A stretch of DNA of 64,000 bases, from assembly GCA_009777245.1 (NCBI GenBank), contig WRMF01000002.1, forward strand, positions 1 through 64,000, read 5' to 3'. Origin of the DNA: Betaproteobacteria bacterium (lineage in GTDB: Bacteria > Pseudomonadota > Gammaproteobacteria > Burkholderiales > Rhodocyclaceae). How positions within the stretch are numbered: the first letter of the stretch is position 1; every line of letters begins with the position of its first letter. A model generated the notes under the pieces. The model was not told the origin of the DNA, ran no database searches, and worked only from the letters and a program-made list of their open reading frames with translations. Shown here one piece after another: positions 1 to 64,000 of this stretch. The position numbers and the translations under genes were made by a program.

Positions 1-105
1 CACCAGCTTCAGAGAACCCAAAACTTCAGTAGCCGCCTGATGAAACTCCGGCTGATTGGGATTGTTGGCAATCAGCTCGCCCAGTACTTTCTCTACGTAA
101 GACAT
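1..105 (-). CDS. gdhA: Glutamate dehydrogenase, N-terminal fragment (runs off window)
   Basis: Only the first 35 codons are in the window. They begin MSYVEKVLGELIANNPNQPE and continue with EFHQA. This is the typical opening of class I hexameric NADP-type glutamate dehydrogenases, which interconvert glutamate and 2-oxoglutarate plus ammonium. The ATG at 103-105 is preceded by a strong ribosome binding site (CAGGAGGG), which fixes the start. The gene lies 71 bp downstream of hscB on the same strand, where hscA would stand in a classical isc operon. The identification rests on a short segment, so it is probable rather than certain. Confidence 0.7.
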   Translation of the reverse strand, partial: MSYVEKVLGELIANNPNQPEFHQAATEVLGSLKLV

Positions 106-176
106 TGTTTTTCCCTCCTGTTAAAAAAACTTTTTATGTATACCATGAACCAAAATCAAGCGCAACAGGAAGTTTT

Positions 177-719
177 CTAATCCGATTTCCGGTTTCCGTC
201 TTGCAGATCGAACATGGCTTCATCGGCATCATGGCGGAGCTTTTCCAGAAACATCAAACGCTGCGCCAGGTCAGCGGCGGCAGGATAATCCTGCTTGTCA
301 TCCAGAAGTCTGCCGAGAGTTTCATAGCAATTTTCCAGATCGCGCCCAAGGCTCTCAAGGATGCGTTGCAGGCCGGGCGCATTGCCGCTTGCGCGGGCGA
401 CTGCTTCCCGACATTCCATCTGCTCCAGCAAGAATTCGGCGGGTAATGCGCTGCTATCGGTCAAACCAGCATCACATCCCAGGTGTTGCAGCAGGTAAAG
501 GGCGCGGGATAGCGGCTGCTTCAAGGTTTGATAGCCTTCATTGATCCGAGCGGCCAGTTGTACGGAGAGTCGGCGGGTTTTTTCATCCGCGCCAGCGAAA
601 CGGTCAGGATGCGCCTCACGCTGGAGAGCAAGATAACGCTCTTCCAGCGCTGCAGGCGAAATACGGAAAGCTGACGGCAAGGCAAACAAAGTGAAAAAAT
701 CAGCAGTCAGTTGGTTCAT
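177..719 (-). CDS. hscB: Fe-S cluster assembly J-domain co-chaperone HscB
   Basis: HscB recruits the IscU scaffold to the Hsp70-type chaperone HscA and stimulates its ATPase, aiding cluster transfer. The protein has about 180 residues, the family length. An N-terminal J-domain carries the diagnostic HPD tripeptide (in REAHPDRF), followed by a C-terminal helical domain expected to bind IscU. The start is the ATG at 719, giving MNQLTADFFTLFALP, with AAGGAAA just upstream; an in-frame ATG further upstream would add 17 unlikely residues. It is the last isc gene here: no hscA or fdx follows, and the next gene is gdhA. Confidence 0.93.
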   Translation of the reverse strand: MNQLTADFFTLFALPSAFRISPAALEERYLALQREAHPDRFAGADEKTRRLSVQLAARINEGYQTLKQPLSRALYLLQHLGCDAGLTDSSALPAEFLLEQMECREAVARASGNAPGLQRILESLGRDLENCYETLGRLLDDKQDYPAAADLAQRLMFLEKLRHDADEAMFDLQDGNRKSD

Positions 720-779
720 ATCATTTCCTTCATGGGGCACTGTAAATAAAGAGACTGTAAAGTGTCGCACACGAGAGGC

Positions 780-965
780 AAAATACCCGCCCCCCCCTTG
801 CGGGAAAGCCTAACCACTCGCTTTGACGCCAAAGGCAGGGAGAGGGTAATGTTTCAGGTTGAAATTGATGCTTCCTGAATCTTCAACTTCCGCGCCCTCT
901 CCCCCGCCCCCCCCTTCCGCAAGCGGGACAGGGGAGCAAGGCGTTCTCCCCTGATAGTCGCTTAT
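780..965. repeat. Intergenic GC-rich palindromic repeat remnant (CTCTCCC/GGGGAG family)
   Basis: The spacer between iscA and hscB holds C-tracts, a CTCTCCC...CAAGCGGG...AGGGGAGCAA segment and a CTCCCCTGATAGTCGCTTATT tail. Sequences of the same build occur near 28680-28720, 29954-30080 and 36361-36510. No reading frame is supported here. It probably represents a degenerate dispersed repeat inserted in the isc operon, and it may also act as a processing or attenuation site between iscA and hscB. Confidence 0.5.
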
Positions 966-974
966 TCACAGCCG

Positions 975-1298
975 CTATACATTGAAACTTTCCCCGCAGC
1001 CGCACTGGTTGGTGACGTTCGGGTTATTGAAACGAAAGCCCTCATTCAATCCTTCGCGGGTATAGTCAAGTTCGGTTCCGTCCAGATAGGGCAAGCTCTT
1101 GGCATCGACAAAAACCTTGACGCCGTGGCTGTCGAAAATCTCGTCGTCAGGCTCCGCCTCGTCAACGAATTCCAGCCGGTAGGCCATGCCGGAACAGCCG
1201 CTGGTACGAACGCCCAGGCGAAGCCCCAGGCCCCTGCCGCGCTTTTCAATGTACTTGGCGACATGCTGCGCCGCCTGTTCGGTAAGAGTGATTGCCAT
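975..1298 (-). CDS. iscA: Iron-sulfur cluster assembly A-type carrier IscA
   Basis: A 107-residue A-type carrier that receives and delivers Fe-S clusters or iron. All three metal-binding cysteines are present: C35 in TSGCSGMAY and the CGC pair near residues 99-101 in QCGCGESF. The start ATG at 1298 is preceded by AGGGAGA and lies one base after the iscU stop, so the two genes are translationally close. Length and motifs are standard for IscA of proteobacteria. Confidence 0.96.
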
Positions 1299-1299
1299 G

Positions 1300-1695
1300 T
1301 CATTCTCCCTGATTTTCGCCGTGTTTTTTCCGGTAATCAGCCACCGCCGCCTTGATGGCGTCTTCTGCCAGAACGGAACAGTGAATTTTGACCGGCGGCA
1401 ATGCCAGTTCCTCGGCGATCTGGGTGTTCCTGATTGTCATTGCCTCTTCCACGGTCTTGCCTTTTACCCATTCGGTGACGAGGCTGGAAGAAGCGATGGC
1501 GGAACCGCAACCGTAGGTCTTGAAGCGGGCGTCTTCAATGATGCCGTCCTTACCGACCTTGATTTGCAGCTTCATCACGTCGCCGCAGGTAGGCTGACCG
1601 ACCATGCCGGTTCCGACATCCGCGTCATCCTTGTCGAAACTGCCTACATTGCGCGGATTTTCGTAGTGGTCAATGACTTTTGCGCTGTAACTCAT
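1300..1695 (-). CDS. iscU: Fe-S cluster scaffold protein IscU
   Basis: IscU is the scaffold on which [2Fe-2S] and [4Fe-4S] clusters are built from sulfur supplied by IscS. The 131-residue protein starts [20 protein letters not shown]. It has the three cluster ligands C37, C63 and C106, the conserved D39, and the LPPVK motif (99-103) that HscA recognises. An in-frame upstream extension exists, but the ATG at 1695 with GGAG upstream matches the family start. The intact LPPVK motif suggests a functional HscA is encoded elsewhere, because hscA is not in this cluster. Confidence 0.97.
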
Positions 1696-1741
1696 GGGAA
1701 CTCCGTTCAGTGATATTTTACGCTTGGCAAGAGCGTCGCAG

Positions 1742-2953
1742 TCAATGCGCCGCCCATTGCACCGTGTTGAGATCAATGCCTGCCTGCGCCATTTCCCAAA
1801 GCGGAGACATGTCCCTCAATTGGGCGACTTTTTGCGTAAGCAGCGATATGGCATGATCAATTTCTTCTTCGGTCGTGAACCGCCCCAGCGAGAAGCGGAT
1901 GGAACTATGCGCCAATTCGTCGCTGCGCCCCAGAGCGCTTAGCACATAGGAAGGCTCCAGACTGGCCGAAGTACAGGCGGAGCCGGACGAAACAGCCAAA
2001 TCCTTGATCGCCATTATCAGCGATTCGCCTTCAACGTAAGCAAAGCTGACGTTCAGGTTATGCGGTATACGAGCGTCAAGGTCGCCATTGACATAGGCCG
2101 ATTCAATGCCGGAAAGCCCGGCAAGCAGGCGATCGCGCAAACCGGCGATCCGGGCATTTTCCGCAGCCATTTCTTCGCGGGCGAGGGCGAATGCTTCGCC
2201 CATGCCGACAATCTGGTGGGTAGGCAGCGTGCCGGAGCGAAAGCCGCGCTCATGCCCGCCGCCGTGCATTTCCGCTTCCAGCCGGACGCGGGGTTTGCGC
2301 CGCACATAGAGCGCGCCGATTCCCTTGGGGCCATACGCTTTATGGGCGGAAAAACTCATCAGATCAACCGGCAGATTTTTCAGATCAATGGCGACCTTGC
2401 CAGCGGCTTGCGCCGCGTCGACGTGAAAAATCACGCCTTTTTCACGGCAGAGCGCGCCAATTTCGGCAATTGGCTGAATGACGCCGATTTCATTATTGAC
2501 CAGCATGACAGAAGCAAGGCATGTGTCCGGGGTAAGCGCCGCCTTGAAGGCTTCAAGGTCAATGAGACCGTTTTCCCGCACGTCAAGATAAGTGACTTGA
2601 TACCCCTGCCGCTCCATCTCCCGCATGGTGTCCAAAACAGCCTTGTGCTCGGTCTTGACGGTAATTAGATGTTTGCCTTTGTCCCTGCCGTAAAAATGCG
2701 CCGCGCCCTTGATAGCGAGATTGTCGGATTCAGTCGCGCCAGAAGTCCAGATGATTTCTTTCGGATCGGCTCCAACCAAATCTGCGACCTGTTCCCGCGC
2801 TTTTTCCACGGCGGATTCCGCCTCCCAGCCGAAACTATGCGAACGGGAAGCTGGATTGCCGAAATTTGCGGTCAGATAGGGAATCATCTTTTCCGCTACC
2901 CGTGGGTCGACCGGCGTGGTCGCGGCATAATCAAGATAAATTGGTAGTTTCAT
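1742..2953 (-). CDS. iscS: Cysteine desulfurase IscS
   Basis: A PLP enzyme that converts cysteine to alanine and hands a persulfide to IscU and other acceptors. Length 403 residues. The PLP lysine is K205 in [12 protein letters not shown] and the catalytic cysteine is C327 in [10 protein letters not shown]. The C-terminal tail ends [10 protein letters not shown], like the IscU-binding tail of IscS. Ribosome binding site GGAGAG precedes the ATG at 2953. It lies 46 bp upstream of iscU and 29 bp downstream of a second desulfurase gene. It is the housekeeping IscS, judged by position and tail. Confidence 0.97.
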
Positions 2954-2982
2954 TCATGCTCTCCAGTGGTTATTGCCAAAGG

Positions 2983-4179
2983 TTAGAGTCGAGCGTAGGC
3001 AGCCAGTCGGCCAAGTTTGCCGGCTGTCTCTTGTATGGCGTGCAGAAATCCCTCAATCTCCGCCGCTTTCGTTTTGTCGCCCAGACTGACCCGAACCGCG
3101 CATTGCGCGAGATCGGCGGGGATGCCCATTGCCAGAAGGACATGCGAAGGAGAGGATTTTTCGCTGGAGCAGGCCGAACCGCTGGCAATGGCGAACCCGG
3201 CGCGATCCAGCTTGCCGACCAGAGTTTCGCCATCCACGGAAGGAAAGGCAAAAAAACTTGTGTTGGGCAAGCGAGGCGCGTCCGCGCCAAAAATAGCCGC
3301 GCCCGATGCTTTCAATCTTGTCTCTAATCGCTCCCGCAAGGCTTCATGGGTTTTGGCGCGTTCCAGAAGACGGGAAGAGGCCAGTTCACAGGCCGTTCCG
3401 AATCCGACAATGGCAGCGATGTTTTCCGTGCCGGAACGCAGTCCTCGTTCCTGTCCGCCGCCTGCAATCTGCGTCGCAAGGTCAAGCCGTTTATCCATTA
3501 TCAGGGCGGCAGCGCCTTTGGGGCCGTAGATTTTGTGCGAGGAAATCGTAAGCGCATGAACGCCCGCTTCATTCAACGCGCGAAAATTGACCGGAATTTT
3601 GCCTAACGCCTGAACCGCGTCGGTATGAAACCAGCCGCCATCCGGCGCGATTTCCCGGACACGCGCCGCTATTGACGCGACATCCTGAATCACGCCTGTT
3701 TCATTGTTCGCCAGCATGACCGACCAGCGCCGGGGGCGCTCTCTGGCGGCTGCTTCCACATCCGCCGGATGAATTTGTCCGTTTGCATCAACCGGCAGTT
3801 GCATCAGCCGCCAGCCTTGGGCGCGAAGCTGGCGAGCCGCGTTCAGCACAGAAAGATGCTCGGTCGCGCCGATTGCCGCCATGTCCGCCATGCCGCTAAT
3901 TCTCCCCTCGCGAAAACTCGCGCCCGCCCCCTTAAGGAACAGATTGTTGGCTTCGCTGCCGCCGCTCGTGAAAATGACTTCCGTCGGATGAGCGCCCGTC
4001 GCGGCGGCAACCTGCTCGCGCGCTTTTTCCAGCGCGGAAAGCGCAATGCGCCCATGCTCGTGACGGCTGGAAGCGTTGCCGTAACGGGCGGAAAAATAGG
4101 GCAGCATCGCTTCCATGACCCGTTCATCAACGGGCGTGGTCGCGTTATAATCGAAGTAAATCGGGGCGAATGTTATCAC
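2983..4179 (-). CDS. Second cysteine desulfurase, NifS/IscS family
   Basis: A 398-residue group I aminotransferase-fold desulfurase with the PLP lysine K216 in SSHKIYGPKG and catalytic cysteine C337 in ASGSACSSEKSSPSH. It lies between iscR and iscS, so this operon encodes two desulfurases in tandem. The start appears to be GTG at 4179, giving (M)ITFAPIYFDYNATTPVDE. It lacks the IscS-type tail that docks IscU and is clearly divergent from its neighbour, so it may serve another sulfur acceptor or be a NifS-like paralogue. The family assignment is firm; the specific partner is not known. Confidence 0.92.
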   Translation of the reverse strand: MITFAPIYFDYNATTPVDERVMEAMLPYFSARYGNASSRHEHGRIALSALEKAREQVAAATGAHPTEVIFTSGGSEANNLFLKGAGASFREGRISGMADMAAIGATEHLSVLNAARQLRAQGWRLMQLPVDANGQIHPADVEAAARERPRRWSVMLANNETGVIQDVASIAARVREIAPDGGWFHTDAVQALGKIPVNFRALNEAGVHALTISSHKIYGPKGAAALIMDKRLDLATQIAGGGQERGLRSGTENIAAIVGFGTACELASSRLLERAKTHEALRERLETRLKASGAAIFGADAPRLPNTSFFAFPSVDGETLVGKLDRAGFAIASGSACSSEKSSPSHVLLAMGIPADLAQCAVRVSLGDKTKAAEIEGFLHAIQETAGKLGRLAAYARL

Positions 4180-4207
4180 TGCGGTACAGTCGAAGATTAA
4201 GGAAAAA

Positions 4208-4696
4208 TCAGGCCGAAGAACGCGAAGCGGCTTTGGCGCGAGCGCGACGCGGCGGCATTTTGATGGTCGGAATAAAGCCGCCCCGGCTTGCGTAGCGGGC
4301 TACAAGATCACCAAGAGAAACAGAACCCAGGTAATCCAGCATTTTTTTATTCAGGTCGCTCCATAGGTCGTGCGTCAGACAGCGGTTCTGGTTCTGGCAG
4401 TTTTCGCCGCCTTTGCACAAAGTGGCGTCCATGTGCTCATCAACCGCCCAGATAATCTCAATGATGGAAATACGGGACATATGACGCCCCAAATGATACC
4501 CGCCGCCGGGGCCGCGTATGCTCGTTACCAGGCCGCTGCGGCGCAGACGGGAAAACAACTGTTCCATATATGATAATGAAATATCCTGTCGCTCGCAGAT
4601 GCTGGCAAGCGAAATCGGCTGATCCTTGTGGTTGTCGTGCAAGGCCAAATCCATCATGGCGGTGACGGCGAACCGCCCCTTGGTGGTCAAACGCAT
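4208..4696 (-). CDS. iscR: Fe-S cluster-responsive transcription regulator IscR
   Basis: An Rrf2-family winged-helix repressor of 162 residues that senses Fe-S status with its own [2Fe-2S] cluster. An N-terminal DNA-binding domain ([20 protein letters not shown]) is followed by cysteines C94, C100 and C106 in [14 protein letters not shown] and H109. These are the expected ligands, offset by two from the E. coli numbering. It is the first gene of the isc operon and probably represses its own promoter (site at 4762-4786). Confidence 0.96.
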
Positions 4697-4739
4697 AAAG
4701 TCTCCTGATTAGTTGTTGGATGCCGAAGCGGCTTATTTC

Positions 4740-4769
4740 ATCCTATCGGCAGAGCCGCCATTTAGTCAA
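4740..4769 (-). promoter_or_regulatory. Probable sigma-70 promoter of the isc operon
   Basis: Read on the minus strand, TTGACT (4764-4769) and TAGGAT (4740-4745) are separated by 18 bp and lie about 45 bp upstream of the iscR ATG. The -35 hexamer is embedded in an IscR-like palindrome, which is the geometry expected for repression of iscR. Confidence 0.6.
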
Positions 4770-4786
4770 CTATTTTACTCAGGTAT
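4762..4786 (-). promoter_or_regulatory. IscR type-1-like operator upstream of iscR
   Basis: The minus-strand 25-mer begins ATACCTGAGTAAAATAG and ends with TTGACTAA. Compared with the E. coli type-1 IscR consensus as I recall it (ATASYYGACT RWWWY AGTCRRSTAT), it matches at 22 of 25 positions, counted by hand. It covers the -35 element of the iscR promoter, which predicts autorepression by [2Fe-2S]-IscR. Confidence 0.65.
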
Positions 4787-4810
4787 TTTGCGTCGACATC
4801 GTCTTTGACC

Positions 4811-4929
4811 ACGTGTCTCGCGCAAGCATCGCCATTTATGGCGGTGTGAGCGAGACAGTTGTTTTGTGGAGCATTTAGCTCCCCTCATCTGTGGCGAGGA
4901 AGCCCCAACCTTCAGGTTGGGGTGACTCA
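4811..4929 (+). repeat. Three-hairpin dispersed repeat, copy A
   Basis: First of five copies of a roughly 120 bp element. It has hairpin 1 around CGCCATTTATGGCG, hairpin 2 around GGAGCATTTAGCTCC, and hairpin 3 CCCCAACC-TTCA-GGTTGGGG, and it ends GACTCA. Hairpin 3 differs from the other copies by paired changes (AA/TT instead of GG/CC). Its last three bases (4927-4929) form the stop codon of cysE read on the minus strand. It separates cysE from the iscR promoter. Confidence 0.85.
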
Positions 4930-5610
4930 CTCCTCGTCTTCCGCCTGGATGCCTTGTTCCTGCAGGCGTTTCTGTAGTGTTTCCAGACGGCGGTCTGTTT
5001 CCGCCGCGTGATCTAAAAGGGTGTGCAGGGTGATCATCAGTGGATCGTTCTGGTCGCTGCTTACCGCATAGGCGGAAAAATCGGGGCGCGCGGCGTCTGT
5101 TTCTTCCAGAAGCCGCGCCGGAATGCCCAGGGCGGTGACGCCGGAAGGCACGTCTTTTGTGACAACCGAATTAGAGCCGATTCGCGCGCCTTTGCCGATG
5201 GTAATCGGCCCCAGCACTTTTGCGCCCGCGCCGACCACTACTTTGTCTTCAAGGGTTGGATGCCGCTTGCCTTGTTGCCAGGAAACGCCGCCCAGAGTGA
5301 CGCCGTGGTAGAGCGTTACATCGTCGCCGATTACTGTTGTTGCGCCGATGACTACGCCCATACCGTGATCAATGAAAAAGCGGCGTCCTATGCTTGCCGC
5401 CGGATGAATTTCAATGCCGGTTATGGCGCGGCCAATGTGCGCGGTCATGCGCGCGAGCCAGAACAGCCGCCAGCTCCAGAGCCTATGCGACAGGCGATGG
5501 ACGAGGAGCGCATGTACGCCGGGATAGCAGGTCAGCACTTCCCAGAAAGAACGCGCCGCCGGATCACGGGCAAAAATTGAAGCGATGTCTTCGCGCAACT
5601 GCCGAAACAT
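4927..5610 (-). CDS. cysE: Serine O-acetyltransferase
   Basis: CysE makes O-acetylserine, the precursor of cysteine, and so supplies the substrate for the desulfurases next door. It has 227 residues from the ATG at 5610 ([20 protein letters not shown]). A left-handed beta-helix hexapeptide domain includes [17 protein letters not shown] and LYHGVTLGG, with catalytic histidines, followed by GIPARLL. A longer in-frame ORF upstream to 5763 is not CysE-like. Its stop codon is supplied by the end of repeat copy A, so the C-terminal residues (QAEDEE) may reflect the insertion point. Confidence 0.94.
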
Positions 5611-5766
5611 GTTCGCAAGCAAAAGTAAAAAATATACATTATAAGGCAACAGACTGAAAGGAAGGCAGCGGCGCTTACGAGGAAGCCGCAAATCCTTGTT
5701 ACAAAATGTTGCATCTTGCGGCGTCTGGAGTTGGGCAGGTCGGGCAAAATCAACGGGGAACATGGT

Positions 5767-5810
5767 TATAATATGAGATTGCTCTACCCTTCATGCTGTC
5801 GCCTGAAGGG
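5767..5810 (+). promoter_or_regulatory. Putative promoter -10 and leader hairpin of the cytochrome c' gene
   Basis: A perfect TATAAT (5767-5772) lies about 80 bp before the start codon, without a clear -35 box. Downstream is a 7-bp inverted repeat CCCTTCA...TGAAGGG (5787-5810) with a 10-nt loop, and a further CCCCTTCAG lies just after it. The hairpin sits in the presumed 5' leader. Confidence 0.4.
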
Positions 5811-5849
5811 TATTGCAGTTCCCCTTCAGTAACCACGGAGAAATTCACC

Positions 5850-6305
5850 ATGATGAAAAAAATGACCCTTGCCGCCTGTGCGCTTGTTGTCGCTGGCTCT
5901 GCGTTTGCTCTTGAGCCTGACAAGGCCATCCAGTTCCGCCAGGCCGGTTACAGCTTCATGAGCTGGAATATGAACACAATCAAGAACAATGTGGAAGGAA
6001 CCTACAATCAGGCACAAGTCATTGCCGCTGCCAACTCGATTGCCGCCATTGCCAATTCCGGCATGGGCGCGCTCTATGTTCCCGGTTCCGAGAAGGATGT
6101 GGGCAACGTCAAGACTACCGTCAAGCCGGAGTTTTTCAGCAAGCCACAGGATGCGGCCAAGGTCGCGCAAGCCTTCAACAGGGAAGCCAATGAGCTGGCC
6201 AAGGTCGCTGCCACCGGCAATGCTGCCGCAGTAAAGGCGCAGTTCGGAAAAGTCGGCGCTGCCTGCAAGGCCTGCCATGATGACTTCAGGATCAAAAGGA
6301 ACTGA
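5850..6305 (+). CDS. Cytochrome c' (class II c-type cytochrome), periplasmic
   Basis: A 151-residue precursor. The signal peptide MMKKMTLAACALVVAGSAFA is followed by a four-helix bundle with the heme motif CKACH near the C-terminus (GAACKACHDDFRIK), the hallmark of class II cytochromes. Such proteins bind NO or act in periplasmic electron transfer and nitrosative stress. GGAG lies nine bases upstream of the first of two adjacent ATGs at 5850. It stands alone between cysE (divergent) and a strong terminator, so it is probably monocistronic. Confidence 0.93.
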   Translation: MMKKMTLAACALVVAGSAFALEPDKAIQFRQAGYSFMSWNMNTIKNNVEGTYNQAQVIAAANSIAAIANSGMGALYVPGSEKDVGNVKTTVKPEFFSKPQDAAKVAQAFNREANELAKVAATGNAAAVKAQFGKVGAACKACHDDFRIKRN

Positions 6306-6330
6306 CAAGGTTACTGCGTCCCTCGCGTTG

Positions 6331-6359
6331 AAAAGCGGCTTGTAAAGCCGCTTTTTTAT
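6331..6359 (+). terminator. Rho-independent terminator after cytochrome c' gene
   Basis: Stem AAAGCGGCT / AGCCGCTTT with loop TGTA, followed by a T-rich run (CTTTTTTATTAT). It lies 26 bp after the stop codon. Confidence 0.88.
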
Positions 6360-6697
6360 TATATTAATGCCCGTAATTAATAATTCATTCACTGCCCACA
6401 ACACCCTGCCAGATAAGTCTGCCCTCCTCTGGCTTTGCCGCGATTCAAAAGTGGCTTAGCGGCGAAGACAGAAGGATTATTATTTGCAGGAATGAGTATA
6501 GAATGGCCGGCGCAGCAAGAATATAGATAATTTCCCGCTACCCCATACTACTGTAAATGCCTCAACCGCGCCTTTTCCGCCCAAGGCGGCGATCACGTCT
6601 TTCAGGGCATGACTGGAGTACTGAAGGGCGACAAGATAATTTAGTCAACGTATATCTGGAGTCCATTGCCATCGCTTGTGGGACAAAGCGCAGGCAC
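6360..6697. other. Intergenic region, no gene seen
   Basis: A 338-bp spacer between the terminator and the convergent GGDEF gene. No convincing ORF was seen. The segment 6410-6500, read on the minus strand, carries TTCCTGCAAATAA and CTTCGCCGCTA, both of which recur at 45990-46060. A third partial match (GGCTTCGCCGCT) lies near 51753. A decayed dispersed repeat is likely. Confidence 0.4.
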
Positions 6698-7825
6698 TCA
6701 GTCTTTTTCGGGAAGTTTATGCTCGGTCAATTTTTTTTCCAGAGTTTCCAATGACAGATCCGGGGCGAGTTCCTGCCGCACGAGGCGGAGCAGGGGAAGG
6801 ATTTGTTCGCCCAAGGCTGGCAACTGCGCGGTCACGGTATCCTGCTTTTGGGAGCGGATAAGCTCAAGCGCCTGGTCGACACGCATGGTCGGAGCCACAA
6901 GACTGGATCTGATGAGATCGCCGCATTCCGTGCGGTTTCCACCGGCGGCAAATGCAATCTCCATCCGTTGATAGGCAAGATCCATCAGTTGTTCGGCGGA
7001 AGAAGCGTTGTCCAGGGGGACGCTGGCGATACCCGCGCTCATGGAGAGCGGAATACGCTGTCCGTTGGCGGAAATGACCGCTTTCTCAATTGCATGGCGA
7101 AGCCGATTGGCGAATATAACGCAGGCTTCGGGCGTTGTGCCGGGCGCAACAATGGCAAAGCGTCCGGGCGAAAAATGACCGATGCAATCTTCTCGCCGCA
7201 CCTTGTCGGCTATCTGTTTGGCAAACTTCGCCCCCATGCCTTCAGCTTTTTCTTCTCCTATCCTGGAAACGATATTGGAATAATTGTCAAAACCGATGAT
7301 TATCAGGCTTGCGGGAGAATCGTGCCGCAAGGAACGGGAAATTGATTGCGCGGTATGGAGTTCGATATAACGGCGGGTAAACAATCCTGTTTTCGGGTCT
7401 TTGGTCTGATTGGCAAGCGACTCTTCCAGCGATTGCCGGGTCAGCAGGAATTGCAGCAGGTTATGAAGACTGGTTCTAAGCTCGGCGGCCTTGACATTAC
7501 TGGAAATGAAATCGGAAACCTCCAGTTTCTCGAACTTTTCCAGCACTTCCTGGTCGTCGCCGTCCAAAATCAGGATGAAGGGTATGGTTCGCAACCGGGC
7601 AAGACGACAGGTGCGCAGACGCTCCAAAAGACCGTATCCGTCCAGCACCGGCGTCTCAAGGCTGGCAATTACCACCGTAATGGTATTGTCCAGCACTAAA
7701 GACTGCCAAGCTGATTCGCCACTGGACTCTTCGCGGATGTCATAAACACCCTTCAAGTGCTCGGCAAGCGAGGCGCGAACTTCGCTTGATTCACCAACTA
7801 TCAAAACGCGAGGCAGACTGGACAC
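6698..7825 (-). CDS. Degenerate receiver-GGDEF regulator (probably catalytically inactive)
   Basis: A 375-residue protein from a GTG start at 7825 with AAGGAGA upstream. Residues about 5-125 form a receiver-like domain, but the acidic pair reads GE (ILIVGESSE) and the phosphoacceptor position reads S (VVIASLETPVLDG). Residues about 140-300 form a GGDEF-like domain that begins DPKTGLFTRRYIELH. The signature loop is SPGRF instead of GGDEF (IGHFSPGRFAIVAPG). Both signalling sites are therefore lost, so it may act as a c-di-GMP or protein-binding adaptor rather than a cyclase. The fold assignment is good; the role is unknown. Confidence 0.85.
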   Translation of the reverse strand: MSSLPRVLIVGESSEVRASLAEHLKGVYDIREESSGESAWQSLVLDNTITVVIASLETPVLDGYGLLERLRTCRLARLRTIPFILILDGDDQEVLEKFEKLEVSDFISSNVKAAELRTSLHNLLQFLLTRQSLEESLANQTKDPKTGLFTRRYIELHTAQSISRSLRHDSPASLIIIGFDNYSNIVSRIGEEKAEGMGAKFAKQIADKVRREDCIGHFSPGRFAIVAPGTTPEACVIFANRLRHAIEKAVISANGQRIPLSMSAGIASVPLDNASSAEQLMDLAYQRMEIAFAAGGNRTECGDLIRSSLVAPTMRVDQALELIRSQKQDTVTAQLPALGEQILPLLRLVRQELAPDLSLETLEKKLTEHKLPEKD

Positions 7826-7916
7826 AACAAAATCTCCTTGGCTAACAAAGGGATAGCTTTACATAAAGGAGATTTTCCTTTAAATTCGCGCCCTTTGGTT
7901 TCAGGATTGATCTGTA

Positions 7917-8483
7917 ATGATAAAGCCTTATAAGCTCTTCGGCATCTTTTTTTTGTTGTTCTTTCTTGCCTTGCCCTTCTGGACGAATCGCGCGAATGCT
8001 GAACCTCTATTTCAGGACGCGACAGACCTGTTCGAGCGTTATTCAAATGCCGTGCAGGACGTTTTGTTGACGGGGCTTTCCGCAGTCGGTGCCCGTTATC
8101 GTCCGGGCGGCACAGAGCCGGATGGCGGTCTGGATTGCAGCGGTTTCGTGCAGTTTGTCTATCGCGAGGCTGCCGGTCTGGTTCTGCCTCGCACGGCCAA
8201 AGCCCAGTCGCAACAGGGCAAGGCGGTTGATCGGGCTGACCTGAAGCCGGGCGATCTCGTTTTTTTCAATACGATGCGCCGCGCCTTCTCCCATGTCGGC
8301 ATTTATCTTGGCGACAGTTATTTTATCCATGCGCCAAGTTCCGGCGGCACGGTGCGTCTGGAAAGCATGTTGAACCGCTACTGGCAGGGGCGCTATAACG
8401 GGGCGCGTCGCTTGCTACAGACGGAAAATGACGTGGCGGCTTTCTCCGATTCAGGCATGACCGCCGATTCGGACGGAACTTGA
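7917..8483 (+). CDS. NlpC/P60 family peptidoglycan endopeptidase, secreted
   Basis: A 188-residue protein with a hydrophobic N-terminal signal sequence (to about ANAEP at residue 29) and an NlpC/P60 cysteine peptidase domain. The catalytic cysteine is in GGLDCSGFVQFVYR, the histidine in FSHVGIYLG, and a third polar residue in FIHAPSSGG. It is related to Spr/MepS-type enzymes that cut peptide cross-links in murein. It is divergently oriented to the GGDEF gene. Substrate specificity cannot be read from sequence. Confidence 0.92.
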   Translation: MIKPYKLFGIFFLLFFLALPFWTNRANAEPLFQDATDLFERYSNAVQDVLLTGLSAVGARYRPGGTEPDGGLDCSGFVQFVYREAAGLVLPRTAKAQSQQGKAVDRADLKPGDLVFFNTMRRAFSHVGIYLGDSYFIHAPSSGGTVRLESMLNRYWQGRYNGARRLLQTENDVAAFSDSGMTADSDGT

Positions 8484-8484
8484 C

Positions 8485-8526
8485 CATGCGTCTCGAATAA
8501 GCCCCAACCTTGAGGCGACTCGCAAC
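8485..8526 (+). repeat. Truncated remnant of the three-hairpin repeat
   Basis: The stretch GCGTCTCGAATAAGCCCC and the following AACCTTGAGGCGACTCGCAA resemble the 3' end of repeat copy A (AAGCCCCAACCTTCAGG then GACTCA). The right arm of hairpin 3 is missing. It lies between the NlpC/P60 and aat genes. Confidence 0.45.
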
Positions 8527-8544
8527 GCGAATCTTCTCCGGCGC

Positions 8545-9273
8545 ATGGCGACTGATTTACCCAAAACCGAAACGCTAGGCCTCGCCGAATTTTGGCGACG
8601 AGGCAATGCGCCTTTTCCGCCTCGTCCGGTTTTGCCGGAAGGAGATTTGTTTGCGGTGGGCGGCGATCTTTCCGTGCCTCGTCTGCTTGCCGCCTATCGG
8701 CAGGGTATTTTCCCCTGGTATGACGAAACATCGCCAGAGCCGCTCTGGTGGAATCCCGATCCTCGCATGGTTTTGTTCCCGGAAGAATTCCGCCCTTCCC
8801 GTTCGCTTGCCAGGACTTTACGCCAGGGCGCGTATGAGATAAGGATGGATAGCGCATTTTCCGAAGTCGTTGCCGCCTGCGCCGCCATTTCGCGCGACGG
8901 GCAGAGGGGAACATGGATTACCCCTGACATTGCCGCTGCCTATACGGCGCTCCATCATGCGGACTACGCGCACAGTGTTGAAACCTGGATGGACGGGGAA
9001 TTGTCTGGCGGTCTTTACGGAGTGGCAATCGGGCGGATGTTTTACGGAGAATCCATGTTTTCCCGTCGCCGCGACGCTTCCAAAATCGCTTTTGCCCATC
9101 TTGTTTCCCATTTGCAAAAGGAAGGTTTTGGCCTCATTGACTGCCAGATCAAGACTTTGCATCTTGCCTCTCTTGGCGGACGGGAAATCGGACGAGCCGA
9201 ATTTCTTGACCGCCTTGCCCGACTGGTTAAAGAGGGCGAACCGCCAACCCGTTGGGCTACGGACAGAAGATGA
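8545..9273 (+). CDS. aat: Leucyl/phenylalanyl-tRNA-protein transferase
   Basis: Aat attaches Leu or Phe from aminoacyl-tRNA to N-terminal Lys/Arg of proteins, marking them for ClpS/ClpAP degradation. The 242-residue protein has the family core: GDLSVPRLLAAYRQGIFPWY, WWNPDPRMVLFP, GTWITPDIAAAY, GGLYGVAIGRMFYGESMFS and LIDCQIKTLHLASLGGREI. The usual partner gene ate (bpt) is not adjacent. The start ATG at 8545 agrees with family length. Confidence 0.95.
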   Translation: MATDLPKTETLGLAEFWRRGNAPFPPRPVLPEGDLFAVGGDLSVPRLLAAYRQGIFPWYDETSPEPLWWNPDPRMVLFPEEFRPSRSLARTLRQGAYEIRMDSAFSEVVAACAAISRDGQRGTWITPDIAAAYTALHHADYAHSVETWMDGELSGGLYGVAIGRMFYGESMFSRRRDASKIAFAHLVSHLQKEGFGLIDCQIKTLHLASLGGREIGRAEFLDRLARLVKEGEPPTRWATDRR

Positions 9274-9322
9274 CACGCAAAATTCTCCCATGCCCATGCG
9301 TAACACTCTAATTTGTAACATG

Positions 9323-9351
9323 TTGCAACGCCATAATTAATATGTTATACT
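9323..9351 (+). promoter_or_regulatory. Sigma-70 promoter upstream of the MCP gene
   Basis: TTGCAA (9323-9328) and TATACT (9346-9351) are separated by exactly 17 bp, about 80 bp upstream of the MCP start. This is a near-consensus housekeeping promoter. No clear sigma-28 motif was found here, although the gene belongs to the motility block. Confidence 0.7.
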
Positions 9352-9431
9352 CAGAAAGTAAAAGGTTGGTTTCGGGCTGGCCTTGGTTATCATCCGGTCA
9401 ATGACCAGGAGATTTTCATCAGGAGAGTGTC

Positions 9432-11093
9432 ATGAAAATTAAAGCTTTATTCCATGTGCTTGCAACCACAAGTTGGCTTGCGCTACTGGTTGTAGCGTTG
9501 GTCGGGATCGTCAACATGTCCAGCACAAATGACCGCATAGCGGAAATCGGAGAAGACAGATATCCGAAGATAAGATCTCTCACGGAGTTTGAGATCGGCG
9601 TAAACGAGATAGTGGTGCGCTACTACGAGATTTTGTCCAAGTCAGATCTGCCGCATGAGGAGAGGGTTGCCGAGCTGCGCCGGATTTTGCCCCTGAAACG
9701 CGAAGCGGATCAAAAAGCGGCAAAGGCTTTCGACACCTATGACAAAATGCCGCGTATGCCTGATATACAGAGAAGATGGGATGAAGTTCGGCAGGCATGG
9801 GTAAATTGGTATCCGACTATGGCGGACAAGAGCAGACTCCTGGAGAGCGTGCTTGCCAACCCCACCCCGGAAAGTGTGGCTCGTTTGCATGAGGATTTGT
9901 CGGCTTCCCTTGTTGCCTTGCGCGCTTCTACGGGCGACCTTCGGGACGGCGCTGCCTGGCTGGTGGAGCGGAACGGGGATATTATCCAGACATTGTTTTC
10001 CGAATCCATTGCGGCTCAGGAAAGCGCGATAAAGTTGCAGGTTTTTCTGGCGTTCATTGCCGGCGTGATAATTGTCGGAGTAGCCTGGAAAATGATGATG
10101 GCTACTTTCCCTCCGCTTGACAAGATGGTTGCCGTGATGACCAAGGTCGCAAAGGATCACAATCTGAGCACAAGGGTAGATTACAAGAGCGACAACGAGA
10201 TGGGGACGATCGTTAGTTGCTACAACAGCTTGATGGGAGAGATGCAGGAGTCGTTCAAGGAAATCTACGCCGAAATGGATGATGTGAGCAGGGCGCTGGA
10301 GACGCTGACCACGGCGGCGCAGCAGGTTGAAATAGGCTCTACAAGCCAGTCGAGTTCCACTTCCGCCATGGCTGCCTCGGTGGAAGAAATGACGGTCTCC
10401 ATCAACACGGTGTCCGCCAGCGCGGAAGATGCCCGCTCGACAGCGCGTCGCACCGGCGACGACGCGAATGAAGGAAGCCAAACCATAGCGCGTGTTGTTC
10501 AAGGAATGAGTGAAATTTCCGGCACCGTCGCGCAGGGTTCCAGGGTAATCCAGAAGCTGGGCGAAGACTCGGAGCAGATTTCCTCGGTTGTGCAGGTCAT
10601 CAAGGAAGTTGCGGATCAAACGAACCTGTTGGCGCTGAACGCTGCCATTGAAGCGGCGCGCGCGGGTGAGCAGGGGCGCGGCTTTGCGGTGGTGGCGGAT
10701 GAAGTGCGGAAACTTGCGGAACGCACCGCCCAATCAACCGGCGACATCAGCACGATGATCGGCAAGATTCAGGTATCCGCGAAAGAGGCGGTCGAGGAAA
10801 TGAATCTGGTTGTGCAAAATGTTGAGCACGAACAGGTTTTGGCGCAAGAGGCGGGCGAAAAGATGGGCTTGATCTTCGAGGAGACGAGCAAGGTTGCAGA
10901 GGCTGTTACGGAAATCTCCAGCGCCCTGAAAGAAGAGAGCGAGGCAGTCCAGGAAATTTCCCGCCATATGGAGAGCATCGCCCAGATGAGCGACGAGAAC
11001 AACGCCGCGATAGCAGAGGCGGGAGGCTGCGTGGGAGTCATTGTGCAACTGGTTGATAAGGTCAAGGTAACAATGTCGCGCTTCAAGGTGTGA
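9432..11093 (+). CDS. Methyl-accepting chemotaxis protein
   Basis: A 553-residue transmembrane chemoreceptor. TM1 lies at about residues 10-30, followed by a periplasmic helical sensor of about 165 residues (4HB-like) and TM2 at about 197-220 ([20 protein letters not shown]). A HAMP domain and a cytoplasmic signalling domain follow, containing the invariant hairpin [20 protein letters not shown] and [18 protein letters not shown]. It ends TMSRFKV without a CheR-docking pentapeptide. It leads the motility block, has its own promoter and a terminator behind it. The ligand is unknown. Confidence 0.96.
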
Positions 11094-11136
11094 TATTGCG
11101 CGGTAAAGAAATCCCTGGAAAAAACCTCACAGGGCA

Positions 11137-11166
11137 AACGGACGGGAGCGGCAACGCTCCCGTTTG
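11137..11166 (+). terminator. Rho-independent terminator after MCP gene
   Basis: Stem ACGGGAGCG / CGCTCCCGT with a GCAA tetraloop, followed by a short TTTGCTCTT tract, 45 bp past the MCP stop. Confidence 0.8.
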
Positions 11167-11438
11167 CTCTTGCCGCGTGTGCGGATGTGTGCGATACTGT
11201 GCTTACGGGTCAAGGAGATGTGCGCGAGTTTTTCTGTTGCCAATTCAGGGAAAAATGCGGTTCCCCCTTGCCAGCCGCGCTCAATCATCCCAGCCAAGCC
11301 GCATGATTCAAGGTCGCAGAGGATGAAAAATCAGGAAACCCGGTAAAGCTCGTTTCTATGAATATTCCGCGCACTATTAGTATACAATCGGCAGGAAATG
11401 CGTTTGGGACATAACCCATCGCCAGGAGAAAATTTCAC
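11167..11438. other. Intergenic region upstream of motA
   Basis: With the preceding terminator this makes a 345-bp gap. It has no supported ORF. The motA ribosome binding site (CAGGAGAA) lies just before 11439. An AT-rich stretch near 11375-11395 (ACTATTAGTATACAATCGG) could hold the motA promoter, but I could not fit a clean sigma-70 or sigma-28 consensus. Confidence 0.4.
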
Positions 11439-12317
11439 ATGCTCTTGATAGTTGGCTACATCCTCGTTCTGGCTTCCACACTTGGGACATATTCCCTGCA
11501 CGGCAATCTGGCGTCCCTGTGGATGCCAGCCGAATATCTGGCGATCTTCGGCCTTCTGGTCGCCGGCTTCGTGGCAGGCAATAATCCGAAGATGATAAAG
11601 AGGGTGCTGGGCGTCCTGCCGAGCATATTCAAGGGTTCGCGCTACAACAGGGACTACTACGTAAATCTGTTGGCTCTTCTCTTTGAACTCCTCTCCAAGG
11701 TGCGAAGGGAAGGGCTGATGTCCATCGAAAACGACGTGGAAACCCCCGATTCCAGCCCGGTGTTCAACAAATATCCGGAGATTGTCCGCGATCATCATGT
11801 GCTGGAGTTCCTCTGCGATTACCTCCGCATGATGGTAGGAGGCAACCTGAATACCCTGGAAGTAGAAGGTCTGATGGAGCAGGAGCTGGAGTTGCATCAT
11901 CACGAAATGGAATCGCCAGCGCATGTTGTCGAAAAGCTGGGCGACTCCATGCCGGCATACGGTATCGTGATATGCGTAATGGGTGTGGTCAACGTGATGA
12001 GTTCAGTCGGCGAGCCGCCGCCCATACTGGGCAAAATGATCGGGGGGGCGCTGGTCGGCACATTCCTCGGCATTCTGGTGGCTTACGGTTTCGTAAAGCC
12101 GGTCGCCTCGCTGCTGGAGCAGGCCGCCCACGATAACAGCAGGGTCTACGGCGTGGTCAAGGCAACGTTGCTGGCTTCCATGGCCGGCTATGCGCCGCAG
12201 GTGGCGGTCGAGTTCGGACGCAAAAACCTGCCGACTGATTTTCGCCCAACCTTCCTTGAGATGGAAGAAGAGTTGAAAAGCCGCAAGGCCGCCGACAAAA
12301 TGCGCCAGGGCAAGTAG
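11439..12317 (+). CDS. motA: Flagellar motor stator protein MotA
   Basis: A 292-residue inner-membrane protein with four predicted membrane segments: two near the N-terminus (to about residue 50) and two at about 170-195 and 205-235. A large cytoplasmic loop carries the charged residues that contact FliG. The diagnostic stretch MPAYGIVICVMGVVNVM and the GGALVGTFLGILVAYGF helix are present. Together with MotB it forms the proton channel that drives rotation. motB begins three bases after the stop. Confidence 0.96.
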   Translation: MLLIVGYILVLASTLGTYSLHGNLASLWMPAEYLAIFGLLVAGFVAGNNPKMIKRVLGVLPSIFKGSRYNRDYYVNLLALLFELLSKVRREGLMSIENDVETPDSSPVFNKYPEIVRDHHVLEFLCDYLRMMVGGNLNTLEVEGLMEQELELHHHEMESPAHVVEKLGDSMPAYGIVICVMGVVNVMSSVGEPPPILGKMIGGALVGTFLGILVAYGFVKPVASLLEQAAHDNSRVYGVVKATLLASMAGYAPQVAVEFGRKNLPTDFRPTFLEMEEELKSRKAADKMRQGK

Positions 12318-12319
12318 CC

Positions 12320-13255
12320 ATGAGCGATCATACGCTCCCCGTAGTCGTCAAACGGATCAAGAAAGGCAGCAGCGCGCCCCACGGCGGCGCGTGGAAAATC
12401 GCTTATTCCGACTTCGTGACCGCAATGATGGCCTTTTTTCTGCTGCTGTGGTTGTTAGGCTCGACCTCAGAGGGCGACCTCAAGGGGATTGCCGAGTTTT
12501 TTCAGAATCCGATGATGGTTGTCAGCCAGGGCGGCAGAGGCGTAGGCGACGCGAACAGCATCATCCAGGGAGGCGGTCAGGATTTGACAAGAACTACCGG
12601 GCAGGTAAAACGCGGCAGCGAGCCGGAGAATCGTTCCTTGCGCGAGCAGCGCCGCGAATATGAGCGACGTGAAAGACAATCCCTGGAACGCCTGAAAGCG
12701 CAGATCGAAGAAACTATAGAAAAAAATCCCGATCTTAGAATGTTCAGGAACCAGATTTTGCTGGAGCTGACTTCCGAGGGGCTTAGAATCCAGATTGTGG
12801 ACAACCAGAATCGCCCCATGTTCGATCTGGCCAGCGACCGGTTAAGACCACATACCATCCATATCCTGCATAGAATCGGCGAAGTGTTGAACGATGTGCC
12901 GTACGCCGTGCCGTATCGTTTGAGCATCGCCGGACATACCGACGCCGCCCAGTTCGCGGGCGGGCCGCGCGGATTTTCCAATTGGGAGCTGTCCGCGCTT
13001 CGCGCGAATGCCTCGCGCCGGGAACTGGTAACAGGCGGACTGAACGATGCCAGGGTTTTGAGAGTGGTCGGCCTTGCATCCTCGGTGCTATCTGAACCCA
13101 ATGATCCGTTGAGTCCGATGAATCGCCGCATCAGCATCGTCGTGCTGAACAAGCGCACGGAAATGTCAATCCTGTCTGAAGGCGGCGCGGATGTGGAACT
13201 GGATCACGAGGATGAAGACACTTTGTCGGATCTTGCAGGACGGTTTCCGCAGTGA
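12320..13255 (+). CDS. motB: Flagellar motor stator protein MotB
   Basis: A 311-residue protein with a short cytoplasmic tail and a single TM helix carrying the proton-binding aspartate D31 in AYSDFVTAMMAFFLLLWLL. A periplasmic OmpA-like peptidoglycan-binding domain (about 150-290) includes RLSIAGHTDAAQF and NWELSALRANASRREL. It is paired with motA immediately upstream. Its stop overlaps the GTG start of cheR, so stator and adaptation genes are cotranscribed. Confidence 0.96.
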   Translation: MSDHTLPVVVKRIKKGSSAPHGGAWKIAYSDFVTAMMAFFLLLWLLGSTSEGDLKGIAEFFQNPMMVVSQGGRGVGDANSIIQGGGQDLTRTTGQVKRGSEPENRSLREQRREYERRERQSLERLKAQIEETIEKNPDLRMFRNQILLELTSEGLRIQIVDNQNRPMFDLASDRLRPHTIHILHRIGEVLNDVPYAVPYRLSIAGHTDAAQFAGGPRGFSNWELSALRANASRRELVTGGLNDARVLRVVGLASSVLSEPNDPLSPMNRRISIVVLNKRTEMSILSEGGADVELDHEDEDTLSDLAGRFPQ

Positions 13256-14217
13256 ATACTGATTCCTTACGCAAACCCATGCTGCGGAAACAGCAGGATC
13301 AGAGCGGACTGACCCTGGCGGAACGCCTGGCGATTGTTCGGCAGCAGGCAGGCGTTGTGCCGACCGCAAGCAGCGCGACGACGCGCGAATTTGCCTTCCA
13401 GTTCAGCGACTTTGAGCGGGTAGGCCGCCTGATTTACGCCAAAGCCGGCATCTCCCTTGCCCCAAGCAAACAGGACATGGTGTATTCGCGCCTCTCCCGT
13501 CGGTTGCGCGAAACAGGGAAAAAGACATTCAACGAATACCTGAATTTTCTGGAAAATGCCCGCGATCCGGCGGAATGGGAGCATTTCGTAAACGCCCTTA
13601 CAACCAACCTGACTTCATTTTTCCGCGAACCGCATCACTTTCCCATTTTCGCCGAGCATCTACGCAAAATCGCCTCGCTAAGGAGACGAATCAACATCTG
13701 GTGTTGCGCCGCGTCCACCGGCGAGGAGCCTTATTCAATAGCCATGACGGTGGCCGATACCTTCATGGCAGAGAGAACTCCGCCTGAGGTCAGTATCCTG
13801 TGTTCTGATATTGATACCAACGTCCTTAAAACTGGCGAGAAAGGTGCCTACGCACCGGATCGCGTGGAAAAAATTCCGCTGGAGCAGTTGAGGCGTTATT
13901 TCACCAGAGGCATAGGCAGTCAGGAAGACATGTATTGCATAAAGCCGGAATTGCGCCGGATGACGACATTTCAGCGGGTAAACCTGCTTGATCCGGTCTG
14001 GCAGGTCAGAGGGCCGCTGGATGTGATTTTTTGCCGCAACGTGATGATTTACTTCGACAAGGACACGCAGCATAAAATCCTTACCCGGTTCGAGCCGCTT
14101 ATGCAGCCGGATGGTCTATTGTTCGCCGGACACTCGGAGAATTTTTTCCATGCCTCAGCCATTTTCTATTCGCTTGGCAAGACAGTCTACCGGCTGACGA
14201 AATCCGGCAAGTCCTGA
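13252..14217 (+). CDS. cheR: Chemotaxis protein methyltransferase CheR
   Basis: SAM-dependent methylation of receptor glutamates. The 321-residue protein has an N-terminal alpha domain (FERVGRLIYAKAGISLAPSK) and a catalytic domain with RINIWCCAASTGEEPYSIAM as the SAM motif and DVIFCRNVMIYFD near the end. An extra N-terminal tail of about 50 residues precedes the core. The GTG start at 13252 overlaps the motB stop. cheB follows directly; cheD is not between them. Confidence 0.96.
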   Translation: MNTDSLRKPMLRKQQDQSGLTLAERLAIVRQQAGVVPTASSATTREFAFQFSDFERVGRLIYAKAGISLAPSKQDMVYSRLSRRLRETGKKTFNEYLNFLENARDPAEWEHFVNALTTNLTSFFREPHHFPIFAEHLRKIASLRRRINIWCCAASTGEEPYSIAMTVADTFMAERTPPEVSILCSDIDTNVLKTGEKGAYAPDRVEKIPLEQLRRYFTRGIGSQEDMYCIKPELRRMTTFQRVNLLDPVWQVRGPLDVIFCRNVMIYFDKDTQHKILTRFEPLMQPDGLLFAGHSENFFHASAIFYSLGKTVYRLTKSGKS

Positions 14218-14255
14218 ATTATGAGCGGGGCGATTTCCTTTCACCTGACTTATAT

Positions 14256-15347
14256 ATGAGCATCAGAGTCCTGATCGTTGATGATTCCTCCTTCATGTCC
14301 CGGCAGTTGAGCCGGATTCTGTCCGCCTTTTCCGATCTGGAAGTGGTCGGCATGGCGCGCGACGCCAGCGAGGCGCAGGACATGCTGAAAACATTGAAAC
14401 CGGATGTGATGACCCTGGATGTACAAATGCCGGGAATGAACGGGCTTGATTTTCTGGAACGCCAGATGTCCCGCCGTCCGATTCCGGTCATCATGGTTTC
14501 GTCCTTTACCAAGGAAGGATCAAAGACAGCCCTGCAAGCTCTGGAGCTTGGCGCGGTGGATTTCATTGACAAGCCGCGGCTAAGTTTCGGGCGCAGTCTG
14601 GAGAACTACGGCGCGGAACTGGCGAATAAAATTCGCGGCGCAAAAAGCGCGCGACTCTCTGTCCGCCCCCATGTCAAAGCCCCCTTGCCTTCCGCCAAAG
14701 CCGCCGTCAAGCCCGTCGTCAAATCCGAACCCATTGCTGACTGGCTTCCACAAAGCTACGCAAGCTCCAACCCAGGCGGCAAGGTGATTTTTCTGGGAGC
14801 GTCGACGGGCGGCACCGAAGCCATCAAGAAAGTGCTGCTGGGTATGCCCGCAAACTGCCCGCCCATCCTGATTGTCCAGCACATGCCGGAAAATTTCAGC
14901 GCGGTTTTCGCCGAAAATCTGAACAAGGTTTGCCAGCCCAAGGTGTGCGAGGCCAAAGGAGAGGAAGTCGTAGAGGCAGGAAATGTGTATATCACGCGCG
15001 GCAACCATCACATGCAGGTCAGGAAGGCGGGCGACAAGCTCGTTATCGAACTTAACCAGACTCCGCCTGTCAATGGGCATCGCCCCTCTGTGGATGTGCT
15101 CTTTGAATCCGCTGCCGCAATCATGGGCAAGCAGGCGGTGGGAGTGATCCTGACCGGCATGGGGAAAGATGGCGCTCGCGGGATGCTGACCATGAGGAAA
15201 GCCGGAGCGCATACCCTGGGCCAGAATGAGGCCAGCAGCGTGGTGTATGGAATGCCGCGCGAGGCTTTTGTTATCGGCGCTGTCGCGGAAGTCGCCGACA
15301 TCAGCCAGATGTCTGAGCGCATTTTGTCATTATTTGGAAAAAAATAA
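14256..15347 (+). CDS. cheB: Chemotaxis response regulator protein-glutamate methylesterase CheB
   Basis: CheB demethylates and deamidates chemoreceptors when phosphorylated by CheA. The 363-residue protein has a receiver domain with D55 (TLDVQMPGMNG), a linker at about 130-170 rich in Ala/Pro/Lys, and a methylesterase domain with the catalytic triad S183 (GASTGG), H209 (VQHMP) and D305 (GMGKDGARG). It pairs with cheR for adaptation and is the last gene before a new promoter region ahead of the cheV genes. Confidence 0.97.
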   Translation: MSIRVLIVDDSSFMSRQLSRILSAFSDLEVVGMARDASEAQDMLKTLKPDVMTLDVQMPGMNGLDFLERQMSRRPIPVIMVSSFTKEGSKTALQALELGAVDFIDKPRLSFGRSLENYGAELANKIRGAKSARLSVRPHVKAPLPSAKAAVKPVVKSEPIADWLPQSYASSNPGGKVIFLGASTGGTEAIKKVLLGMPANCPPILIVQHMPENFSAVFAENLNKVCQPKVCEAKGEEVVEAGNVYITRGNHHMQVRKAGDKLVIELNQTPPVNGHRPSVDVLFESAAAIMGKQAVGVILTGMGKDGARGMLTMRKAGAHTLGQNEASSVVYGMPREAFVIGAVAEVADISQMSERILSLFGKK

Positions 15348-15361
15348 CCGTGAATATTGAA

Positions 15362-15398
15362 TATAATGCAGACAAGAATTTCCCAGAATTGCTATAAT
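15362..15398 (+). promoter_or_regulatory. Promoter region upstream of the first cheV
   Basis: Two TATAAT hexamers occur, at 15362-15367 and 15393-15398. The second has an extended -10 (TGC before TATAAT), which can compensate for the weak -35. This suggests that the cheV-cheY-cheZ-cheA genes have their own start site about 75 bp upstream of 15474. Confidence 0.55.
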
Positions 15399-15473
15399 TT
15401 GGTGTATCCTTCTCTAGCTCATGAAAAAGATCATGAGATGATTTTCCCGTTGCCTGATAAAAGGGGATGAACA

Positions 15474-16454
15474 ATGTCGGAACTACTAGACAGTATTGAC
15501 GCGAGAACCAAGCTCGCCGGCAATAACAAGCTGGAAATCCTGCTTTTCTCGCTGGGCGAGGATCGCCGCACAGGACGCCGCGAAACGTATGGTATCAACG
15601 TTTTCAAGGTGCGCGAAGTCATGCGGACGCCGCCCATTACCGCCGCGCCAGATATGCCGCCCGCTGTGGAGGGCATGGTCAGCCTGCGCGGCTTTCTGGT
15701 TCCGGTCGTGGATCTGGCCAAGTACGCCTGGGTAGACTCGGATGTTCGCCGCGACATCATGATCGTGACCGAATATAACGGACAAACCCAGGGGTTTCTG
15801 GTGGAAGGGGTTGACACGATCCTGCGCCTTGACTGGAGCATGATGCGCGTCCCGCCGGACATGCTGATAGCGCAGACGGGCGGCCTCGTCACCGCCGTGA
15901 CCGAACTGGAGGACGGGCGGCTGATCATGATGATGGACGTGGAGAAAATCCTCGCCGATACCGCCAGAAACAATGACGAAGACGAATTGCGCTTCAAGAG
16001 CATCGCCAAACTGGACAATCCTGATTTGACCGTCTTTTTCTGCGACGATTCCAGAGTCGCCCGCGAGCAGGTGACGCAAACGCTGAAAGCCATGGGGATC
16101 AAATTCGTAAGCGCCGACAACGGCCAGAAACTCTGGGTGGAACTGGAGAAAATGGCGGAGTACGCGCGTACTATCGGCAAGGCCACTTCGGAGTTGGTAA
16201 GCCTTGTTCTGACGGATATCGAAATGCCGGAAATGGATGGTTACATCCTGACCAAGAAAGTCAAGAACGATCCAAGGTTCTCCAACATTCCCGTCATCAT
16301 GCATTCCTCGCTGTCCGGCATGTCAAACCAGAAATTGGGATTGTCGGTCGGTGTGGACGAATATATCCCCAAGTTTGAGCCGCAGCGTCTTGCCGAAACG
16401 CTTGGCCGCAGGCTTGCCGCAACGCAGGCTGTTGCCGTCAGGAATGCCGCTTGA
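15474..16454 (+). CDS. cheV: Chemotaxis coupling protein CheV (first copy)
   Basis: A 326-residue fusion of a CheW-like coupling domain (about 15-165, containing [17 protein letters not shown] and MVSLRGFLVPVVDLAKY) and a receiver domain (about 180-310, FFCDDSRVAREQV and [14 protein letters not shown] with the phosphoacceptor aspartate). CheV couples receptors to CheA and is tuned by phosphorylation. No separate cheW is found in the block, so the CheV proteins may do the coupling. Ribosome binding site GGGGATG precedes the start. Confidence 0.93.
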   Translation: MSELLDSIDARTKLAGNNKLEILLFSLGEDRRTGRRETYGINVFKVREVMRTPPITAAPDMPPAVEGMVSLRGFLVPVVDLAKYAWVDSDVRRDIMIVTEYNGQTQGFLVEGVDTILRLDWSMMRVPPDMLIAQTGGLVTAVTELEDGRLIMMMDVEKILADTARNNDEDELRFKSIAKLDNPDLTVFFCDDSRVAREQVTQTLKAMGIKFVSADNGQKLWVELEKMAEYARTIGKATSELVSLVLTDIEMPEMDGYILTKKVKNDPRFSNIPVIMHSSLSGMSNQKLGLSVGVDEYIPKFEPQRLAETLGRRLAATQAVAVRNAA

Positions 16455-16487
16455 GTTTGCAAGGATTGAACAAAGGAGTCCCAGATC

Positions 16488-17417
16488 ATGAAAGAGAAGA
16501 ATTTACTGGATGGCGTTGACGCGCGCACAAGGCTTGCAGGCTCCAACCAGATGGAGATTCTGCTTTTTTCCCTCGGCACGCGGGAAATTTTCGGCATCAA
16601 CGTTTTCAAGGTGCGCGAAGTAGGACGCACTCCGAACATTACCAAAACGCCCAACATGCCGCGCGGAGTGGAAGGTTTGGTTTCCCTGCGCGGCAATGTG
16701 ATCCCCGTGCTCTCGCTTTCTTCTTTCCTTGATCTGGAAGATCCGCCGGAGGGATTGGGCGAAAGCATGATGGTGGCGGAATATTCCAAGCGTACCTTGG
16801 GATTTCTGGTGCAGGAAGTCGACCGTATTATCCGTGTTGACTGGGAAAAGGTAAAAGCTCCGGAAAACACGCTGAATGCCAATCAGGGATTGATTACCGC
16901 CATCATTGAACTGGGCAACGGGCAACTGGTTTCCATACTTGATGTCGAGCAGATTCTTGCCAATGCCTTTGGCGAGGCGGTGATTGTGGATGTTCCGCCG
17001 GCCAGGGTCGGCGAGAATACCAATATTTTCTTTGCCGATGATTCCAACGTGGCGCGCAAGAAAATCGCCGAGGTGCTCGATAAACTGGGGGTCAGACACA
17101 AGCACGCCACCAACGGCGCGGAAGCCTGGACTCGCCTTCAGGCCATTGCGACACACGCGCAGCAGCGCGGTATTTCCATGCGCAACGAGATAAACCTGAT
17201 TCTGGTTGATGCCGAAATGCCGGAAATGGACGGCTACGTGCTTACCAAGCACATCAAGGCGGACTCGCGTTTTGACGGTATTCCTGTCGTCATGCACTCG
17301 TCGCTTTCTTCCGAAGCCAATCGGGCGATGGGCAGAGCCGTCGGGGTTGATGCCTATGTCGCCAAATTTGATTCTGAAGTTTTGGCGGATACCTTGCGTC
17401 CATTGATTGAGCGGTGA
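16488..17417 (+). CDS. cheV: Chemotaxis coupling protein CheV (second copy)
   Basis: A 309-residue paralogue of the upstream CheV, with the same CheW-receiver order: [17 protein letters not shown] and [14 protein letters not shown], then [13 protein letters not shown] and [14 protein letters not shown]. Opening residues ([22 protein letters not shown]) closely match those of the first copy, so the pair arose by tandem duplication followed by divergence. AAAGGAG lies upstream. Both copies keep the receiver aspartate, so both are probably active. Confidence 0.93.
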
Positions 17418-17442
17418 GGAATCGTGGAAACCGGAGAGCGGC

Positions 17443-17832
17443 ATGTCTGATCCCAAAATGAGATTCCTGGTGGTGGATGATTTTTCCACGATGCGGCGCA
17501 TCGTGCGTAATCTCCTGAAAGAGCTTGGCTTTACCAATGTGGATGAAGCGGAAGATGGGGCTATCGCCCTGCAAAAACTGAATAACGAGTCTTTTGAATT
17601 TGTGGTAACGGACTGGAACATGCCCAATATGGATGGCCTTACCCTGTTGCAGACCATACGTTCCACGCCGTCCCTGCAACACCTGCCGGTTTTGATGGTG
17701 ACTGCGGAAGCCAAGAAGGAGAACATCATCGCCGCCGCCCAGGCAGGCGCCAGCGGCTACATTGTCAAGCCATTCACGGCGGCGACGCTGTCTGAAAAGA
17801 TGAACAAAATTTTTGAAAAAATGGGCAAGTAA
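17443..17832 (+). CDS. cheY: Chemotaxis response regulator CheY
   Basis: A single-domain receiver of 129 residues that binds the flagellar switch when phosphorylated. D57 lies in [11 protein letters not shown], the acidic pair in [11 protein letters not shown], the Thr in [11 protein letters not shown] and the Lys in [12 protein letters not shown]. The ATG at 17443 with GGAGAG upstream is preferred over the in-frame start at 17407, which overlaps cheV. It is followed closely by cheZ. Confidence 0.97.
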
Positions 17833-17847
17833 GGAAGGAAAGCGCAA

Positions 17848-18594
17848 ATGACCGCCGAAAACGACTCCGCCGATCTGGAAGCCTTGTTTGACAGTCTGGC
17901 GACTGCCGCCGTGCCGTCTCCAGTCGCCAAAACGCCTGTCGCGCCTCCTGTGGCGGCGGGCGCGGTCGCCGCAGGCGAATTCCCCGTGCAGGAAAGCGTG
18001 TTCAAGCGCATCGGGCAAATGGCGCGGCAGTTGCACAATACCCTGCATGATCTTGGATACGACAAGCTCTTGCAGGAGACTGTAAACACCACGCTGGACG
18101 CGCGCGACCGGCTTGCGTACATCGCCAACCTTACCGAGCAGGCCGCCAGCCGGGTTTTGAACGCTACCGATGTCGCGCAGCCTATCATGACCGGGCTGGA
18201 GGAGGACGCCAAGGCATTGGGAGCGCGTTGGGACAGGGCATTTGCCAACCAGATAACGACCGAGGAATTCAAGCGTCTGGCGGAAGAAACGCGCGTTTAT
18301 CTGAAAACCGGTCTTTCCGCGAAAACCGATGTTGTAAATGCGCAACTCATGGAAATCATGATGGCACAGGATTTTCAGGATTTGACCGGGCAGGTCATCA
18401 AGAAAATCGTCGCGGTAGCCCAGAACCTTGAACATGGCCTGATGGCAGCTCTTCTGGAAATTACGCCGCAGAGCAAACGATCAGAAGAGTTTGATAATTT
18501 GTTGAACGGGCCGGTCATCAATGCGGAAGGCCGCGCCGATGTTGTCGCCAACCAGCAGCAGGTTGATGACCTGCTGGACAGTTTGGGATTTTGA
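17848..18594 (+). CDS. cheZ: CheY-P phosphatase CheZ
   Basis: A 248-residue helical protein that dephosphorylates CheY-P. The conserved core MMAQDFQDLTGQVIKKIV contains the catalytic glutamine region, and the C-terminal tail DDLLDSLGF is the CheY-tethering peptide. An Ala/Pro-rich segment at about 20-50 is a flexible leader. AAGGAAGG precedes the start and cheA begins 12 bp after the stop. Presence of cheZ fits beta/gammaproteobacteria. Confidence 0.94.
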   Translation: MTAENDSADLEALFDSLATAAVPSPVAKTPVAPPVAAGAVAAGEFPVQESVFKRIGQMARQLHNTLHDLGYDKLLQETVNTTLDARDRLAYIANLTEQAASRVLNATDVAQPIMTGLEEDAKALGARWDRAFANQITTEEFKRLAEETRVYLKTGLSAKTDVVNAQLMEIMMAQDFQDLTGQVIKKIVAVAQNLEHGLMAALLEITPQSKRSEEFDNLLNGPVINAEGRADVVANQQQVDDLLDSLGF

Positions 18595-18606
18595 AGGAGA
18601 ACGACC

Positions 18607-20493
18607 ATGAACGATTTTGCAGGCATGGAAGACCTTTTGCGGGATTTTTTGCAAGAGTCGAACGATCTTTTGTCCGATGTGGACAACAAACTGGTTGATC
18701 TGGAAAAAAGCCCGGATGACTTGGGGTTGTTGAACGACATCTTTCGCGGCTTCCATACGATCAAGGGGGGCGCGGGCTTTCTGAACGCGACGGAGCTTGT
18801 CACCCTCTGCCACCATACCGAGGCTCTGTTCGACAAGTTGAGAAGCGGCGAGATTGCCTTGTCGCTTGAGATGATGGACATAATCATGGCCGCCACCAAA
18901 GGCGTGCGCGACATGTTTGGCGAGCTTTCCGCCGGTGTATTGCCTGCGCCTGGCGATCCTGAGCTTTTGGTCGACCTGAAAAAGGCGGCGGAAGGCGGAG
19001 TTATCATGCAGGCTCCCGCTCCTTCTCCCGCCTCTCCCGCAGGCGGCGATGGCGCGCCCGACTGGAATGCGTTACGCACTGCGGTAGGCAGCGCGGCAGA
19101 ATCCCAGGCAGTCAGCGGAGAGGTAATTCCCGCGTCGGCGGATGCGGATGATGACGCGCACGAGCAGCACGAGCAACATGATCAGCATGAGCAACCCAAA
19201 TATAGCGGCGGACGCGCATTGAAACCTGTTTCTGCGCCGAAGGCTTCCGGCGGCGGACGCCGGACGGAGGTGACGGCGCGGGAAAACACCATTCGTGTGG
19301 ATACTACCCGTCTTGACCAGGTGCTGAACCTCTCCGGAGAAATCGGTCTTACCAAGAACCGTCTGACCAGCCTGCGCGCCGACATTCTGGGCGGCAAGAA
19401 TGATTCCGAAACCCTGCATGCGCTTGATCAGGCGGTCAGTCAGCTTGATCTTCTGGTTTCCGATTTGCAGAATTCCGTGATGAAAACAAGGATGCAACCG
19501 ATTGGGCGGTTGTTCCAGAAATATCCACGGATTGCCCGCGACCTTGCGCGGCAACTGGGCAAGGACGTGGAACTGGTGTTGGCGGGCGAGGAGACCGAAG
19601 TCGACAAGAATATGATTGACGACCTCTCCGATCCGTTGATTCACCTGATCCGCAACGCAGTTGACCACGGGGTTGAAACCCCGGCGGAGCGGGCGGCGAT
19701 GGGCAAGCCGGCCAAGAGTCTGGTGCGTCTGGAAGCGCGGCAGGAAGGCGACCATATTGTCCTGATTGTCGCGGATGACGGATACGGCATGAATGCCGAG
19801 CGTATTCGCGCCAAGGCGGTGGAAAAGAAGCTGATTACCGAAGAGGAAGCCAATACTCTGGATGATCGCCAGAGCTTCAACCTGATTCTGCTGCCGGGAT
19901 TTTCCACAAAGTCGGACATTTCCGACGTTTCCGGGCGCGGCGTCGGCATGGATGTGGTGAAAACCAATATCCAGAAGCTGAACGGCTCCATTGACATTCG
20001 TTCAGAACCCGGCAAGGGTTCAGTATTCCTGATTTCCCTGCCGCTTACCCTTGCGATTTTGCCGGTTCTTCTGGTTCTGCTTGGCGATCAGCCGTTTGCC
20101 CTGCCCCTCTCCCTGGTGCGTGAGATTCTGCCCATTGAGCGGGACAAGGTGCAGGAAGTAGGCGGCAAATCTACCCTGGTAGTGCGCGGCGAGATTCTGC
20201 CTGTTATCTCGCTGGTGCGTCTCCTGGGCTGGAAGCAGGAGCGTTATCCTGAGTATGGGGTGCTGATGCAAACGGCGGAGCGCAGTTTTATTCTGGGCGT
20301 TGACAGCTTTGCCGGACGCGACGACGCGGTTATCAAGTCACTGGAAGACTTCAAACCGCACGGCGTGTCGGGTGTGACCACGCTTTCCAACGGTCAGATT
20401 GTGCTTATTCTCGACATGAAGGAACTTTTGTCGGATACAACGCAACAACTTGATGTTGGCGGAAGGCGTCAGCTTCCCATGAGCGTGGCCTGA
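18607..20493 (+). CDS. cheA: Chemotaxis sensor kinase CheA, apparently without a P2 domain
   Basis: A 628-residue histidine kinase. P1 (1-125) carries the phosphorylated H50 in FRGFHTIKGGAGFL. Residues about 126-226 are a low-complexity Ala/Pro/Ser linker with an unusual HEQHEQHDQHEQ tract at 185-196, where a folded P2 (CheY/CheB-binding) domain is normally found. P3 dimerisation starts near 227. P4 has the N box (HLIRNAVDHGVE), G1 (VADDGYGMN) and G2 (SGRGVGMDVV). The C-terminal P5 is CheW-like. Loss of P2 is inferred from length and composition. Confidence 0.96.
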   Translation: MNDFAGMEDLLRDFLQESNDLLSDVDNKLVDLEKSPDDLGLLNDIFRGFHTIKGGAGFLNATELVTLCHHTEALFDKLRSGEIALSLEMMDIIMAATKGVRDMFGELSAGVLPAPGDPELLVDLKKAAEGGVIMQAPAPSPASPAGGDGAPDWNALRTAVGSAAESQAVSGEVIPASADADDDAHEQHEQHDQHEQPKYSGGRALKPVSAPKASGGGRRTEVTARENTIRVDTTRLDQVLNLSGEIGLTKNRLTSLRADILGGKNDSETLHALDQAVSQLDLLVSDLQNSVMKTRMQPIGRLFQKYPRIARDLARQLGKDVELVLAGEETEVDKNMIDDLSDPLIHLIRNAVDHGVETPAERAAMGKPAKSLVRLEARQEGDHIVLIVADDGYGMNAERIRAKAVEKKLITEEEANTLDDRQSFNLILLPGFSTKSDISDVSGRGVGMDVVKTNIQKLNGSIDIRSEPGKGSVFLISLPLTLAILPVLLVLLGDQPFALPLSLVREILPIERDKVQEVGGKSTLVVRGEILPVISLVRLLGWKQERYPEYGVLMQTAERSFILGVDSFAGRDDAVIKSLEDFKPHGVSGVTTLSNGQIVLILDMKELLSDTTQQLDVGGRRQLPMSVA

Positions 20494-20545
20494 AAAAACG
20501 GAGCGCGCGTGTAAAATCTCTCAATAAAATCAAAGAGTTACAACC

Positions 20546-20570
20546 AAAAGGGGCGAAAGCCCCTTTTTCT
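20546..20570 (+). terminator. Rho-independent terminator after cheA
   Basis: Stem AAAAGGGGC / GCCCCTTTT with a GAAA tetraloop, followed by T-rich sequence. It separates the che genes from the flhB-flhA operon. Confidence 0.9.
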
Positions 20571-20703
20571 TTGTATATTTTTCGCCAAGAGAAATTCTGG
20601 CATGTTGTTTGCGGAGTTAAATTAATTTATAAAAAAACGCTTCTACCTATTTAATTTTGCAGAATTTTTTCTATAATAGCTCCACTTGATTAGTGGCGAT
20701 GTC

Positions 20704-21840
20704 ATGGCAGAAGGAAGCGACCTCGAAAAGACCGAACAGCCGACGGGCCGACGCATAGAGCAGGCCCGTGGCGAAGGACAGGTTCCCCAGTCACGGGAGC
20801 TTAGCAGCTTCCTTGTCCTCATGGTTGCGGCCTCTTTTTTCTGGCTTTTTGGCGGTTGGGCGCTCCAGAACGTGATGCGGCTCATGAAGAAGGGGCTTAC
20901 GATTGACCCGGTATTTATGCATGAGCCGCACCTTGTTTTCCCTCGTCTTTTCGATTTGACCACAGATGCTGTGCTTTACTTTGCGCCTCTGCTGCTGGCC
21001 TTGATTATTGCCACCCTGATACCGCCTTTCATCCTTAATTCCTGGGTGTTTTCCGCCAAGGCGCTGACTCCCAATCTGGAGAAGTTGAACCCCATTGCCG
21101 GCATAGGCCGCATCTTTTCCTGGAACAGTTTGATGGAGTTGGCAAAATCCATCATGAAAGCCATGTTGATCGCTACTGTGGCGATAGTCACTCTCTGGGG
21201 CGAGCGGGAAGAGATTTTTGGCCTCTTGGCGTTGCCTTTGGAAGCAAGCCTTCAATATGCCGGAAAACTTCTTACTTTCACCTTTCTCATAGTGGTGTCC
21301 TCAATCGTTCTGGTAGTAGCTGTCGACGTGCCTTTCCAGATTTGGCAATACTACAGGCGGCTTCGCATGACCAAAGACGAAGTGAGACGGGAAAGCAAGG
21401 AAACGGAAGGCGATCCGATGGTGAAGGGACGCATCCGCAGCCTGCAACGGGAAGCGGCGAGAAAGCGCATGATGGCGGCTGTTCCTGAAGCCGACGTGAT
21501 CGTGACCAATCCGGCTCATTTTGCGGTGGCGCTTGCCTATAAAGAGGGGATGCGCGCCCCCAAGGTAGTAGCCAAGGGAATGGGCGATATTGCCAGGAAG
21601 ATCAAGGCTCTTGGCGCTGAACATGGGGTTCCCATGCTGGAAGCTCCGCCCTTGGCGCGCGCCTTGTACAAATTCACGGAAATTGACGAACTGATACCGG
21701 GCGCGTTGTATGCCGCCGTCGCCGAGGTATTGGCTTACGTTTATCAGCTTAATCTGTGGCGGAAGGAGGGCGGGAATTATCCGGCTCAGCCCAAGGATGT
21801 GCCCGTGCCGCCTGAATTTGCCGTGCCGGAGGCCGCCTGA
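20704..21840 (+). CDS. flhB: Flagellar export apparatus protein FlhB with variant NPAH cleavage site
   Basis: FlhB is a membrane component of the flagellar type III export gate and sets substrate specificity after autocleavage. From the ATG at 20704 it has 378 residues: an N-terminal membrane domain with four hydrophobic segments to about residue 210, then the cytoplasmic FlhB-C domain. The autocleavage motif is N269-P270-A271-H272 (VIVTNPAHFAVALAY) instead of the usual NPTH; Asn and Pro, required for cleavage chemistry, are kept. A TTG codon at 20686 is a less likely start. The stop overlaps the flhA start. Confidence 0.95.
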   Translation: MAEGSDLEKTEQPTGRRIEQARGEGQVPQSRELSSFLVLMVAASFFWLFGGWALQNVMRLMKKGLTIDPVFMHEPHLVFPRLFDLTTDAVLYFAPLLLALIIATLIPPFILNSWVFSAKALTPNLEKLNPIAGIGRIFSWNSLMELAKSIMKAMLIATVAIVTLWGEREEIFGLLALPLEASLQYAGKLLTFTFLIVVSSIVLVVAVDVPFQIWQYYRRLRMTKDEVRRESKETEGDPMVKGRIRSLQREAARKRMMAAVPEADVIVTNPAHFAVALAYKEGMRAPKVVAKGMGDIARKIKALGAEHGVPMLEAPPLARALYKFTEIDELIPGALYAAVAEVLAYVYQLNLWRKEGGNYPAQPKDVPVPPEFAVPEAA

Positions 21841-23936
21841 TGGCAGCCGCCCTTTCCCTGACCCTGCAAAACGCCGTCTCGCGCGTCGGCATCGTGCAAC
21901 TGGGCGCGCCTATTCTCATCGTCATGATTCTGGCGATGCTGGTGTTGCCGCTGCCGCCTTTCCTGCTGGATGTGTTCTTTACTTTCAACATTGCCATGTC
22001 GGTGATGATTTTGCTGGTAGCGATTCAGGTTAAAAAAACGCTGGAATTTTCTATTTTCCCCACGGTGCTTTTGGTGACGACGCTGCTTCGGCTTTCGCTG
22101 AATGTCGCGTCAACCAGAATTGTCATGCTGCAAGGGCATACGGGAGGCGATGCGGCAGGCAAGGTCATTGAGGCGTTCGGGCAGTTTCTTATCGGCGGCA
22201 ACTACACGGTCGGGGTCATTGTTTTTCTGATTCTGGTCATCATCAATTTTATTGTGATTACCAAGGGCGCCGGACGGGTCGCCGAAGTCGCCGCCCGCTT
22301 CACGTTGGATGCCATGCCCGGCAAGCAAATGGCGATTGACGCCGATCTGAACGCCGGCCTGATCGGCGAGGACGAGGCGCGACAACGGCGCTCCGATATT
22401 TCCAGGGAATCGGAATTTTTCGGCTCCATGGACGGAGCTTCCAAGTTTGTTCGGGGCGATGCCATTGCCGGAATCATCATCACCCTCATCAACATCTTGG
22501 GCGGCTTGGTAATCGGGGTAGTGCAGCATGACCTTGCCCTGGGCGACGCGGCGCGTATTTACACCCTGCTGGCGATTGGCGACGGTCTGGTGGCGCAGAT
22601 TCCCGCTCTGGTCATCTCGATTGCCGCCGGCATGGTCGTGACCCGTGTTTCGGACGAAAAAGAGCTTACTTTGCAATTTGCGGCGCAGGTATTTCGCAAC
22701 CATACCGTCGTCTTCATTACGGCTGGCATTCTGGGCGGCATGGGCGTTATTCCGGGAATGCCCAATTTGGTGTTCCTGATGCTGGCTGGCATTCTTTCCT
22801 TCCTCGGCTGGAAGATGATGCAACGCTCAAGGCTTCAGGCCGCAAGCGCCGCCCCTGCCCGTCCGAAGCCGACGCAGGCGCAGGAAGCGGCGCAGGAAGC
22901 ATCCTGGTCGGATGTAATGCCGCTGGATGTGCTGGGTCTGGAAGTCGGCTATCGCCTGATACCTCTGGTCGACAAGACCCAGGACGGCGAACTGTTACGC
23001 CGAATTCGCGGCATCCGCAAGAAGTTCGCGCAAGACATCGGCTTTCTGGTGTCCTCCGTTCATATCAGGGACAATCTGGAATTGAAGCCTAATGTGTACC
23101 GCATTCTCCTGAAAGGGGTAGAGATCGGCACGGGCGAGGCTTTCCCGGGGCTTAGTCTGGCGATCAATCCGGGGCGCGTGGTAGGCGATCTGACCGGGAC
23201 GAAAACCAAAGACCCCGCCTTTGGCCTGGATGCCATCTGGATCGAGCCGCATCTTCGCGATCAGGCGCAGGCTTACGGCTATACCGTGGTGGATGCTGCT
23301 ACGGTCATCGCCACGCACATGAACCAAGTGCTTTTGAACAATGCCGCCAACCTCCTTGGACGCCAGGAAGTCCAGCAGCTTCTTGATCATCTGGGTCAGG
23401 AAATGCCCAAGCTCCTTGAAGATTTCGTGCCCAAGTCCATTTCGCTCGGAACCCTGCAAAAGGTTCTCCAGAACTTGCTTGACGAGGGCATTCACATCCG
23501 CGATATGCGTACTATCGTCGAGACTCTGGCTGATATGGCGGGGCGCACACAGAATGTCGAGGATTTGACCGCGCAGGTTCGTGTGGCGCTTGGACGCGCG
23601 ATTATTCAGGATATTTATCCGACTGGCAATGAAATGCAGGTCATAACCCTTGAGCCGAAGCTGGAGCGCTTGTTGCTGCAAACAGTCAATAACACAAGCG
23701 GCGCGGTGGCTCTGGAGCCTGGATTGGCCGACGGTCTACTGAAAGAAGCGGCGGAAGCTGCACGTCGCCAGGAAGAATTGAATTTGCCTGCGGTATTGCT
23801 TGTGCCAAGCGCGCTCCGTTTTCTCCTTTCCCGTTTCCTGCGGCGCAGCATTCCGCAGTTGAAAGTCATTGCTCATAACGAAGTTCCAGAAACCCGGTTC
23901 CTTAAAGTGACCTCTATCATCGGAGGGAAGTCATGA
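21840..23936 (+). CDS. flhA: Flagellar export gate protein FlhA
   Basis: A 698-residue export gate component. The N-terminal half is membrane-embedded with about eight helices. It contains the conserved FHIPEP-type loop: DAMPGKQMAIDADLNAGLI and ARQRRSDISRESEFFGSMDG. The C-terminal cytoplasmic domain (about 340-690) docks chaperone-substrate complexes. The start overlaps the flhB stop (TGATG) and the stop overlaps the flhF start (ATGA), a tight translational coupling through flhB-flhA-flhF. Confidence 0.97.
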   Translation: MAAALSLTLQNAVSRVGIVQLGAPILIVMILAMLVLPLPPFLLDVFFTFNIAMSVMILLVAIQVKKTLEFSIFPTVLLVTTLLRLSLNVASTRIVMLQGHTGGDAAGKVIEAFGQFLIGGNYTVGVIVFLILVIINFIVITKGAGRVAEVAARFTLDAMPGKQMAIDADLNAGLIGEDEARQRRSDISRESEFFGSMDGASKFVRGDAIAGIIITLINILGGLVIGVVQHDLALGDAARIYTLLAIGDGLVAQIPALVISIAAGMVVTRVSDEKELTLQFAAQVFRNHTVVFITAGILGGMGVIPGMPNLVFLMLAGILSFLGWKMMQRSRLQAASAAPARPKPTQAQEAAQEASWSDVMPLDVLGLEVGYRLIPLVDKTQDGELLRRIRGIRKKFAQDIGFLVSSVHIRDNLELKPNVYRILLKGVEIGTGEAFPGLSLAINPGRVVGDLTGTKTKDPAFGLDAIWIEPHLRDQAQAYGYTVVDAATVIATHMNQVLLNNAANLLGRQEVQQLLDHLGQEMPKLLEDFVPKSISLGTLQKVLQNLLDEGIHIRDMRTIVETLADMAGRTQNVEDLTAQVRVALGRAIIQDIYPTGNEMQVITLEPKLERLLLQTVNNTSGAVALEPGLADGLLKEAAEAARRQEELNLPAVLLVPSALRFLLSRFLRRSIPQLKVIAHNEVPETRFLKVTSIIGGKS

Positions 23937-25354
23937 ATGTGAAGAAATTTGTCGCCGCCAACGCGGGCGAAGCTCTGCGTAAAGTCAAGGAGACTTTGGG
24001 ACAGGATGCCATCATCCTGTCCAACCGCGGACTGCCCGGCGGCGGTGTGGAAATCATGGCGGTTGCCGCGCGCGACATGGCCTCCATTGCCTCTCCGGTG
24101 GAGGAAAGGGCGCGCATGTTCGCCAAGCGCTACCGCGACGAGGACGAAGCCTACCGGGTTGAGCTTTCCCGCGCCGCGCCCAGAGAAAGCGATATTCTGC
24201 CGCCCTTGCACGCCTCGTTGCTTTCCCGCGCCGATCACATCAGCAGTCGTCCTGAAGCCCGTAATCGCGCAACTGTCACTCGTCCGGCGGAAAAGAGATC
24301 TGCCCCGCTTGTCAATGCGGGAATTCCGATGACCGATTCGTTGCGGAATGCGCGTCCGGCGCAGCAGCGTAGCGCGTCCCGCCCGATAGAAGTCCGCGAC
24401 GCGCCGGAAATTCCTGCGGAAGTTCTCGCGGAAATTCGCTCCTTGAGAAAAATTGTCGAACAACATCTGGCAGGCTTTATTTGGGGCGAGACCGCACGGC
24501 GGCAGCCTGTCAAGACGGAAGTATTGCGCCGGATGCTGGATGCTGGCTTTTCCCCCTGTTTTGCCCGTGAATTGCTTGCCGACTTATCGCCGCAGCTGGA
24601 TTTTCAACAGGCGTTCGCCTGGAGCCGGAGTGTGGCGGAGAAAAGTCTTTCGGTATCTCCTGTTGATCTGATTGACAAGGGCGGCGTCTATGCGCTTACC
24701 GGGCCTACCGGAGTCGGCAAGACCACGACGACCGCCAAACTCGCCGCCCGCTGCGTGCTCAGGCACGGCGCGAACAGGGTGGCGCTTGTCACGACGGACA
24801 GTTATCGGATCGGAGCGTATGAGCAGCTTCGCATTTACGGGCGCATTCTTGGCATTGCGGTTTATCTTGCCAAGGATGCCGAAGAGTTGCAACAAATTCT
24901 GGGCGAACTGCAAAACAAGCACATGGTGCTGATTGACACGATGGGCATGAGCCAGAAAGACAGACTGGTGGTGGAACTGAACAACATGCTTTCCGCCTGC
25001 GGCGTTCGTCGTCTTTTGCTGCTTGCCGCCACGGTGCGGGGCGATACTCTGGATGATGTGGTGCGCTTTTATCGCGGCGATGATCTCGCGGGTTGCATTC
25101 TGACCAAGATTGACGAGGCGACCGCGCTGGCTCCGGCCATTGACGCTATTATCCGGCATGGTCTGCGCCTGGATTATGTCTCCAACGGGCAGCGGGTTCC
25201 GGAGGATTTGCATTTGCCCAACAGCGCCTATTTGCTGCATCGGGCCTTCAAGGATACGCCGGAGCCCGTGCATCGCCTTGCCGGACTGGAGCCGGGGCTG
25301 ATGATGGCCAATGCCGGTTTTACCGCCGACAGACTGGAGCTTCAGCGTGTCTGA
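23933..25354 (+). CDS. flhF: Flagellar SRP-like GTPase FlhF
   Basis: FlhF places the flagellum at the pole. The 473-residue protein has a variable basic N-terminal region (1-170), an N domain and the SRP-type G domain with P-loop GPTGVGKTTTTAKLAA (about 250-265), VTTDSYRIGAYEQLRIYG, LIDTMGMSQKD as G3 and ILTKIDEA as G4. It is followed by flhG, its regulator, which starts inside the last codons of flhF. The presence of flhF/flhG suggests polar flagellation. Confidence 0.96.
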   Translation: MNVKKFVAANAGEALRKVKETLGQDAIILSNRGLPGGGVEIMAVAARDMASIASPVEERARMFAKRYRDEDEAYRVELSRAAPRESDILPPLHASLLSRADHISSRPEARNRATVTRPAEKRSAPLVNAGIPMTDSLRNARPAQQRSASRPIEVRDAPEIPAEVLAEIRSLRKIVEQHLAGFIWGETARRQPVKTEVLRRMLDAGFSPCFARELLADLSPQLDFQQAFAWSRSVAEKSLSVSPVDLIDKGGVYALTGPTGVGKTTTTAKLAARCVLRHGANRVALVTTDSYRIGAYEQLRIYGRILGIAVYLAKDAEELQQILGELQNKHMVLIDTMGMSQKDRLVVELNNMLSACGVRRLLLLAATVRGDTLDDVVRFYRGDDLAGCILTKIDEATALAPAIDAIIRHGLRLDYVSNGQRVPEDLHLPNSAYLLHRAFKDTPEPVHRLAGLEPGLMMANAGFTADRLELQRV

Positions 25355-26222
25355 TTACAACCTTGACCAGGCTGCCGGCTTGCGGCGGATGTTCTCTGGC
25401 CGACAGTTAAGGATTGTGACTTTTGCCTCCGCCACAGCGGGCGTGGGTAAGACCACGCTGGTCGCCAATGTAGCGGTTGAATTGGCACGTCAGGGTCAGG
25501 AAGTTTTGGTGGTGGATGAGAACGGCGGGAAGAATCTCGCCGCTTTTTTTGATATGCCGTCCAAGGGCGGGCTAACCCAGGTTTTGCGCCGCAGGCAAAC
25601 ATTGGAAGAAGCCTTGTTTTCCCCGTTTCCGGGCGTTCGGGTTCTTCCTGCCGAGCGGGCGCGGCTGGCGCGTCTTTCTCCTGCCGAGCAGGAGTCTCTG
25701 CGAAGCGGTGTTCAGGCGTTGTCAAAGCCGGTGGATGTTCTCCTGATTGACAGTTCGCCCGATCATGCGGCAGGATTTTCTCCCTGGGGGCTTGCGGGCG
25801 AAGCGGTGATGGTTGTTTCCGGCGCGAAGGAATCCATTACTGACGCCTACGCCATGATCCGCAAAATCAGTTCTTCTTTTGCCCGCAGGCATTTCAGGAT
25901 TCTGGTGAATCGGGTGAAAAACGCGGGCGGCGGGCAGATAATTTTCGGCAACCTGAAGAAGGTCGCGGCTGAGCGCGGCATTGCCCGGCTTGAGTATGGC
26001 GGCGCTATACCGTTTGATAATACTCTGAAACAATTGGGGCAACTCTGCCAGCCCATTGTTGACGCCCTGCCGGACAATCCGGCGGCTGCGGCGTTGCGGG
26101 GGTTTGCCGGTCGTCTTTACGATTGGCCGGATGCGGAATATGAGCGCGGCGGAGTCGAACAATTTATCGCACAAATGTTACACTCTACGTCTGTTGCAAC
26201 TCCTCGCGCTTTACACGCCTGA
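25347..26222 (+). CDS. flhG: Flagellar number regulator FlhG (FleN), MinD-like ATPase
   Basis: FlhG limits flagellar number by stimulating FlhF. A GTG start at 25347 gives (M)SDYNLDQAAGLRRMFSG, containing the DQAxGLR motif that activates FlhF; the longer upstream reading from 25311 is unlikely. The 291-residue ATPase has a P-loop SATAGVGKTTLVANVA, in which the MinD-family signature lysine (KGGxGKT) is replaced (TAGVGKT). The switch II region is LLIDSSPDHAAG. Loss of the signature lysine may change dimerisation or hydrolysis. It is followed directly by fliA. Confidence 0.92.
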   Translation: MSDYNLDQAAGLRRMFSGRQLRIVTFASATAGVGKTTLVANVAVELARQGQEVLVVDENGGKNLAAFFDMPSKGGLTQVLRRRQTLEEALFSPFPGVRVLPAERARLARLSPAEQESLRSGVQALSKPVDVLLIDSSPDHAAGFSPWGLAGEAVMVVSGAKESITDAYAMIRKISSSFARRHFRILVNRVKNAGGGQIIFGNLKKVAAERGIARLEYGGAIPFDNTLKQLGQLCQPIVDALPDNPAAAALRGFAGRLYDWPDAEYERGGVEQFIAQMLHSTSVATPRALHA

Positions 26223-26972
26223 ATGTATACCGCTACCGGCCAGATTGACCGGGAACAGCTGGTTGAACAGTATGCTCCGCTGGTCAAACGCATTGCCTAT
26301 CACCTTGTGGCCAGGCTTCCTGCCAATGTGCAACTGGAAGACTTGGTACAAAACGGGATGATTGGCCTTCTTGACGCTTTTGAGCGTTACAGGGAGGGTC
26401 GCGGCGCGCAATTTGAGACCTATGCCAGCCAGCGCATTCGCGGCGCGATGCTCGACGGCCTGCGCGAGAGCGACGCCCTGCCGCGCCAGGTGCGCCATGA
26501 AATGCGGCGGGTGGAAGTCATGTTGCGCCAACTTGAACATCAGCACGGGCGTCCGCCCAGCGAAACTGAAATGGCGGACGCGCTTTCCATGTCTTTGGGA
26601 GATTATCAGAAACTGATGCAGGAAGCGCGCGGGCATCAGTTTTTGTATCTGGAGGATTTTGAAGACGGGAATGGCGAAAACAACTTTCTGGATCGTCATT
26701 TTGGCGACAGCGAGCTTGATCCGGCGGTGCTGTTTGAAGATCAGACGTTGCGGCAGAATTTGGCGAAGGCTGTTTCCCAACTTCCGGAACGCGAACAGCT
26801 TGTTATGGCTTTATACTACGGTGAAGAATTGAACCTGCGGGAAATCGGCGAAGTGTTGGGAGTTACGGAATCCCGTGTTTGCCAGTTGCACAGTCATGCG
26901 GTCGTCCGCTTGCGCGGTTATCTGCTTAGAGCGGATAATCCAAAGCAGCTAAAGGGAAGCGACGATGGATAA
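26223..26972 (+). CDS. fliA: RNA polymerase sigma factor FliA (sigma-28)
   Basis: Sigma factor for late flagellar and chemotaxis genes. The 249-residue protein has region 2 (YAPLVKRIAYHLVARLP, LEDLVQNGMIGLLDA, TYASQRIRGAMLDGLRE), region 3 (GRPPSETEMADAL) and region 4 with a helix-turn-helix (LNLREIGEVLGVTESRVCQL). It starts directly after flhG. The motC start overlaps its last eight bases, so the second stator is cotranscribed with fliA. Confidence 0.97.
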   Translation: MYTATGQIDREQLVEQYAPLVKRIAYHLVARLPANVQLEDLVQNGMIGLLDAFERYREGRGAQFETYASQRIRGAMLDGLRESDALPRQVRHEMRRVEVMLRQLEHQHGRPPSETEMADALSMSLGDYQKLMQEARGHQFLYLEDFEDGNGENNFLDRHFGDSELDPAVLFEDQTLRQNLAKAVSQLPEREQLVMALYYGEELNLREIGEVLGVTESRVCQLHSHAVVRLRGYLLRADNPKQLKGSDDG

Positions 26973-27750
26973 GCAAAGCATCCTCGGTCTTATTATCGGC
27001 ATTGGCGCGATTTTGCTCGGCCAGGTGCTGGAAGGCGGTCACGTCTCGTCGTTGGCGCAGCCTTCCGCCATGGTTATTGTATTGGGCGGCACTTTGGGCG
27101 CGGTGCTTCTGCAAACTCCGTTTATCCATTTCAAGCGGGGTCTTGCCATGATGGCATGGATTTTCAGGCCGCCGAAGATTGATTATCAGGCGCAGATCGA
27201 GAACATTGTCCAATGGAGTTTTTATTCCCGCCGGGAGGGTCTGCTGGCGCTGGAAAATTTTGCCAATCAGACTAATGATCCGTTTGAGAAGAAGGCGCTG
27301 CAACTTTTGGTGGATGGCATTGACGCCGAGCGGTTGCGCGATATTCTGGATGCCAGCTTTCGTACGCAAGATAATGAATACAGACAGGCGGCCAAGATTT
27401 GGGAGGCTGCGGGGGGTTATTCTCCGACCATCGGAATTTTGGGCGCGGTAATAGGGTTGATTCATGTTATGGACAACCTGACGGAACCTGACAAGCTGGG
27501 GCCGGGAATTGCCGTGGCCTTTGTCGCCACCATTTATGGCGTGGGTCTTGCCAACCTCGTTTTTCTTCCGGTCGCCAACAAGTTGAAAATGCATATCGGG
27601 CGTCTCATGCGCGCGCGCGAAGTGCTGATTGAAGGATTGCTCGGCATTGCGGTCGGCGAGAGTCCGCGTGTTATTGAAGGCCGCTTGAAAAGCTATCTCA
27701 ATCAGGATGAGGAGCCGAAGGCAAAGGTCAATCTCTCCCGTCGTCGCTGA
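26965..27750 (+). CDS. motC: Second flagellar stator protein MotC (MotA family)
   Basis: A 261-residue MotA/TolQ/ExbB-family protein. N-terminal helices include LGLIIGIGAILLGQVLEGG and AMVIVLGGTLGAVLLQ. The later pair contains GGYSPTIGILGAVIGLIHVM and IAVAFVATIYGVGLANLVFLP. It differs strongly from MotA at 11439-12317 and resembles the MotC type found beside fliA in pseudomonads and relatives. It pairs with motD downstream. Dual stators usually adapt torque to load or surface movement. Confidence 0.93.
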   Translation: MDKQSILGLIIGIGAILLGQVLEGGHVSSLAQPSAMVIVLGGTLGAVLLQTPFIHFKRGLAMMAWIFRPPKIDYQAQIENIVQWSFYSRREGLLALENFANQTNDPFEKKALQLLVDGIDAERLRDILDASFRTQDNEYRQAAKIWEAAGGYSPTIGILGAVIGLIHVMDNLTEPDKLGPGIAVAFVATIYGVGLANLVFLPVANKLKMHIGRLMRAREVLIEGLLGIAVGESPRVIEGRLKSYLNQDEEPKAKVNLSRRR

Positions 27751-27764
27751 ATTGGAACAGAGCC

Positions 27765-28577
27765 ATGTCCCGCCGCAGGAAATCTCGTCATACGCCTGAG
27801 GAAGAGCACGAAAACCTGGATCGCTGGCTGGTTTCCTATGCGGATTTTATTACGCTTTTGTTTGCCTTTTTTGTGGTCATGTATGCCTTGTCCTCGCTCA
27901 ATGAGGGCAAATTCCGGGTGCTTTCCGAGTCGCTTAGTGTGGCTTTTCGCGGCGTTTTGACTGATCCTGGGGCAATTATTGTCGGCGGTCCGCCGATTGC
28001 CCCGCCAGTCATTGCGCCTGCCCCGCCTGCTTCCGCCAAGGAAGTGGATGACGCCAGGGGAGAACGGCGAAGCAAAATGCGGAATATGGCGCGCGACATC
28101 ATGGATGCCTTGGCTCCGCTTGTGCGGGAGGGAAAGGTGCGGGTTTTGGAGACCAGTCGCGGGGTGACGGTCGAGATCAATGACAGTGTGCTTTTCGCGC
28201 CCGGACAGGCGCGATTGGAGGCGCTTTCTGTTTCCGCTTTGGAGGCGGTAGCAACGGTGCTGGCGGGTAGCGACTACCCGATTACGATTGAAGGCCATAC
28301 GGACAACATTCCGATCAATACGGTGCAATTTCCTTCCAACTGGGAGCTTTCCGCCATGCGCGCCACTACGGTGTTGCGCCTTTTTGCGGATGTCGGCGTT
28401 GATCCGAATAATCTGACTGCCATTGGCTATGGCGAACAGAGGCCGGTGGAGAGTAATTTTACGGTGGAAGGCCGCGCCCGTAACCGCAGGGTAAGTATTC
28501 TGATTGATTCGGTAGCGCCGGAAGCTCCGAGCGAAGTGCTGGATGAATTGACTGCCAGACCGGGGCGCTTTCCATGA
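27765..28577 (+). CDS. motD: Second flagellar stator protein MotD (MotB family)
   Basis: A 270-residue MotB-type protein with a basic N-terminus, one TM helix carrying the proton-binding D27 (SYADFITLLFAFFVVMYALS), a linker rich in Pro/Ala (about 70-90) and a C-terminal OmpA-like peptidoglycan-binding domain (ITIEGHTDNIPIN, NWELSAMRATTVLR, ARNRRVSILID). It completes the fliA-motC-motD operon. Confidence 0.94.
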   Translation: MSRRRKSRHTPEEEHENLDRWLVSYADFITLLFAFFVVMYALSSLNEGKFRVLSESLSVAFRGVLTDPGAIIVGGPPIAPPVIAPAPPASAKEVDDARGERRSKMRNMARDIMDALAPLVREGKVRVLETSRGVTVEINDSVLFAPGQARLEALSVSALEAVATVLAGSDYPITIEGHTDNIPINTVQFPSNWELSAMRATTVLRLFADVGVDPNNLTAIGYGEQRPVESNFTVEGRARNRRVSILIDSVAPEAPSEVLDELTARPGRFP

Positions 28578-28671
28578 CAAGGCCGTCTGGCGGATGATGA
28601 AGATGGCTGCAGATATGGTAGGCCACACAAGCGCTCAGGTATAGCTCTTTCCGTAACGAAACTATCAGGGA

Positions 28672-28725
28672 GAACGTTTTGCTCCCCCCTCCCGCTTGTG
28701 GGATGGGGTCGGGGGAGAGGTCTGC
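28672..28725. repeat. CTCCCGCTTGTGGGA-type palindromic repeat fragment
   Basis: CTCCCCCCTCCCGCTTGTGG followed by GATGGGGTCGGGGGAGAGG. It matches the core of the GC-rich repeats at 29954-30080 and 36361-36510 in the opposite arrangement. It lies in the 272-bp spacer between motD and the Sel1 gene, which has no other visible feature. Confidence 0.5.
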
Positions 28726-28849
28726 CACGCTGGATTTCCGCTTGGAGAAAAAGCGTATGCGCTTAAATCGAAAGTTCTCTGATTTCCTGTACCATACCCC
28801 TCGAATTTCTGCGGCTCGCCGAGCCTTGTTTTGATAAATGGAGAAAGAC

Positions 28850-29914
28850 ATGATTCGATTCATTCGTGCTTATGCTGTATGTTTTATCCTGTCGGTAATG
28901 CTTACCGGCTGCATGGAGTATCCCGAAAGCCCTGAGGCCGCGAGGGCAATACCATCCCTGTCCCCGGAGGAACAAAAGCAACTCTATGATGAAGCCAAAC
29001 TTGCGGCTGAAGCAGGAGACGCAGAGGCTCAAAATGAGCTTGGTCTGATGTATGACAAAGGTATGGGCGTTGAACAGGATTACGCCAAGGCAATGGAGTG
29101 GTTCCAAAAGTCGGCGGATCAGGGCAATGCCAAGGCTCAATTCAACATTGGCGTGATGTACTTCAATGGCGATGGCGTTGCGCAAGATTATGCCAAGGCA
29201 ATGGAGTGGTACCAAAAAGCGGCTGGTTTGGGAAATGATGATGCCCAATATGAAATGGGGGAGTTGTATTACTACGGTCTGGGAGTTTCCCAAGACTACG
29301 CCAGCGCCATTGAATGGTACAAAAAGGCTGCGGAAGAGGGCAATGCGGTAGCCCAACATGACATTGGCTTTATGTACCGCAACGGGCAAGGCGTAGCCCA
29401 GGATTACGCTACGGCTCTGGAATGGTACAAAAAAGCGGCGGAACAGAAAGAAGCGAGCGCTCAATTTGAGCTTGGGTTGATGTATGCCTACGGTCATGGC
29501 GCCGAACAGAGTTATGGGGAGGCGGCGAAGTGGTACAGACTTGCGGCGGAACAGGATCATTCGGGAGCGCAAAATAACCTTGGAGCGATGTATGCCAATG
29601 GTCATGGCGTCAGGCAAGACCAGAAGGAAGCCTTGAAATGGTACCGATTGGCGGCGGCACAGGACAACGAAGTAGCTCAATTCAACCTTGGCGAGATCTA
29701 CGAAAATGGCGCGGGCGTTACCCGGAATTATGCGGAAGCCGCAAAGTGGTATCAACTAGCGGCGGATCAGGGAGATACTGACGCCCAGTACAAACTTGGG
29801 CTGATGTATGCCGAGGGGCGGGGCGTTGCCAAGGATCAGGCAAAAGCCGAAGAGTTGTTGCAACAGGCAGCGGCGCATGGGCATGAAGAAGCCATAAAAG
29901 CTCTCTCGCACTGA
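28850..29914 (+). CDS. Sel1-repeat (TPR-like) lipoprotein
   Basis: A 354-residue predicted lipoprotein. The signal peptide ends in lipobox LTGC (Cys near residue 21), followed by eight consecutive 36-residue Sel1 repeats of the pattern A-x-G-x-x-x-A-Q-x-x-L-G-x-M-Y...G-V-x-Q-D-Y-x-x-A-x-x-W-Y, and a partial ninth. Such repeats form a solenoid for protein-protein contacts, often in envelope signalling or regulation. ATG 28850 is chosen because GGAGAAAG lies just upstream. It stands alone, and no specific partner can be inferred. Confidence 0.92.
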   Translation: MIRFIRAYAVCFILSVMLTGCMEYPESPEAARAIPSLSPEEQKQLYDEAKLAAEAGDAEAQNELGLMYDKGMGVEQDYAKAMEWFQKSADQGNAKAQFNIGVMYFNGDGVAQDYAKAMEWYQKAAGLGNDDAQYEMGELYYYGLGVSQDYASAIEWYKKAAEEGNAVAQHDIGFMYRNGQGVAQDYATALEWYKKAAEQKEASAQFELGLMYAYGHGAEQSYGEAAKWYRLAAEQDHSGAQNNLGAMYANGHGVRQDQKEALKWYRLAAAQDNEVAQFNLGEIYENGAGVTRNYAEAAKWYQLAADQGDTDAQYKLGLMYAEGRGVAKDQAKAEELLQQAAAHGHEEAIKALSH

Positions 29915-29953
29915 GCTTTTGCCGCGCAAATGGCAAGTACCACGCTTGACGCT

Positions 29954-30080
29954 GTTTCGGTTAAAGCGACAAATTGTGCGACCCCTATCCCCCAACCCCT
30001 CTCCCACTCGCGGCGTAGCCACAAGCGGGAGAGGGGAGTAAAGCGCACTCCCCGACCATCTCATTATTTGCGGAAACCGT
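29954..30080. repeat. GC-rich dispersed repeat, family 2
   Basis: Begins GTTTCGGTTAAAGCGAC and contains CCCCTCTCCCACTCG...CAAGCGGGAGAGGGGAG, then CGCACTCCCCGAC and ATCTCATTATTTGCGGAAA. The same order of elements occurs at 36361-36510. It lies between the Sel1 gene and glmS, where no ORF is supported. Confidence 0.7.
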
Positions 30081-30172
30081 CCAAACCGAAACCGCTCTGA
30101 CGCACAGTCAACCCAAACGGTAATTCATCCCTTGCGCTAAAATATCGGTTTTTACTTTCACGGGAGCAGGCG

Positions 30173-32008
<1,836 letters not shown>

Positions 32009-32052
32009 AGCCTTTTCCTTATCATCATACCGATCCTTTCAGGAGCCTATTC

Positions 32053-33234
32053 ATGCGTGTAAAAAAACTGGCAGACCTTGATGTTTCCGGCAAGCGCGTT
32101 TTTATCCGCGCCGATCTCAACGTGCCGCAGGACGAGGCGGGCAACATTACCGAAGATACCCGGATCAAGGCGTCGCTCCCTTCCATCCGTTACTGTCTGG
32201 AACAAAACGCGGCCGTCATGGTCACTTCGCACCTGGGGCGTCCCGATGAGGGAGAAGTCGAGCCGGAAGATTCGCTCGCGCCGATTGCCGTTCGCCTTTC
32301 CCAATTCTTGCACAAACCCGTTCGTCTTATTGCCGATTGGGTAGAGGGCGGTTTTGATGTCAGTCCCGGCGAGGTTGCGCTGCTGGAAAACTGCCGTTGC
32401 AATGTGGGCGAAAAAAAGAACGATGAGGAGCTTGCGCGCAAGATGGCCAGGCTTTGCGACATTTACGTAAACGATGCTTTCGGCACCGCGCACCGCATTG
32501 AAGCCACCACCTGCGGCATTGTCCGCTTTGCTCCCGTATCAGCCGCCGGCATGTTGATGGGCGCGGAAATTGACGCGCTCTCCCGCGCTTTCGACAATCC
32601 CAGGCGTCCGCTGGTCGCCATTGTCGGCGGCGCAAAGGTTTCTTCCAAACTTACCATCCTGAAATCGCTTGCCGCCAAGGTTGATCAATTGATTGTCGGG
32701 GGAGGTATCGCCAATACCTTTCTTCTGGCTCTGGGCGTGGATATTGGCGATTCGCTTGCCGAGCATAATCTGGCGGATGAAGCTCGCAGAATCATGGAGA
32801 TAATGCGTGATCGCGGCGCGGAAGTGCCTTTGCCGGTTGATGTCGTTGTCGCTGACGAAGTTTCCGCCCTTGCCCGCGCCAATAAAATTTCCGTGCAGGC
32901 AGTCGGAGCGCGTGATCGCATTCTTGATATAGGCCCCAAAAGCGCGGCGCGTTTGGTGGAAATCATCGCCGATGCCGGCACGATTATCTGGAACGGGCCG
33001 GTCGGCATGTTTGAACTCGCGCAATTTGCGGGCGGAACCAAAATTCTCGCTTCCGCCATTGCTCATTCAGAGGCGTTTTCCATTGCGGGCGGGGGCGATA
33101 CGCTCGCCGCCATTGCGAAATTCAACATTGCGGATGATGTAGGATATATTTCCACCGGCGGCGGCGCTTTTCTCGAATTTCTTGAAGGCAAGACCCTGCC
33201 CGCCATTCTTGCGCTGGAATCCGCAGCGGAGTAG
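32053..33234 (+). CDS. pgk: Phosphoglycerate kinase
   Basis: Glycolytic and gluconeogenic kinase interconverting 1,3-bisphosphoglycerate and 3-phosphoglycerate with ATP formation. The 393-residue protein has [59 protein letters not shown] and GGGDTLAAI near the end. AGGAG lies upstream. No gap, tkt, pyk or fba neighbours are present. It sits between glmS and an RM gene. Confidence 0.98.
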
Positions 33235-33250
33235 CCCAGGAAACAACATC

Positions 33251-36200
33251 ATGACCTCATCCAATTCTGCCTTCTTGCAGGCGCACAAAAAAGTCGTCGA
33301 ATTAATCAATCACTTCGATAGCTACGCGCAGCAAAAATATTTTCAGCCGGATTACAGGGAAGCCGAAACGCGCAAGGACTTCATTGATCCTCTGTTGAAG
33401 GCTCTAGGATGGGATGTGGATCACGAGCGCCAACGCAACCCTTACGAGCAGGAAGTCAAGGTCGAATCAGGATTGGTCGTCCATGACGCCAGGGCGCAAA
33501 AACGCGCCGATTACGCCTTTTACCTTGCGCCCAATTTCCGCGACGTGCGTTTTTATGTCGAGGCCAAGAAGCCAAACATCCATCTGGATCAGAACATTGA
33601 CGCGCATTTCCAGACCTTGCGCTACGGTTATAGCGCGGGTACGCCGCTGGCCGTGCTGACGGACTTCGCGCAAATCATCGTGCTGGATTGCCGCCGCCGT
33701 CCCCGCCCGGACAGTAGCGCGTTGCAACAGGTCTACAAAAGCTGGCATTACGGCAGCTTTCGCAACCCTGATAAATTCGCCGAGTTCTACTGGCTTTTTT
33801 CGCGCGAAGCGCATGCGGACGGCTCCTATCTGCGCCGCGTTGACGAATTGCCCAAACCCAGGGGAGGAGCCAGGCAACGCGGCCTGTTCAAAGGCGGCTA
33901 TCAATCCGTGGATGAAAGTTTCCTGCTGGAACTGACCGAATATCGGGAAACTCTGGCCAAGGCCTTCAAGAAAGCCGACGCCTCGCTTGATTCCGTAGAA
34001 CTGACCGAATTGGTGCAGCGCGCGCTGGATCGTCTGGTTTTCATGCGGTTTCTGGAAGACAAGCAGATCGAAACCGAAGTGCGCGTATCCAAACTTGGCA
34101 AAGGCAAGAATGCCTGGGGCGACTTTCAAGCCGCCAGCCACCGCCTTGACAAGACCTATAACGGCATCGTCTTCAAACATCTGCCCCGGCTTGACGACGC
34201 AGGTTTTCAGGTGGACGAGGATGTTTTCGGCGGCATTTGCGAGTGCCTTGCCGCTGAAAACAGTCCCTACAACTTCGATGCCATACCTATCCACATTCTC
34301 GGCAGCATCTATGAGCGATTTCTCGGCAGCGTCATTCGCGCCACGGCAAAACAGGTAAAGGTCGAGGAAAAGCCGGAAGTCCGTAAAGCGGGCGGCGTTT
34401 ACTACACGCCTGAATACATCGTGCGCTACATCGTCGCGCAGACGGTGGGCAAGCTCATAGCGGGTAAAACGCCGGATGAAATCAGCAAAATGCGCTTTGC
34501 CGACATCGCTTGCGGATCGGGCAGTTTCCTGCTCGGCGTCTATGATGAATTGCTGCGTTATCATGTTGATTGGTACAACCATCCGAACCGTAGCAAAGAG
34601 GCCAAGGAAGCCAGGTGCGTGAAGACCGACGAAGGCCGCTGGCGGCTTTCGCTGGCGCAGCGTCGCAACATCCTGCAAAACAACATCTACGGCGTTGATT
34701 TGGATCGTCAGGCTGTCGAAGTCGCGCAGCTTTCCCTGTTCCTCAAGTTGCTCGAAGAAGAACGCGCCGCCAGCGTCCATCAATACCGGCTGGATTTCGC
34801 GCGTAACGCGAACATGAAAAAACTGCTGCCGGATTTGAGAAGAAACATCGTGTGCGGCAACAGCTTGATCAGTTGGAAGATAGCGGGGCTTGCTGGATTG
34901 AGCAGAGAGGATGAATTGCGGCTGAATCTGCTGAATTTCCGTGATGAGTTCCCGAAAATAATGCGCTCCGGCGGGTTTGACGCAATTGTGGGAAATCCGC
35001 CTTATGTACGCATCCAGAACTTCAAGAAAGCCAACCCAATTGCAGCAAAGCTGTTAAAGGAAAACTACCGTTCCGCAGCCAAGGGAAACTACGACATTTA
35101 CGTAGCCTTTGTTGAGCGCGGTATGTCATTATTCAACGCAAGCGGCAAACTTGGTTTCATCGTTCCGAACAAATTTTTCACTGCACAGTATGGTGAGCCG
35201 TTGCGCGGCTTAATCGCGGAAAGCGGGACTATTGAGTCCATCGTACATTTTGGCGATCAGCAGGTATTCGAGGGGGCGACGACCTACACATGTATCCTTA
35301 CTCTTGGCCGCTCACAGTCCAATAAGTTTCTTTACGAGACAGTAAATGACTTGGAAGACTGGAAAGATGGCAAAGCGCAAAAAATTGGATATTTGCCAAG
35401 TAGCTCTGTGACGCGACTGGAATGGAACTTCGTTATCGGAAAAAGCGGAGAATTATTTCAACGGCTTCAATCTACCTGCACACCTCTTGAAAATGCGGCT
35501 GAAATTTTTGTTGGCGTACAGACCAGCGCCGATTATATATTTCATCTGTCTCGTATTGGAGAAGGGCGGTATTTTTCCGACGTATTCCAGAGTGAGGTGG
35601 AAATTGAAGATGGACTGATGAAGCCGTTGCTAAGTGGTATTGATGTTTCGTCCTACCGTCATCCGTTGACGGCTACACGATACATTTTGTTTCCATATCG
35701 CATTAATGGGGAAGAAGCGACTTTACTTCCCTGGGATGAGTTGCGATTGAGATTTCCGAAAGGAGCAGAGTATCTCTCCGACAAACAAGGTGTGTTGCGT
35801 TTCCGTGAGGGTGGAAAGTTTGCCGATGCCAATTGGTATCGCTTCGGAAGGAGTCAGAATATTGGCAAACAAGGACGCTCGAAGTTATGTGTCCCAAGAC
35901 TTGTCAACAGGCTTGGAGTTGCATCGGATTTTTCAGGCGACTTTGTGCTGGATAATGTGGATGTCTGCGGTCTTTCGATGCGCACCGATACCAAGGTAGA
36001 TTTACGTTACACATTGGGAGTGCTGAACTCGCATTTGCTTGCATGGGTATTTCCGTATTTGAGCGCGTCGTTTCGCGGCGGCTTTTTGTCTGCCAACCGG
36101 CAATTTCTCGGACAGCTTCCATTCCGTTCCATTGATTTTTCCAACCCGAGAGACAAATCTCTTCATGATCGCATGGTCGCATTGGTTGAGCAAATGCTGG

Positions 36201-36358
36201 AAGCGAAGAAGCAGGAAGCCAATGCCACCGCCACCCACGCCGTCGAATCTGCCAGCCGCAGATGCACCATGCTTGAGCGTGAAATAGATGATCTGGTGTA
36301 TGAACTATACGGCTTGACGGAAGAAGAAATAAGTCTGGTGGAAAACGGTTGTGCTTAG
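33251..36358 (+). CDS. Single-chain Type IIG restriction-modification enzyme
   Basis: A 1035-residue fusion of nuclease, adenine methyltransferase and specificity domain. The N-terminal PD-(D/E)XK nuclease has D87 and E104-A-K106 (RADYAF, VEAKKP). A helical connector spans about 220-370. The N6-adenine methyltransferase has motif I at 417-425 (ADIACGSGSF) and motif IV NPPY at 582-585. The C-terminal half is a TaqI-like specificity region (HFGDQQVFEGATTYTCIL, FVGVQTSADYIF). The ATG at 33251 with AGGAAAC upstream fixes the start; upstream in-frame residues overlap pgk. No separate R, M or S gene is adjacent. The target site is unknown. Confidence 0.9.
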   Translation: MTSSNSAFLQAHKKVVELINHFDSYAQQKYFQPDYREAETRKDFIDPLLKALGWDVDHERQRNPYEQEVKVESGLVVHDARAQKRADYAFYLAPNFRDVRFYVEAKKPNIHLDQNIDAHFQTLRYGYSAGTPLAVLTDFAQIIVLDCRRRPRPDSSALQQVYKSWHYGSFRNPDKFAEFYWLFSREAHADGSYLRRVDELPKPRGGARQRGLFKGGYQSVDESFLLELTEYRETLAKAFKKADASLDSVELTELVQRALDRLVFMRFLEDKQIETEVRVSKLGKGKNAWGDFQAASHRLDKTYNGIVFKHLPRLDDAGFQVDEDVFGGICECLAAENSPYNFDAIPIHILGSIYERFLGSVIRATAKQVKVEEKPEVRKAGGVYYTPEYIVRYIVAQTVGKLIAGKTPDEISKMRFADIACGSGSFLLGVYDELLRYHVDWYNHPNRSKEAKEARCVKTDEGRWRLSLAQRRNILQNNIYGVDLDRQAVEVAQLSLFLKLLEEERAASVHQYRLDFARNANMKKLLPDLRRNIVCGNSLISWKIAGLAGLSREDELRLNLLNFRDEFPKIMRSGGFDAIVGNPPYVRIQNFKKANPIAAKLLKENYRSAAKGNYDIYVAFVERGMSLFNASGKLGFIVPNKFFTAQYGEPLRGLIAESGTIESIVHFGDQQVFEGATTYTCILTLGRSQSNKFLYETVNDLEDWKDGKAQKIGYLPSSSVTRLEWNFVIGKSGELFQRLQSTCTPLENAAEIFVGVQTSADYIFHLSRIGEGRYFSDVFQSEVEIEDGLMKPLLSGIDVSSYRHPLTATRYILFPYRINGEEATLLPWDELRLRFPKGAEYLSDKQGVLRFREGGKFADANWYRFGRSQNIGKQGRSKLCVPRLVNRLGVASDFSGDFVLDNVDVCGLSMRTDTKVDLRYTLGVLNSHLLAWVFPYLSASFRGGFLSANRQFLGQLPFRSIDFSNPRDKSLHDRMVALVEQMLEAKKQEANATATHAVESASRRCTMLEREIDDLVYELYGLTEEEISLVENGCA

Positions 36359-36360
36359 AG

Positions 36361-36510
36361 CGGTTTCGGCTAAAGTGAGTACATTTTACACACCCTCTCC
36401 TTGCCTTCATCTGCGCCGCGAGTGGCATCAAAGCGAGTGGTCAACCTCTCACGGCAAGCTGGAGAGGGGAGCAAAGCCGCTCCCCGACAGTCTCGTTATT
36501 TGCGGAAAGT
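36361..36510. repeat. GC-rich dispersed repeat, family 2 (second copy)
   Basis: Starts GTTTCGGCTAAAGTGAG, then CACCCTCTCC, CAAGCTGGAGAGGGGAGC, CGCTCCCCGAC and GTCTCGTTATTTGCGGAAA. It is the same modular order as 29954-30080. It follows the RM gene stop directly. Confidence 0.7.
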
Positions 36511-36544
36511 GCTACAAACACATTGCTGCAATGCAGACTTGACA

Positions 36545-36592
36545 CTGCCTTTTCAAAGGGAGAGTCCGCCTTGTCGGGCGGGGGGTTTTAGG
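36545..36592. repeat. CCTTTTCAAAGG plus GC-hairpin repeat
   Basis: Palindrome CCTTTTCAAAGG is followed by a second hairpin GTCCGCC-TTGTC-GGGCGG. The same two-part build (CCCTTTTCAAAGGG, then a GGCGG...CCGCC hairpin) occurs inside the MmeI-like gene at 50681-50712. Confidence 0.55.
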
Positions 36593-36643
36593 CAATGCTT
36601 GATTTTTTAATTACGAGAATTGTTAAATCACGAGGAAACAACC

Positions 36644-37198
36644 ATGCGCGACTGGAGAAACGGATGGTGGCGACATGCCAGCAAAATCGCCAGCCCCAAT
36701 TTTGACCTTCGTCCGGCGGGGACGGAGATTTCCCTGATTGTCCTGCATGGCATCAGCCTGCCGCCGGAAGAATTTGGCGGCGCGTTCGTGGAAGATTTTT
36801 TCCTGAATCGTCTGGATCATGCCGCCCATCCTTATTTTGAACAATTACGCGGCATGAACGTCTCCGCGCATTTTTTCCTTCGCCGCGATGGTTCTGTCAC
36901 CCAGTTCGTAAGCATTCTGGATCGCGCCTGGCACGCCGGGCGTTCAAGCTGGCAGGGGCGGGAAAACTGCAATGACTATTCGATAGGGATTGAACTGGAA
37001 GGCGGCGAGCGACAGCCCTTTGATTCCCGTCAATACGCCGCCCTGTGGTCGCTTTTGGAAGCAATTTGCACAATCTGCCCGATTGCAGCCGTAGTCGGGC
37101 ATGAACACATTGCCCCAGGACGCAAGACCGACCCGGGCACGTATTTTGATTGGCAAGAACTGGCAAAACGCCTACCGGAAAAAACCACGCCCTGCTGA
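36644..37198 (+). CDS. ampD: 1,6-anhydro-N-acetylmuramyl-L-alanine amidase AmpD
   Basis: Cytoplasmic zinc amidase of murein recycling; it removes the peptide from anhydro-muropeptides and so affects AmpC induction. The 184-residue protein has zinc ligands H35 (LIVLHGISLPP), H153 (VGHEHIAPGRKTDPG) and D163, with catalytic K161. The ATG at 36644 with GAGGAAAC upstream gives MRDWRNGWWRHA, a classic AmpD start. It lies upstream of tRNA-Val, which is on the other strand. Confidence 0.96.
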   Translation: MRDWRNGWWRHASKIASPNFDLRPAGTEISLIVLHGISLPPEEFGGAFVEDFFLNRLDHAAHPYFEQLRGMNVSAHFFLRRDGSVTQFVSILDRAWHAGRSSWQGRENCNDYSIGIELEGGERQPFDSRQYAALWSLLEAICTICPIAAVVGHEHIAPGRKTDPGTYFDWQELAKRLPEKTTPC

Positions 37199-37245
37199 CG
37201 AACTGTAGCGGCTTTGGCTTAATGCTATACAGCAAACCGAAATTT

Positions 37246-37322
37246 TGGTAGGCGCGATTGGATTTGAACCAACGACCCCCACCATGTCAAGGTGGTGCTC
37301 TAACCAACTGAGCTACGCGCCT
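37246..37322 (-). tRNA. tRNA-Val (anticodon GAC)
   Basis: A 77-nt cloverleaf including an encoded 3' CCA. Acceptor stem AGGCGCG / CGCGCCT, D-arm with AGCTCAGTTGGTTAGAGC, anticodon loop TTGACAT giving GAC, and T-arm with GGTTCAAATCC. The GAC anticodon reads valine codon GTC. Confidence 0.97.
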
Positions 37323-37367
37323 AAAGGAAAATTGGGATTATAAGGCATGGAACAGGTAAGTCAACAT

Positions 37368-37492
37368 TGAGTCGCCCCTGCCTGAAGGCAGGGGATTCCT
37401 CGATACGGTCTTGGGGAGCCTTCGGCTCCCTGTTACGCTTTGTCTCGCTTCTATCCGCCATAAATGGCGGATAGAAGCGAGACCCGTATTCA
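37368..37492 (-). repeat. Three-hairpin dispersed repeat, copy B
   Basis: Read on the minus strand: a long first hairpin (TCTCGCTTCTATCCGCC with its mirror GGCGGATAGAAGCGAGA), hairpin 2 GGGAGCC-GAA-GGCTCCC, and hairpin 3 CCCCTGCC-TTCA-GGCAGGGG, ending CGACTCA. Position 5 of hairpin 3 is a T-A pair, where copy E has G-C and copy A has A-T. It lies about 45 bp upstream of the tRNA-Val gene's 5' end. Confidence 0.8.
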
Positions 37493-37548
37493 TGCTTATA
37501 GCCTCATGACCGTGCAGTTCATGGGAAGTCGGCTTTTGCCGTGCATGG

Positions 37549-37965
37549 TTACTTCCGAGAAACAAAATGGTCGCCCGCTCGCCCGTCAGCCCAATGAGCA
37601 TATATCTCTCGCTCGCCAAGCGCATTGTCTCGAGTGCAGATCGCTTCTTCCAGGAAAGTCTCCCACGACCCGCAAGCGCCCAGAACAAGCTCTCTAAAAA
37701 TGCGAAGCTCTATCTCGCCAAACCCTCCTTCATTTTTCTCCAGCGGATGTACAATTACCTTCTTTCGCAACGACAGGAGCGGGGAAATTTCTTTGACTGC
37801 GCCTTTCATGACTTGCGACGCTTGGGTAAAATCAGCGACCAACAAGCGGGGCGATGAGAATTCGGGGCTGGAGATGCGAGTTGCCTCTTGACCTGTTTTC
37901 AGGTTACGCGCCGTGATTTTGTTCTCATTGATCTTTATGTAGAGGTAAAGACAAGAAGTAAACAT
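37549..37965 (-). CDS. Small MreB-like (actin-fold) hypothetical protein
   Basis: A 138-residue protein divergent from xseA. The start is taken as the ATG at 37965 with AAGGGAAC upstream. Motifs such as KVIVHPLEKNEGGFGEIELR and IFRELVLGACG resemble the MreB region (VPxxxTQVERRAIRESALGAGA), and a set of short 'rod shape-determining protein-like' proteins has this layout. The residues after VLGACGSW do not look like MreB. No catalytic ATP site is complete. Treat as hypothetical with weak actin-family similarity. Confidence 0.55.
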   Translation of the reverse strand: MFTSCLYLYIKINENKITARNLKTGQEATRISSPEFSSPRLLVADFTQASQVMKGAVKEISPLLSLRKKVIVHPLEKNEGGFGEIELRIFRELVLGACGSWETFLEEAICTRDNALGEREIYAHWADGRAGDHFVSRK

Positions 37966-38015
37966 CAAGTTCCCTTATCCAAAATGTTAATGTTCTTATT
38001 TTAACACAAGCTCTT

Positions 38016-39239
38016 ATGACTGCCTCGCCTTCCCTTTCCGAAGCTCCTCCTTCCGCTCATATACTAAGCGTCAGCGAACTTAACGGCATGGCGCGAGTGG
38101 CGCTGGAAAAAAACCTGCCTCTCCTCTGGGTGGCGGGAGAGATTTCCAACCTTACCCGCGCCGCTTCCGGGCATGTCTATTTCATCCTGAAAGATGCCAA
38201 CGCCCAAGCGCGCTGCACAATCTGGCGCAACAAGGCGCAACTCATCGGCTTTCGCCCGGAAAACGGTCAGAAGGTGGAAGCGCGCGCGCTCGTAACCCTC
38301 TACGAAGCGCGAGGCGAATATCAGCTCAACGTGGAAACCTTGCGTCAGGCCGGGCAAGGATCGTTATTCGAGCGTTTTCTTGCCCTGAAAGCAGCATTGG
38401 AAGCGGAAGGACTGTTTGCGCTGTCAAGCAAACGCCCGCTTCCGTCCTTTCCCCGGCATATTGGCATCGTCACCAGTCCACAGGCCGCCGCCTTGAAGGA
38501 CGTGCTAATCACCCTTGAGCGACGCGCGCCGCATCTTGCCATTACCTTGTTTCCCACGCCGGTACAGGGCGAGGGCGCAGCCATTCAAATTGCCGCCGCG
38601 CTCAAAGCCGCAGCGGCTTATGACTGCGAGTCCATTATTCTCTGCCGGGGCGGGGGCAGTCTGGAAGATTTATGGGCTTTCAACGAGGAAGAAGTCGTCC
38701 GCGCCATTCGCGCCAGCAGCATCCCGGTTGTAAGCGGCATCGGGCACGAAACCGACTTCACCCTCGCCGACTTTGCCGCCGATCTCCGCGCTCCGACGCC
38801 CACTTCCGCCGCCGAGCAAATCTGCCCCGACCGCGCTGTTCTCCTTGAGCGCCTTTCAGCCCTCTCCCGCCGTCTGGAACATGGCTGGCAGCGCAGGCTT
38901 GGCCGCTGGGGAGAACAACTGGACTACCTTGCCTTCAGACTGCCTTCACCCGCCAGACAAATTGCCATTCGCCACGAACGACTGACATTCCAGACCCGCC
39001 GCATTAAGGAAGCCATTTTTCGGCTTCTGGCAAAGGATCGGCAAGGGTTGGAAAAGCTCGCTCAATCACTTCGACAACTCAACCCGGAAGCCGTCCTTGC
39101 CCGTGGTTACGCCATCGCGTTCGACGCGGAAAACCGCGCCGCGCGAGACGCTTCTCAACTGGTCGAAGGCGAAATCCTGACCCTGCGGCTGGCGAAAGGC
39201 GCTGCATCCGTCGCGGTCATATGCAGTAATTCTTCCTAG
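38016..39239 (+). CDS. xseA: Exodeoxyribonuclease VII large subunit
   Basis: The large subunit of ExoVII, which degrades single-stranded DNA to oligonucleotides. The 407-residue protein has an N-terminal OB-fold (PLLWVAGEISNLTRAASGHVYF, LKDANAQARCTIWRNKA) and a catalytic domain with GIVTSPQAAALKDVLITLERR, CRGGGSLEDLWAFNEEEVVRA and SGIGHETDFTLADFAADLRA. A coiled-coil and a C-terminal VLARGYAI segment follow. The small subunit xseB is not adjacent. Confidence 0.97.
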   Translation: MTASPSLSEAPPSAHILSVSELNGMARVALEKNLPLLWVAGEISNLTRAASGHVYFILKDANAQARCTIWRNKAQLIGFRPENGQKVEARALVTLYEARGEYQLNVETLRQAGQGSLFERFLALKAALEAEGLFALSSKRPLPSFPRHIGIVTSPQAAALKDVLITLERRAPHLAITLFPTPVQGEGAAIQIAAALKAAAAYDCESIILCRGGGSLEDLWAFNEEEVVRAIRASSIPVVSGIGHETDFTLADFAADLRAPTPTSAAEQICPDRAVLLERLSALSRRLEHGWQRRLGRWGEQLDYLAFRLPSPARQIAIRHERLTFQTRRIKEAIFRLLAKDRQGLEKLAQSLRQLNPEAVLARGYAIAFDAENRAARDASQLVEGEILTLRLAKGAASVAVICSNSS

Positions 39240-39419
39240 CGTCTGCCATGCGTGGGAGAAGGAGCCGGGGGAGAGGGAAAACACGCCGAGGCGCGCATGC
39301 TTACATCAAAACTGCTCTGAACATCGTTTCCCGCCAGTGTTCGCGCAGACGAAAAACGTATAGAATATGCGTTTTGGCGGCTTGCCGTCAGTCTTTTCAT
39401 CCTTCGGAAACGTGCTGCC

Positions 39420-40265
39420 ATGACCCATCAGACCACTTTCAAGATTCTTGAAGACATTGCCCAGGACCTGTCCGGGGATCAGGTGACTTTTCCCACCTTC
39501 CTTGATGTCACCTTCAAAGTTCGCGGCGCTCTCAAAAACGCCAATCTGAACATTGAGCAGCTTGCCAAACTGGTAAGCACCGAGCCTTTGATGAGCGCAA
39601 AAATTATCCGCATGGCAAATTCTGCCGCTCTTAACGTCTCCGGCCAGCCGGTGGCTGATGTGAAAACCGCAATCGTCCGCGTAGGCGTGGAGGCTGTTCG
39701 TACCATCTCCTTCGCTGTTGCGATGGAGCAGTTGATTCTATCCCGCCAGATGCGGACATTTGCCGAACTCTCCCGGAAACTATGGGATCACACCGCGCAC
39801 ACCGCCGCCATCTGCCGCATCCTTGCCCCCAAAATCGCCCCCGGCGTCAATGCGGACGAAGCCATGTTCGCCGGAATGGTGCACGACATCGGCGTCTTTT
39901 ACCTTCTCTCCCGCGCCGCGCCCTATCCTGAACTGGCGCAGGATCACGATGCTCTCTTTGACCTGCTCGCAGGCTGGCACGACAACATCGGACACGCCCT
40001 CCTCTTCGCCCTTGGACAACCAGAACACATCCTGATCGCCGTGCAGGAACACGAGCAGAATCGGGAATTAAAGAGGGAAAAAAACCTCTCCGATGTGTTG
40101 TTCATCGCCAACAAGATCGCCAATACCATGAGTAGCTGGCAAGGCGAACCCGACGAAAACGATTTTGCCAGAATCGCCCAAATCCTGGACGCAAACACCT
40201 TGCAGGACATCCGCGAACGATCCAGGGAAGACATCGCCTCCCTGAAGCAGGCGCTAGGCTCGTAA
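39420..40265 (+). CDS. HDOD-domain signalling protein
   Basis: A 281-residue protein almost entirely made of an HDOD domain (about 20-225): VTFPTFLDVTFKVRGAL, LVSTEPLMSAKIIRMANSAA, VKTAIVRVGVEAVRTI, and an HD-like stretch MVHDIGVFYLLS followed by GWHDNIGHALLFALGQPE. HDOD proteins regulate signalling or cell-cycle steps without a proven catalytic activity. Convergent with the MscS gene. The EAL/HDOD gene three genes downstream has the same domain. Confidence 0.9.
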   Translation: MTHQTTFKILEDIAQDLSGDQVTFPTFLDVTFKVRGALKNANLNIEQLAKLVSTEPLMSAKIIRMANSAALNVSGQPVADVKTAIVRVGVEAVRTISFAVAMEQLILSRQMRTFAELSRKLWDHTAHTAAICRILAPKIAPGVNADEAMFAGMVHDIGVFYLLSRAAPYPELAQDHDALFDLLAGWHDNIGHALLFALGQPEHILIAVQEHEQNRELKREKNLSDVLFIANKIANTMSSWQGEPDENDFARIAQILDANTLQDIRERSREDIASLKQALGS

Positions 40266-40394
40266 ATTCAGTTCTGTCCGGCGAAAGCGCCCATAAACGC
40301 TTTACGCCAGGCGCGGCTCTTCCCGAACCTGCCGCAACAAGGTTTCACAGTAATCTCTACCCTCTGCATACCCTCTCCCTGCATTCTGCATATG

Positions 40395-41702
40395 TCACAT
40401 CCTCGCATCCGCCTGACCCAGGATACGCACCTCGCGCTGCGGGAAGGGAATTTCGATTCCTTCCTCGCGGAAGCGCCGCCAGATCTCCAGATTTATCTGG
40501 GAGCGTAAAACTACTACGCCTTTTTCCGGATCGTTCACCCAGAAGCCCAATTCCAAGTCAATGCCTCTTTCGGAAAAACGGATGATGTTCGCGGAAGGAG
40601 CGGGGTCTTTCAGCACTCGCTCCTGTTCCTGAGCAATGCTTTCCAAAAGCCGCAACACTTTTTCCAGATCGCTTGCATAGGTCACGGAAACCGCCGCCAC
40701 AACCCGCAACTGGGGTTCGGAAAAAGTCTGATTACGCACGATATTGATTACCAATGCCTCATTGGGTACGATAAATTCATCGCCTACCAAGTTTTTCAGC
40801 ACCGTATAGCGGGTCGTAATCCGGGTCACTACGCCGCTGCTATCAGCGTCTACATGAATCAGATTGCCAAGCTGGATTGAGCGATCCAGCAAAATGATGA
40901 ACCCGGAGACGTAATTACTGGCTATCCTCTGTAGTCCTATTCCAAGCCCGACCCCAAGCGCTCCGGTAAATACCGAAAGCGCGGTAATATCAAGGCCGAT
41001 CAGGGAAAAGCTCAATAAAACCGCAAGCAGCAGAAAGAGCGCCTTGCTCAGGCGAACAAGCACTATGCGTAGCGAAACATCAATGTCGGGCGAGCGCAAA
41101 AGCCTCGATTCCAGCAAACTGGAGAGCCAGAGCGAAAACAGCAGAATCAGCGCGACCACCACCAGACCGTTGATCAGCATCCACAGACTGATGCGATGCG
41201 CGCCCGCTTGCACGCCGACTGTTTCCAGGAGAGCTACCGCTTCCGGCGCGATGCCGGAAAGGAAAAGAGCAAGCCACCCCCAGACCAGAACGGAAAGTAT
41301 CCGGCTTGCGTCTTTAAGCCACCAGGCTTGCGGGAAACTGCGATGCAGCATGCGCCGCAAGGCGCGCACCAAAGCCAGCGCCAGCAAGAGGGGAATTAAA
41401 ATGTCAAAGAGATGGATAGGCCACTTCATCTCCATCACCGCTCTGGCAATAGCCATGAGAAGAGCCGACAACAGCAGAAAGGCCTGCCCGGACATGACTC
41501 CAAGCAAACCCGTGTCGTCGGTAGTCAAGCGAGATCGCAAGGAGCGCGCCAATGCCCAGGCAAGCAGCAGGCAACACGTTATTGCCAGATACTGCCAATA
41601 AAAGCCCGGAGTCCAGAAATCTCCCAGCAGGTTCGCCAGACGGGAAGATGTGAAAAAAGCGGAATCGGACAGGTGGGAAACCGGCTCGGAAGAAGCAGTC
41701 AT
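40395..41702 (-). CDS. MscS-family mechanosensitive ion channel
   Basis: A 435-residue inner-membrane channel with about five or six N-terminal hydrophobic helices. The MscS core includes pore helix FTGALGVGLGIGLQRIASNY, then VSGFIILLDRSIQLGNLIHV, RITTRYTVLKNLVGDEFIVPNEAL and a C-terminal beta/alpha domain ending REVRILGQA. Such channels release solutes on hypo-osmotic shock. Length places it among medium-sized MscS paralogues; the exact subtype is not assigned. Confidence 0.93.
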   Translation of the reverse strand: MTASSEPVSHLSDSAFFTSSRLANLLGDFWTPGFYWQYLAITCCLLLAWALARSLRSRLTTDDTGLLGVMSGQAFLLLSALLMAIARAVMEMKWPIHLFDILIPLLLALALVRALRRMLHRSFPQAWWLKDASRILSVLVWGWLALFLSGIAPEAVALLETVGVQAGAHRISLWMLINGLVVVALILLFSLWLSSLLESRLLRSPDIDVSLRIVLVRLSKALFLLLAVLLSFSLIGLDITALSVFTGALGVGLGIGLQRIASNYVSGFIILLDRSIQLGNLIHVDADSSGVVTRITTRYTVLKNLVGDEFIVPNEALVINIVRNQTFSEPQLRVVAAVSVTYASDLEKVLRLLESIAQEQERVLKDPAPSANIIRFSERGIDLELGFWVNDPEKGVVVLRSQINLEIWRRFREEGIEIPFPQREVRILGQADARM

Positions 41703-41812
41703 TGCAGCAGTAGAAAAAGAACAAAACGCAATTGTAGATGAATGAACAAGGACTTGCCGAAACAGAATCGCTTTCCTAAACTATCAAGCCAAACCCGCTG
41801 AATTATTCCACG

Positions 41813-42442
41813 ATGGACATTCATATTCGCCGCCTGGGTCTGGCCGACTACCTGACGACATGGGACGCCATGCGCGCATTCACCCGCAACCGGACTCCGG
41901 ATACTCCGGACGAATTCTGGCTGACCGAGCATCCGCCGGTGTTTACCCTGGGGCAATCAGGAAAGCCGGAACACATCCTCAAAGACATCGGAATTCCCGT
42001 CGTGCGGAGCGACCGGGGCGGGCAAGTTACCTATCACGGCCCCGGACAACTGCTCGTCTATCTGCTCATGGATTTGCGCCGCCGGAATCTGAAAGTAAGC
42101 GTGATGACACGCAAAATCGAGGCGGCGATCATTGCCTGCCTGCGCCGGGAAGGATTGATAGCCAACCGCCGCCTCGGCGCGCCGGGCGTATACATGGGCG
42201 ATACGGGCAAGGGCGCTAAAATCGCCGCCCTGGGGCTTCGCGTCGCAAACGGCGCGACATATCACGGCCTTAGCCTCAACATAGACATGGATTTGTCGCC
42301 CTTTGCCGCCATCAATCCTTGCGGTTATCCCGGCCTTGCCGTCACCCAGACGCAGGATGAAGGACTTTCCCTCGCTCTGGACGCGGCGGGCGAATTGCTC
42401 TGCCATGCCCTGTTGGCGGAATTTTCGGATTTGCCCGTATGA
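41813..42442 (+). CDS. lipB: Octanoyl-[ACP]:protein N-octanoyltransferase LipB
   Basis: First committed step of lipoate assembly: transfer of octanoate from ACP to lipoyl domains. The 209-residue protein has [18 protein letters not shown], catalytic K136 (GAKIAALG), YHGLSLN and catalytic C170 ([13 protein letters not shown]). Its stop overlaps the lipA start (ATGA), so the two lipoylation genes are coupled. Confidence 0.97.
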
Positions 42443-43374
42443 CCGCAAATACACGCAATAGCGCGGCAAAAACCGCCCGCATCCCCATCGCGCCGCAAAC
42501 GCCGCTTGACAAGCCCGTCTGGATTCGCGCCAGGGCAGGGAGCGGCGAGCGTTTCGATGCAATGCGCCGCTTGTTGCGCGAGCAGCGCCTGCATACCGTC
42601 TGCGAGGAAGCATCATGCCCTAACATGGGGGAGTGCTTCGGGCGCGGCGCGGCGACCTTCATGATTCTGGGCAACCTCTGCACCCGCCGCTGCCCTTTCT
42701 GCAATGTCGGACATGGCCTGCCGCTGCCGCCCGATACGGAAGAGCCATTGCGAATTGCCGATGCCGTCAAGCGCATGAGCCTCAATTACGCAGTCATAAC
42801 CAGCGTTGATCGGGATGATTTGAAGGACGGCGGAGCCGGTCATTTTTCCGCTGTTGTCGCTGCCATAAGGATGAAAAGCCCGCATACAAAAATTGAAATT
42901 CTCGTCCCGGACTTTCGGGGAAGGCTGAAAGCCGCTCTGGATGCGCTTGTCTCGCTGCCCGATGTATTCAATCACAATCTGGAAACCGTGCCGCGCCTTT
43001 ACCGGGCGATCCGCCCCGGCGCGGATTATCGTCATTCCCTTGAACTGTTGCACTCCTTCAAGGAACGCCACCCGGACATTCCCGCAAAGTCCGGTTTGAT
43101 GGTCGGGTTGGGGGAGACGGATCAGGAAATTCTCGCGGTAATGCTTGAGCTTTACGCGCATGGCGTAACGATGCTGACCATCGGCCAATATCTTGCCCCA
43201 TCCGCCAATCATGCGCCGGTGCGCCGCTATGTGGAGCCGGAGACCTTCCGCCTTTACGAGGCAGAGGCAAGGGCTATCGGCTTTGCCGCCGTCGCCTCGG
43301 CTCCGCTGGCGCGTTCGTCTTATCGGGCGGAAGAACAGGCTGCGAATGAAGAAGCAAAACCAGCGCAAAAATGA
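42439..43374 (+). CDS. lipA: Lipoyl synthase LipA
   Basis: Radical SAM enzyme inserting two sulfurs into octanoyl groups. The 311-residue protein has both clusters: auxiliary C55, C60, C66 ([14 protein letters not shown]) and radical SAM C81, C85, C88 (CTRRCPFC). The C-terminal serine ligand lies in [10 protein letters not shown]. It consumes an Fe-S cluster per turnover and so depends on isc products. Overlaps lipB by four bases. Confidence 0.98.
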
Positions 43375-43503
43375 CAAGCAGGGAGTCAGGATAGTGGGTA
43401 AACAGCAATAAAGCCCAACACTCATTCAAACTTACCTGTATTTGCTTGCATGTATCATGGAAAATCATGCACAATAACGGAAACGCCCTGAAGGAGCATT
43501 TTC

Positions 43504-44901
43504 ATGTTGGGTTTATTGCGCGGCATATTCGGCAAGTCAAAGGACAAAACCGGCGAAGCAAAAACGCCGGAAGCATCCCCGCCCCCTTCCTCCGATACCG
43601 CAGGGAAGCAGGATGTGAATGCCTTTCTGTGTCGGGAAGCCATTTTGGGACGCGATCAGCGCATTGTCGGCTACGAGTTCAGCTATCCGCAGCATATGCA
43701 CACGCGCCTCATGGAAAAACGCGCCCTGGCGCGCCAGTATTATGACGGAGCATTGCTAAGCCAACTTGCCGGAATGCGGCTTGAATCCATCATCGGGCGG
43801 CGTCTGGCCTTTCTCGACATTTCCCCGGTCTCGCTGAACCATCCGGCTCTGGAGTATCTGCCCAAACAGAATGTCGCGCTGATCCTTAACTTTCACACAA
43901 ACCCCAATCTTTCCGCGCAAGCGGCACAGGAAATCATCCGACGCGCGCAACCGCTGCGCGAACAAGGGCTCAAAATCGGCGTCAAATGGCAACGCCATTG
44001 GCTGCCGAACGAAGAAAGCTTTGCCATCCTGCAAAAGATTGACTTCGCGCGCATTTCATTACCGGACTACGCCGTCCATAGCCAGATACTGGCGGATTTG
44101 CACCGGAGCGTAACCGTGATGAATGCCGAGGCGCGGGCTGCAAACCCGTTGCGTTTGATTGCCATTGATATAAACACGCCGAACAATTTCCAGGAATGCT
44201 ATCGCCTGGGCTTCGACTTATTTTGCGGCCCCTTCATCAGCCGCAAACAGGAAAAGGCAGCAATCTCAAAGAGCGCCGCAGCCAATCGTCTAAGAATCGT
44301 CCAATTATTGAACAACCTGCGCCGCAATTCGCACACCGGTGAACTGGAGCATGAATTAAAGCAAGACCCGACCCTCTCCTACTACCTGTTGCGTTACGCC
44401 AATTCTCCAGCCCTGGGCTTGAGCCAGGAAATCACCGGCATCACGCAAGCCATTACACTATTGGGACGCAATTATCTCTATCGCTGGCTATCCTTCCTGC
44501 TCTTGAAAGTAGAAGACCCTGGCTACCGCGAATGGGTATTGACCGAACAGGCGCTTGCGCGCGCAGCGCTGATGGAACGGTTGGGCATAGTCAAGGGCGA
44601 CATCTCCCTGGATTCTCTCTTTCTCACTGGCCTTTTCTCCCTGCTTGACCAGTTGATGGGCTATTCGCTCAATGATCTGATCGCCAAAATCCATATTCCA
44701 GATGAAATCTCTGTCGCGCTCACGCGGCGGGAAGGCATACTGGCGCAATATCTCGCCCTTGCCGAAGCCTGCGAATCCAAGATTCCGGAAAATATCGAGC
44801 GGTACTCCGTTCGGCTTGGCTTTTCCGCTTTGGATGTCAACCTTGCGGTTTTCGACGCGCTTGCCTGGGCGCACGAGATGATTAACGTATCTACTGACTG
44901 A
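43504..44901 (+). CDS. EAL/HDOD dual-domain signalling protein (EAL degenerate)
   Basis: A 465-residue protein of the YuxH type: a low-complexity N-terminal tail (to about 40), a divergent EAL domain (about 40-240; FLCREAILGRDQRIVGYEF in place of a true EAL signature, and no DDFGTG loop visible), and a C-terminal HDOD domain (about 255-440; LEHELKQDPTLSYYLLRYAN, AITLLGRNYLYRWLSFLLL). Probably not a c-di-GMP phosphodiesterase but a binder or adaptor. GAAGGAGC precedes the start. Confidence 0.88.
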   Translation: MLGLLRGIFGKSKDKTGEAKTPEASPPPSSDTAGKQDVNAFLCREAILGRDQRIVGYEFSYPQHMHTRLMEKRALARQYYDGALLSQLAGMRLESIIGRRLAFLDISPVSLNHPALEYLPKQNVALILNFHTNPNLSAQAAQEIIRRAQPLREQGLKIGVKWQRHWLPNEESFAILQKIDFARISLPDYAVHSQILADLHRSVTVMNAEARAANPLRLIAIDINTPNNFQECYRLGFDLFCGPFISRKQEKAAISKSAAANRLRIVQLLNNLRRNSHTGELEHELKQDPTLSYYLLRYANSPALGLSQEITGITQAITLLGRNYLYRWLSFLLLKVEDPGYREWVLTEQALARAALMERLGIVKGDISLDSLFLTGLFSLLDQLMGYSLNDLIAKIHIPDEISVALTRREGILAQYLALAEACESKIPENIERYSVRLGFSALDVNLAVFDALAWAHEMINVSTD

Positions 44902-44942
44902 AGCGATGCAAAATACTTCGCAACTTCGTTATAATCCGCCCA

Positions 44943-45066
44943 TTGAACATGCGTCGAGCACAATCCTCGCCATTTATGGCGAGGCGAGCAAGACAGTTGC
45001 TTTTGGAGCCGAGGGCTTCTCTAACCTGTGTCGAGGAATCCCCGGCCTTTAGGCTGGGGTGACTCA
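44943..45066 (+). repeat. Three-hairpin dispersed repeat, copy C (in fabI leader)
   Basis: TTGAACATGCGTCGAGC, hairpin 1 CCTCGCC-ATTTAT-GGCGAGG, hairpin 2 GGAGCC/GGGCTTC (imperfect) and hairpin 3 CCCCGGCC-TTTA-GGCTGGGG, ending GACTCA. It stops 18 bp before the fabI ATG, so it must be transcribed in any fabI mRNA that starts upstream. Confidence 0.85.
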
Positions 45067-45084
45067 AGTCAATGGGAGTAAAGA

Positions 45085-45882
45085 ATGGGTTTTCTTGCCG
45101 ACAAAAAAATCCTGATTACCGGAGTGCTGTCCAAGCACTCCATAGCTTATGGCGTTGCCAAGGCCTGCTGGCGGGAAGGCGCTATACTCGCCTTCAGCTA
45201 CCAGAATGACCGCTTCGAGGAGCGCGTCAGGAAATTCGCCGACGAATTCGGTAGCCAGCTTGTATTTCCTTGCGATGTCGCAAGCGACGCCGACATCAAC
45301 AACATGTTTGACAAGCTGGGAAGCGCCTGGGGCGGAATTGACGGCATTCTCCACTCCATTGCCTACGCGCCTACGGAAGCCATTGAGGGCGATTTTCTGG
45401 AAGGCATTTCCCGCGAGGCCTTTCGTATCGCGCATGAAATATCCGCGTACAGTTATCCGGCGCTAGCCAAGGCTGCCCGTCCGCTTATGCAGGGGCGCAA
45501 CGCCTCGCTGGTCGCGCTCACCTACCTGGGCGCGGAGCGCACCATGCCCAACTACAATACTATGGGATTGGCCAAGGCCAGTCTGGAAGCGGCTACCCGC
45601 TACCTAGCCTTTTGTCTCGGCCCTGAGGGGATCCGCGCCAACGCCATTTCCGCAGGCCCCATCAAGACTCTGGCCGCCTCCGGCATCGGCAGTTTCAGTA
45701 AACTCTTGGCCTACAACGTCCACCATGCCCCTTCGCGCCGCAACGTCACCATTGACGAAGTCGGCAATGCGGCAGCCTTCCTCCTCTCCGATCTGGCTTC
45801 CGGCATCAACGGAGAGATCATTTATGTAGACGGCGGAATGCACTCCACCGCCCTTGGCAACCCTGAACCGATGCGGAGTTAG
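45085..45882 (+). CDS. fabI: Enoyl-[ACP] reductase (NADH) FabI
   Basis: Last step of each fatty-acid elongation cycle. The 265-residue SDR-fold protein has [26 protein letters not shown] and the catalytic Y147 / Y157 / K164 set ([18 protein letters not shown]), and ends with [17 protein letters not shown]. This is the triclosan-target family. Ribosome binding site GGGAG follows the end of repeat copy C. Confidence 0.97.
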
Positions 45883-46261
45883 GACATTTTCGGCTTATCC
45901 TCATCACACCCAAAAGATGTGAAACCGATTGCCTCCAGATTGCTCAACCGAGGGGCGATCGGTTTGGGCAACAAGTTGACAGGAGAGCAATATATAGTGG
46001 TTCCTGCAAATAAAGCTACCAAACCCCGGCAGCTTCGCCGCTAGTGGGCAAGCTTTTTGGACTTGCGCAGAGCGCAAAAGGGTGTTTTGTGTCGTGCCAG
46101 GAGTCAGACAATGCTCCCTTTTTAAAGGATGATAACTTGTTGCGCCAAGGGTTTGCTGTTACCGCGCCAAAGCATGAACCTGCTTTCAAACCATAAATAG
46201 CCCGACAGAAACGCTTTTGCCTCGCCCGCGTGAGTGTTTACTTCTCGCCTTACCGCATCAT
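45883..46261. other. Intergenic region after fabI, no gene seen
   Basis: Part of a 618-bp gap. It holds TTCCTGCAAATAAAGC and CTTCGCCGCTAGTGGGC (45990-46060), also found in decayed form at 6410-6500 (opposite strand). A GC-poor middle section is followed by repeat copy D. No start-codon/RBS pair with a plausible ORF was found. Confidence 0.4.
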
Positions 46262-46386
46262 TGAGTCACCCCTGCCTTTAGGCCGGGGATTCCTCGACAC
46301 AGGTTAGAGAGTCTCAATACTCCATAAAACAACTGTCTCGCTCACCTCGCCATGAATGGCAAGGATTGCGTTCGACGCGTGTTCAA
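46262..46386 (-). repeat. Three-hairpin dispersed repeat, copy D
   Basis: On the minus strand: TTGAACACGCGTCGAACGC, hairpin 1 CCTTGCC-ATTCAT-GGCGAGG, a degenerate hairpin 2 (GGAGTATTGAGACTC) and hairpin 3 CCCCGGCC-TAAA-GGCAGGGG (one mismatch), ending GACTCA. It lies about 115 bp upstream of the MFS gene, pointing away from it. Confidence 0.85.
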
Positions 46387-46500
46387 TGCCGCGCGAACAT
46401 TTTTTGCAAGCCATGTCTACTCATTCGGCGCTTCATGCGATAATCCAAAACTGACGGTTAGGCATTAGCCTTCCGTTTCCAAAAATCTCAAGGAGACAAT

Positions 46501-47760
46501 ATGACAACAGATAAAACCCCCAACCGCTGGCTGGTTCTCTTGGCTTGTATCGTAATCAACATCTGCCTGGGAACAGCCCTTTATGCCTTTAGTGTGTACG
46601 TCAAGCCTCTTGTGGAAATTCTGGGCGCGGAAACCTCCCAGATAGCTCTGGCCTTCTCGATTTGCACGCTCGTCATTCCCCTTGCCATGATTGTCGCGGG
46701 CAAGTTTCAGGACACCATCGGCCCCAAGAAGGTGATTTTCGTAGGCGGCCTCATTTTCGGAACGGCCATCATCCTGACGAGCTTCGCCGGCAACCTGCCC
46801 ATGTTGTATCTGACTTACGGCATTCTGGGAGGCGCGGGCATCGGCACCATTTACGCCTGTACTGTGGCCAATACAGTAAAGTTCTTCCCGGACAAGCGCG
46901 GTCTTGCTTCCGGTCTTGTCGTGGCTGGCTTTGCCTCCGGCGCGCTTTTTAGCGCAAATCTTGCTACCTGGCTTATTGCTCAGTACACGGTTACGACTAC
47001 GTTCCTGATATTTGGCGTGGCCTATCTGGTGGTGATCACTCTTTGCGTGACCCAGGTCAAGACCGCTCCGGCAGGCTTTGTTCCCGCTGGGTGGACGCCT
47101 CCGGCTCCGGCAGCGGGCAGCGCCGCTCCGGCTTCCGTTGACAAGAACTGGAGAGGGATGCTCGTCGACCCTCTGTTCTACGTTCTTTTCATCGTCTACA
47201 CCATCGGTTGCGTCTCCGGACTCATGTTCATGGTGCTAGCCGCACCGATTGCCAGGGAAATGTTCGCGGTTGGAGCCCCCACGGAGGTAGCTACAGCCTT
47301 GGCCACTACCGCCGTGCTATTCCTGGCGGCTGCCAATACGGGCGGACGACTGTTCTGGGGCTGGGTATCTGACAAGCTGGGGCGTTTTAACGTGCTCTAC
47401 ATGATGTTTGCCATTACCGCGCTGGCGATGCTGGGCATGACCCAGGTGACAAGCTATGCGCTGTACATCGTGGTGCTCGTGAGCGTGGTGCTCTGCTTCG
47501 GCGGCGTCATGGGCTGCTTCCCCTCCATAACAGCGGAAGCATTCGGCTCCAAGAACCTGGGCATGAACTACGGCATCATCTTCTTTGCCTACGGCGTCGG
47601 CGGCACCATAGGCCCGCAACTGGGTTCGAGAATCAAGGAAGCGAGCGGCGATTTCACCCTGGCTTTCATCATCGCTGGTTTCCTGGCCTTGATCGGTCTT
47701 GCGCTCTCTTTCTTGGCGATGAAGATTACGAAGAACAGACAGAAGGTTGCTGCCGCCTGA
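46501..47760 (+). CDS. MFS transporter, oxalate/formate antiporter (OFA) family
   Basis: A 419-residue major-facilitator protein with about twelve hydrophobic helices. OFA-type signatures are ALYAFSVYVKPLVEILG at the first helix, GKFQDTIGPKKVIFVGG as the loop 2-3 motif, GGAGIGTIYACTVANTVKFF, FPDKRGLASGLVVAGFASGA and GRLFWGWVSDKLGR. A Pro/Ala-rich cytoplasmic loop lies at about 197-215. OFA members carry oxalate, lactate or similar monocarboxylates; the substrate here is not determined. AAGGAGA precedes the start. Confidence 0.9.
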   Translation: MTTDKTPNRWLVLLACIVINICLGTALYAFSVYVKPLVEILGAETSQIALAFSICTLVIPLAMIVAGKFQDTIGPKKVIFVGGLIFGTAIILTSFAGNLPMLYLTYGILGGAGIGTIYACTVANTVKFFPDKRGLASGLVVAGFASGALFSANLATWLIAQYTVTTTFLIFGVAYLVVITLCVTQVKTAPAGFVPAGWTPPAPAAGSAAPASVDKNWRGMLVDPLFYVLFIVYTIGCVSGLMFMVLAAPIAREMFAVGAPTEVATALATTAVLFLAAANTGGRLFWGWVSDKLGRFNVLYMMFAITALAMLGMTQVTSYALYIVVLVSVVLCFGGVMGCFPSITAEAFGSKNLGMNYGIIFFAYGVGGTIGPQLGSRIKEASGDFTLAFIIAGFLALIGLALSFLAMKITKNRQKVAAA

Positions 47761-48783
<1,023 letters not shown>

Positions 48784-48816
48784 ACTAACTAGCCTGAACT
48801 AACGGAAGAATAACCG

Positions 48817-51687
48817 ATGCGGCTAAGCTGGGAAGCGATACAGGCGAACGCTATTGCTTTTGCGAAGCGTTGGAAGGATGCGCGGCGGGAGAATGCGGAC
48901 GCGCAGGCGTTTGTGACTGAGTTTTTGGGCGTGTTTGGCGTCCCTGATCCGGTAAAGGCAGGCGAGCGCGAAAAGACGGTAAAAATCTCCGGGGCGCATG
49001 ATCGTTATATTGATTTCTTCTGGAAGAGACGGATAGCGATTGAGATGAAATCGCGGGGGAAAGACCTGGGCGACGCTTATCAACAGCTCAAGGGTTACAT
49101 GGATCATGTTCCTGTCGAAGATACGCCGGATTTATGGATGGTCTCTGATTTTGAGACGGTGCAATTATGGCGGCGCTCGACAAGCGACAGATTTACTTTC
49201 AAGCTGAAGGATTTTCGCAAGCACATTCGCAGGTTTTCTGGCATTGCCGGATATGATGTTGAGCGCATACGCGACGATCAGGTGGAAGTGAACATCAAGG
49301 CTGCCGAGAAGATGGCGAGGCTGCATGACACCTTGAAGGCGCGGGGCTATGAGGGGCATGACCTGGAAGTTTATCTGGTTCGTTTGTTGTTTTGTTTGTT
49401 TGCCGATGATACGGGTATTTTTCCGCAGGACAGTTTTTTTCGTTACCTTGAGCGAACCAAGTCTGATGGCTCCGACTTGTCGGAGCGGATCGGAAAATTG
49501 TTTGAGGTTCTCAACATGCCGGAGGAGACAAGGGCGAAGCGTGTGTTATTGTCGAGTGAGTTGCGGCAGTTTCGTTATATCAATGGCAGGTTGTTTTCCA
49601 CGATGTTGCCGATGGCGGAGTTTGACCGGAAGATGCGGCAGACCCTGCTGGATTGTGTGAATTTTGACTGGAGCAGAATTTCGCCCGCTATTTTTGGCGC
49701 TATGTTTCAGGGGGTGATGGACAAAAGAGAGCGGCGGGAATTAGGGGCGCACTATACGAGCGAGGAGAATATCCTGAAGCTGATCAATCCGTTGTTTATG
49801 GATGATCTTTGGCGGGAGTTCGAGCGGGTGAAGGCTGATCCGGCGGCGTTGGATCGTTTTCATGAGAAGCTATCCCGCTTGAAATTTCTTGATCCGGCTT
49901 GCGGGTGCGGGAATTTTTTGATTATCGCCTACCGCGAGTTGCGAGTTTTGGAGCTTGAAGTGTTGAAGATGAAGATCGGCGCGGGTCAGATGGTGATTGA
50001 CATTTCTCCTTTGTTGAAAGTGAGTGTCGAGCAGTTTTGCGGGATTGAGCTTGAGGATTTTCCTTGTCAGATAGCGCAGGTTGGGATGTGGCTGATAGAT
50101 CACCAGATGAACTTGCGCGCTTCGGAGCAGTTCGGGACATACTATGCCCGCCTGCCGCTTGTGCAGAGCGCGACGATTGTTCATGGCAATGCCTTGCGGA
50201 TTGATTGGGAAAGCGTTGTTCCGAAAGAAGAATTGTCGTTTATTCTGGGCAATCCGCCGTTTATCGGTTATTCGAATCAGAGCGAGGAGCAGAAGGCTGA
50301 TGTTTTGTCGGTTTATGTGGATAGAAGCGGCAAGCCGTTCAAAAACGCCGGAAAGATAGATTATGTCGCTGCTTGGTATTACAAGGCGGCGGAGTATATG
50401 GTCGGGCAACCCCTTGACAGCTTTAAGGCTACTAACTTTAGCCAAAACAGGGTGATTCGCGCCGCGTTTGTCTCCACGAATTCCATTACCCAGGGGGAGC
50501 AGGTCGCCGCTGTGTGGAAGCCGCTGTTTGAGATGTTTGGCGTACAGATTGACTTCTGCTATCGGACGTTCAAATGGAGCAATGAGGCCAAAGGCAAGGC
50601 AGCGGCGCATTGCGTGATTGTGGGATTCAGCCAGGGCGAAGAAGATGGCGGAGCAACCAAGAGAGAGAGGGTTTTAAGCCCCCTTTTCAAAGGGTGTGGC
50701 GGCGTAACCGCCAAGGGTTTGTCGGGTTCTGACGCAGGAGCCAAGGGTTCGCCGGTTGACCACGAGCGCGTGATTTACGATACCGACGGGACAAAAATTC
50801 CCGCGCAAAACATCAATCCATACCTTGTAGACGCGCCGGATGTTTTTGTGGAGAGTCGCCGAATGCCTATTTGCGACGTGCCGGAAATAAGCAGGGGAAG
50901 CGATCCTGTTGACGGCGGTTATCTCATTATCGAAGAAAACGAGTACAACACATTCATAAAGGCCGAGCCTTTTGCATTGCCGTACATCAAGCGATTCATG
51001 ATGGGCGATGAGTTCATAAACAACAAAAAACGCTGGTGTTTGTGGCTTGTCAGCATTTCACCGTCAATTATCAAGAAAATGCCTCTGGTCATGGGACGAA
51101 TCGAAGGATGTCAAAAATTTAGATTGGGCAGCAAGAAAGAAGCTACACGAAAATACGCTCGCTATCCCTCTCGTTTTATGGAAACGCGTCAGCCTGATAC
51201 TGACTATATCGCTATCCCCAAGGTATCGTCCGAGCGCAGGCATTATATTCCAATAGGGTATTTGGACAAGGATATAATCGCAGGCGATAAGCTCTTTACT
51301 GTCATGAATGCAAGCAAATATCATTTCGGAGTGTTGACATCAAATGTCCACATGGCTTGGACACGGGTAGTTTGCGGGCGGCTAAAAAGTGACTATAGCT
51401 ATTCAAACACGATTGTCTACAACAACTTCCCCTGGTCGGACGCGACCAACAAGCAAAAGGCGAACATTGAAAAGCTGGCGCAGGCAATCCTTGACGCAAG
51501 AGCGTTGTTCCCTGAAAGCAGTCTTGCCGACCTCTACGACCCGCTGACCATGCCGCCGGAACTCCTAAAAGCCCATCACAATCTCGACCGCGCCGTGATG
51601 AAACTCTACGGCTTCACCAAGGACATGAGCGAGGCCGAGATAGTGGCAGCTTTGATGGCTCGTTATAAAAAGCTCGTTGAACGATAA
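48817..51687 (+). CDS. MmeI-like Type IIL restriction-modification enzyme
   Basis: A 956-residue single-chain RM protein. The N-terminal nuclease has D66 and E76-M-K78 (YIDFFWKRRIAIEMKSRG), matching the D-x9-E-x-K of MmeI. A helical spacer follows. The N6-adenine methyltransferase has motif I FLDPACGCGNFL (357-368) and NPPF at 479-482 (LGNPPFIGYSNQSEEQKAD). A target-recognition domain and C-terminal helices follow. MmeI-type enzymes cut at a distance and modify one strand. Residues about 608-648 look like an in-frame repeat insertion (separate entry). The specificity is unknown. Confidence 0.93.
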   Translation: MRLSWEAIQANAIAFAKRWKDARRENADAQAFVTEFLGVFGVPDPVKAGEREKTVKISGAHDRYIDFFWKRRIAIEMKSRGKDLGDAYQQLKGYMDHVPVEDTPDLWMVSDFETVQLWRRSTSDRFTFKLKDFRKHIRRFSGIAGYDVERIRDDQVEVNIKAAEKMARLHDTLKARGYEGHDLEVYLVRLLFCLFADDTGIFPQDSFFRYLERTKSDGSDLSERIGKLFEVLNMPEETRAKRVLLSSELRQFRYINGRLFSTMLPMAEFDRKMRQTLLDCVNFDWSRISPAIFGAMFQGVMDKRERRELGAHYTSEENILKLINPLFMDDLWREFERVKADPAALDRFHEKLSRLKFLDPACGCGNFLIIAYRELRVLELEVLKMKIGAGQMVIDISPLLKVSVEQFCGIELEDFPCQIAQVGMWLIDHQMNLRASEQFGTYYARLPLVQSATIVHGNALRIDWESVVPKEELSFILGNPPFIGYSNQSEEQKADVLSVYVDRSGKPFKNAGKIDYVAAWYYKAAEYMVGQPLDSFKATNFSQNRVIRAAFVSTNSITQGEQVAAVWKPLFEMFGVQIDFCYRTFKWSNEAKGKAAAHCVIVGFSQGEEDGGATKRERVLSPLFKGCGGVTAKGLSGSDAGAKGSPVDHERVIYDTDGTKIPAQNINPYLVDAPDVFVESRRMPICDVPEISRGSDPVDGGYLIIEENEYNTFIKAEPFALPYIKRFMMGDEFINNKKRWCLWLVSISPSIIKKMPLVMGRIEGCQKFRLGSKKEATRKYARYPSRFMETRQPDTDYIAIPKVSSERRHYIPIGYLDKDIIAGDKLFTVMNASKYHFGVLTSNVHMAWTRVVCGRLKSDYSYSNTIVYNNFPWSDATNKQKANIEKLAQAILDARALFPESSLADLYDPLTMPPELLKAHHNLDRAVMKLYGFTKDMSEAEIVAALMARYKKLVER
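50640..50760 (+). repeat. Palindromic repeat inserted in frame in the MmeI-like gene
   Basis: Contains the hairpin CCCTTT-TC-AAAGGG (50681-50694) and then GGCGG-CGTAA-CCGCC (50698-50712). It is translated as a Gly/Ser-rich stretch (VLSPLFKGCGGVTAKGLSG) between a beta strand ending HCVIVGFS and ERVIYDTDG, where family members as I recall them are much shorter. The two-hairpin build matches the intergenic element at 36545-36592. Confidence 0.6.
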
Positions 51688-52077
51688 TTACCGCAAATAA
51701 AAATCATGCGCTACCTACAAACCCCCGCCTGCCAAAAACGGGCACCCCCTTTGGCTTCGCCGCTGTAGGGGCTAAAAATTTTTAACCCATGCGCCGCAAG
51801 AAGGAGAGGGAAAGCCTTGCCCCCACTCCAAATCATTAGTCATTCCCGCGAAGGCGGTAATCCAGAAAAGCCTTTCCGTTAATTTGATGTTCGATGTGGG
51901 ATGTCGCTCCTGTCCTGTTCTGGAAAATTATCGTGCTTGCCAACGCCGCGCTGGATTCACACCTTTGCGTTAATTTCGAGTGGTTTGATGTCTGTGCGAA
52001 AGAAGAACTGCGCCCTGTAGTCGTTTTATCTATGTGAATCACTATAGGCCAGAAAGAATCGGACTAACTCAGATAAA
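51688..52077. other. Intergenic region between RM gene and pseudopilin gene
   Basis: A 390-bp gap between convergent genes. It contains a partial GGCTTCGCCGCT repeat near 51753, a GGAGAGGG stretch near 51804, and the MITE-like element at 51839-51969. No gene is supported. Confidence 0.5.
51839..51969. repeat. MITE-like element, copy 1 (ATTCCC terminal repeats)
   Basis: The left end GTCATTCCCGCGAAGGCGG plus TAATCCAG and the right end CTGGATTCACACCTTTGCG form degraded terminal inverted repeats. The core 51900-51926 (GATGTCGCTCCTGTCCTG...) is the reverse complement of 58646-58673 in the second copy. The terminal motif resembles the neisserial dRS3-type ATTCCC-N8-GGGAAT repeat. Confidence 0.75.
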
Positions 52078-52692
52078 CTAATTCACCCTGCCCGCCATGA
52101 GCAGGTGATGAAAGAGGACGGGGCGGGAGAGCCAAAAGACAAGATCATCAAAATCCTTGGCGGGAGCGCCCGACTGGTAACGGTCGCTTGCGACCGCGTT
52201 GTCGCCGTCCAGGCGCCCGTTCGGCCCTGCGCTAATCAAAATGAAAACAGGGCGCTCCTCGTCAGTACTCAATTTTTCATTATAAAGATTGTAAATTTGC
52301 AGGCTGTCGGCAAAAGCAGTATCAAACCTGATAGGTATATTGGCAAAGTTACGATCCACGCGATAACGCCAGCTTTTCCCCCAAGGGTCATCGCCTCTTG
52401 CCAATCCAAGGGTTTTGTAGGGTAAGCCTCCCTCTCCGCCCGTGGCGCAATTTGCGCCAGCTTCACCGCCGCCGTTCACATCAGGACATGGCAGGTGACC
52501 GTAGAGTACGGCATATCCCAGAAGCGCGGCGCGTATTTCCATCATTTCCGCTTCCGCCTGCCTTACCTGCCGCGCCTCGCGCTGGGCGGCAAGTGGCAAG
52601 GCAAAACGCCCGACAAGCAATGTCAATACAAAGAGCACGATTGCCAGTTCAAGCAGGGTAAACCCGGAAGAAGAACGCAAATTCAGGCGCAT
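52078..52692 (-). CDS. Type IV pilin/pseudopilin-like protein
   Basis: A 204-residue protein with a class III prepilin-type leader: MRLNLRSSSG then FTLLELAIVLFVLTLLVG, with Glu at mature position 5, as required for cleavage and N-methylation by a prepilin peptidase. After the helix comes the motif ALLGYAVLYGHLPCPDVNG, shared with the larger upstream protein. The rest is unlike common pilins and contains DDPWGKSWRYR and ILISAGPNGRLDGDN, features of major-pseudopilin-like folds. The ATG at 52692 lies inside the end of the preceding gene, a 10-bp overlap. Confidence 0.85.
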   Translation of the reverse strand: MRLNLRSSSGFTLLELAIVLFVLTLLVGRFALPLAAQREARQVRQAEAEMMEIRAALLGYAVLYGHLPCPDVNGGGEAGANCATGGEGGLPYKTLGLARGDDPWGKSWRYRVDRNFANIPIRFDTAFADSLQIYNLYNEKLSTDEERPVFILISAGPNGRLDGDNAVASDRYQSGAPAKDFDDLVFWLSRPVLFHHLLMAGRVN

Positions 52693-54317
52693 GATTTCAT
52701 CCGGGCAAGCAGGCGGCGGCAAAGAGGGCGGGGAGAAGCAAAGGCGCAGGCTTCATTCTGCCAGCGCATCATTACGCCATAACAGGCGCAGCCGGAAAAA
52801 GTTTCAGGCAACGCGCACGATGCTCCGCCTATTTCCTGACAGGCAAGCCACTGTCCGGCATTGCTTTTGCAATCATCCCGCCCGCAGTTGGCAACCAAGC
52901 GCAAGCCGTCCGCCTCGGCTCTAATGCAGCTTATCTGGTCATTGCCGACGACCGACAGGATTCTACCCCCATGCTGTATGCTGATAGCGTTCTCTCCTTC
53001 CAGATATTGCGCGGCATTCATCCTGTCATCTCCCGTCCTTTTCTGGTGTTCCAGAGCTTCCCCCGCAAAAATCACGGCGGCGGCATAGGGTCTTCCCGCC
53101 ACCAGCAAACAGCCGCCCGGCGCGGCCTCGCAATCTTCGGACTCGACTGCGGCGGGGGCAAAGTTGGGCGCGACAAGATAGAAAAAATGATCCTTCCACT
53201 TGTCCCACCAGCCGTTATGACTGTTATAAGAACTGCCGTCCGGCCTGCCATCCACAGCTTCGAAATCCGGGCATTGACCTCGAACAAGCAAGCGACAGGA
53301 GGAATGGCTGGAATCTTTATCAATACATGTGACAAAGGACTGTTCGGTAAAATCCTTTGCGCTCAATGCTTTAAGCGAGTTGAAAACCGAGTACGGGGGG
53401 CGACCCGCCAGTCGGTTTTTCTGGTCTGCCAATCTGGAAAAATGGAAGGTTTCCGGCACTGCCGCCGTTAGTTCAAGCGGAGCCGCCCAGGGCAAACGCT
53501 GAAATTCATTTGCTTTGCCGAAAGCCATAACGCAGGCGGCAATGCGTTGGGTAAGCATGAGCGCATCCGGCTCTTCTCCCCCGGCAAAAAAGATGTCCGG
53601 CGATAATCGCGCCTCGATTCTTGCTGCCCATTCATCACGGGTAATCCAGGTCATGCTCTCGTTTTTGCCGACCATCACCCTGGTTATACCTTCCGCCGCC
53701 GGATTCGGCGCGTTATTTTCGAGATATTGGCGGGCATCGTAATCCCGCCGACACTCGCTGCCGTCCGCTCCCGCCCTGAAACTGCGCGTCTGTCCGGGCA
53801 AGGGCGCGCCCGGCGCGAACAAAACCGCAACCACATTTTCCGCAATGACGGTTTGTCCGTCCGCCGAGACAATCTCGATTAGTCCGTCGGTATCGGGATT
53901 CAGCAAATCCGCCTTCGGCTCCGCCTTGTGGTTGCCGGAAACGAGATACCAAAGACATTCCGTGTCACTACCCTTTAGCGGCGGCATACTCAAGCTGCGC
54001 CAGGGAAAACGACCAAGAACGCTGATACCCTTGCCGGCGCAAACGCCCGCTTCCGCGCCCTCGTATCCCAATGAGCTGTCCGTATCCGGGCAGGGCAGAT
54101 GCCCCGGAACAAAGCCCTTCCGGTTCGCGCGCGCCTCAGGATAAATGACGGCATAGCCAAGCAACGCCTCCCTTGCCATAGCCAGCTTTTCCGCCGTAGC
54201 CAATTCGCGGCGCGGAGATGGACTAACTGTGATAAACCAAGCCATGACGCCTAGCGCCAGAAAGAGCAAAATCAACAGCAAAATTGCGCCGGATTGCCTG
54301 GATAAAACACGATTCAC
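52683..54317 (-). CDS. Large cysteine-rich pilin-like protein of the pilus/secretion locus
   Basis: A 544-residue protein with an N-terminal membrane anchor (SGAILLLILLFLALGVMAWF) like that of PilX/GspK minor pilins, lacking the Glu5 motif. Residues about 50-80 contain ALLGYAVIYPEARANRKG then GHLPCPDTD, paralogous to the neighbouring pseudopilin. About twenty cysteines follow in the exported part, suggesting several disulfides. No enzymatic motif was recognised. It may be a pilus-tip or adhesin-like subunit. It overlaps the genes on both sides. Confidence 0.75.
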   Translation of the reverse strand: MNRVLSRQSGAILLLILLFLALGVMAWFITVSPSPRRELATAEKLAMAREALLGYAVIYPEARANRKGFVPGHLPCPDTDSSLGYEGAEAGVCAGKGISVLGRFPWRSLSMPPLKGSDTECLWYLVSGNHKAEPKADLLNPDTDGLIEIVSADGQTVIAENVVAVLFAPGAPLPGQTRSFRAGADGSECRRDYDARQYLENNAPNPAAEGITRVMVGKNESMTWITRDEWAARIEARLSPDIFFAGGEEPDALMLTQRIAACVMAFGKANEFQRLPWAAPLELTAAVPETFHFSRLADQKNRLAGRPPYSVFNSLKALSAKDFTEQSFVTCIDKDSSHSSCRLLVRGQCPDFEAVDGRPDGSSYNSHNGWWDKWKDHFFYLVAPNFAPAAVESEDCEAAPGGCLLVAGRPYAAAVIFAGEALEHQKRTGDDRMNAAQYLEGENAISIQHGGRILSVVGNDQISCIRAEADGLRLVANCGRDDCKSNAGQWLACQEIGGASCALPETFSGCACYGVMMRWQNEACAFASPRPLCRRLLARMKSCA

Positions 54318-55546
54318 TCCCGCCCTCCATGCTTCCTGACTTCCCCGCCCCGCAGCAAATCTATGGTCGCGCCGCCGATATCTTCCGGCGCGGAGTTTTC
54401 TGTTTCCATGAACAGTCCGTCTTCTTTCCAGATAAACATCCTGCCCGTCCGTTCATGGCGCACCAAGCCTTGCCAACCGTCCGGCTCCGTTTCATCCTCC
54501 TGATTATCCGACCAGTCGGCTTGCTCCTCCTCCAGAATCTCATCAACATCCGGCTGTTCCTGCGTTACCTCTGGCATCTGTTCGTCTTCAACATCCTGCG
54601 ATACCTTTACCGTCTCTTGAGGATCAGCTTCCGTGTAAACATAAGCGCCAACGCCCGCCGCAAGGCAAAGCGCCCCTGCCGTTATAGCAAACAGACTTAG
54701 TCCATATGCTCGGACTAATTGCCGCAGTTCATCTGGCGCGTATTGCGTTTTGGGCGGACAGTCTGCCAACAAGGAAAGAAAAAAAGCATCGTCTGCCTCA
54801 ATGCTCGGCATCAGGGTAAATTCCGTAGCCAACAATTCCCGCTCGGAATCAGAAAGAGCGAACAGCGGGCAAAGCGGCAAATCCGCTTGCAATGGCTGTT
54901 GTCGCGTCAGATAGGTAAGCAGCCGTCTGGTCTCTTCCAGCAAGTTTTCGCCGTTGCCAGAGAAGAGTCGGGAAAAACAGGGAACATGCGCCCGCAGTAA
55001 AATCTGGCGCGCAAAATTCCCGCGTCGCAGCAGAACAATGCAGTCACGCGGCAAATTGAGCTTTCTCGCCGCCGCTTCAACAAGTTGGGGCAGCGCATAC
55101 AGGCCGGATAACGGCTTTGCCGCCGCAAGCCAGTCCTGCAAAGGCTGGGCGGGCAGCGAAGTCAGGAGCAGATTTTCTTCCTTGCGTCCCGGCTTCTCCG
55201 ACACCGGTTTCTCCGACCCATGCCAGGGCAGAGTTCGCGCCGCTACATAGGGCGTATCGGGAAAATGGCGCTGGATTTTCCGCCGGATTACCGCGCGACG
55301 CTCCGCGCCATACAGGCGGGGAATAGCCTCAATCACAAAGCCTTCATCCGGCAGGTCGGTCAATATCGTGATCGGAAGACGCGCCTCTCCTGCCCGCCAC
55401 TCTGCGAAACTGCCAAGTCCTGCGGCATCCGGCGTAAAATCAGTCAGCCGCGCAATCTGGCGTTTTTGCCGACGATAAAGGCGGACAAGCGTAGGCTCAA
55501 TGAAGAGAAAAAGCCGGTCAGAGTCCCACATTCGCCACCACGTCAT
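54314..55546 (-). CDS. GspL/PilM-like assembly protein (predicted)
   Basis: A 410-residue protein. The N-terminal cytoplasmic part begins WDSDRLFLFIEPTLVRLYRR, resembling actin-fold GspL/PilM-type proteins. One TM helix follows (SLFAITAGALCLAAGVGAYVY, about 290-310), then an acidic periplasmic tail (DVEDEQMPEVTQ, EILEEEQADWSD). In pilus and secretion systems such proteins link the ATPase to the periplasmic frame. It overlaps the gspF-like gene by 29 bp and the next gene by four bases. Assignment rests mainly on context and topology. Confidence 0.6.
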   Translation of the reverse strand: MTWWRMWDSDRLFLFIEPTLVRLYRRQKRQIARLTDFTPDAAGLGSFAEWRAGEARLPITILTDLPDEGFVIEAIPRLYGAERRAVIRRKIQRHFPDTPYVAARTLPWHGSEKPVSEKPGRKEENLLLTSLPAQPLQDWLAAAKPLSGLYALPQLVEAAARKLNLPRDCIVLLRRGNFARQILLRAHVPCFSRLFSGNGENLLEETRRLLTYLTRQQPLQADLPLCPLFALSDSERELLATEFTLMPSIEADDAFFLSLLADCPPKTQYAPDELRQLVRAYGLSLFAITAGALCLAAGVGAYVYTEADPQETVKVSQDVEDEQMPEVTQEQPDVDEILEEEQADWSDNQEDETEPDGWQGLVRHERTGRMFIWKEDGLFMETENSAPEDIGGATIDLLRGGEVRKHGGRE

Positions 55547-56708
55547 AAATAGGCCCGATGACCGCCAGAATTATCCAACCCAGCAGGAAGCCGAGCATGA
55601 GGGTAAGCACAGGCTCAATCAGGCGTTCCGCCCGTTTTGCCGCTTCCTCGACTTCGCGCTGATAAAAGTGGCGGACATTGGCAAGGGTACGATCCAGCGC
55701 GCCGGTAGCCTCGCCGACCGCAAACATGCGAACGACAAACTGCGGGAACAGGCCGGTATCGTTAAAAGCAAGGCTGATGCCGCGTCCGGCGCGAATATTC
55801 GCCTCCGCGTCAAGCAGGGCGCGGCGTATGGCGCGGTTGCCGGAAATGTCACGCGTCGTTCCCAGCGCCTCCAGAACGCTGATGCCAGAAGCGTAAAGCA
55901 TGGAAAATGCGCCCGCAAAACGGGCAAGAGCAACCTTGCGAATAATCGAGCCGAATAGCGGAATGCCAAGAAGCATCGCGTCAAACCGCAAACGCATGGC
56001 GGAAGACAGAATCGGCAAGGCTATCAGGCACGAAAGCAAAAGCAGGCAACCTGAAAGAATTAAAAGGCCGTATTCGCGCAACAGGTCGGAAGAGGCAAAA
56101 AGCAAACGGGTCTGCCAGGGCAATTCGCTCCCCATATTGACCAGAAAAATCTCAAGTTGCGGCACGAGATCGTAAAAGAGAAAGAACACGGCAATGGCAA
56201 TAACCGCCGCGACAAAGGCAGGATAGATCAGGACGCGCCGCGCCATGACCGCCATTTCATCCTCCCGCTGCAATTCGTCAAGCAATCCGCCGATGGCTTC
56301 CGGCAATCGCCCCGCCGTCTCTCCGGCGCGAATCATACCGACGGCAACAGGATTGAAACCGCCTTCCGCAGACATCGCGCCGGACAGGGTTGCGCCATGC
56401 GAAATGCCATCCAGCAGAGCTTCGGCCAGCAACCGCTGGCGGTGGTCTTCCGCTTTGGCAAGGTCAAGCAAGGCTTCCTGAAGCGCCACCCCTGCCGAGA
56501 GCAATTCCTTCAACTGGAACCAGAAATGCAGCCATTCCCGACGCGACATCCTGCTCGAACGCCTTCGCGCCAACGGCTGTTCTGCGGCAGTAACCAAATC
56601 AAGCCCTCTCTCCCGCAAACGATTTTCCAGTTCAAGGAGGCCGACGCTTTCGCACTGGCCGCGCACCTTGCGTCCCGAACTGTCAATGGCGCGATAATCG
56701 TAGCGCAT
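55518..56708 (-). CDS. Type II secretion / type IV pilus platform protein (GspF/PilC family)
   Basis: A 396-residue inner-membrane platform. It starts MRYDYRAIDSSGRKVRG, typical of GspF. Two T2SSF domains (about 65-190 and 270-390) are each followed by membrane helices, with GEATGALDRTLANVRHFYQ in the second. The platform couples ATPase motion to pilin insertion. It starts three bases after the ATPase stop. Confidence 0.93.
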   Translation of the reverse strand: MRYDYRAIDSSGRKVRGQCESVGLLELENRLRERGLDLVTAAEQPLARRRSSRMSRREWLHFWFQLKELLSAGVALQEALLDLAKAEDHRQRLLAEALLDGISHGATLSGAMSAEGGFNPVAVGMIRAGETAGRLPEAIGGLLDELQREDEMAVMARRVLIYPAFVAAVIAIAVFFLFYDLVPQLEIFLVNMGSELPWQTRLLFASSDLLREYGLLILSGCLLLLSCLIALPILSSAMRLRFDAMLLGIPLFGSIIRKVALARFAGAFSMLYASGISVLEALGTTRDISGNRAIRRALLDAEANIRAGRGISLAFNDTGLFPQFVVRMFAVGEATGALDRTLANVRHFYQREVEEAAKRAERLIEPVLTLMLGFLLGWIILAVIGPIYDVVANVGL

Positions 56709-56711
56709 AGC

Positions 56712-58415
56712 CTACATCCGTTCGCTCAAATCCACGACCCGACCAAGCTCCTCCAGCGCCGTCAGCCCTCTCTTCACCTTGTCCACGCCGTCCTCCGCCA
56801 AATTCACAAGGCCGCTATCCACCGCAGATTGCCGGAGCGCATCCAGCGGAGCGCGCTTTGCAATGAGCGCATCCAGCCTGCCATCCACCCGCAACACTTC
56901 CAATACCGGCAACCGCCCCTTGTAGCCGGTAAAGCGGCAATGTTCACAACCTGCCGGATGAAAGAGAAAAATATCCTCTGCGTTGATTCCCAGCATTTGC
57001 CTTTCTTTTGTAGTAGCTGGCGCTTTTGCCTTGCAATACGGACACAGGCGGCGCAGCAGGCGTTGCGCGATGATGCCGCTTATGTTTCCCGCCATTGACT
57101 CCGCGCTCACGCCCAAATCAAGCAGGCGTGGCAATGCGCCCAGGGCGGAATTGCTGTGCAAGGTGGCGAAGACGCGATGCCCGGTCATCGCGGCGCGAAA
57201 GGCCATGCCTGCTGTCGCAGCGTCGCGTATCTCGCCGATCAGCATCACATCCGGGTCTTGCCGCAACATGGCGCGAACCCCGTCGGCAAAATCCATCTTG
57301 ATAGCGTCGGACAAACTGGTCTGCCGGATGAGCGGCAAGGGATATTCCACCGGGTCTTCCAGGGTCATGATATGAATGGCCTCGGAATTCAGGTGATGAA
57401 GAATGGAATAAAGGGAGGTGGTCTTGCCCGCGCCGGTAGGCCCGGTGAGCAAAAATACCCCTTCCGGTCGGGCAAGCATCTGATCAATCAGACGACGCGC
57501 CGATTCGGACAACCCCAGCCCGGCAAGCGGCATGATGCCTTTTTGCCGATCCAGAATGCGAAGCACGATATTTTCCCCGTGCAGGGTCGGCTGACTGGAG
57601 ACGCGAAAATCAATCGGCCTGCCAGAAACGTTAAGCGTCGCCCTGCCGTCCTGCGGGGCGCGGCTCTCCGCGATATTCATCCCGCCGATGACCTTCAGAC
57701 GCACCGCTAACGCCCGCCAGCAGGCAATGTGCAGGGAACGAATCTGGCGCAGAATGCCGTCCTGACGATAGCGAATCCGCAAAAACCCCGCTTCCGGCTC
57801 GAAATGAATGTCGGACGCTTCCGCCTTTACCGCGTCAATCAGAATGGCATCAACCAGACGAACGACCGGATGATAAAGGTTCTCCTCCACGCCTTCCGCC
57901 GCCCCGTCTCCTGCCTCAAGTCTTGCGAGAATGTCGTCAATGGCAAGGGAATGCCCGTAGCAGCGGTCAATGGCAGCCTCTATTTCCGCCTCGCCCGCAA
58001 GCAGGAACGAAAAGGCGATTTCCCTGCCGTTCTGGCGTTCCATATGGGCGCGCAGGCGGTCTTGCCCTGGCAGGTCATGGCTGTCCGCCACTGCCAGCAC
58101 GGTATGCGCCGCCGCCGCGTCATAAGCCAGCGGCAAGACCCGCAGGCGACGCGCCAAATTTTCCGGAATCAGGGCAAGCGCCGCCGGATCAACCGTCGCC
58201 AGGGAAAGGTCAATGGCAGAATGTCCGAATGTCTCCGCCAAAGCGTCGCGCAGCGCCGCTTCCGACAAAAACCCCAACGCCACCAGTATGCGCCCCAGCG
58301 CCTCTTTCTTCTTTTCCTGTTCGATCAAGGCAATCCGTAGCTGGTCGGCGGAAATCAATCCCGCCTCGCATAATGCTTCGCCTAATTTTCTCTGTGCTTT
58401 TTCCGGCGCTCTCAT
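56712..58415 (-). CDS. Type II secretion / type IV pilus assembly ATPase (GspE/PilB family)
   Basis: A 567-residue hexameric AAA-like ATPase. The N-terminal MshEN-type domain (1-150) is often a c-di-GMP or partner-binding module. The catalytic domain has Walker A GPTGAGKTTS (K331), the Asp box (TLEDPVEYPL), Walker B (LIGEIRD, 392-398) and the His box (GHRVFATLHSNSA). A zinc-type cysteine quartet C458, C461, C490 and C493 is present (CPYC, CEHC). It powers assembly rather than retraction. Repeat copy E lies 20 bp upstream. Confidence 0.94.
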   Translation of the reverse strand: MRAPEKAQRKLGEALCEAGLISADQLRIALIEQEKKKEALGRILVALGFLSEAALRDALAETFGHSAIDLSLATVDPAALALIPENLARRLRVLPLAYDAAAAHTVLAVADSHDLPGQDRLRAHMERQNGREIAFSFLLAGEAEIEAAIDRCYGHSLAIDDILARLEAGDGAAEGVEENLYHPVVRLVDAILIDAVKAEASDIHFEPEAGFLRIRYRQDGILRQIRSLHIACWRALAVRLKVIGGMNIAESRAPQDGRATLNVSGRPIDFRVSSQPTLHGENIVLRILDRQKGIMPLAGLGLSESARRLIDQMLARPEGVFLLTGPTGAGKTTSLYSILHHLNSEAIHIMTLEDPVEYPLPLIRQTSLSDAIKMDFADGVRAMLRQDPDVMLIGEIRDAATAGMAFRAAMTGHRVFATLHSNSALGALPRLLDLGVSAESMAGNISGIIAQRLLRRLCPYCKAKAPATTKERQMLGINAEDIFLFHPAGCEHCRFTGYKGRLPVLEVLRVDGRLDALIAKRAPLDALRQSAVDSGLVNLAEDGVDKVKRGLTALEELGRVVDLSERM

Positions 58416-58435
58416 GGCGTTTAGATCGGTTTTTA

Positions 58436-58559
58436 TTGAACACGCGTCGAGCGCAATCCTCGAAATGAATGGCGAGGTGAGCGAGACAGTTGTTTTATGG
58501 AGCCGAAGGCTCTCTGACTTGTACCGAGGAATCCCCGGCCTTCAGGCCGGGGTGACTCA
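58436..58559 (+). repeat. Three-hairpin dispersed repeat, copy E
   Basis: The best-formed copy. TTGAACACGCGTCGAGCGC, hairpin 1 around TCGAAATGAATGGCGA, hairpin 2 GGAGCC-GAA-GGCTCT, and hairpin 3 CCCCGGCC-TTCA-GGCCGGGG (8 bp, perfect), ending GACTCAA. It lies between the secretin gene and the ATPase gene and may separate their transcripts. Confidence 0.88.
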
Positions 58560-58594
58560 AACGCGTTCATTCTGTGTGCCTTTAATGCCCACTT

Positions 58595-58735
58595 GTCATT
58601 CCAGCGTAGGCGGTAATCCAGTACGGCGCTGAAAGTCACGGCAGATTTCCAGAACAGGACAAGAGCGATATTCCCATGCGGAAACACCATAGGAATGCAA
58701 AGTCTGTTCTGGATTCCCGCCTTCGCGGGAATGAC
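58595..58735. repeat. MITE-like element, copy 2
   Basis: A 141-bp element bounded by GTCATTCCAGCGTAGGCGG plus TAATCCAG and CTGGATTCCCGCCTTCGCGG plus GAATGAC, terminal inverted repeats of about 26 bp. The right end contains ATTCCC-N8-GGGAAT. The core (58646-58673, TTTCCAGAACAGGACAAGAG) matches the first copy in inverted orientation. It lies within the 388-bp gap between secretin and ATPase genes. Confidence 0.8.
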
Positions 58736-58803
58736 GATTAAATTACTGCCTGTGCATGAATGACTGGGTCGCATACGCTGGAATCCAGAAAGCCGAAATA
58801 ATT

Positions 58804-60666
58804 CTAGCGGGAAAAACCATCCGCCCCGTTCGTCCAGAACGCGGCGTCGGGGAGAGTTTCTCGAAGACCGGAAAAATCGCCATTCAGCGTCGCGTTATTG
58901 AGGACGATAGGGCGCAGAAAAATCACCAGTTCCGATTTCTTCGCGCCCTCGTACCTTGAGGTGAACAATTCCTTGATTAACGGGATGTTTCCCACCAGAG
59001 GCACTCTCCCGCTATCCCGATCCACGCGGTCTTCCATCAAGCCGCCGAGCACGGCGATTTCCCCGCTCCCCAATCGCAGGACAGATTCAATTTCACGGGT
59101 GCGAATCTGCGGTATTTCATTGGCGATATGGGACGGAATGTCCGGGTTCGGGTCCTTGACCATGCTCGCAATGCTGGAAATGGTCGGGCGCACATTCAAA
59201 ATGACGGTTTCGTCATCGCCTATTTGCGGCGTCACTGTCATGACAATGCCCACCGACACGGTCTGCGGCGTGGAGCTGTAAGCTACAACGGGATTGCTGT
59301 TGCTGCCGCCGGGGGTCACATCGGCTCTGATATTGAAATAGACCACGTTTTCAACCACCTTCAAAAGCGCGGTCTGGTTATTCAGAACCGAGAGGCGCGG
59401 ACTGGAAAGCACCCGCGTCGAACCGAATGATTCAAGCAGGCTCAAAGTCGCGGCAAACAGATTGCCGCGCCGGGAAATATCGGAGTAGCCAATGGAAAAA
59501 GGCGAAATTGCGGCTGATTGCCCTGTGGGTCTGCCCGCCTGCGTCAAGGTGAAAATCTTGCGCCCTTCATCCCAAAAACGGCTCCATTCGATGCCCTGCT
59601 GATAGCCGTCATTCAGCGCCACCTCAACGATGGTTGCCTCAATCATCACCTGACGATGCGCCGCATTCGCCACACTTTCAATAAATTCCTTGACGCGGTC
59701 ATGCTGCCGCCCGGTCGCGCGTACCGTCACCACTCCGCTTTCACGGTGAATGATGACGGAAGCCGCCTCGCGGAAAGTTGAACGCCTTGCCGTCGCGCGC
59801 TCTTCGTCCCGCGCATTGCGTACATCCTGGCGTTCGACCGGAATGGCGGACGAGGAAAACGCGCCGCCTGTTTCTTCACGCTCTTCCGCCGGAAAAATCT
59901 TGTCCGTTTCCTGAAGGATGCTTTTTATCCCCTGTTCCAGCGAGTCCCAGAAGCGATTGCCGGAGAGGTTCTCAACCCTTGTGGCAGAACCGTTGCCGTT
60001 TCCCGACATGAATGATGAGTTGCCGTCGCCCGCGCTGCCTGGCAGGCCGGAAGCGATCTGGGTAGTGGATGCAACCTCGCCGCTCATGCTCCTGCTCATG
60101 TTGACATAGTCCACCCGGTAATTCCGCAGAAACGGCGTATCCGGCATGACTGCCAGATTACCGCCATCCATCTCTACCCGCATTTCCACCTGACGCGCAA
60201 CCCGCTCCAGAATTTGCGGCAATGTCTGCTGGACTGCGTTCATCGTCACGACCCCTGATAATCCGGGGTGAATATCAACATTCAGCTTTGCGTCCCGCGC
60301 CAGAGCAAAGAGCAAATCCCGCACCGGCACTTCGTGCGCGACCACGCTGTAAGTTTCCGCCTGTTCTGGCCTGGATGGTTCTGCATGGCGAGCCGGAATT
60401 TCTTTCGGCCCTGCCGCGTCCTCGCCGGAATACTGCTGTCTGGCAGTCCGCGCGGAAGCGGACAGTTGTTCCGATTCCGCGCTCAGATGCCCTTGCAGGG
60501 AGACCTGCTGTCCGGTCACGCCACAGGCAGACAGCAGCACAATCAATCCCAACCATAGCGCATAGCGGGAGCAACCGGCAAAACAGGCGCGAAGAGAGCC
60601 GAAGATTTCCCCTGCGGACAAATCCCCGGCTCTACTGCCATGCTGACACAATACTGCCATGTTCAC
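58804..60666 (-). CDS. Outer-membrane secretin (MshL/PilQ/GspD family)
   Basis: A 620-residue secretin, probably a lipoprotein: a hydrophobic stretch ends LIVLLSACG. The N-terminal part contains an STN/N0-like domain (VRDLLFALARDAKLNVDIHPG) and an N1-like domain (VMIEATIVEVALNDGY). The C-terminal secretin core has VLSSPRLSVLNNQTALLKV, RTREIESVLRLGSGEIAVLG, GLMEDRVDRDSGRVPLVG and NIPLIKELFTS. It forms the outer-membrane pore for the pilus or secreted product. The exact start is uncertain: ATGs at 60666 or 60660 leave a long pre-signal tail, and a TTG lies further in. Confidence 0.92.
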   Translation of the reverse strand: MNMAVLCQHGSRAGDLSAGEIFGSLRACFAGCSRYALWLGLIVLLSACGVTGQQVSLQGHLSAESEQLSASARTARQQYSGEDAAGPKEIPARHAEPSRPEQAETYSVVAHEVPVRDLLFALARDAKLNVDIHPGLSGVVTMNAVQQTLPQILERVARQVEMRVEMDGGNLAVMPDTPFLRNYRVDYVNMSRSMSGEVASTTQIASGLPGSAGDGNSSFMSGNGNGSATRVENLSGNRFWDSLEQGIKSILQETDKIFPAEEREETGGAFSSSAIPVERQDVRNARDEERATARRSTFREAASVIIHRESGVVTVRATGRQHDRVKEFIESVANAAHRQVMIEATIVEVALNDGYQQGIEWSRFWDEGRKIFTLTQAGRPTGQSAAISPFSIGYSDISRRGNLFAATLSLLESFGSTRVLSSPRLSVLNNQTALLKVVENVVYFNIRADVTPGGSNSNPVVAYSSTPQTVSVGIVMTVTPQIGDDETVILNVRPTISSIASMVKDPNPDIPSHIANEIPQIRTREIESVLRLGSGEIAVLGGLMEDRVDRDSGRVPLVGNIPLIKELFTSRYEGAKKSELVIFLRPIVLNNATLNGDFSGLRETLPDAAFWTNGADGFSR

Positions 60667-60725
60667 GTTTCAGACAAAAATTTTACAACTTCGGAATTAT
60701 GACTGTGGATTGACATTCCCAAGGC

Positions 60726-61064
60726 TCACGCTTCCAGACAGGTTGAAAGATAGGCTTTACGCGCATCGCCCGTCAGCTTTTGCTCTTTTGCTTCCTGCTT
60801 GCACTGCTCGGCCTTTTCCCTGCCGGCCACCTTGTCGGACTTGGCGGCTCTGCCCTCGCCGGATAGGCAGGACGACATGAACGCTTTTCGTTCATCCCCT
60901 TTCAGCTCCCTTGACCTGGCTTCCTGATTGCAGGTTTTCATTTTCTCCCGCTGCGCTTGCTGCGCGGGAGTCGGCTCTTTTTTCGTCTTCGCGTCCCCAT
61001 CGGCTGCATGAGCCTGAAAAGCCAGAAGCAGAGCGGCGGCAAACGCCATGAACAATTTTTTCAT
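60726..61064 (-). CDS. PsiF-repeat periplasmic protein
   Basis: A 112-residue exported protein with signal peptide MKKLFMAFAAALLLAFQAHA and two PsiF repeats (about 39-71 and 84-112), each of the form K-x-C-x-x-E-A-x3-L-x-G-D-x-R-K-A-(F/Y)-(M/L)-S-(S/T)-C-L. PsiF is named as phosphate-starvation inducible in E. coli; its function is unknown. AGGAGA lies before the ATG at 61064. It is on the same strand as the secretin gene, 59 bp upstream of it. Confidence 0.9.
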   Translation of the reverse strand: MKKLFMAFAAALLLAFQAHAADGDAKTKKEPTPAQQAQREKMKTCNQEARSRELKGDERKAFMSSCLSGEGRAAKSDKVAGREKAEQCKQEAKEQKLTGDARKAYLSTCLEA

Positions 61065-61459
61065 GAAAATTTCTCCTAAAAGGAATAATGGAAATTCATA
61101 TTATCTTTACAGCAATTATTTTTTGCAAGTACACAGACATTTTTTGTATTTCGGCAAATCCTTTACTATAAAGACTAACAGCATCATATCTAACTATTTG
61201 ATCGTAAAAGATTATCTCTAAAAGATATATTATCAGCATCTATGAAATCATATAACTAAATGAATAAATTATATATACATAATTACGTATTTTATATACA
61301 TGAAGTTATATTCGCTCATACTTCGCATGGTTGCGTCCATACAACAGAAGTGTCATCCAATGGCATTACAGGACACTCGCATTTACCCGGATTATGGTGT
61401 TTGGGTGAGGGTTGGGGACTGAAGATTCAGGTTATAATTAATAATTTTTCCGGGCGATC
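61065..61459. other. AT-rich intergenic region between psiF-like gene and ribF
   Basis: A 395-bp divergent spacer. About 61080-61330 is strikingly AT-rich (ATTATATATACATAATTACG) compared with the GC-rich surroundings. A TATAAT at 61433-61438 with TTGGGG 15 bp upstream may be the ribF promoter. No ORF with a good ribosome binding site was found. Confidence 0.5.
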
Positions 61460-62404
61460 ATGCGGTTCTTTCGTGGTTTTAACGCAACAGCCGGACTGCC
61501 TTGCGCGCTCACCATCGGCAACTTTGACGGTCTGCACCTGGGGCATAAGGCGCTCCTTGGCCTGCTTGCCGACAGGGCGAGCGAGCGGGGTCTGCCCGCG
61601 TCGGCGCTGACCTTCGAGCCGCATCCGCGTGAATTTTTTTCTCCCCTTGACGCGCCTTTGCGCCTGACTTCCCTCTGTGAAAAACTGCTGTTGTTCAGGG
61701 AGAGCGGCGTCGACCATGTGCATGTAAGCCGCTTCAATGCCGATTTTTCCCGCCTTGGCGCGGAAGAATTTATCAGATCCGTTCTGGCGCGCGGCCTTAA
61801 TGCGCGCTACCTGTTGATCGGCGACGATTTTCGTTTCGGCGCCTGTCGCAACGGTGATTTCGCCATGTTGCAGGAGGCGGGAATTGAACACGGATTCGAA
61901 GTGGAAGCCATGCCTACCCTGTCCGCCGCCGGTGAACGGGCATCAAGCTCTGCTGTGCGTAAGGCGCTTGGGGTGGGCGACCTTGACCATGCGGCGCTTC
62001 TACTCGGACGGCCTTACAGCATCGTCGGGCGGGTGACAAGCGGCAACAGGCTTGGACGGCAAATCGGCTTTCCGACGCTGAATATCGCGCTTAAAAAACG
62101 GCGGCCTGCCATCGCAGGCGTGTTTGCGGTCGAGGTTGAGGGGATTTATGATGTACGCCTCAAAGGCGTTGCCAATGTCGGCGTTCGTCCCACCGTAGAC
62201 AATACCCTGGAGCCTCGACTGGAAGTCCATTTGTTTGACTGGTCGGGCGAATGCTACGGCGCGCGCCTTCGGGTACACTTTTTTTACAAGCTGCGCGATG
62301 AACTTCGTTTTCCGTCGCTCGATGCGTTAAAGGCGCAGATCGGGCTGGACGCGCTGGAAGCGCGCGGCTGGTTTTCTCAACAAACATCTGTTGAACCATC
62401 ATGA
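61460..62404 (+). CDS. ribF: Bifunctional riboflavin kinase / FAD synthetase
   Basis: Converts riboflavin to FMN and FMN to FAD. The 314-residue protein has an N-terminal nucleotidyltransferase domain ([53 protein letters not shown]) and a C-terminal flavokinase domain ([36 protein letters not shown]). The stop overlaps the ileS start (ATGA), the usual ribF-ileS arrangement in proteobacteria. Confidence 0.98.
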
Positions 62405-64000
62405 CTACCGATTACCGAAAAACCTTGAATCTGCCCGATACGCCTTTTCCGATGCGGGGCGATCTCCCGAAACGCGAGCCGGGCCGGGTTGCCGACTGGC
62501 GGCGTCTCTACCGGAAAATCCGCTTGATCAGCGCCGGGCGCCCCCTTTTCATCCTGCATGACGGCCCTCCTTATGCCAACGGTAAAGTGCATCTGGGGCA
62601 CGCGCTGAACAAAATTCTGAAGGATATTGTCATTCGAGCCAAGACATTATCCGGGTTCGACGCGCCTTACGTGCCGGGTTGGGATTGTCATGGCCTGCCG
62701 ATTGAGCACAAGATCGAAACCACCCACGGCAAACGTCTGCCCCCCGACAAGGCGCGCGAATTGTGCCGCGCCTACGCCGCCGAACAACTGGAGATTCAGA
62801 AGGCGGATTTCATCCGTCTTGGTGTGCTCGGCGACTGGGACAACCCTTACCTGACGATGGACTTTGCCAACGAGGCGAATGAAATTCGCGCCCTTGCCGA
62901 AATGGTAAAGCAGGGTCACGTATTCAAGGGGATGAAGCCGGTGAACTGGTGTTTTGACTGCGGCTCCGCGCTTGCCGAGGCCGAAGTGGAATACGCCGAC
63001 AAATCATCCCCTGCCATTGACGTGGCGTTTCCACTGGATGACGGCCAAGCCGCCAGATTAGCTGCGGCATTTGGTCTTGCGAGCCTTGCAAAGCCCGCTG
63101 CCGCTGTCATCTGGACGACTACGCCGTGGACGATTCCCGCCAATCAGGCTCTCAATGTTCATCCCGAACTTGATTACGCGCTGGTGGATGTAGGCGAACG
63201 CTTGCTGCTTCTGGCGCATGAACAGGCAGAATCTGCGCTCATGCGCTACAAGCTCGACGGCGCGATTATCGCTATAGCCAAAGGCGCGGCGCTTGACAAA
63301 ATCGCGTTCCGCCATCCGTTTTATGACCGCGAGTCGCCTGTGTTTCTTGCCGATTATGTGGGTAGCGACGCCGGAACCGGCATTGTGCATTCGGCTCCGG
63401 CTCACGGCGCGGACGACTTCAATTCGTGGCTTGCCTACGGAAATAGCCCCCACGCTCCCCTCGGCTCGCAGCCCCCCGAGGGGGCTGCGCCCGCCCTTGG
63501 GTCTGCCCTGCGGGCGGGCGGGCGCGGCAGAGATGAAATTCTGTCAATCGTCCAGGGCGACGGGCGTTTTGTCGCCGATCTGCCGTTTTTCGGCGGCATG
63601 AATATCTGGAAAGCCAACCCGGCCATCGTCGAAAAGCTCACCGAAGTAGGCGCGCTCTTCTCGCATGAAAAAATTGTTCATAGTTATATGCACTGCTGGC
63701 GGCACAAGACGCCGCTTGTTTATCGCGCCACTACCCAATGGTTCGTGGGCATGGATCGCAAGGCGGGGGACGGCTCTACCCTGCGGATGCGGGCACTCAA
63801 AGGCGTGGAAGAAACCAGTTTTTTTCCCGCCTGGGGGCAGGCGCGTCTGCACGCGATGATTGCCGGGCGTCCTGACTGGTGCATTTCGCGCCAACGCTCC
63901 TGGGGCGTGCCGATTCCGTTCTTTCTCCACCGCCAGACGGGCGAACTGCACCCGCGCACAATCGAGCTGATGGAAGAAGTCGCGCGCCGGGTCGAAAAAG
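62401..64000 (+). CDS. ileS: Isoleucyl-tRNA synthetase, N-terminal part (runs off window)
   Basis: Class I aminoacyl-tRNA synthetase; 533 codons are visible. It begins [20 protein letters not shown], with the HIGH motif as HLGH ([16 protein letters not shown]), [12 protein letters not shown], the editing-domain [23 protein letters not shown] and [18 protein letters not shown] lies beyond the window. A GC-rich stretch at about 63443-63526 is translated in frame as an extra Pro/Gly/Ala-rich loop of about 28 residues (see separate entry). It follows ribF with a four-base overlap. Confidence 0.97.
63443..63526 (+). repeat. REP-like palindromic insertion within ileS
   Basis: Two stable hairpins: CAGCCCCC-CGA-GGGGGCTG (63469-63487) and CGCCCGCCC...GGGCGGGCG (63488-63520). 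They add about 28 residues ([20 protein letters not shown], then ALRAGGRGR) between [10 protein letters not shown] and [13 protein letters not shown]. In relatives, as I recall, these two blocks are nearly contiguous. The reading frame is kept and no stop codon arises. Confidence 0.75.

Follow-up and report, generated by a model that had tools for sequence, protein, structure and literature searches.

The five-copy repeat in the window, the stretch of 64,000 nucleotides of contig WRMF01000002.1 analysed here, is very probably a non-autonomous transposable element of the IS200/IS605 type (a PATE, or single-stranded DNA MITE). Its IS200/IS605 anatomy without the genes classes it as a PATE, a kind already known, and on sequence evidence it is a new, predicted PATE family with two target classes and a natural, coordinated change of target. 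The first-pass annotation had proposed a non-autonomous, single-strand-transposed element of this type, and the proposal is well supported by the guide/cleavage-site code, by borders seen at empty sites and by full-length relatives with matching ends. All five copies that it listed are present in the window, scoring 119-135 bits (E 5e-29 to 5e-33) with a covariance model of 38 diverse copies which by construction contains the window copies or their close kin. The coordinates given earlier locate the repeats but not their exact ends, as those of copies B to E include the target tetranucleotide and the left end of A is 1 base short. We placed the borders of the window copies from the empty sites of other copies, excluding the target, so that each element runs from the base after TGAA or TGAC through the last base of TCAA or TCAC. 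The features are as follows.

4810-4930, + strand: copy A, TGAC class; target TGAC at 4806-4809, guides CAAG and GAAG, end TCAC
8480-8526, + strand: core-deleted remnant, TTGAC and left end CATGCGTCTCGAATAAGCC fused to right end CCAACCTTGAGGCGACTCGC; assigned by eye
37367-37488, - strand: copy B, TGAA class; target TGAA at 37489-37492
44948-45067, + strand: copy C, TGAA class
46261-46381, - strand: copy D, TGAA class; target TTGAA at 46382-46386
58436-58440, + strand: flank TTGAA of copy E, its last four bases TGAA being the left cleavage and target site C_L
58441-58560, + strand: copy E proper, 120 bp from CACG (after TGAA) to TCAA; 134.8 bits with model R1
58454-58457, + strand: left guide G_L of copy E, CAAT, adjoining the left hairpin on its 5' side; pairing with TGAA follows the IS608 code (PMC5934647)
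58458-58477, + strand: left hairpin of copy E (helix 3); two-sided changes at five pairs
58499-58514, + strand: middle hairpin of copy E (helix 4); 94.7% paired
58529-58532, + strand: right guide G_R of copy E, GAAT, directly 5' of the right hairpin; identical to IS608 G_R
58533-58552, + strand: right hairpin of copy E (helix 6); 94.4% paired, with the covarying fifth pair
58557-58560, + strand: right cleavage site C_R of copy E, TCAA; conserved end, same as IS608 C_R

At 120-122 bp the element has no room for a transposase gene. The remnant noticed earlier near 8485-8526 reads, by eye, as a core-deleted copy of the TGAC class. A second, unrelated repeat of about 150 bp (motif GTCATTCC.GCG.AGGCGG.AATCCAG) adjoins copy E at 58580-58745 and is also found at 51830-51983, as inverted copies; about ten more copies lie in the window's own assembly (G000, 2.15 Mb, 93% complete) and several in that of a sister species (G213).

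In IS608 a guide tetranucleotide 5' of the foot of each hairpin picks the cleavage tetranucleotide of that end (G_L AAAG with C_L TTAC, G_R GAAT with C_R TCAA), guide base 1 pairing with site base 2 and guide base 2 with site base 1 (A+16:T-3 and A+17:T-4; PMC5934647). The present element likewise has a hairpin with a 5' tetranucleotide guide at each end and lies 3' of a tetranucleotide kept in the left flank; it differs from IS608 in having neither tnpA nor tnpB and in its left site, TGAA or TGAC as opposed to TTAC. Guide base 4 of IS608 pairs with site base 4, which agrees with both IS608 ends. The main class of the element (left TGAA with CAAT, right TCAA with GAAT) obeys the IS608 pairing rule at both ends. 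The second class, about one copy in five and window copy A among them, has TGAC with CAAG or GAAG on the left and TCAC with GAAG on the right, the last base of sites and guides having changed together. TGAA or TGAC stands directly 5' of nearly all copies. In a test of guide pairing the right end fits fully and the left end fits for CAAT and CAAG; most TGAC copies in G000 carry GAAG and not CAAG as left guide, its first base being unpaired with the G of TGAC.

Among 142 unique copies, the fourth bases of site and guide form A:T in 98, C:G in 27 and other combinations in 17 at the left end, and A:T in 112, C:G in 23 and others in 7 at the right end, counts that are not independent because the class changed only one to three times on the tree. 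The left site agrees with the right one in 135 of these 142 copies. For G000 alone, A:T and C:G make up 31 and 18 of 56 on the left and 37 and 16 of 56 on the right. One recombinant copy (L241:10251) joins a TGAC/G left end to a GAAT/TCAA right end, and each end is self-consistent. On the best tree, built with the code columns removed, the left site changed class three times, at least one change being forced by supported branches, and this number is far too small for a sign test. The target class thus appears to have changed only one to three times, and the covariation is mechanistically striking, not a record of many independent events. IS608 has reportedly been retargeted in the laboratory by a change of guide; here two target classes occur naturally in a single family, guides and sites having changed jointly at both ends in dozens of copies per genome, and these sequences would allow ideas on the evolution of the base-pair code in single-strand transposons to be tested.

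The left guide is lost in more than 20 copies, including copy B, whose left hairpin is one long perfect palindrome; in this group the guide is gone because the left stem has turned into such a palindrome. These hairpins (window 37367-37488, L060, L091, L109 and L123) occur in several sequence versions, and we infer that they arose by quasipalindrome correction after insertion, repeated in the family.

The fold comprises a closing stem, a long left stem with its hairpin, a middle hairpin, a GAG/CTC clamp and the right hairpin. The three hairpins in fixed order described earlier are all there, but the description lacked a fourth helix, the closing stem, in which the left end pairs with the bases leading up to the right guide. 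In the 38 diverse copies 88.6% of cells are paired over the whole structure, compared with 84.0 +/- 0.4% in shuffles and 27-40% after a shift of the partners by 1-3 columns, and two-sided changes occur at 14 pairs. Both subterminal hairpins (helices 3 and 6) show compensatory changes, and the variation first noticed at the fifth pair of the right hairpin extends through these copies (G-C 16, T-A 8, A-T 7, G-T 3, other 4). Such changes had been taken to mean that the structure is under selection or needed for movement; they fit a requirement for movement, but alone they are no proof of a cellular function. In the closing stem the final base of the target, an A or C that lies outside the element, faces an internal T or G just 5' of the right guide. 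It is conceivable, though rather unlikely, that this stem is a third, undescribed contact in left-right recognition. If so, a change of target would need five matched changes, as against two per end.

The possibility raised earlier of a full-length relative with the same ends is realized in part: left-end code, left-end sequence and right hairpin match, whereas the last spacer on the right differs. G045:C94 is a divergent tnpA/tnpB element in which a stop interrupts tnpB; it has the left end TTGAC/CCGTTGCGCGACAAGCCCCGCCGTTCAGGGCGGGG (TTGAC/CCGTTGCGCGA-CAAG-hairpin; a slash marks the element border) and right end GTAGGAATCCCCGGCCTTCAGGCCGGGGAGGATGTCAA (GAAT-CCCCGGCCTTCAGGCCGGGG-..TCAA), the right hairpin CCCCGGCCTTCAGGCCGGGG being the same as that of the short element. 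From the window's genus, G214:C5 has the left end TTTGAC/CAGGTGCGGGGCAAG and a GAAT..TCAA right end, and G214:C173 has TTTAC with AAAG, also by the code. Among relatives on viral contigs (L307-L312) some read TGAC/CAGGTGCGCGACAAG (TGAC/CAGGTGCGCGA-CAAG) and others TTAC with AAAG. On the left the short element reads TGAC/CACGTGTCTCGCGCAAG (TGAC/CACGTGTCTCGCG-CAAG), which aligns with the left ends of the G045, G214 and viral-contig elements in site, guide and hairpin. Unlike it, these relatives carry tnpA and tnpB, end on the right in AGGATGTCAA with the hairpin-to-end spacer AGGATG-TCAA as against TGAC-TCAA, and have left and right sites that need not match. Since the left ends are alignable and the code is shared, the family appears to descend from this IS605 lineage or to have adapted to it.

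Palindromes of the REP/BIME kind, which owe their spread to a domesticated TnpA_REP (RAYT), are, like the element, short, non-autonomous, palindromic single-stranded substrates of a Y1 HUH enzyme. The many, mostly intergenic copies, hairpins with 5' tetranucleotides and Y1 proteins of RAYT length in G095 and G004 (in G095 only long ones, REP-type by length) would suit such an origin. We nevertheless consider it very unlikely: the alignment has no GTAG/CGTC tetranucleotide, the architecture is another one, with two unlike ends that have defined left and right cleavage sites and match classical IS605 elements, the unit is 120 bp compared with 21-65 nt, and no Y1 protein of any kind, RAYTs included, was found in G000.

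The earlier remark that no transposase or TnpB gene lies in the window is true of the whole assembly, as a search of G000 for the Y1 transposase (PF01797) and TnpB domains found neither; a missed transposase gene is possible because the assembly is 93% complete. No homologue of the G045 TnpA was found in G213, G216, G008 or G004, and none of TnpB in G000, G213, G216, G008, G004 or G095 (the last from another family of the same order), despite about 92, 77, 8, 3, 2 and 7 covariance-model matches, respectively. The absence of TnpB from these six copy-bearing genomes speaks against the second suggestion of the first-pass annotation, a TnpB-type guide-RNA-like remnant. Under that suggestion the element, or its ancestor, would be transcribed as a trans-acting guide RNA (omega-RNA) whose 3' flank directs the TnpB nuclease; the right end does resemble the omega-RNA 3' ends of IS605 elements, and the right-end region of the G045 element itself scores 27.7 bits with the covariance model. 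We give it even less credence than a REP origin, as the conserved left hairpin and left guide match the needs of TnpA and would be superfluous for an omega-RNA.

Comparison of empty sites, put forward earlier as the way to define the exact borders, gave two clean cases and a consistent third, with no target duplication at any of the three. A TGAC-class copy in G213 (L089, ..GCATGAC/CACGGG....GACTCAC/TTATCC..) has an empty counterpart in G000 (L023, ..GCATGACTTATCC.., that is ..GCATGAC/TTATCC..; 86% identity over 300 bp). Similarly, TGAA/element/TGCC at L026 of G000 corresponds to TGAATGCC (TGAA/TGCC) at L083, within a hairpin loop. The third case concerns the place of copy C, where the element in G213 (G213:C50, L260) has identical borders but points the other way, through either an inversion or two separate insertions, and G216 (L261) is empty; here the borders fit and the target has drifted, TGAA itself being absent. 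The site of copy E in G213 was rejected as a clean empty site, E being gone along with the neighbouring repeat (383 bp reduced to about 15). The element thus inserts on the 3' side of a fixed short target, which is retained in the left flank. Since the L089 insertion is present in G213 and absent from G000, the element moved after the split of the two species, and a transposase was therefore once present, lies on a missing piece or came from outside.

These data suggest a route in which TnpA (Y1 HUH), supplied in trans, would bind the left and right hairpins of the single-stranded element while the guide adjoining each hairpin on the 5' side pairs with the cleavage site of that end: flank TGAA with CAAT or TGAC with ..AG on the left, TCAA with GAAT or TCAC with GAAG on the right. 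The enzyme would cut 3' of both sites and release a single-stranded circle, which would insert 3' of another TGAA or TGAC picked by the left guide, leaving no target duplication.

The closest parallel is with the PATEs of Haloquadratum walsbyi (PMC3119063), which are likewise too short for a transposase, have near-terminal palindromes related to IS605-type elements, make no target duplication, use the terminal oligonucleotide as target, far outnumber full elements, include core-deleted, terminal-only copies and reside in hosts with tnpA absent or broken. Assemblies with 77-92 copies and no transposase pose the same puzzle as those PATEs. The present family is bacterial (Rhodocyclales-type Betaproteobacteria) and unrelated in sequence, and it adds a third, central hairpin, the closing stem and a division into two target classes, each with guides to match at either end.

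With copy E as query, blastn gave 40 scored copies in G000. The covariance model had no match in 197 of 200 genomes sampled from the order, and searches of plasmid and phage collections for the element had none. In public genomes the exact right-end pattern occurred in 93 stretches. Almost all of these come from MAGs with Betaproteobacteria, Azoarcus, Zoogloeaceae or Accumulibacter in the title, joined by one Thiobacillus and a groundwater Rhodocyclales; we take many of the MAG names to denote termite-gut bins. Of 64 copies, 40 lie mostly outside long ORFs, compared with 10% of random positions. A GC-skew test showed no strand bias (26 of 66 copies positive with 8-kb flanks, p 0.11), the skew, mostly below 0.05, being too weak for a leading/lagging call. 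The repeat might instead be a conserved non-coding RNA or cis-regulator that multiplied because it serves the cell, its fold being selected as RNA, and the strong, covarying fold and the mostly intergenic setting would fit this. Yet the copies occur on either strand and in varied settings (36 tandem, 12 convergent, 15 divergent), close relatives lack them at orthologous sites and every Rfam family stays below threshold, which makes this the least probable reading of all.

Weaker matches in G214, G219 and the other members of the genus inspected proved to be a different repeat. This other three-hairpin family (TTAGCGACAGCCCTTCAGGGCTGTCGCTAA .. GAAACCCCGGCCTTCAGGCCGGGGTCTCAACC; L173, L184 and L195 in G214, L174 in G219, L175 in G215, L187 in G004), with which the weak model matches in G002 (51) and G214 (15) are listed, has an IS605-like right end whose guide is unfit for TCAA. 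Eight G213 loci (L064, L077, L078, L080, L084, L099, L121 and L137) carry the element as a passenger amplified with a larger repeat, with common flanks (..CACTGGAGTA / AAAACCGACTGCACTGGTGCATGG..), and at L063:69-361 copies of the element stand head to tail, one of them abutting the end of the next.
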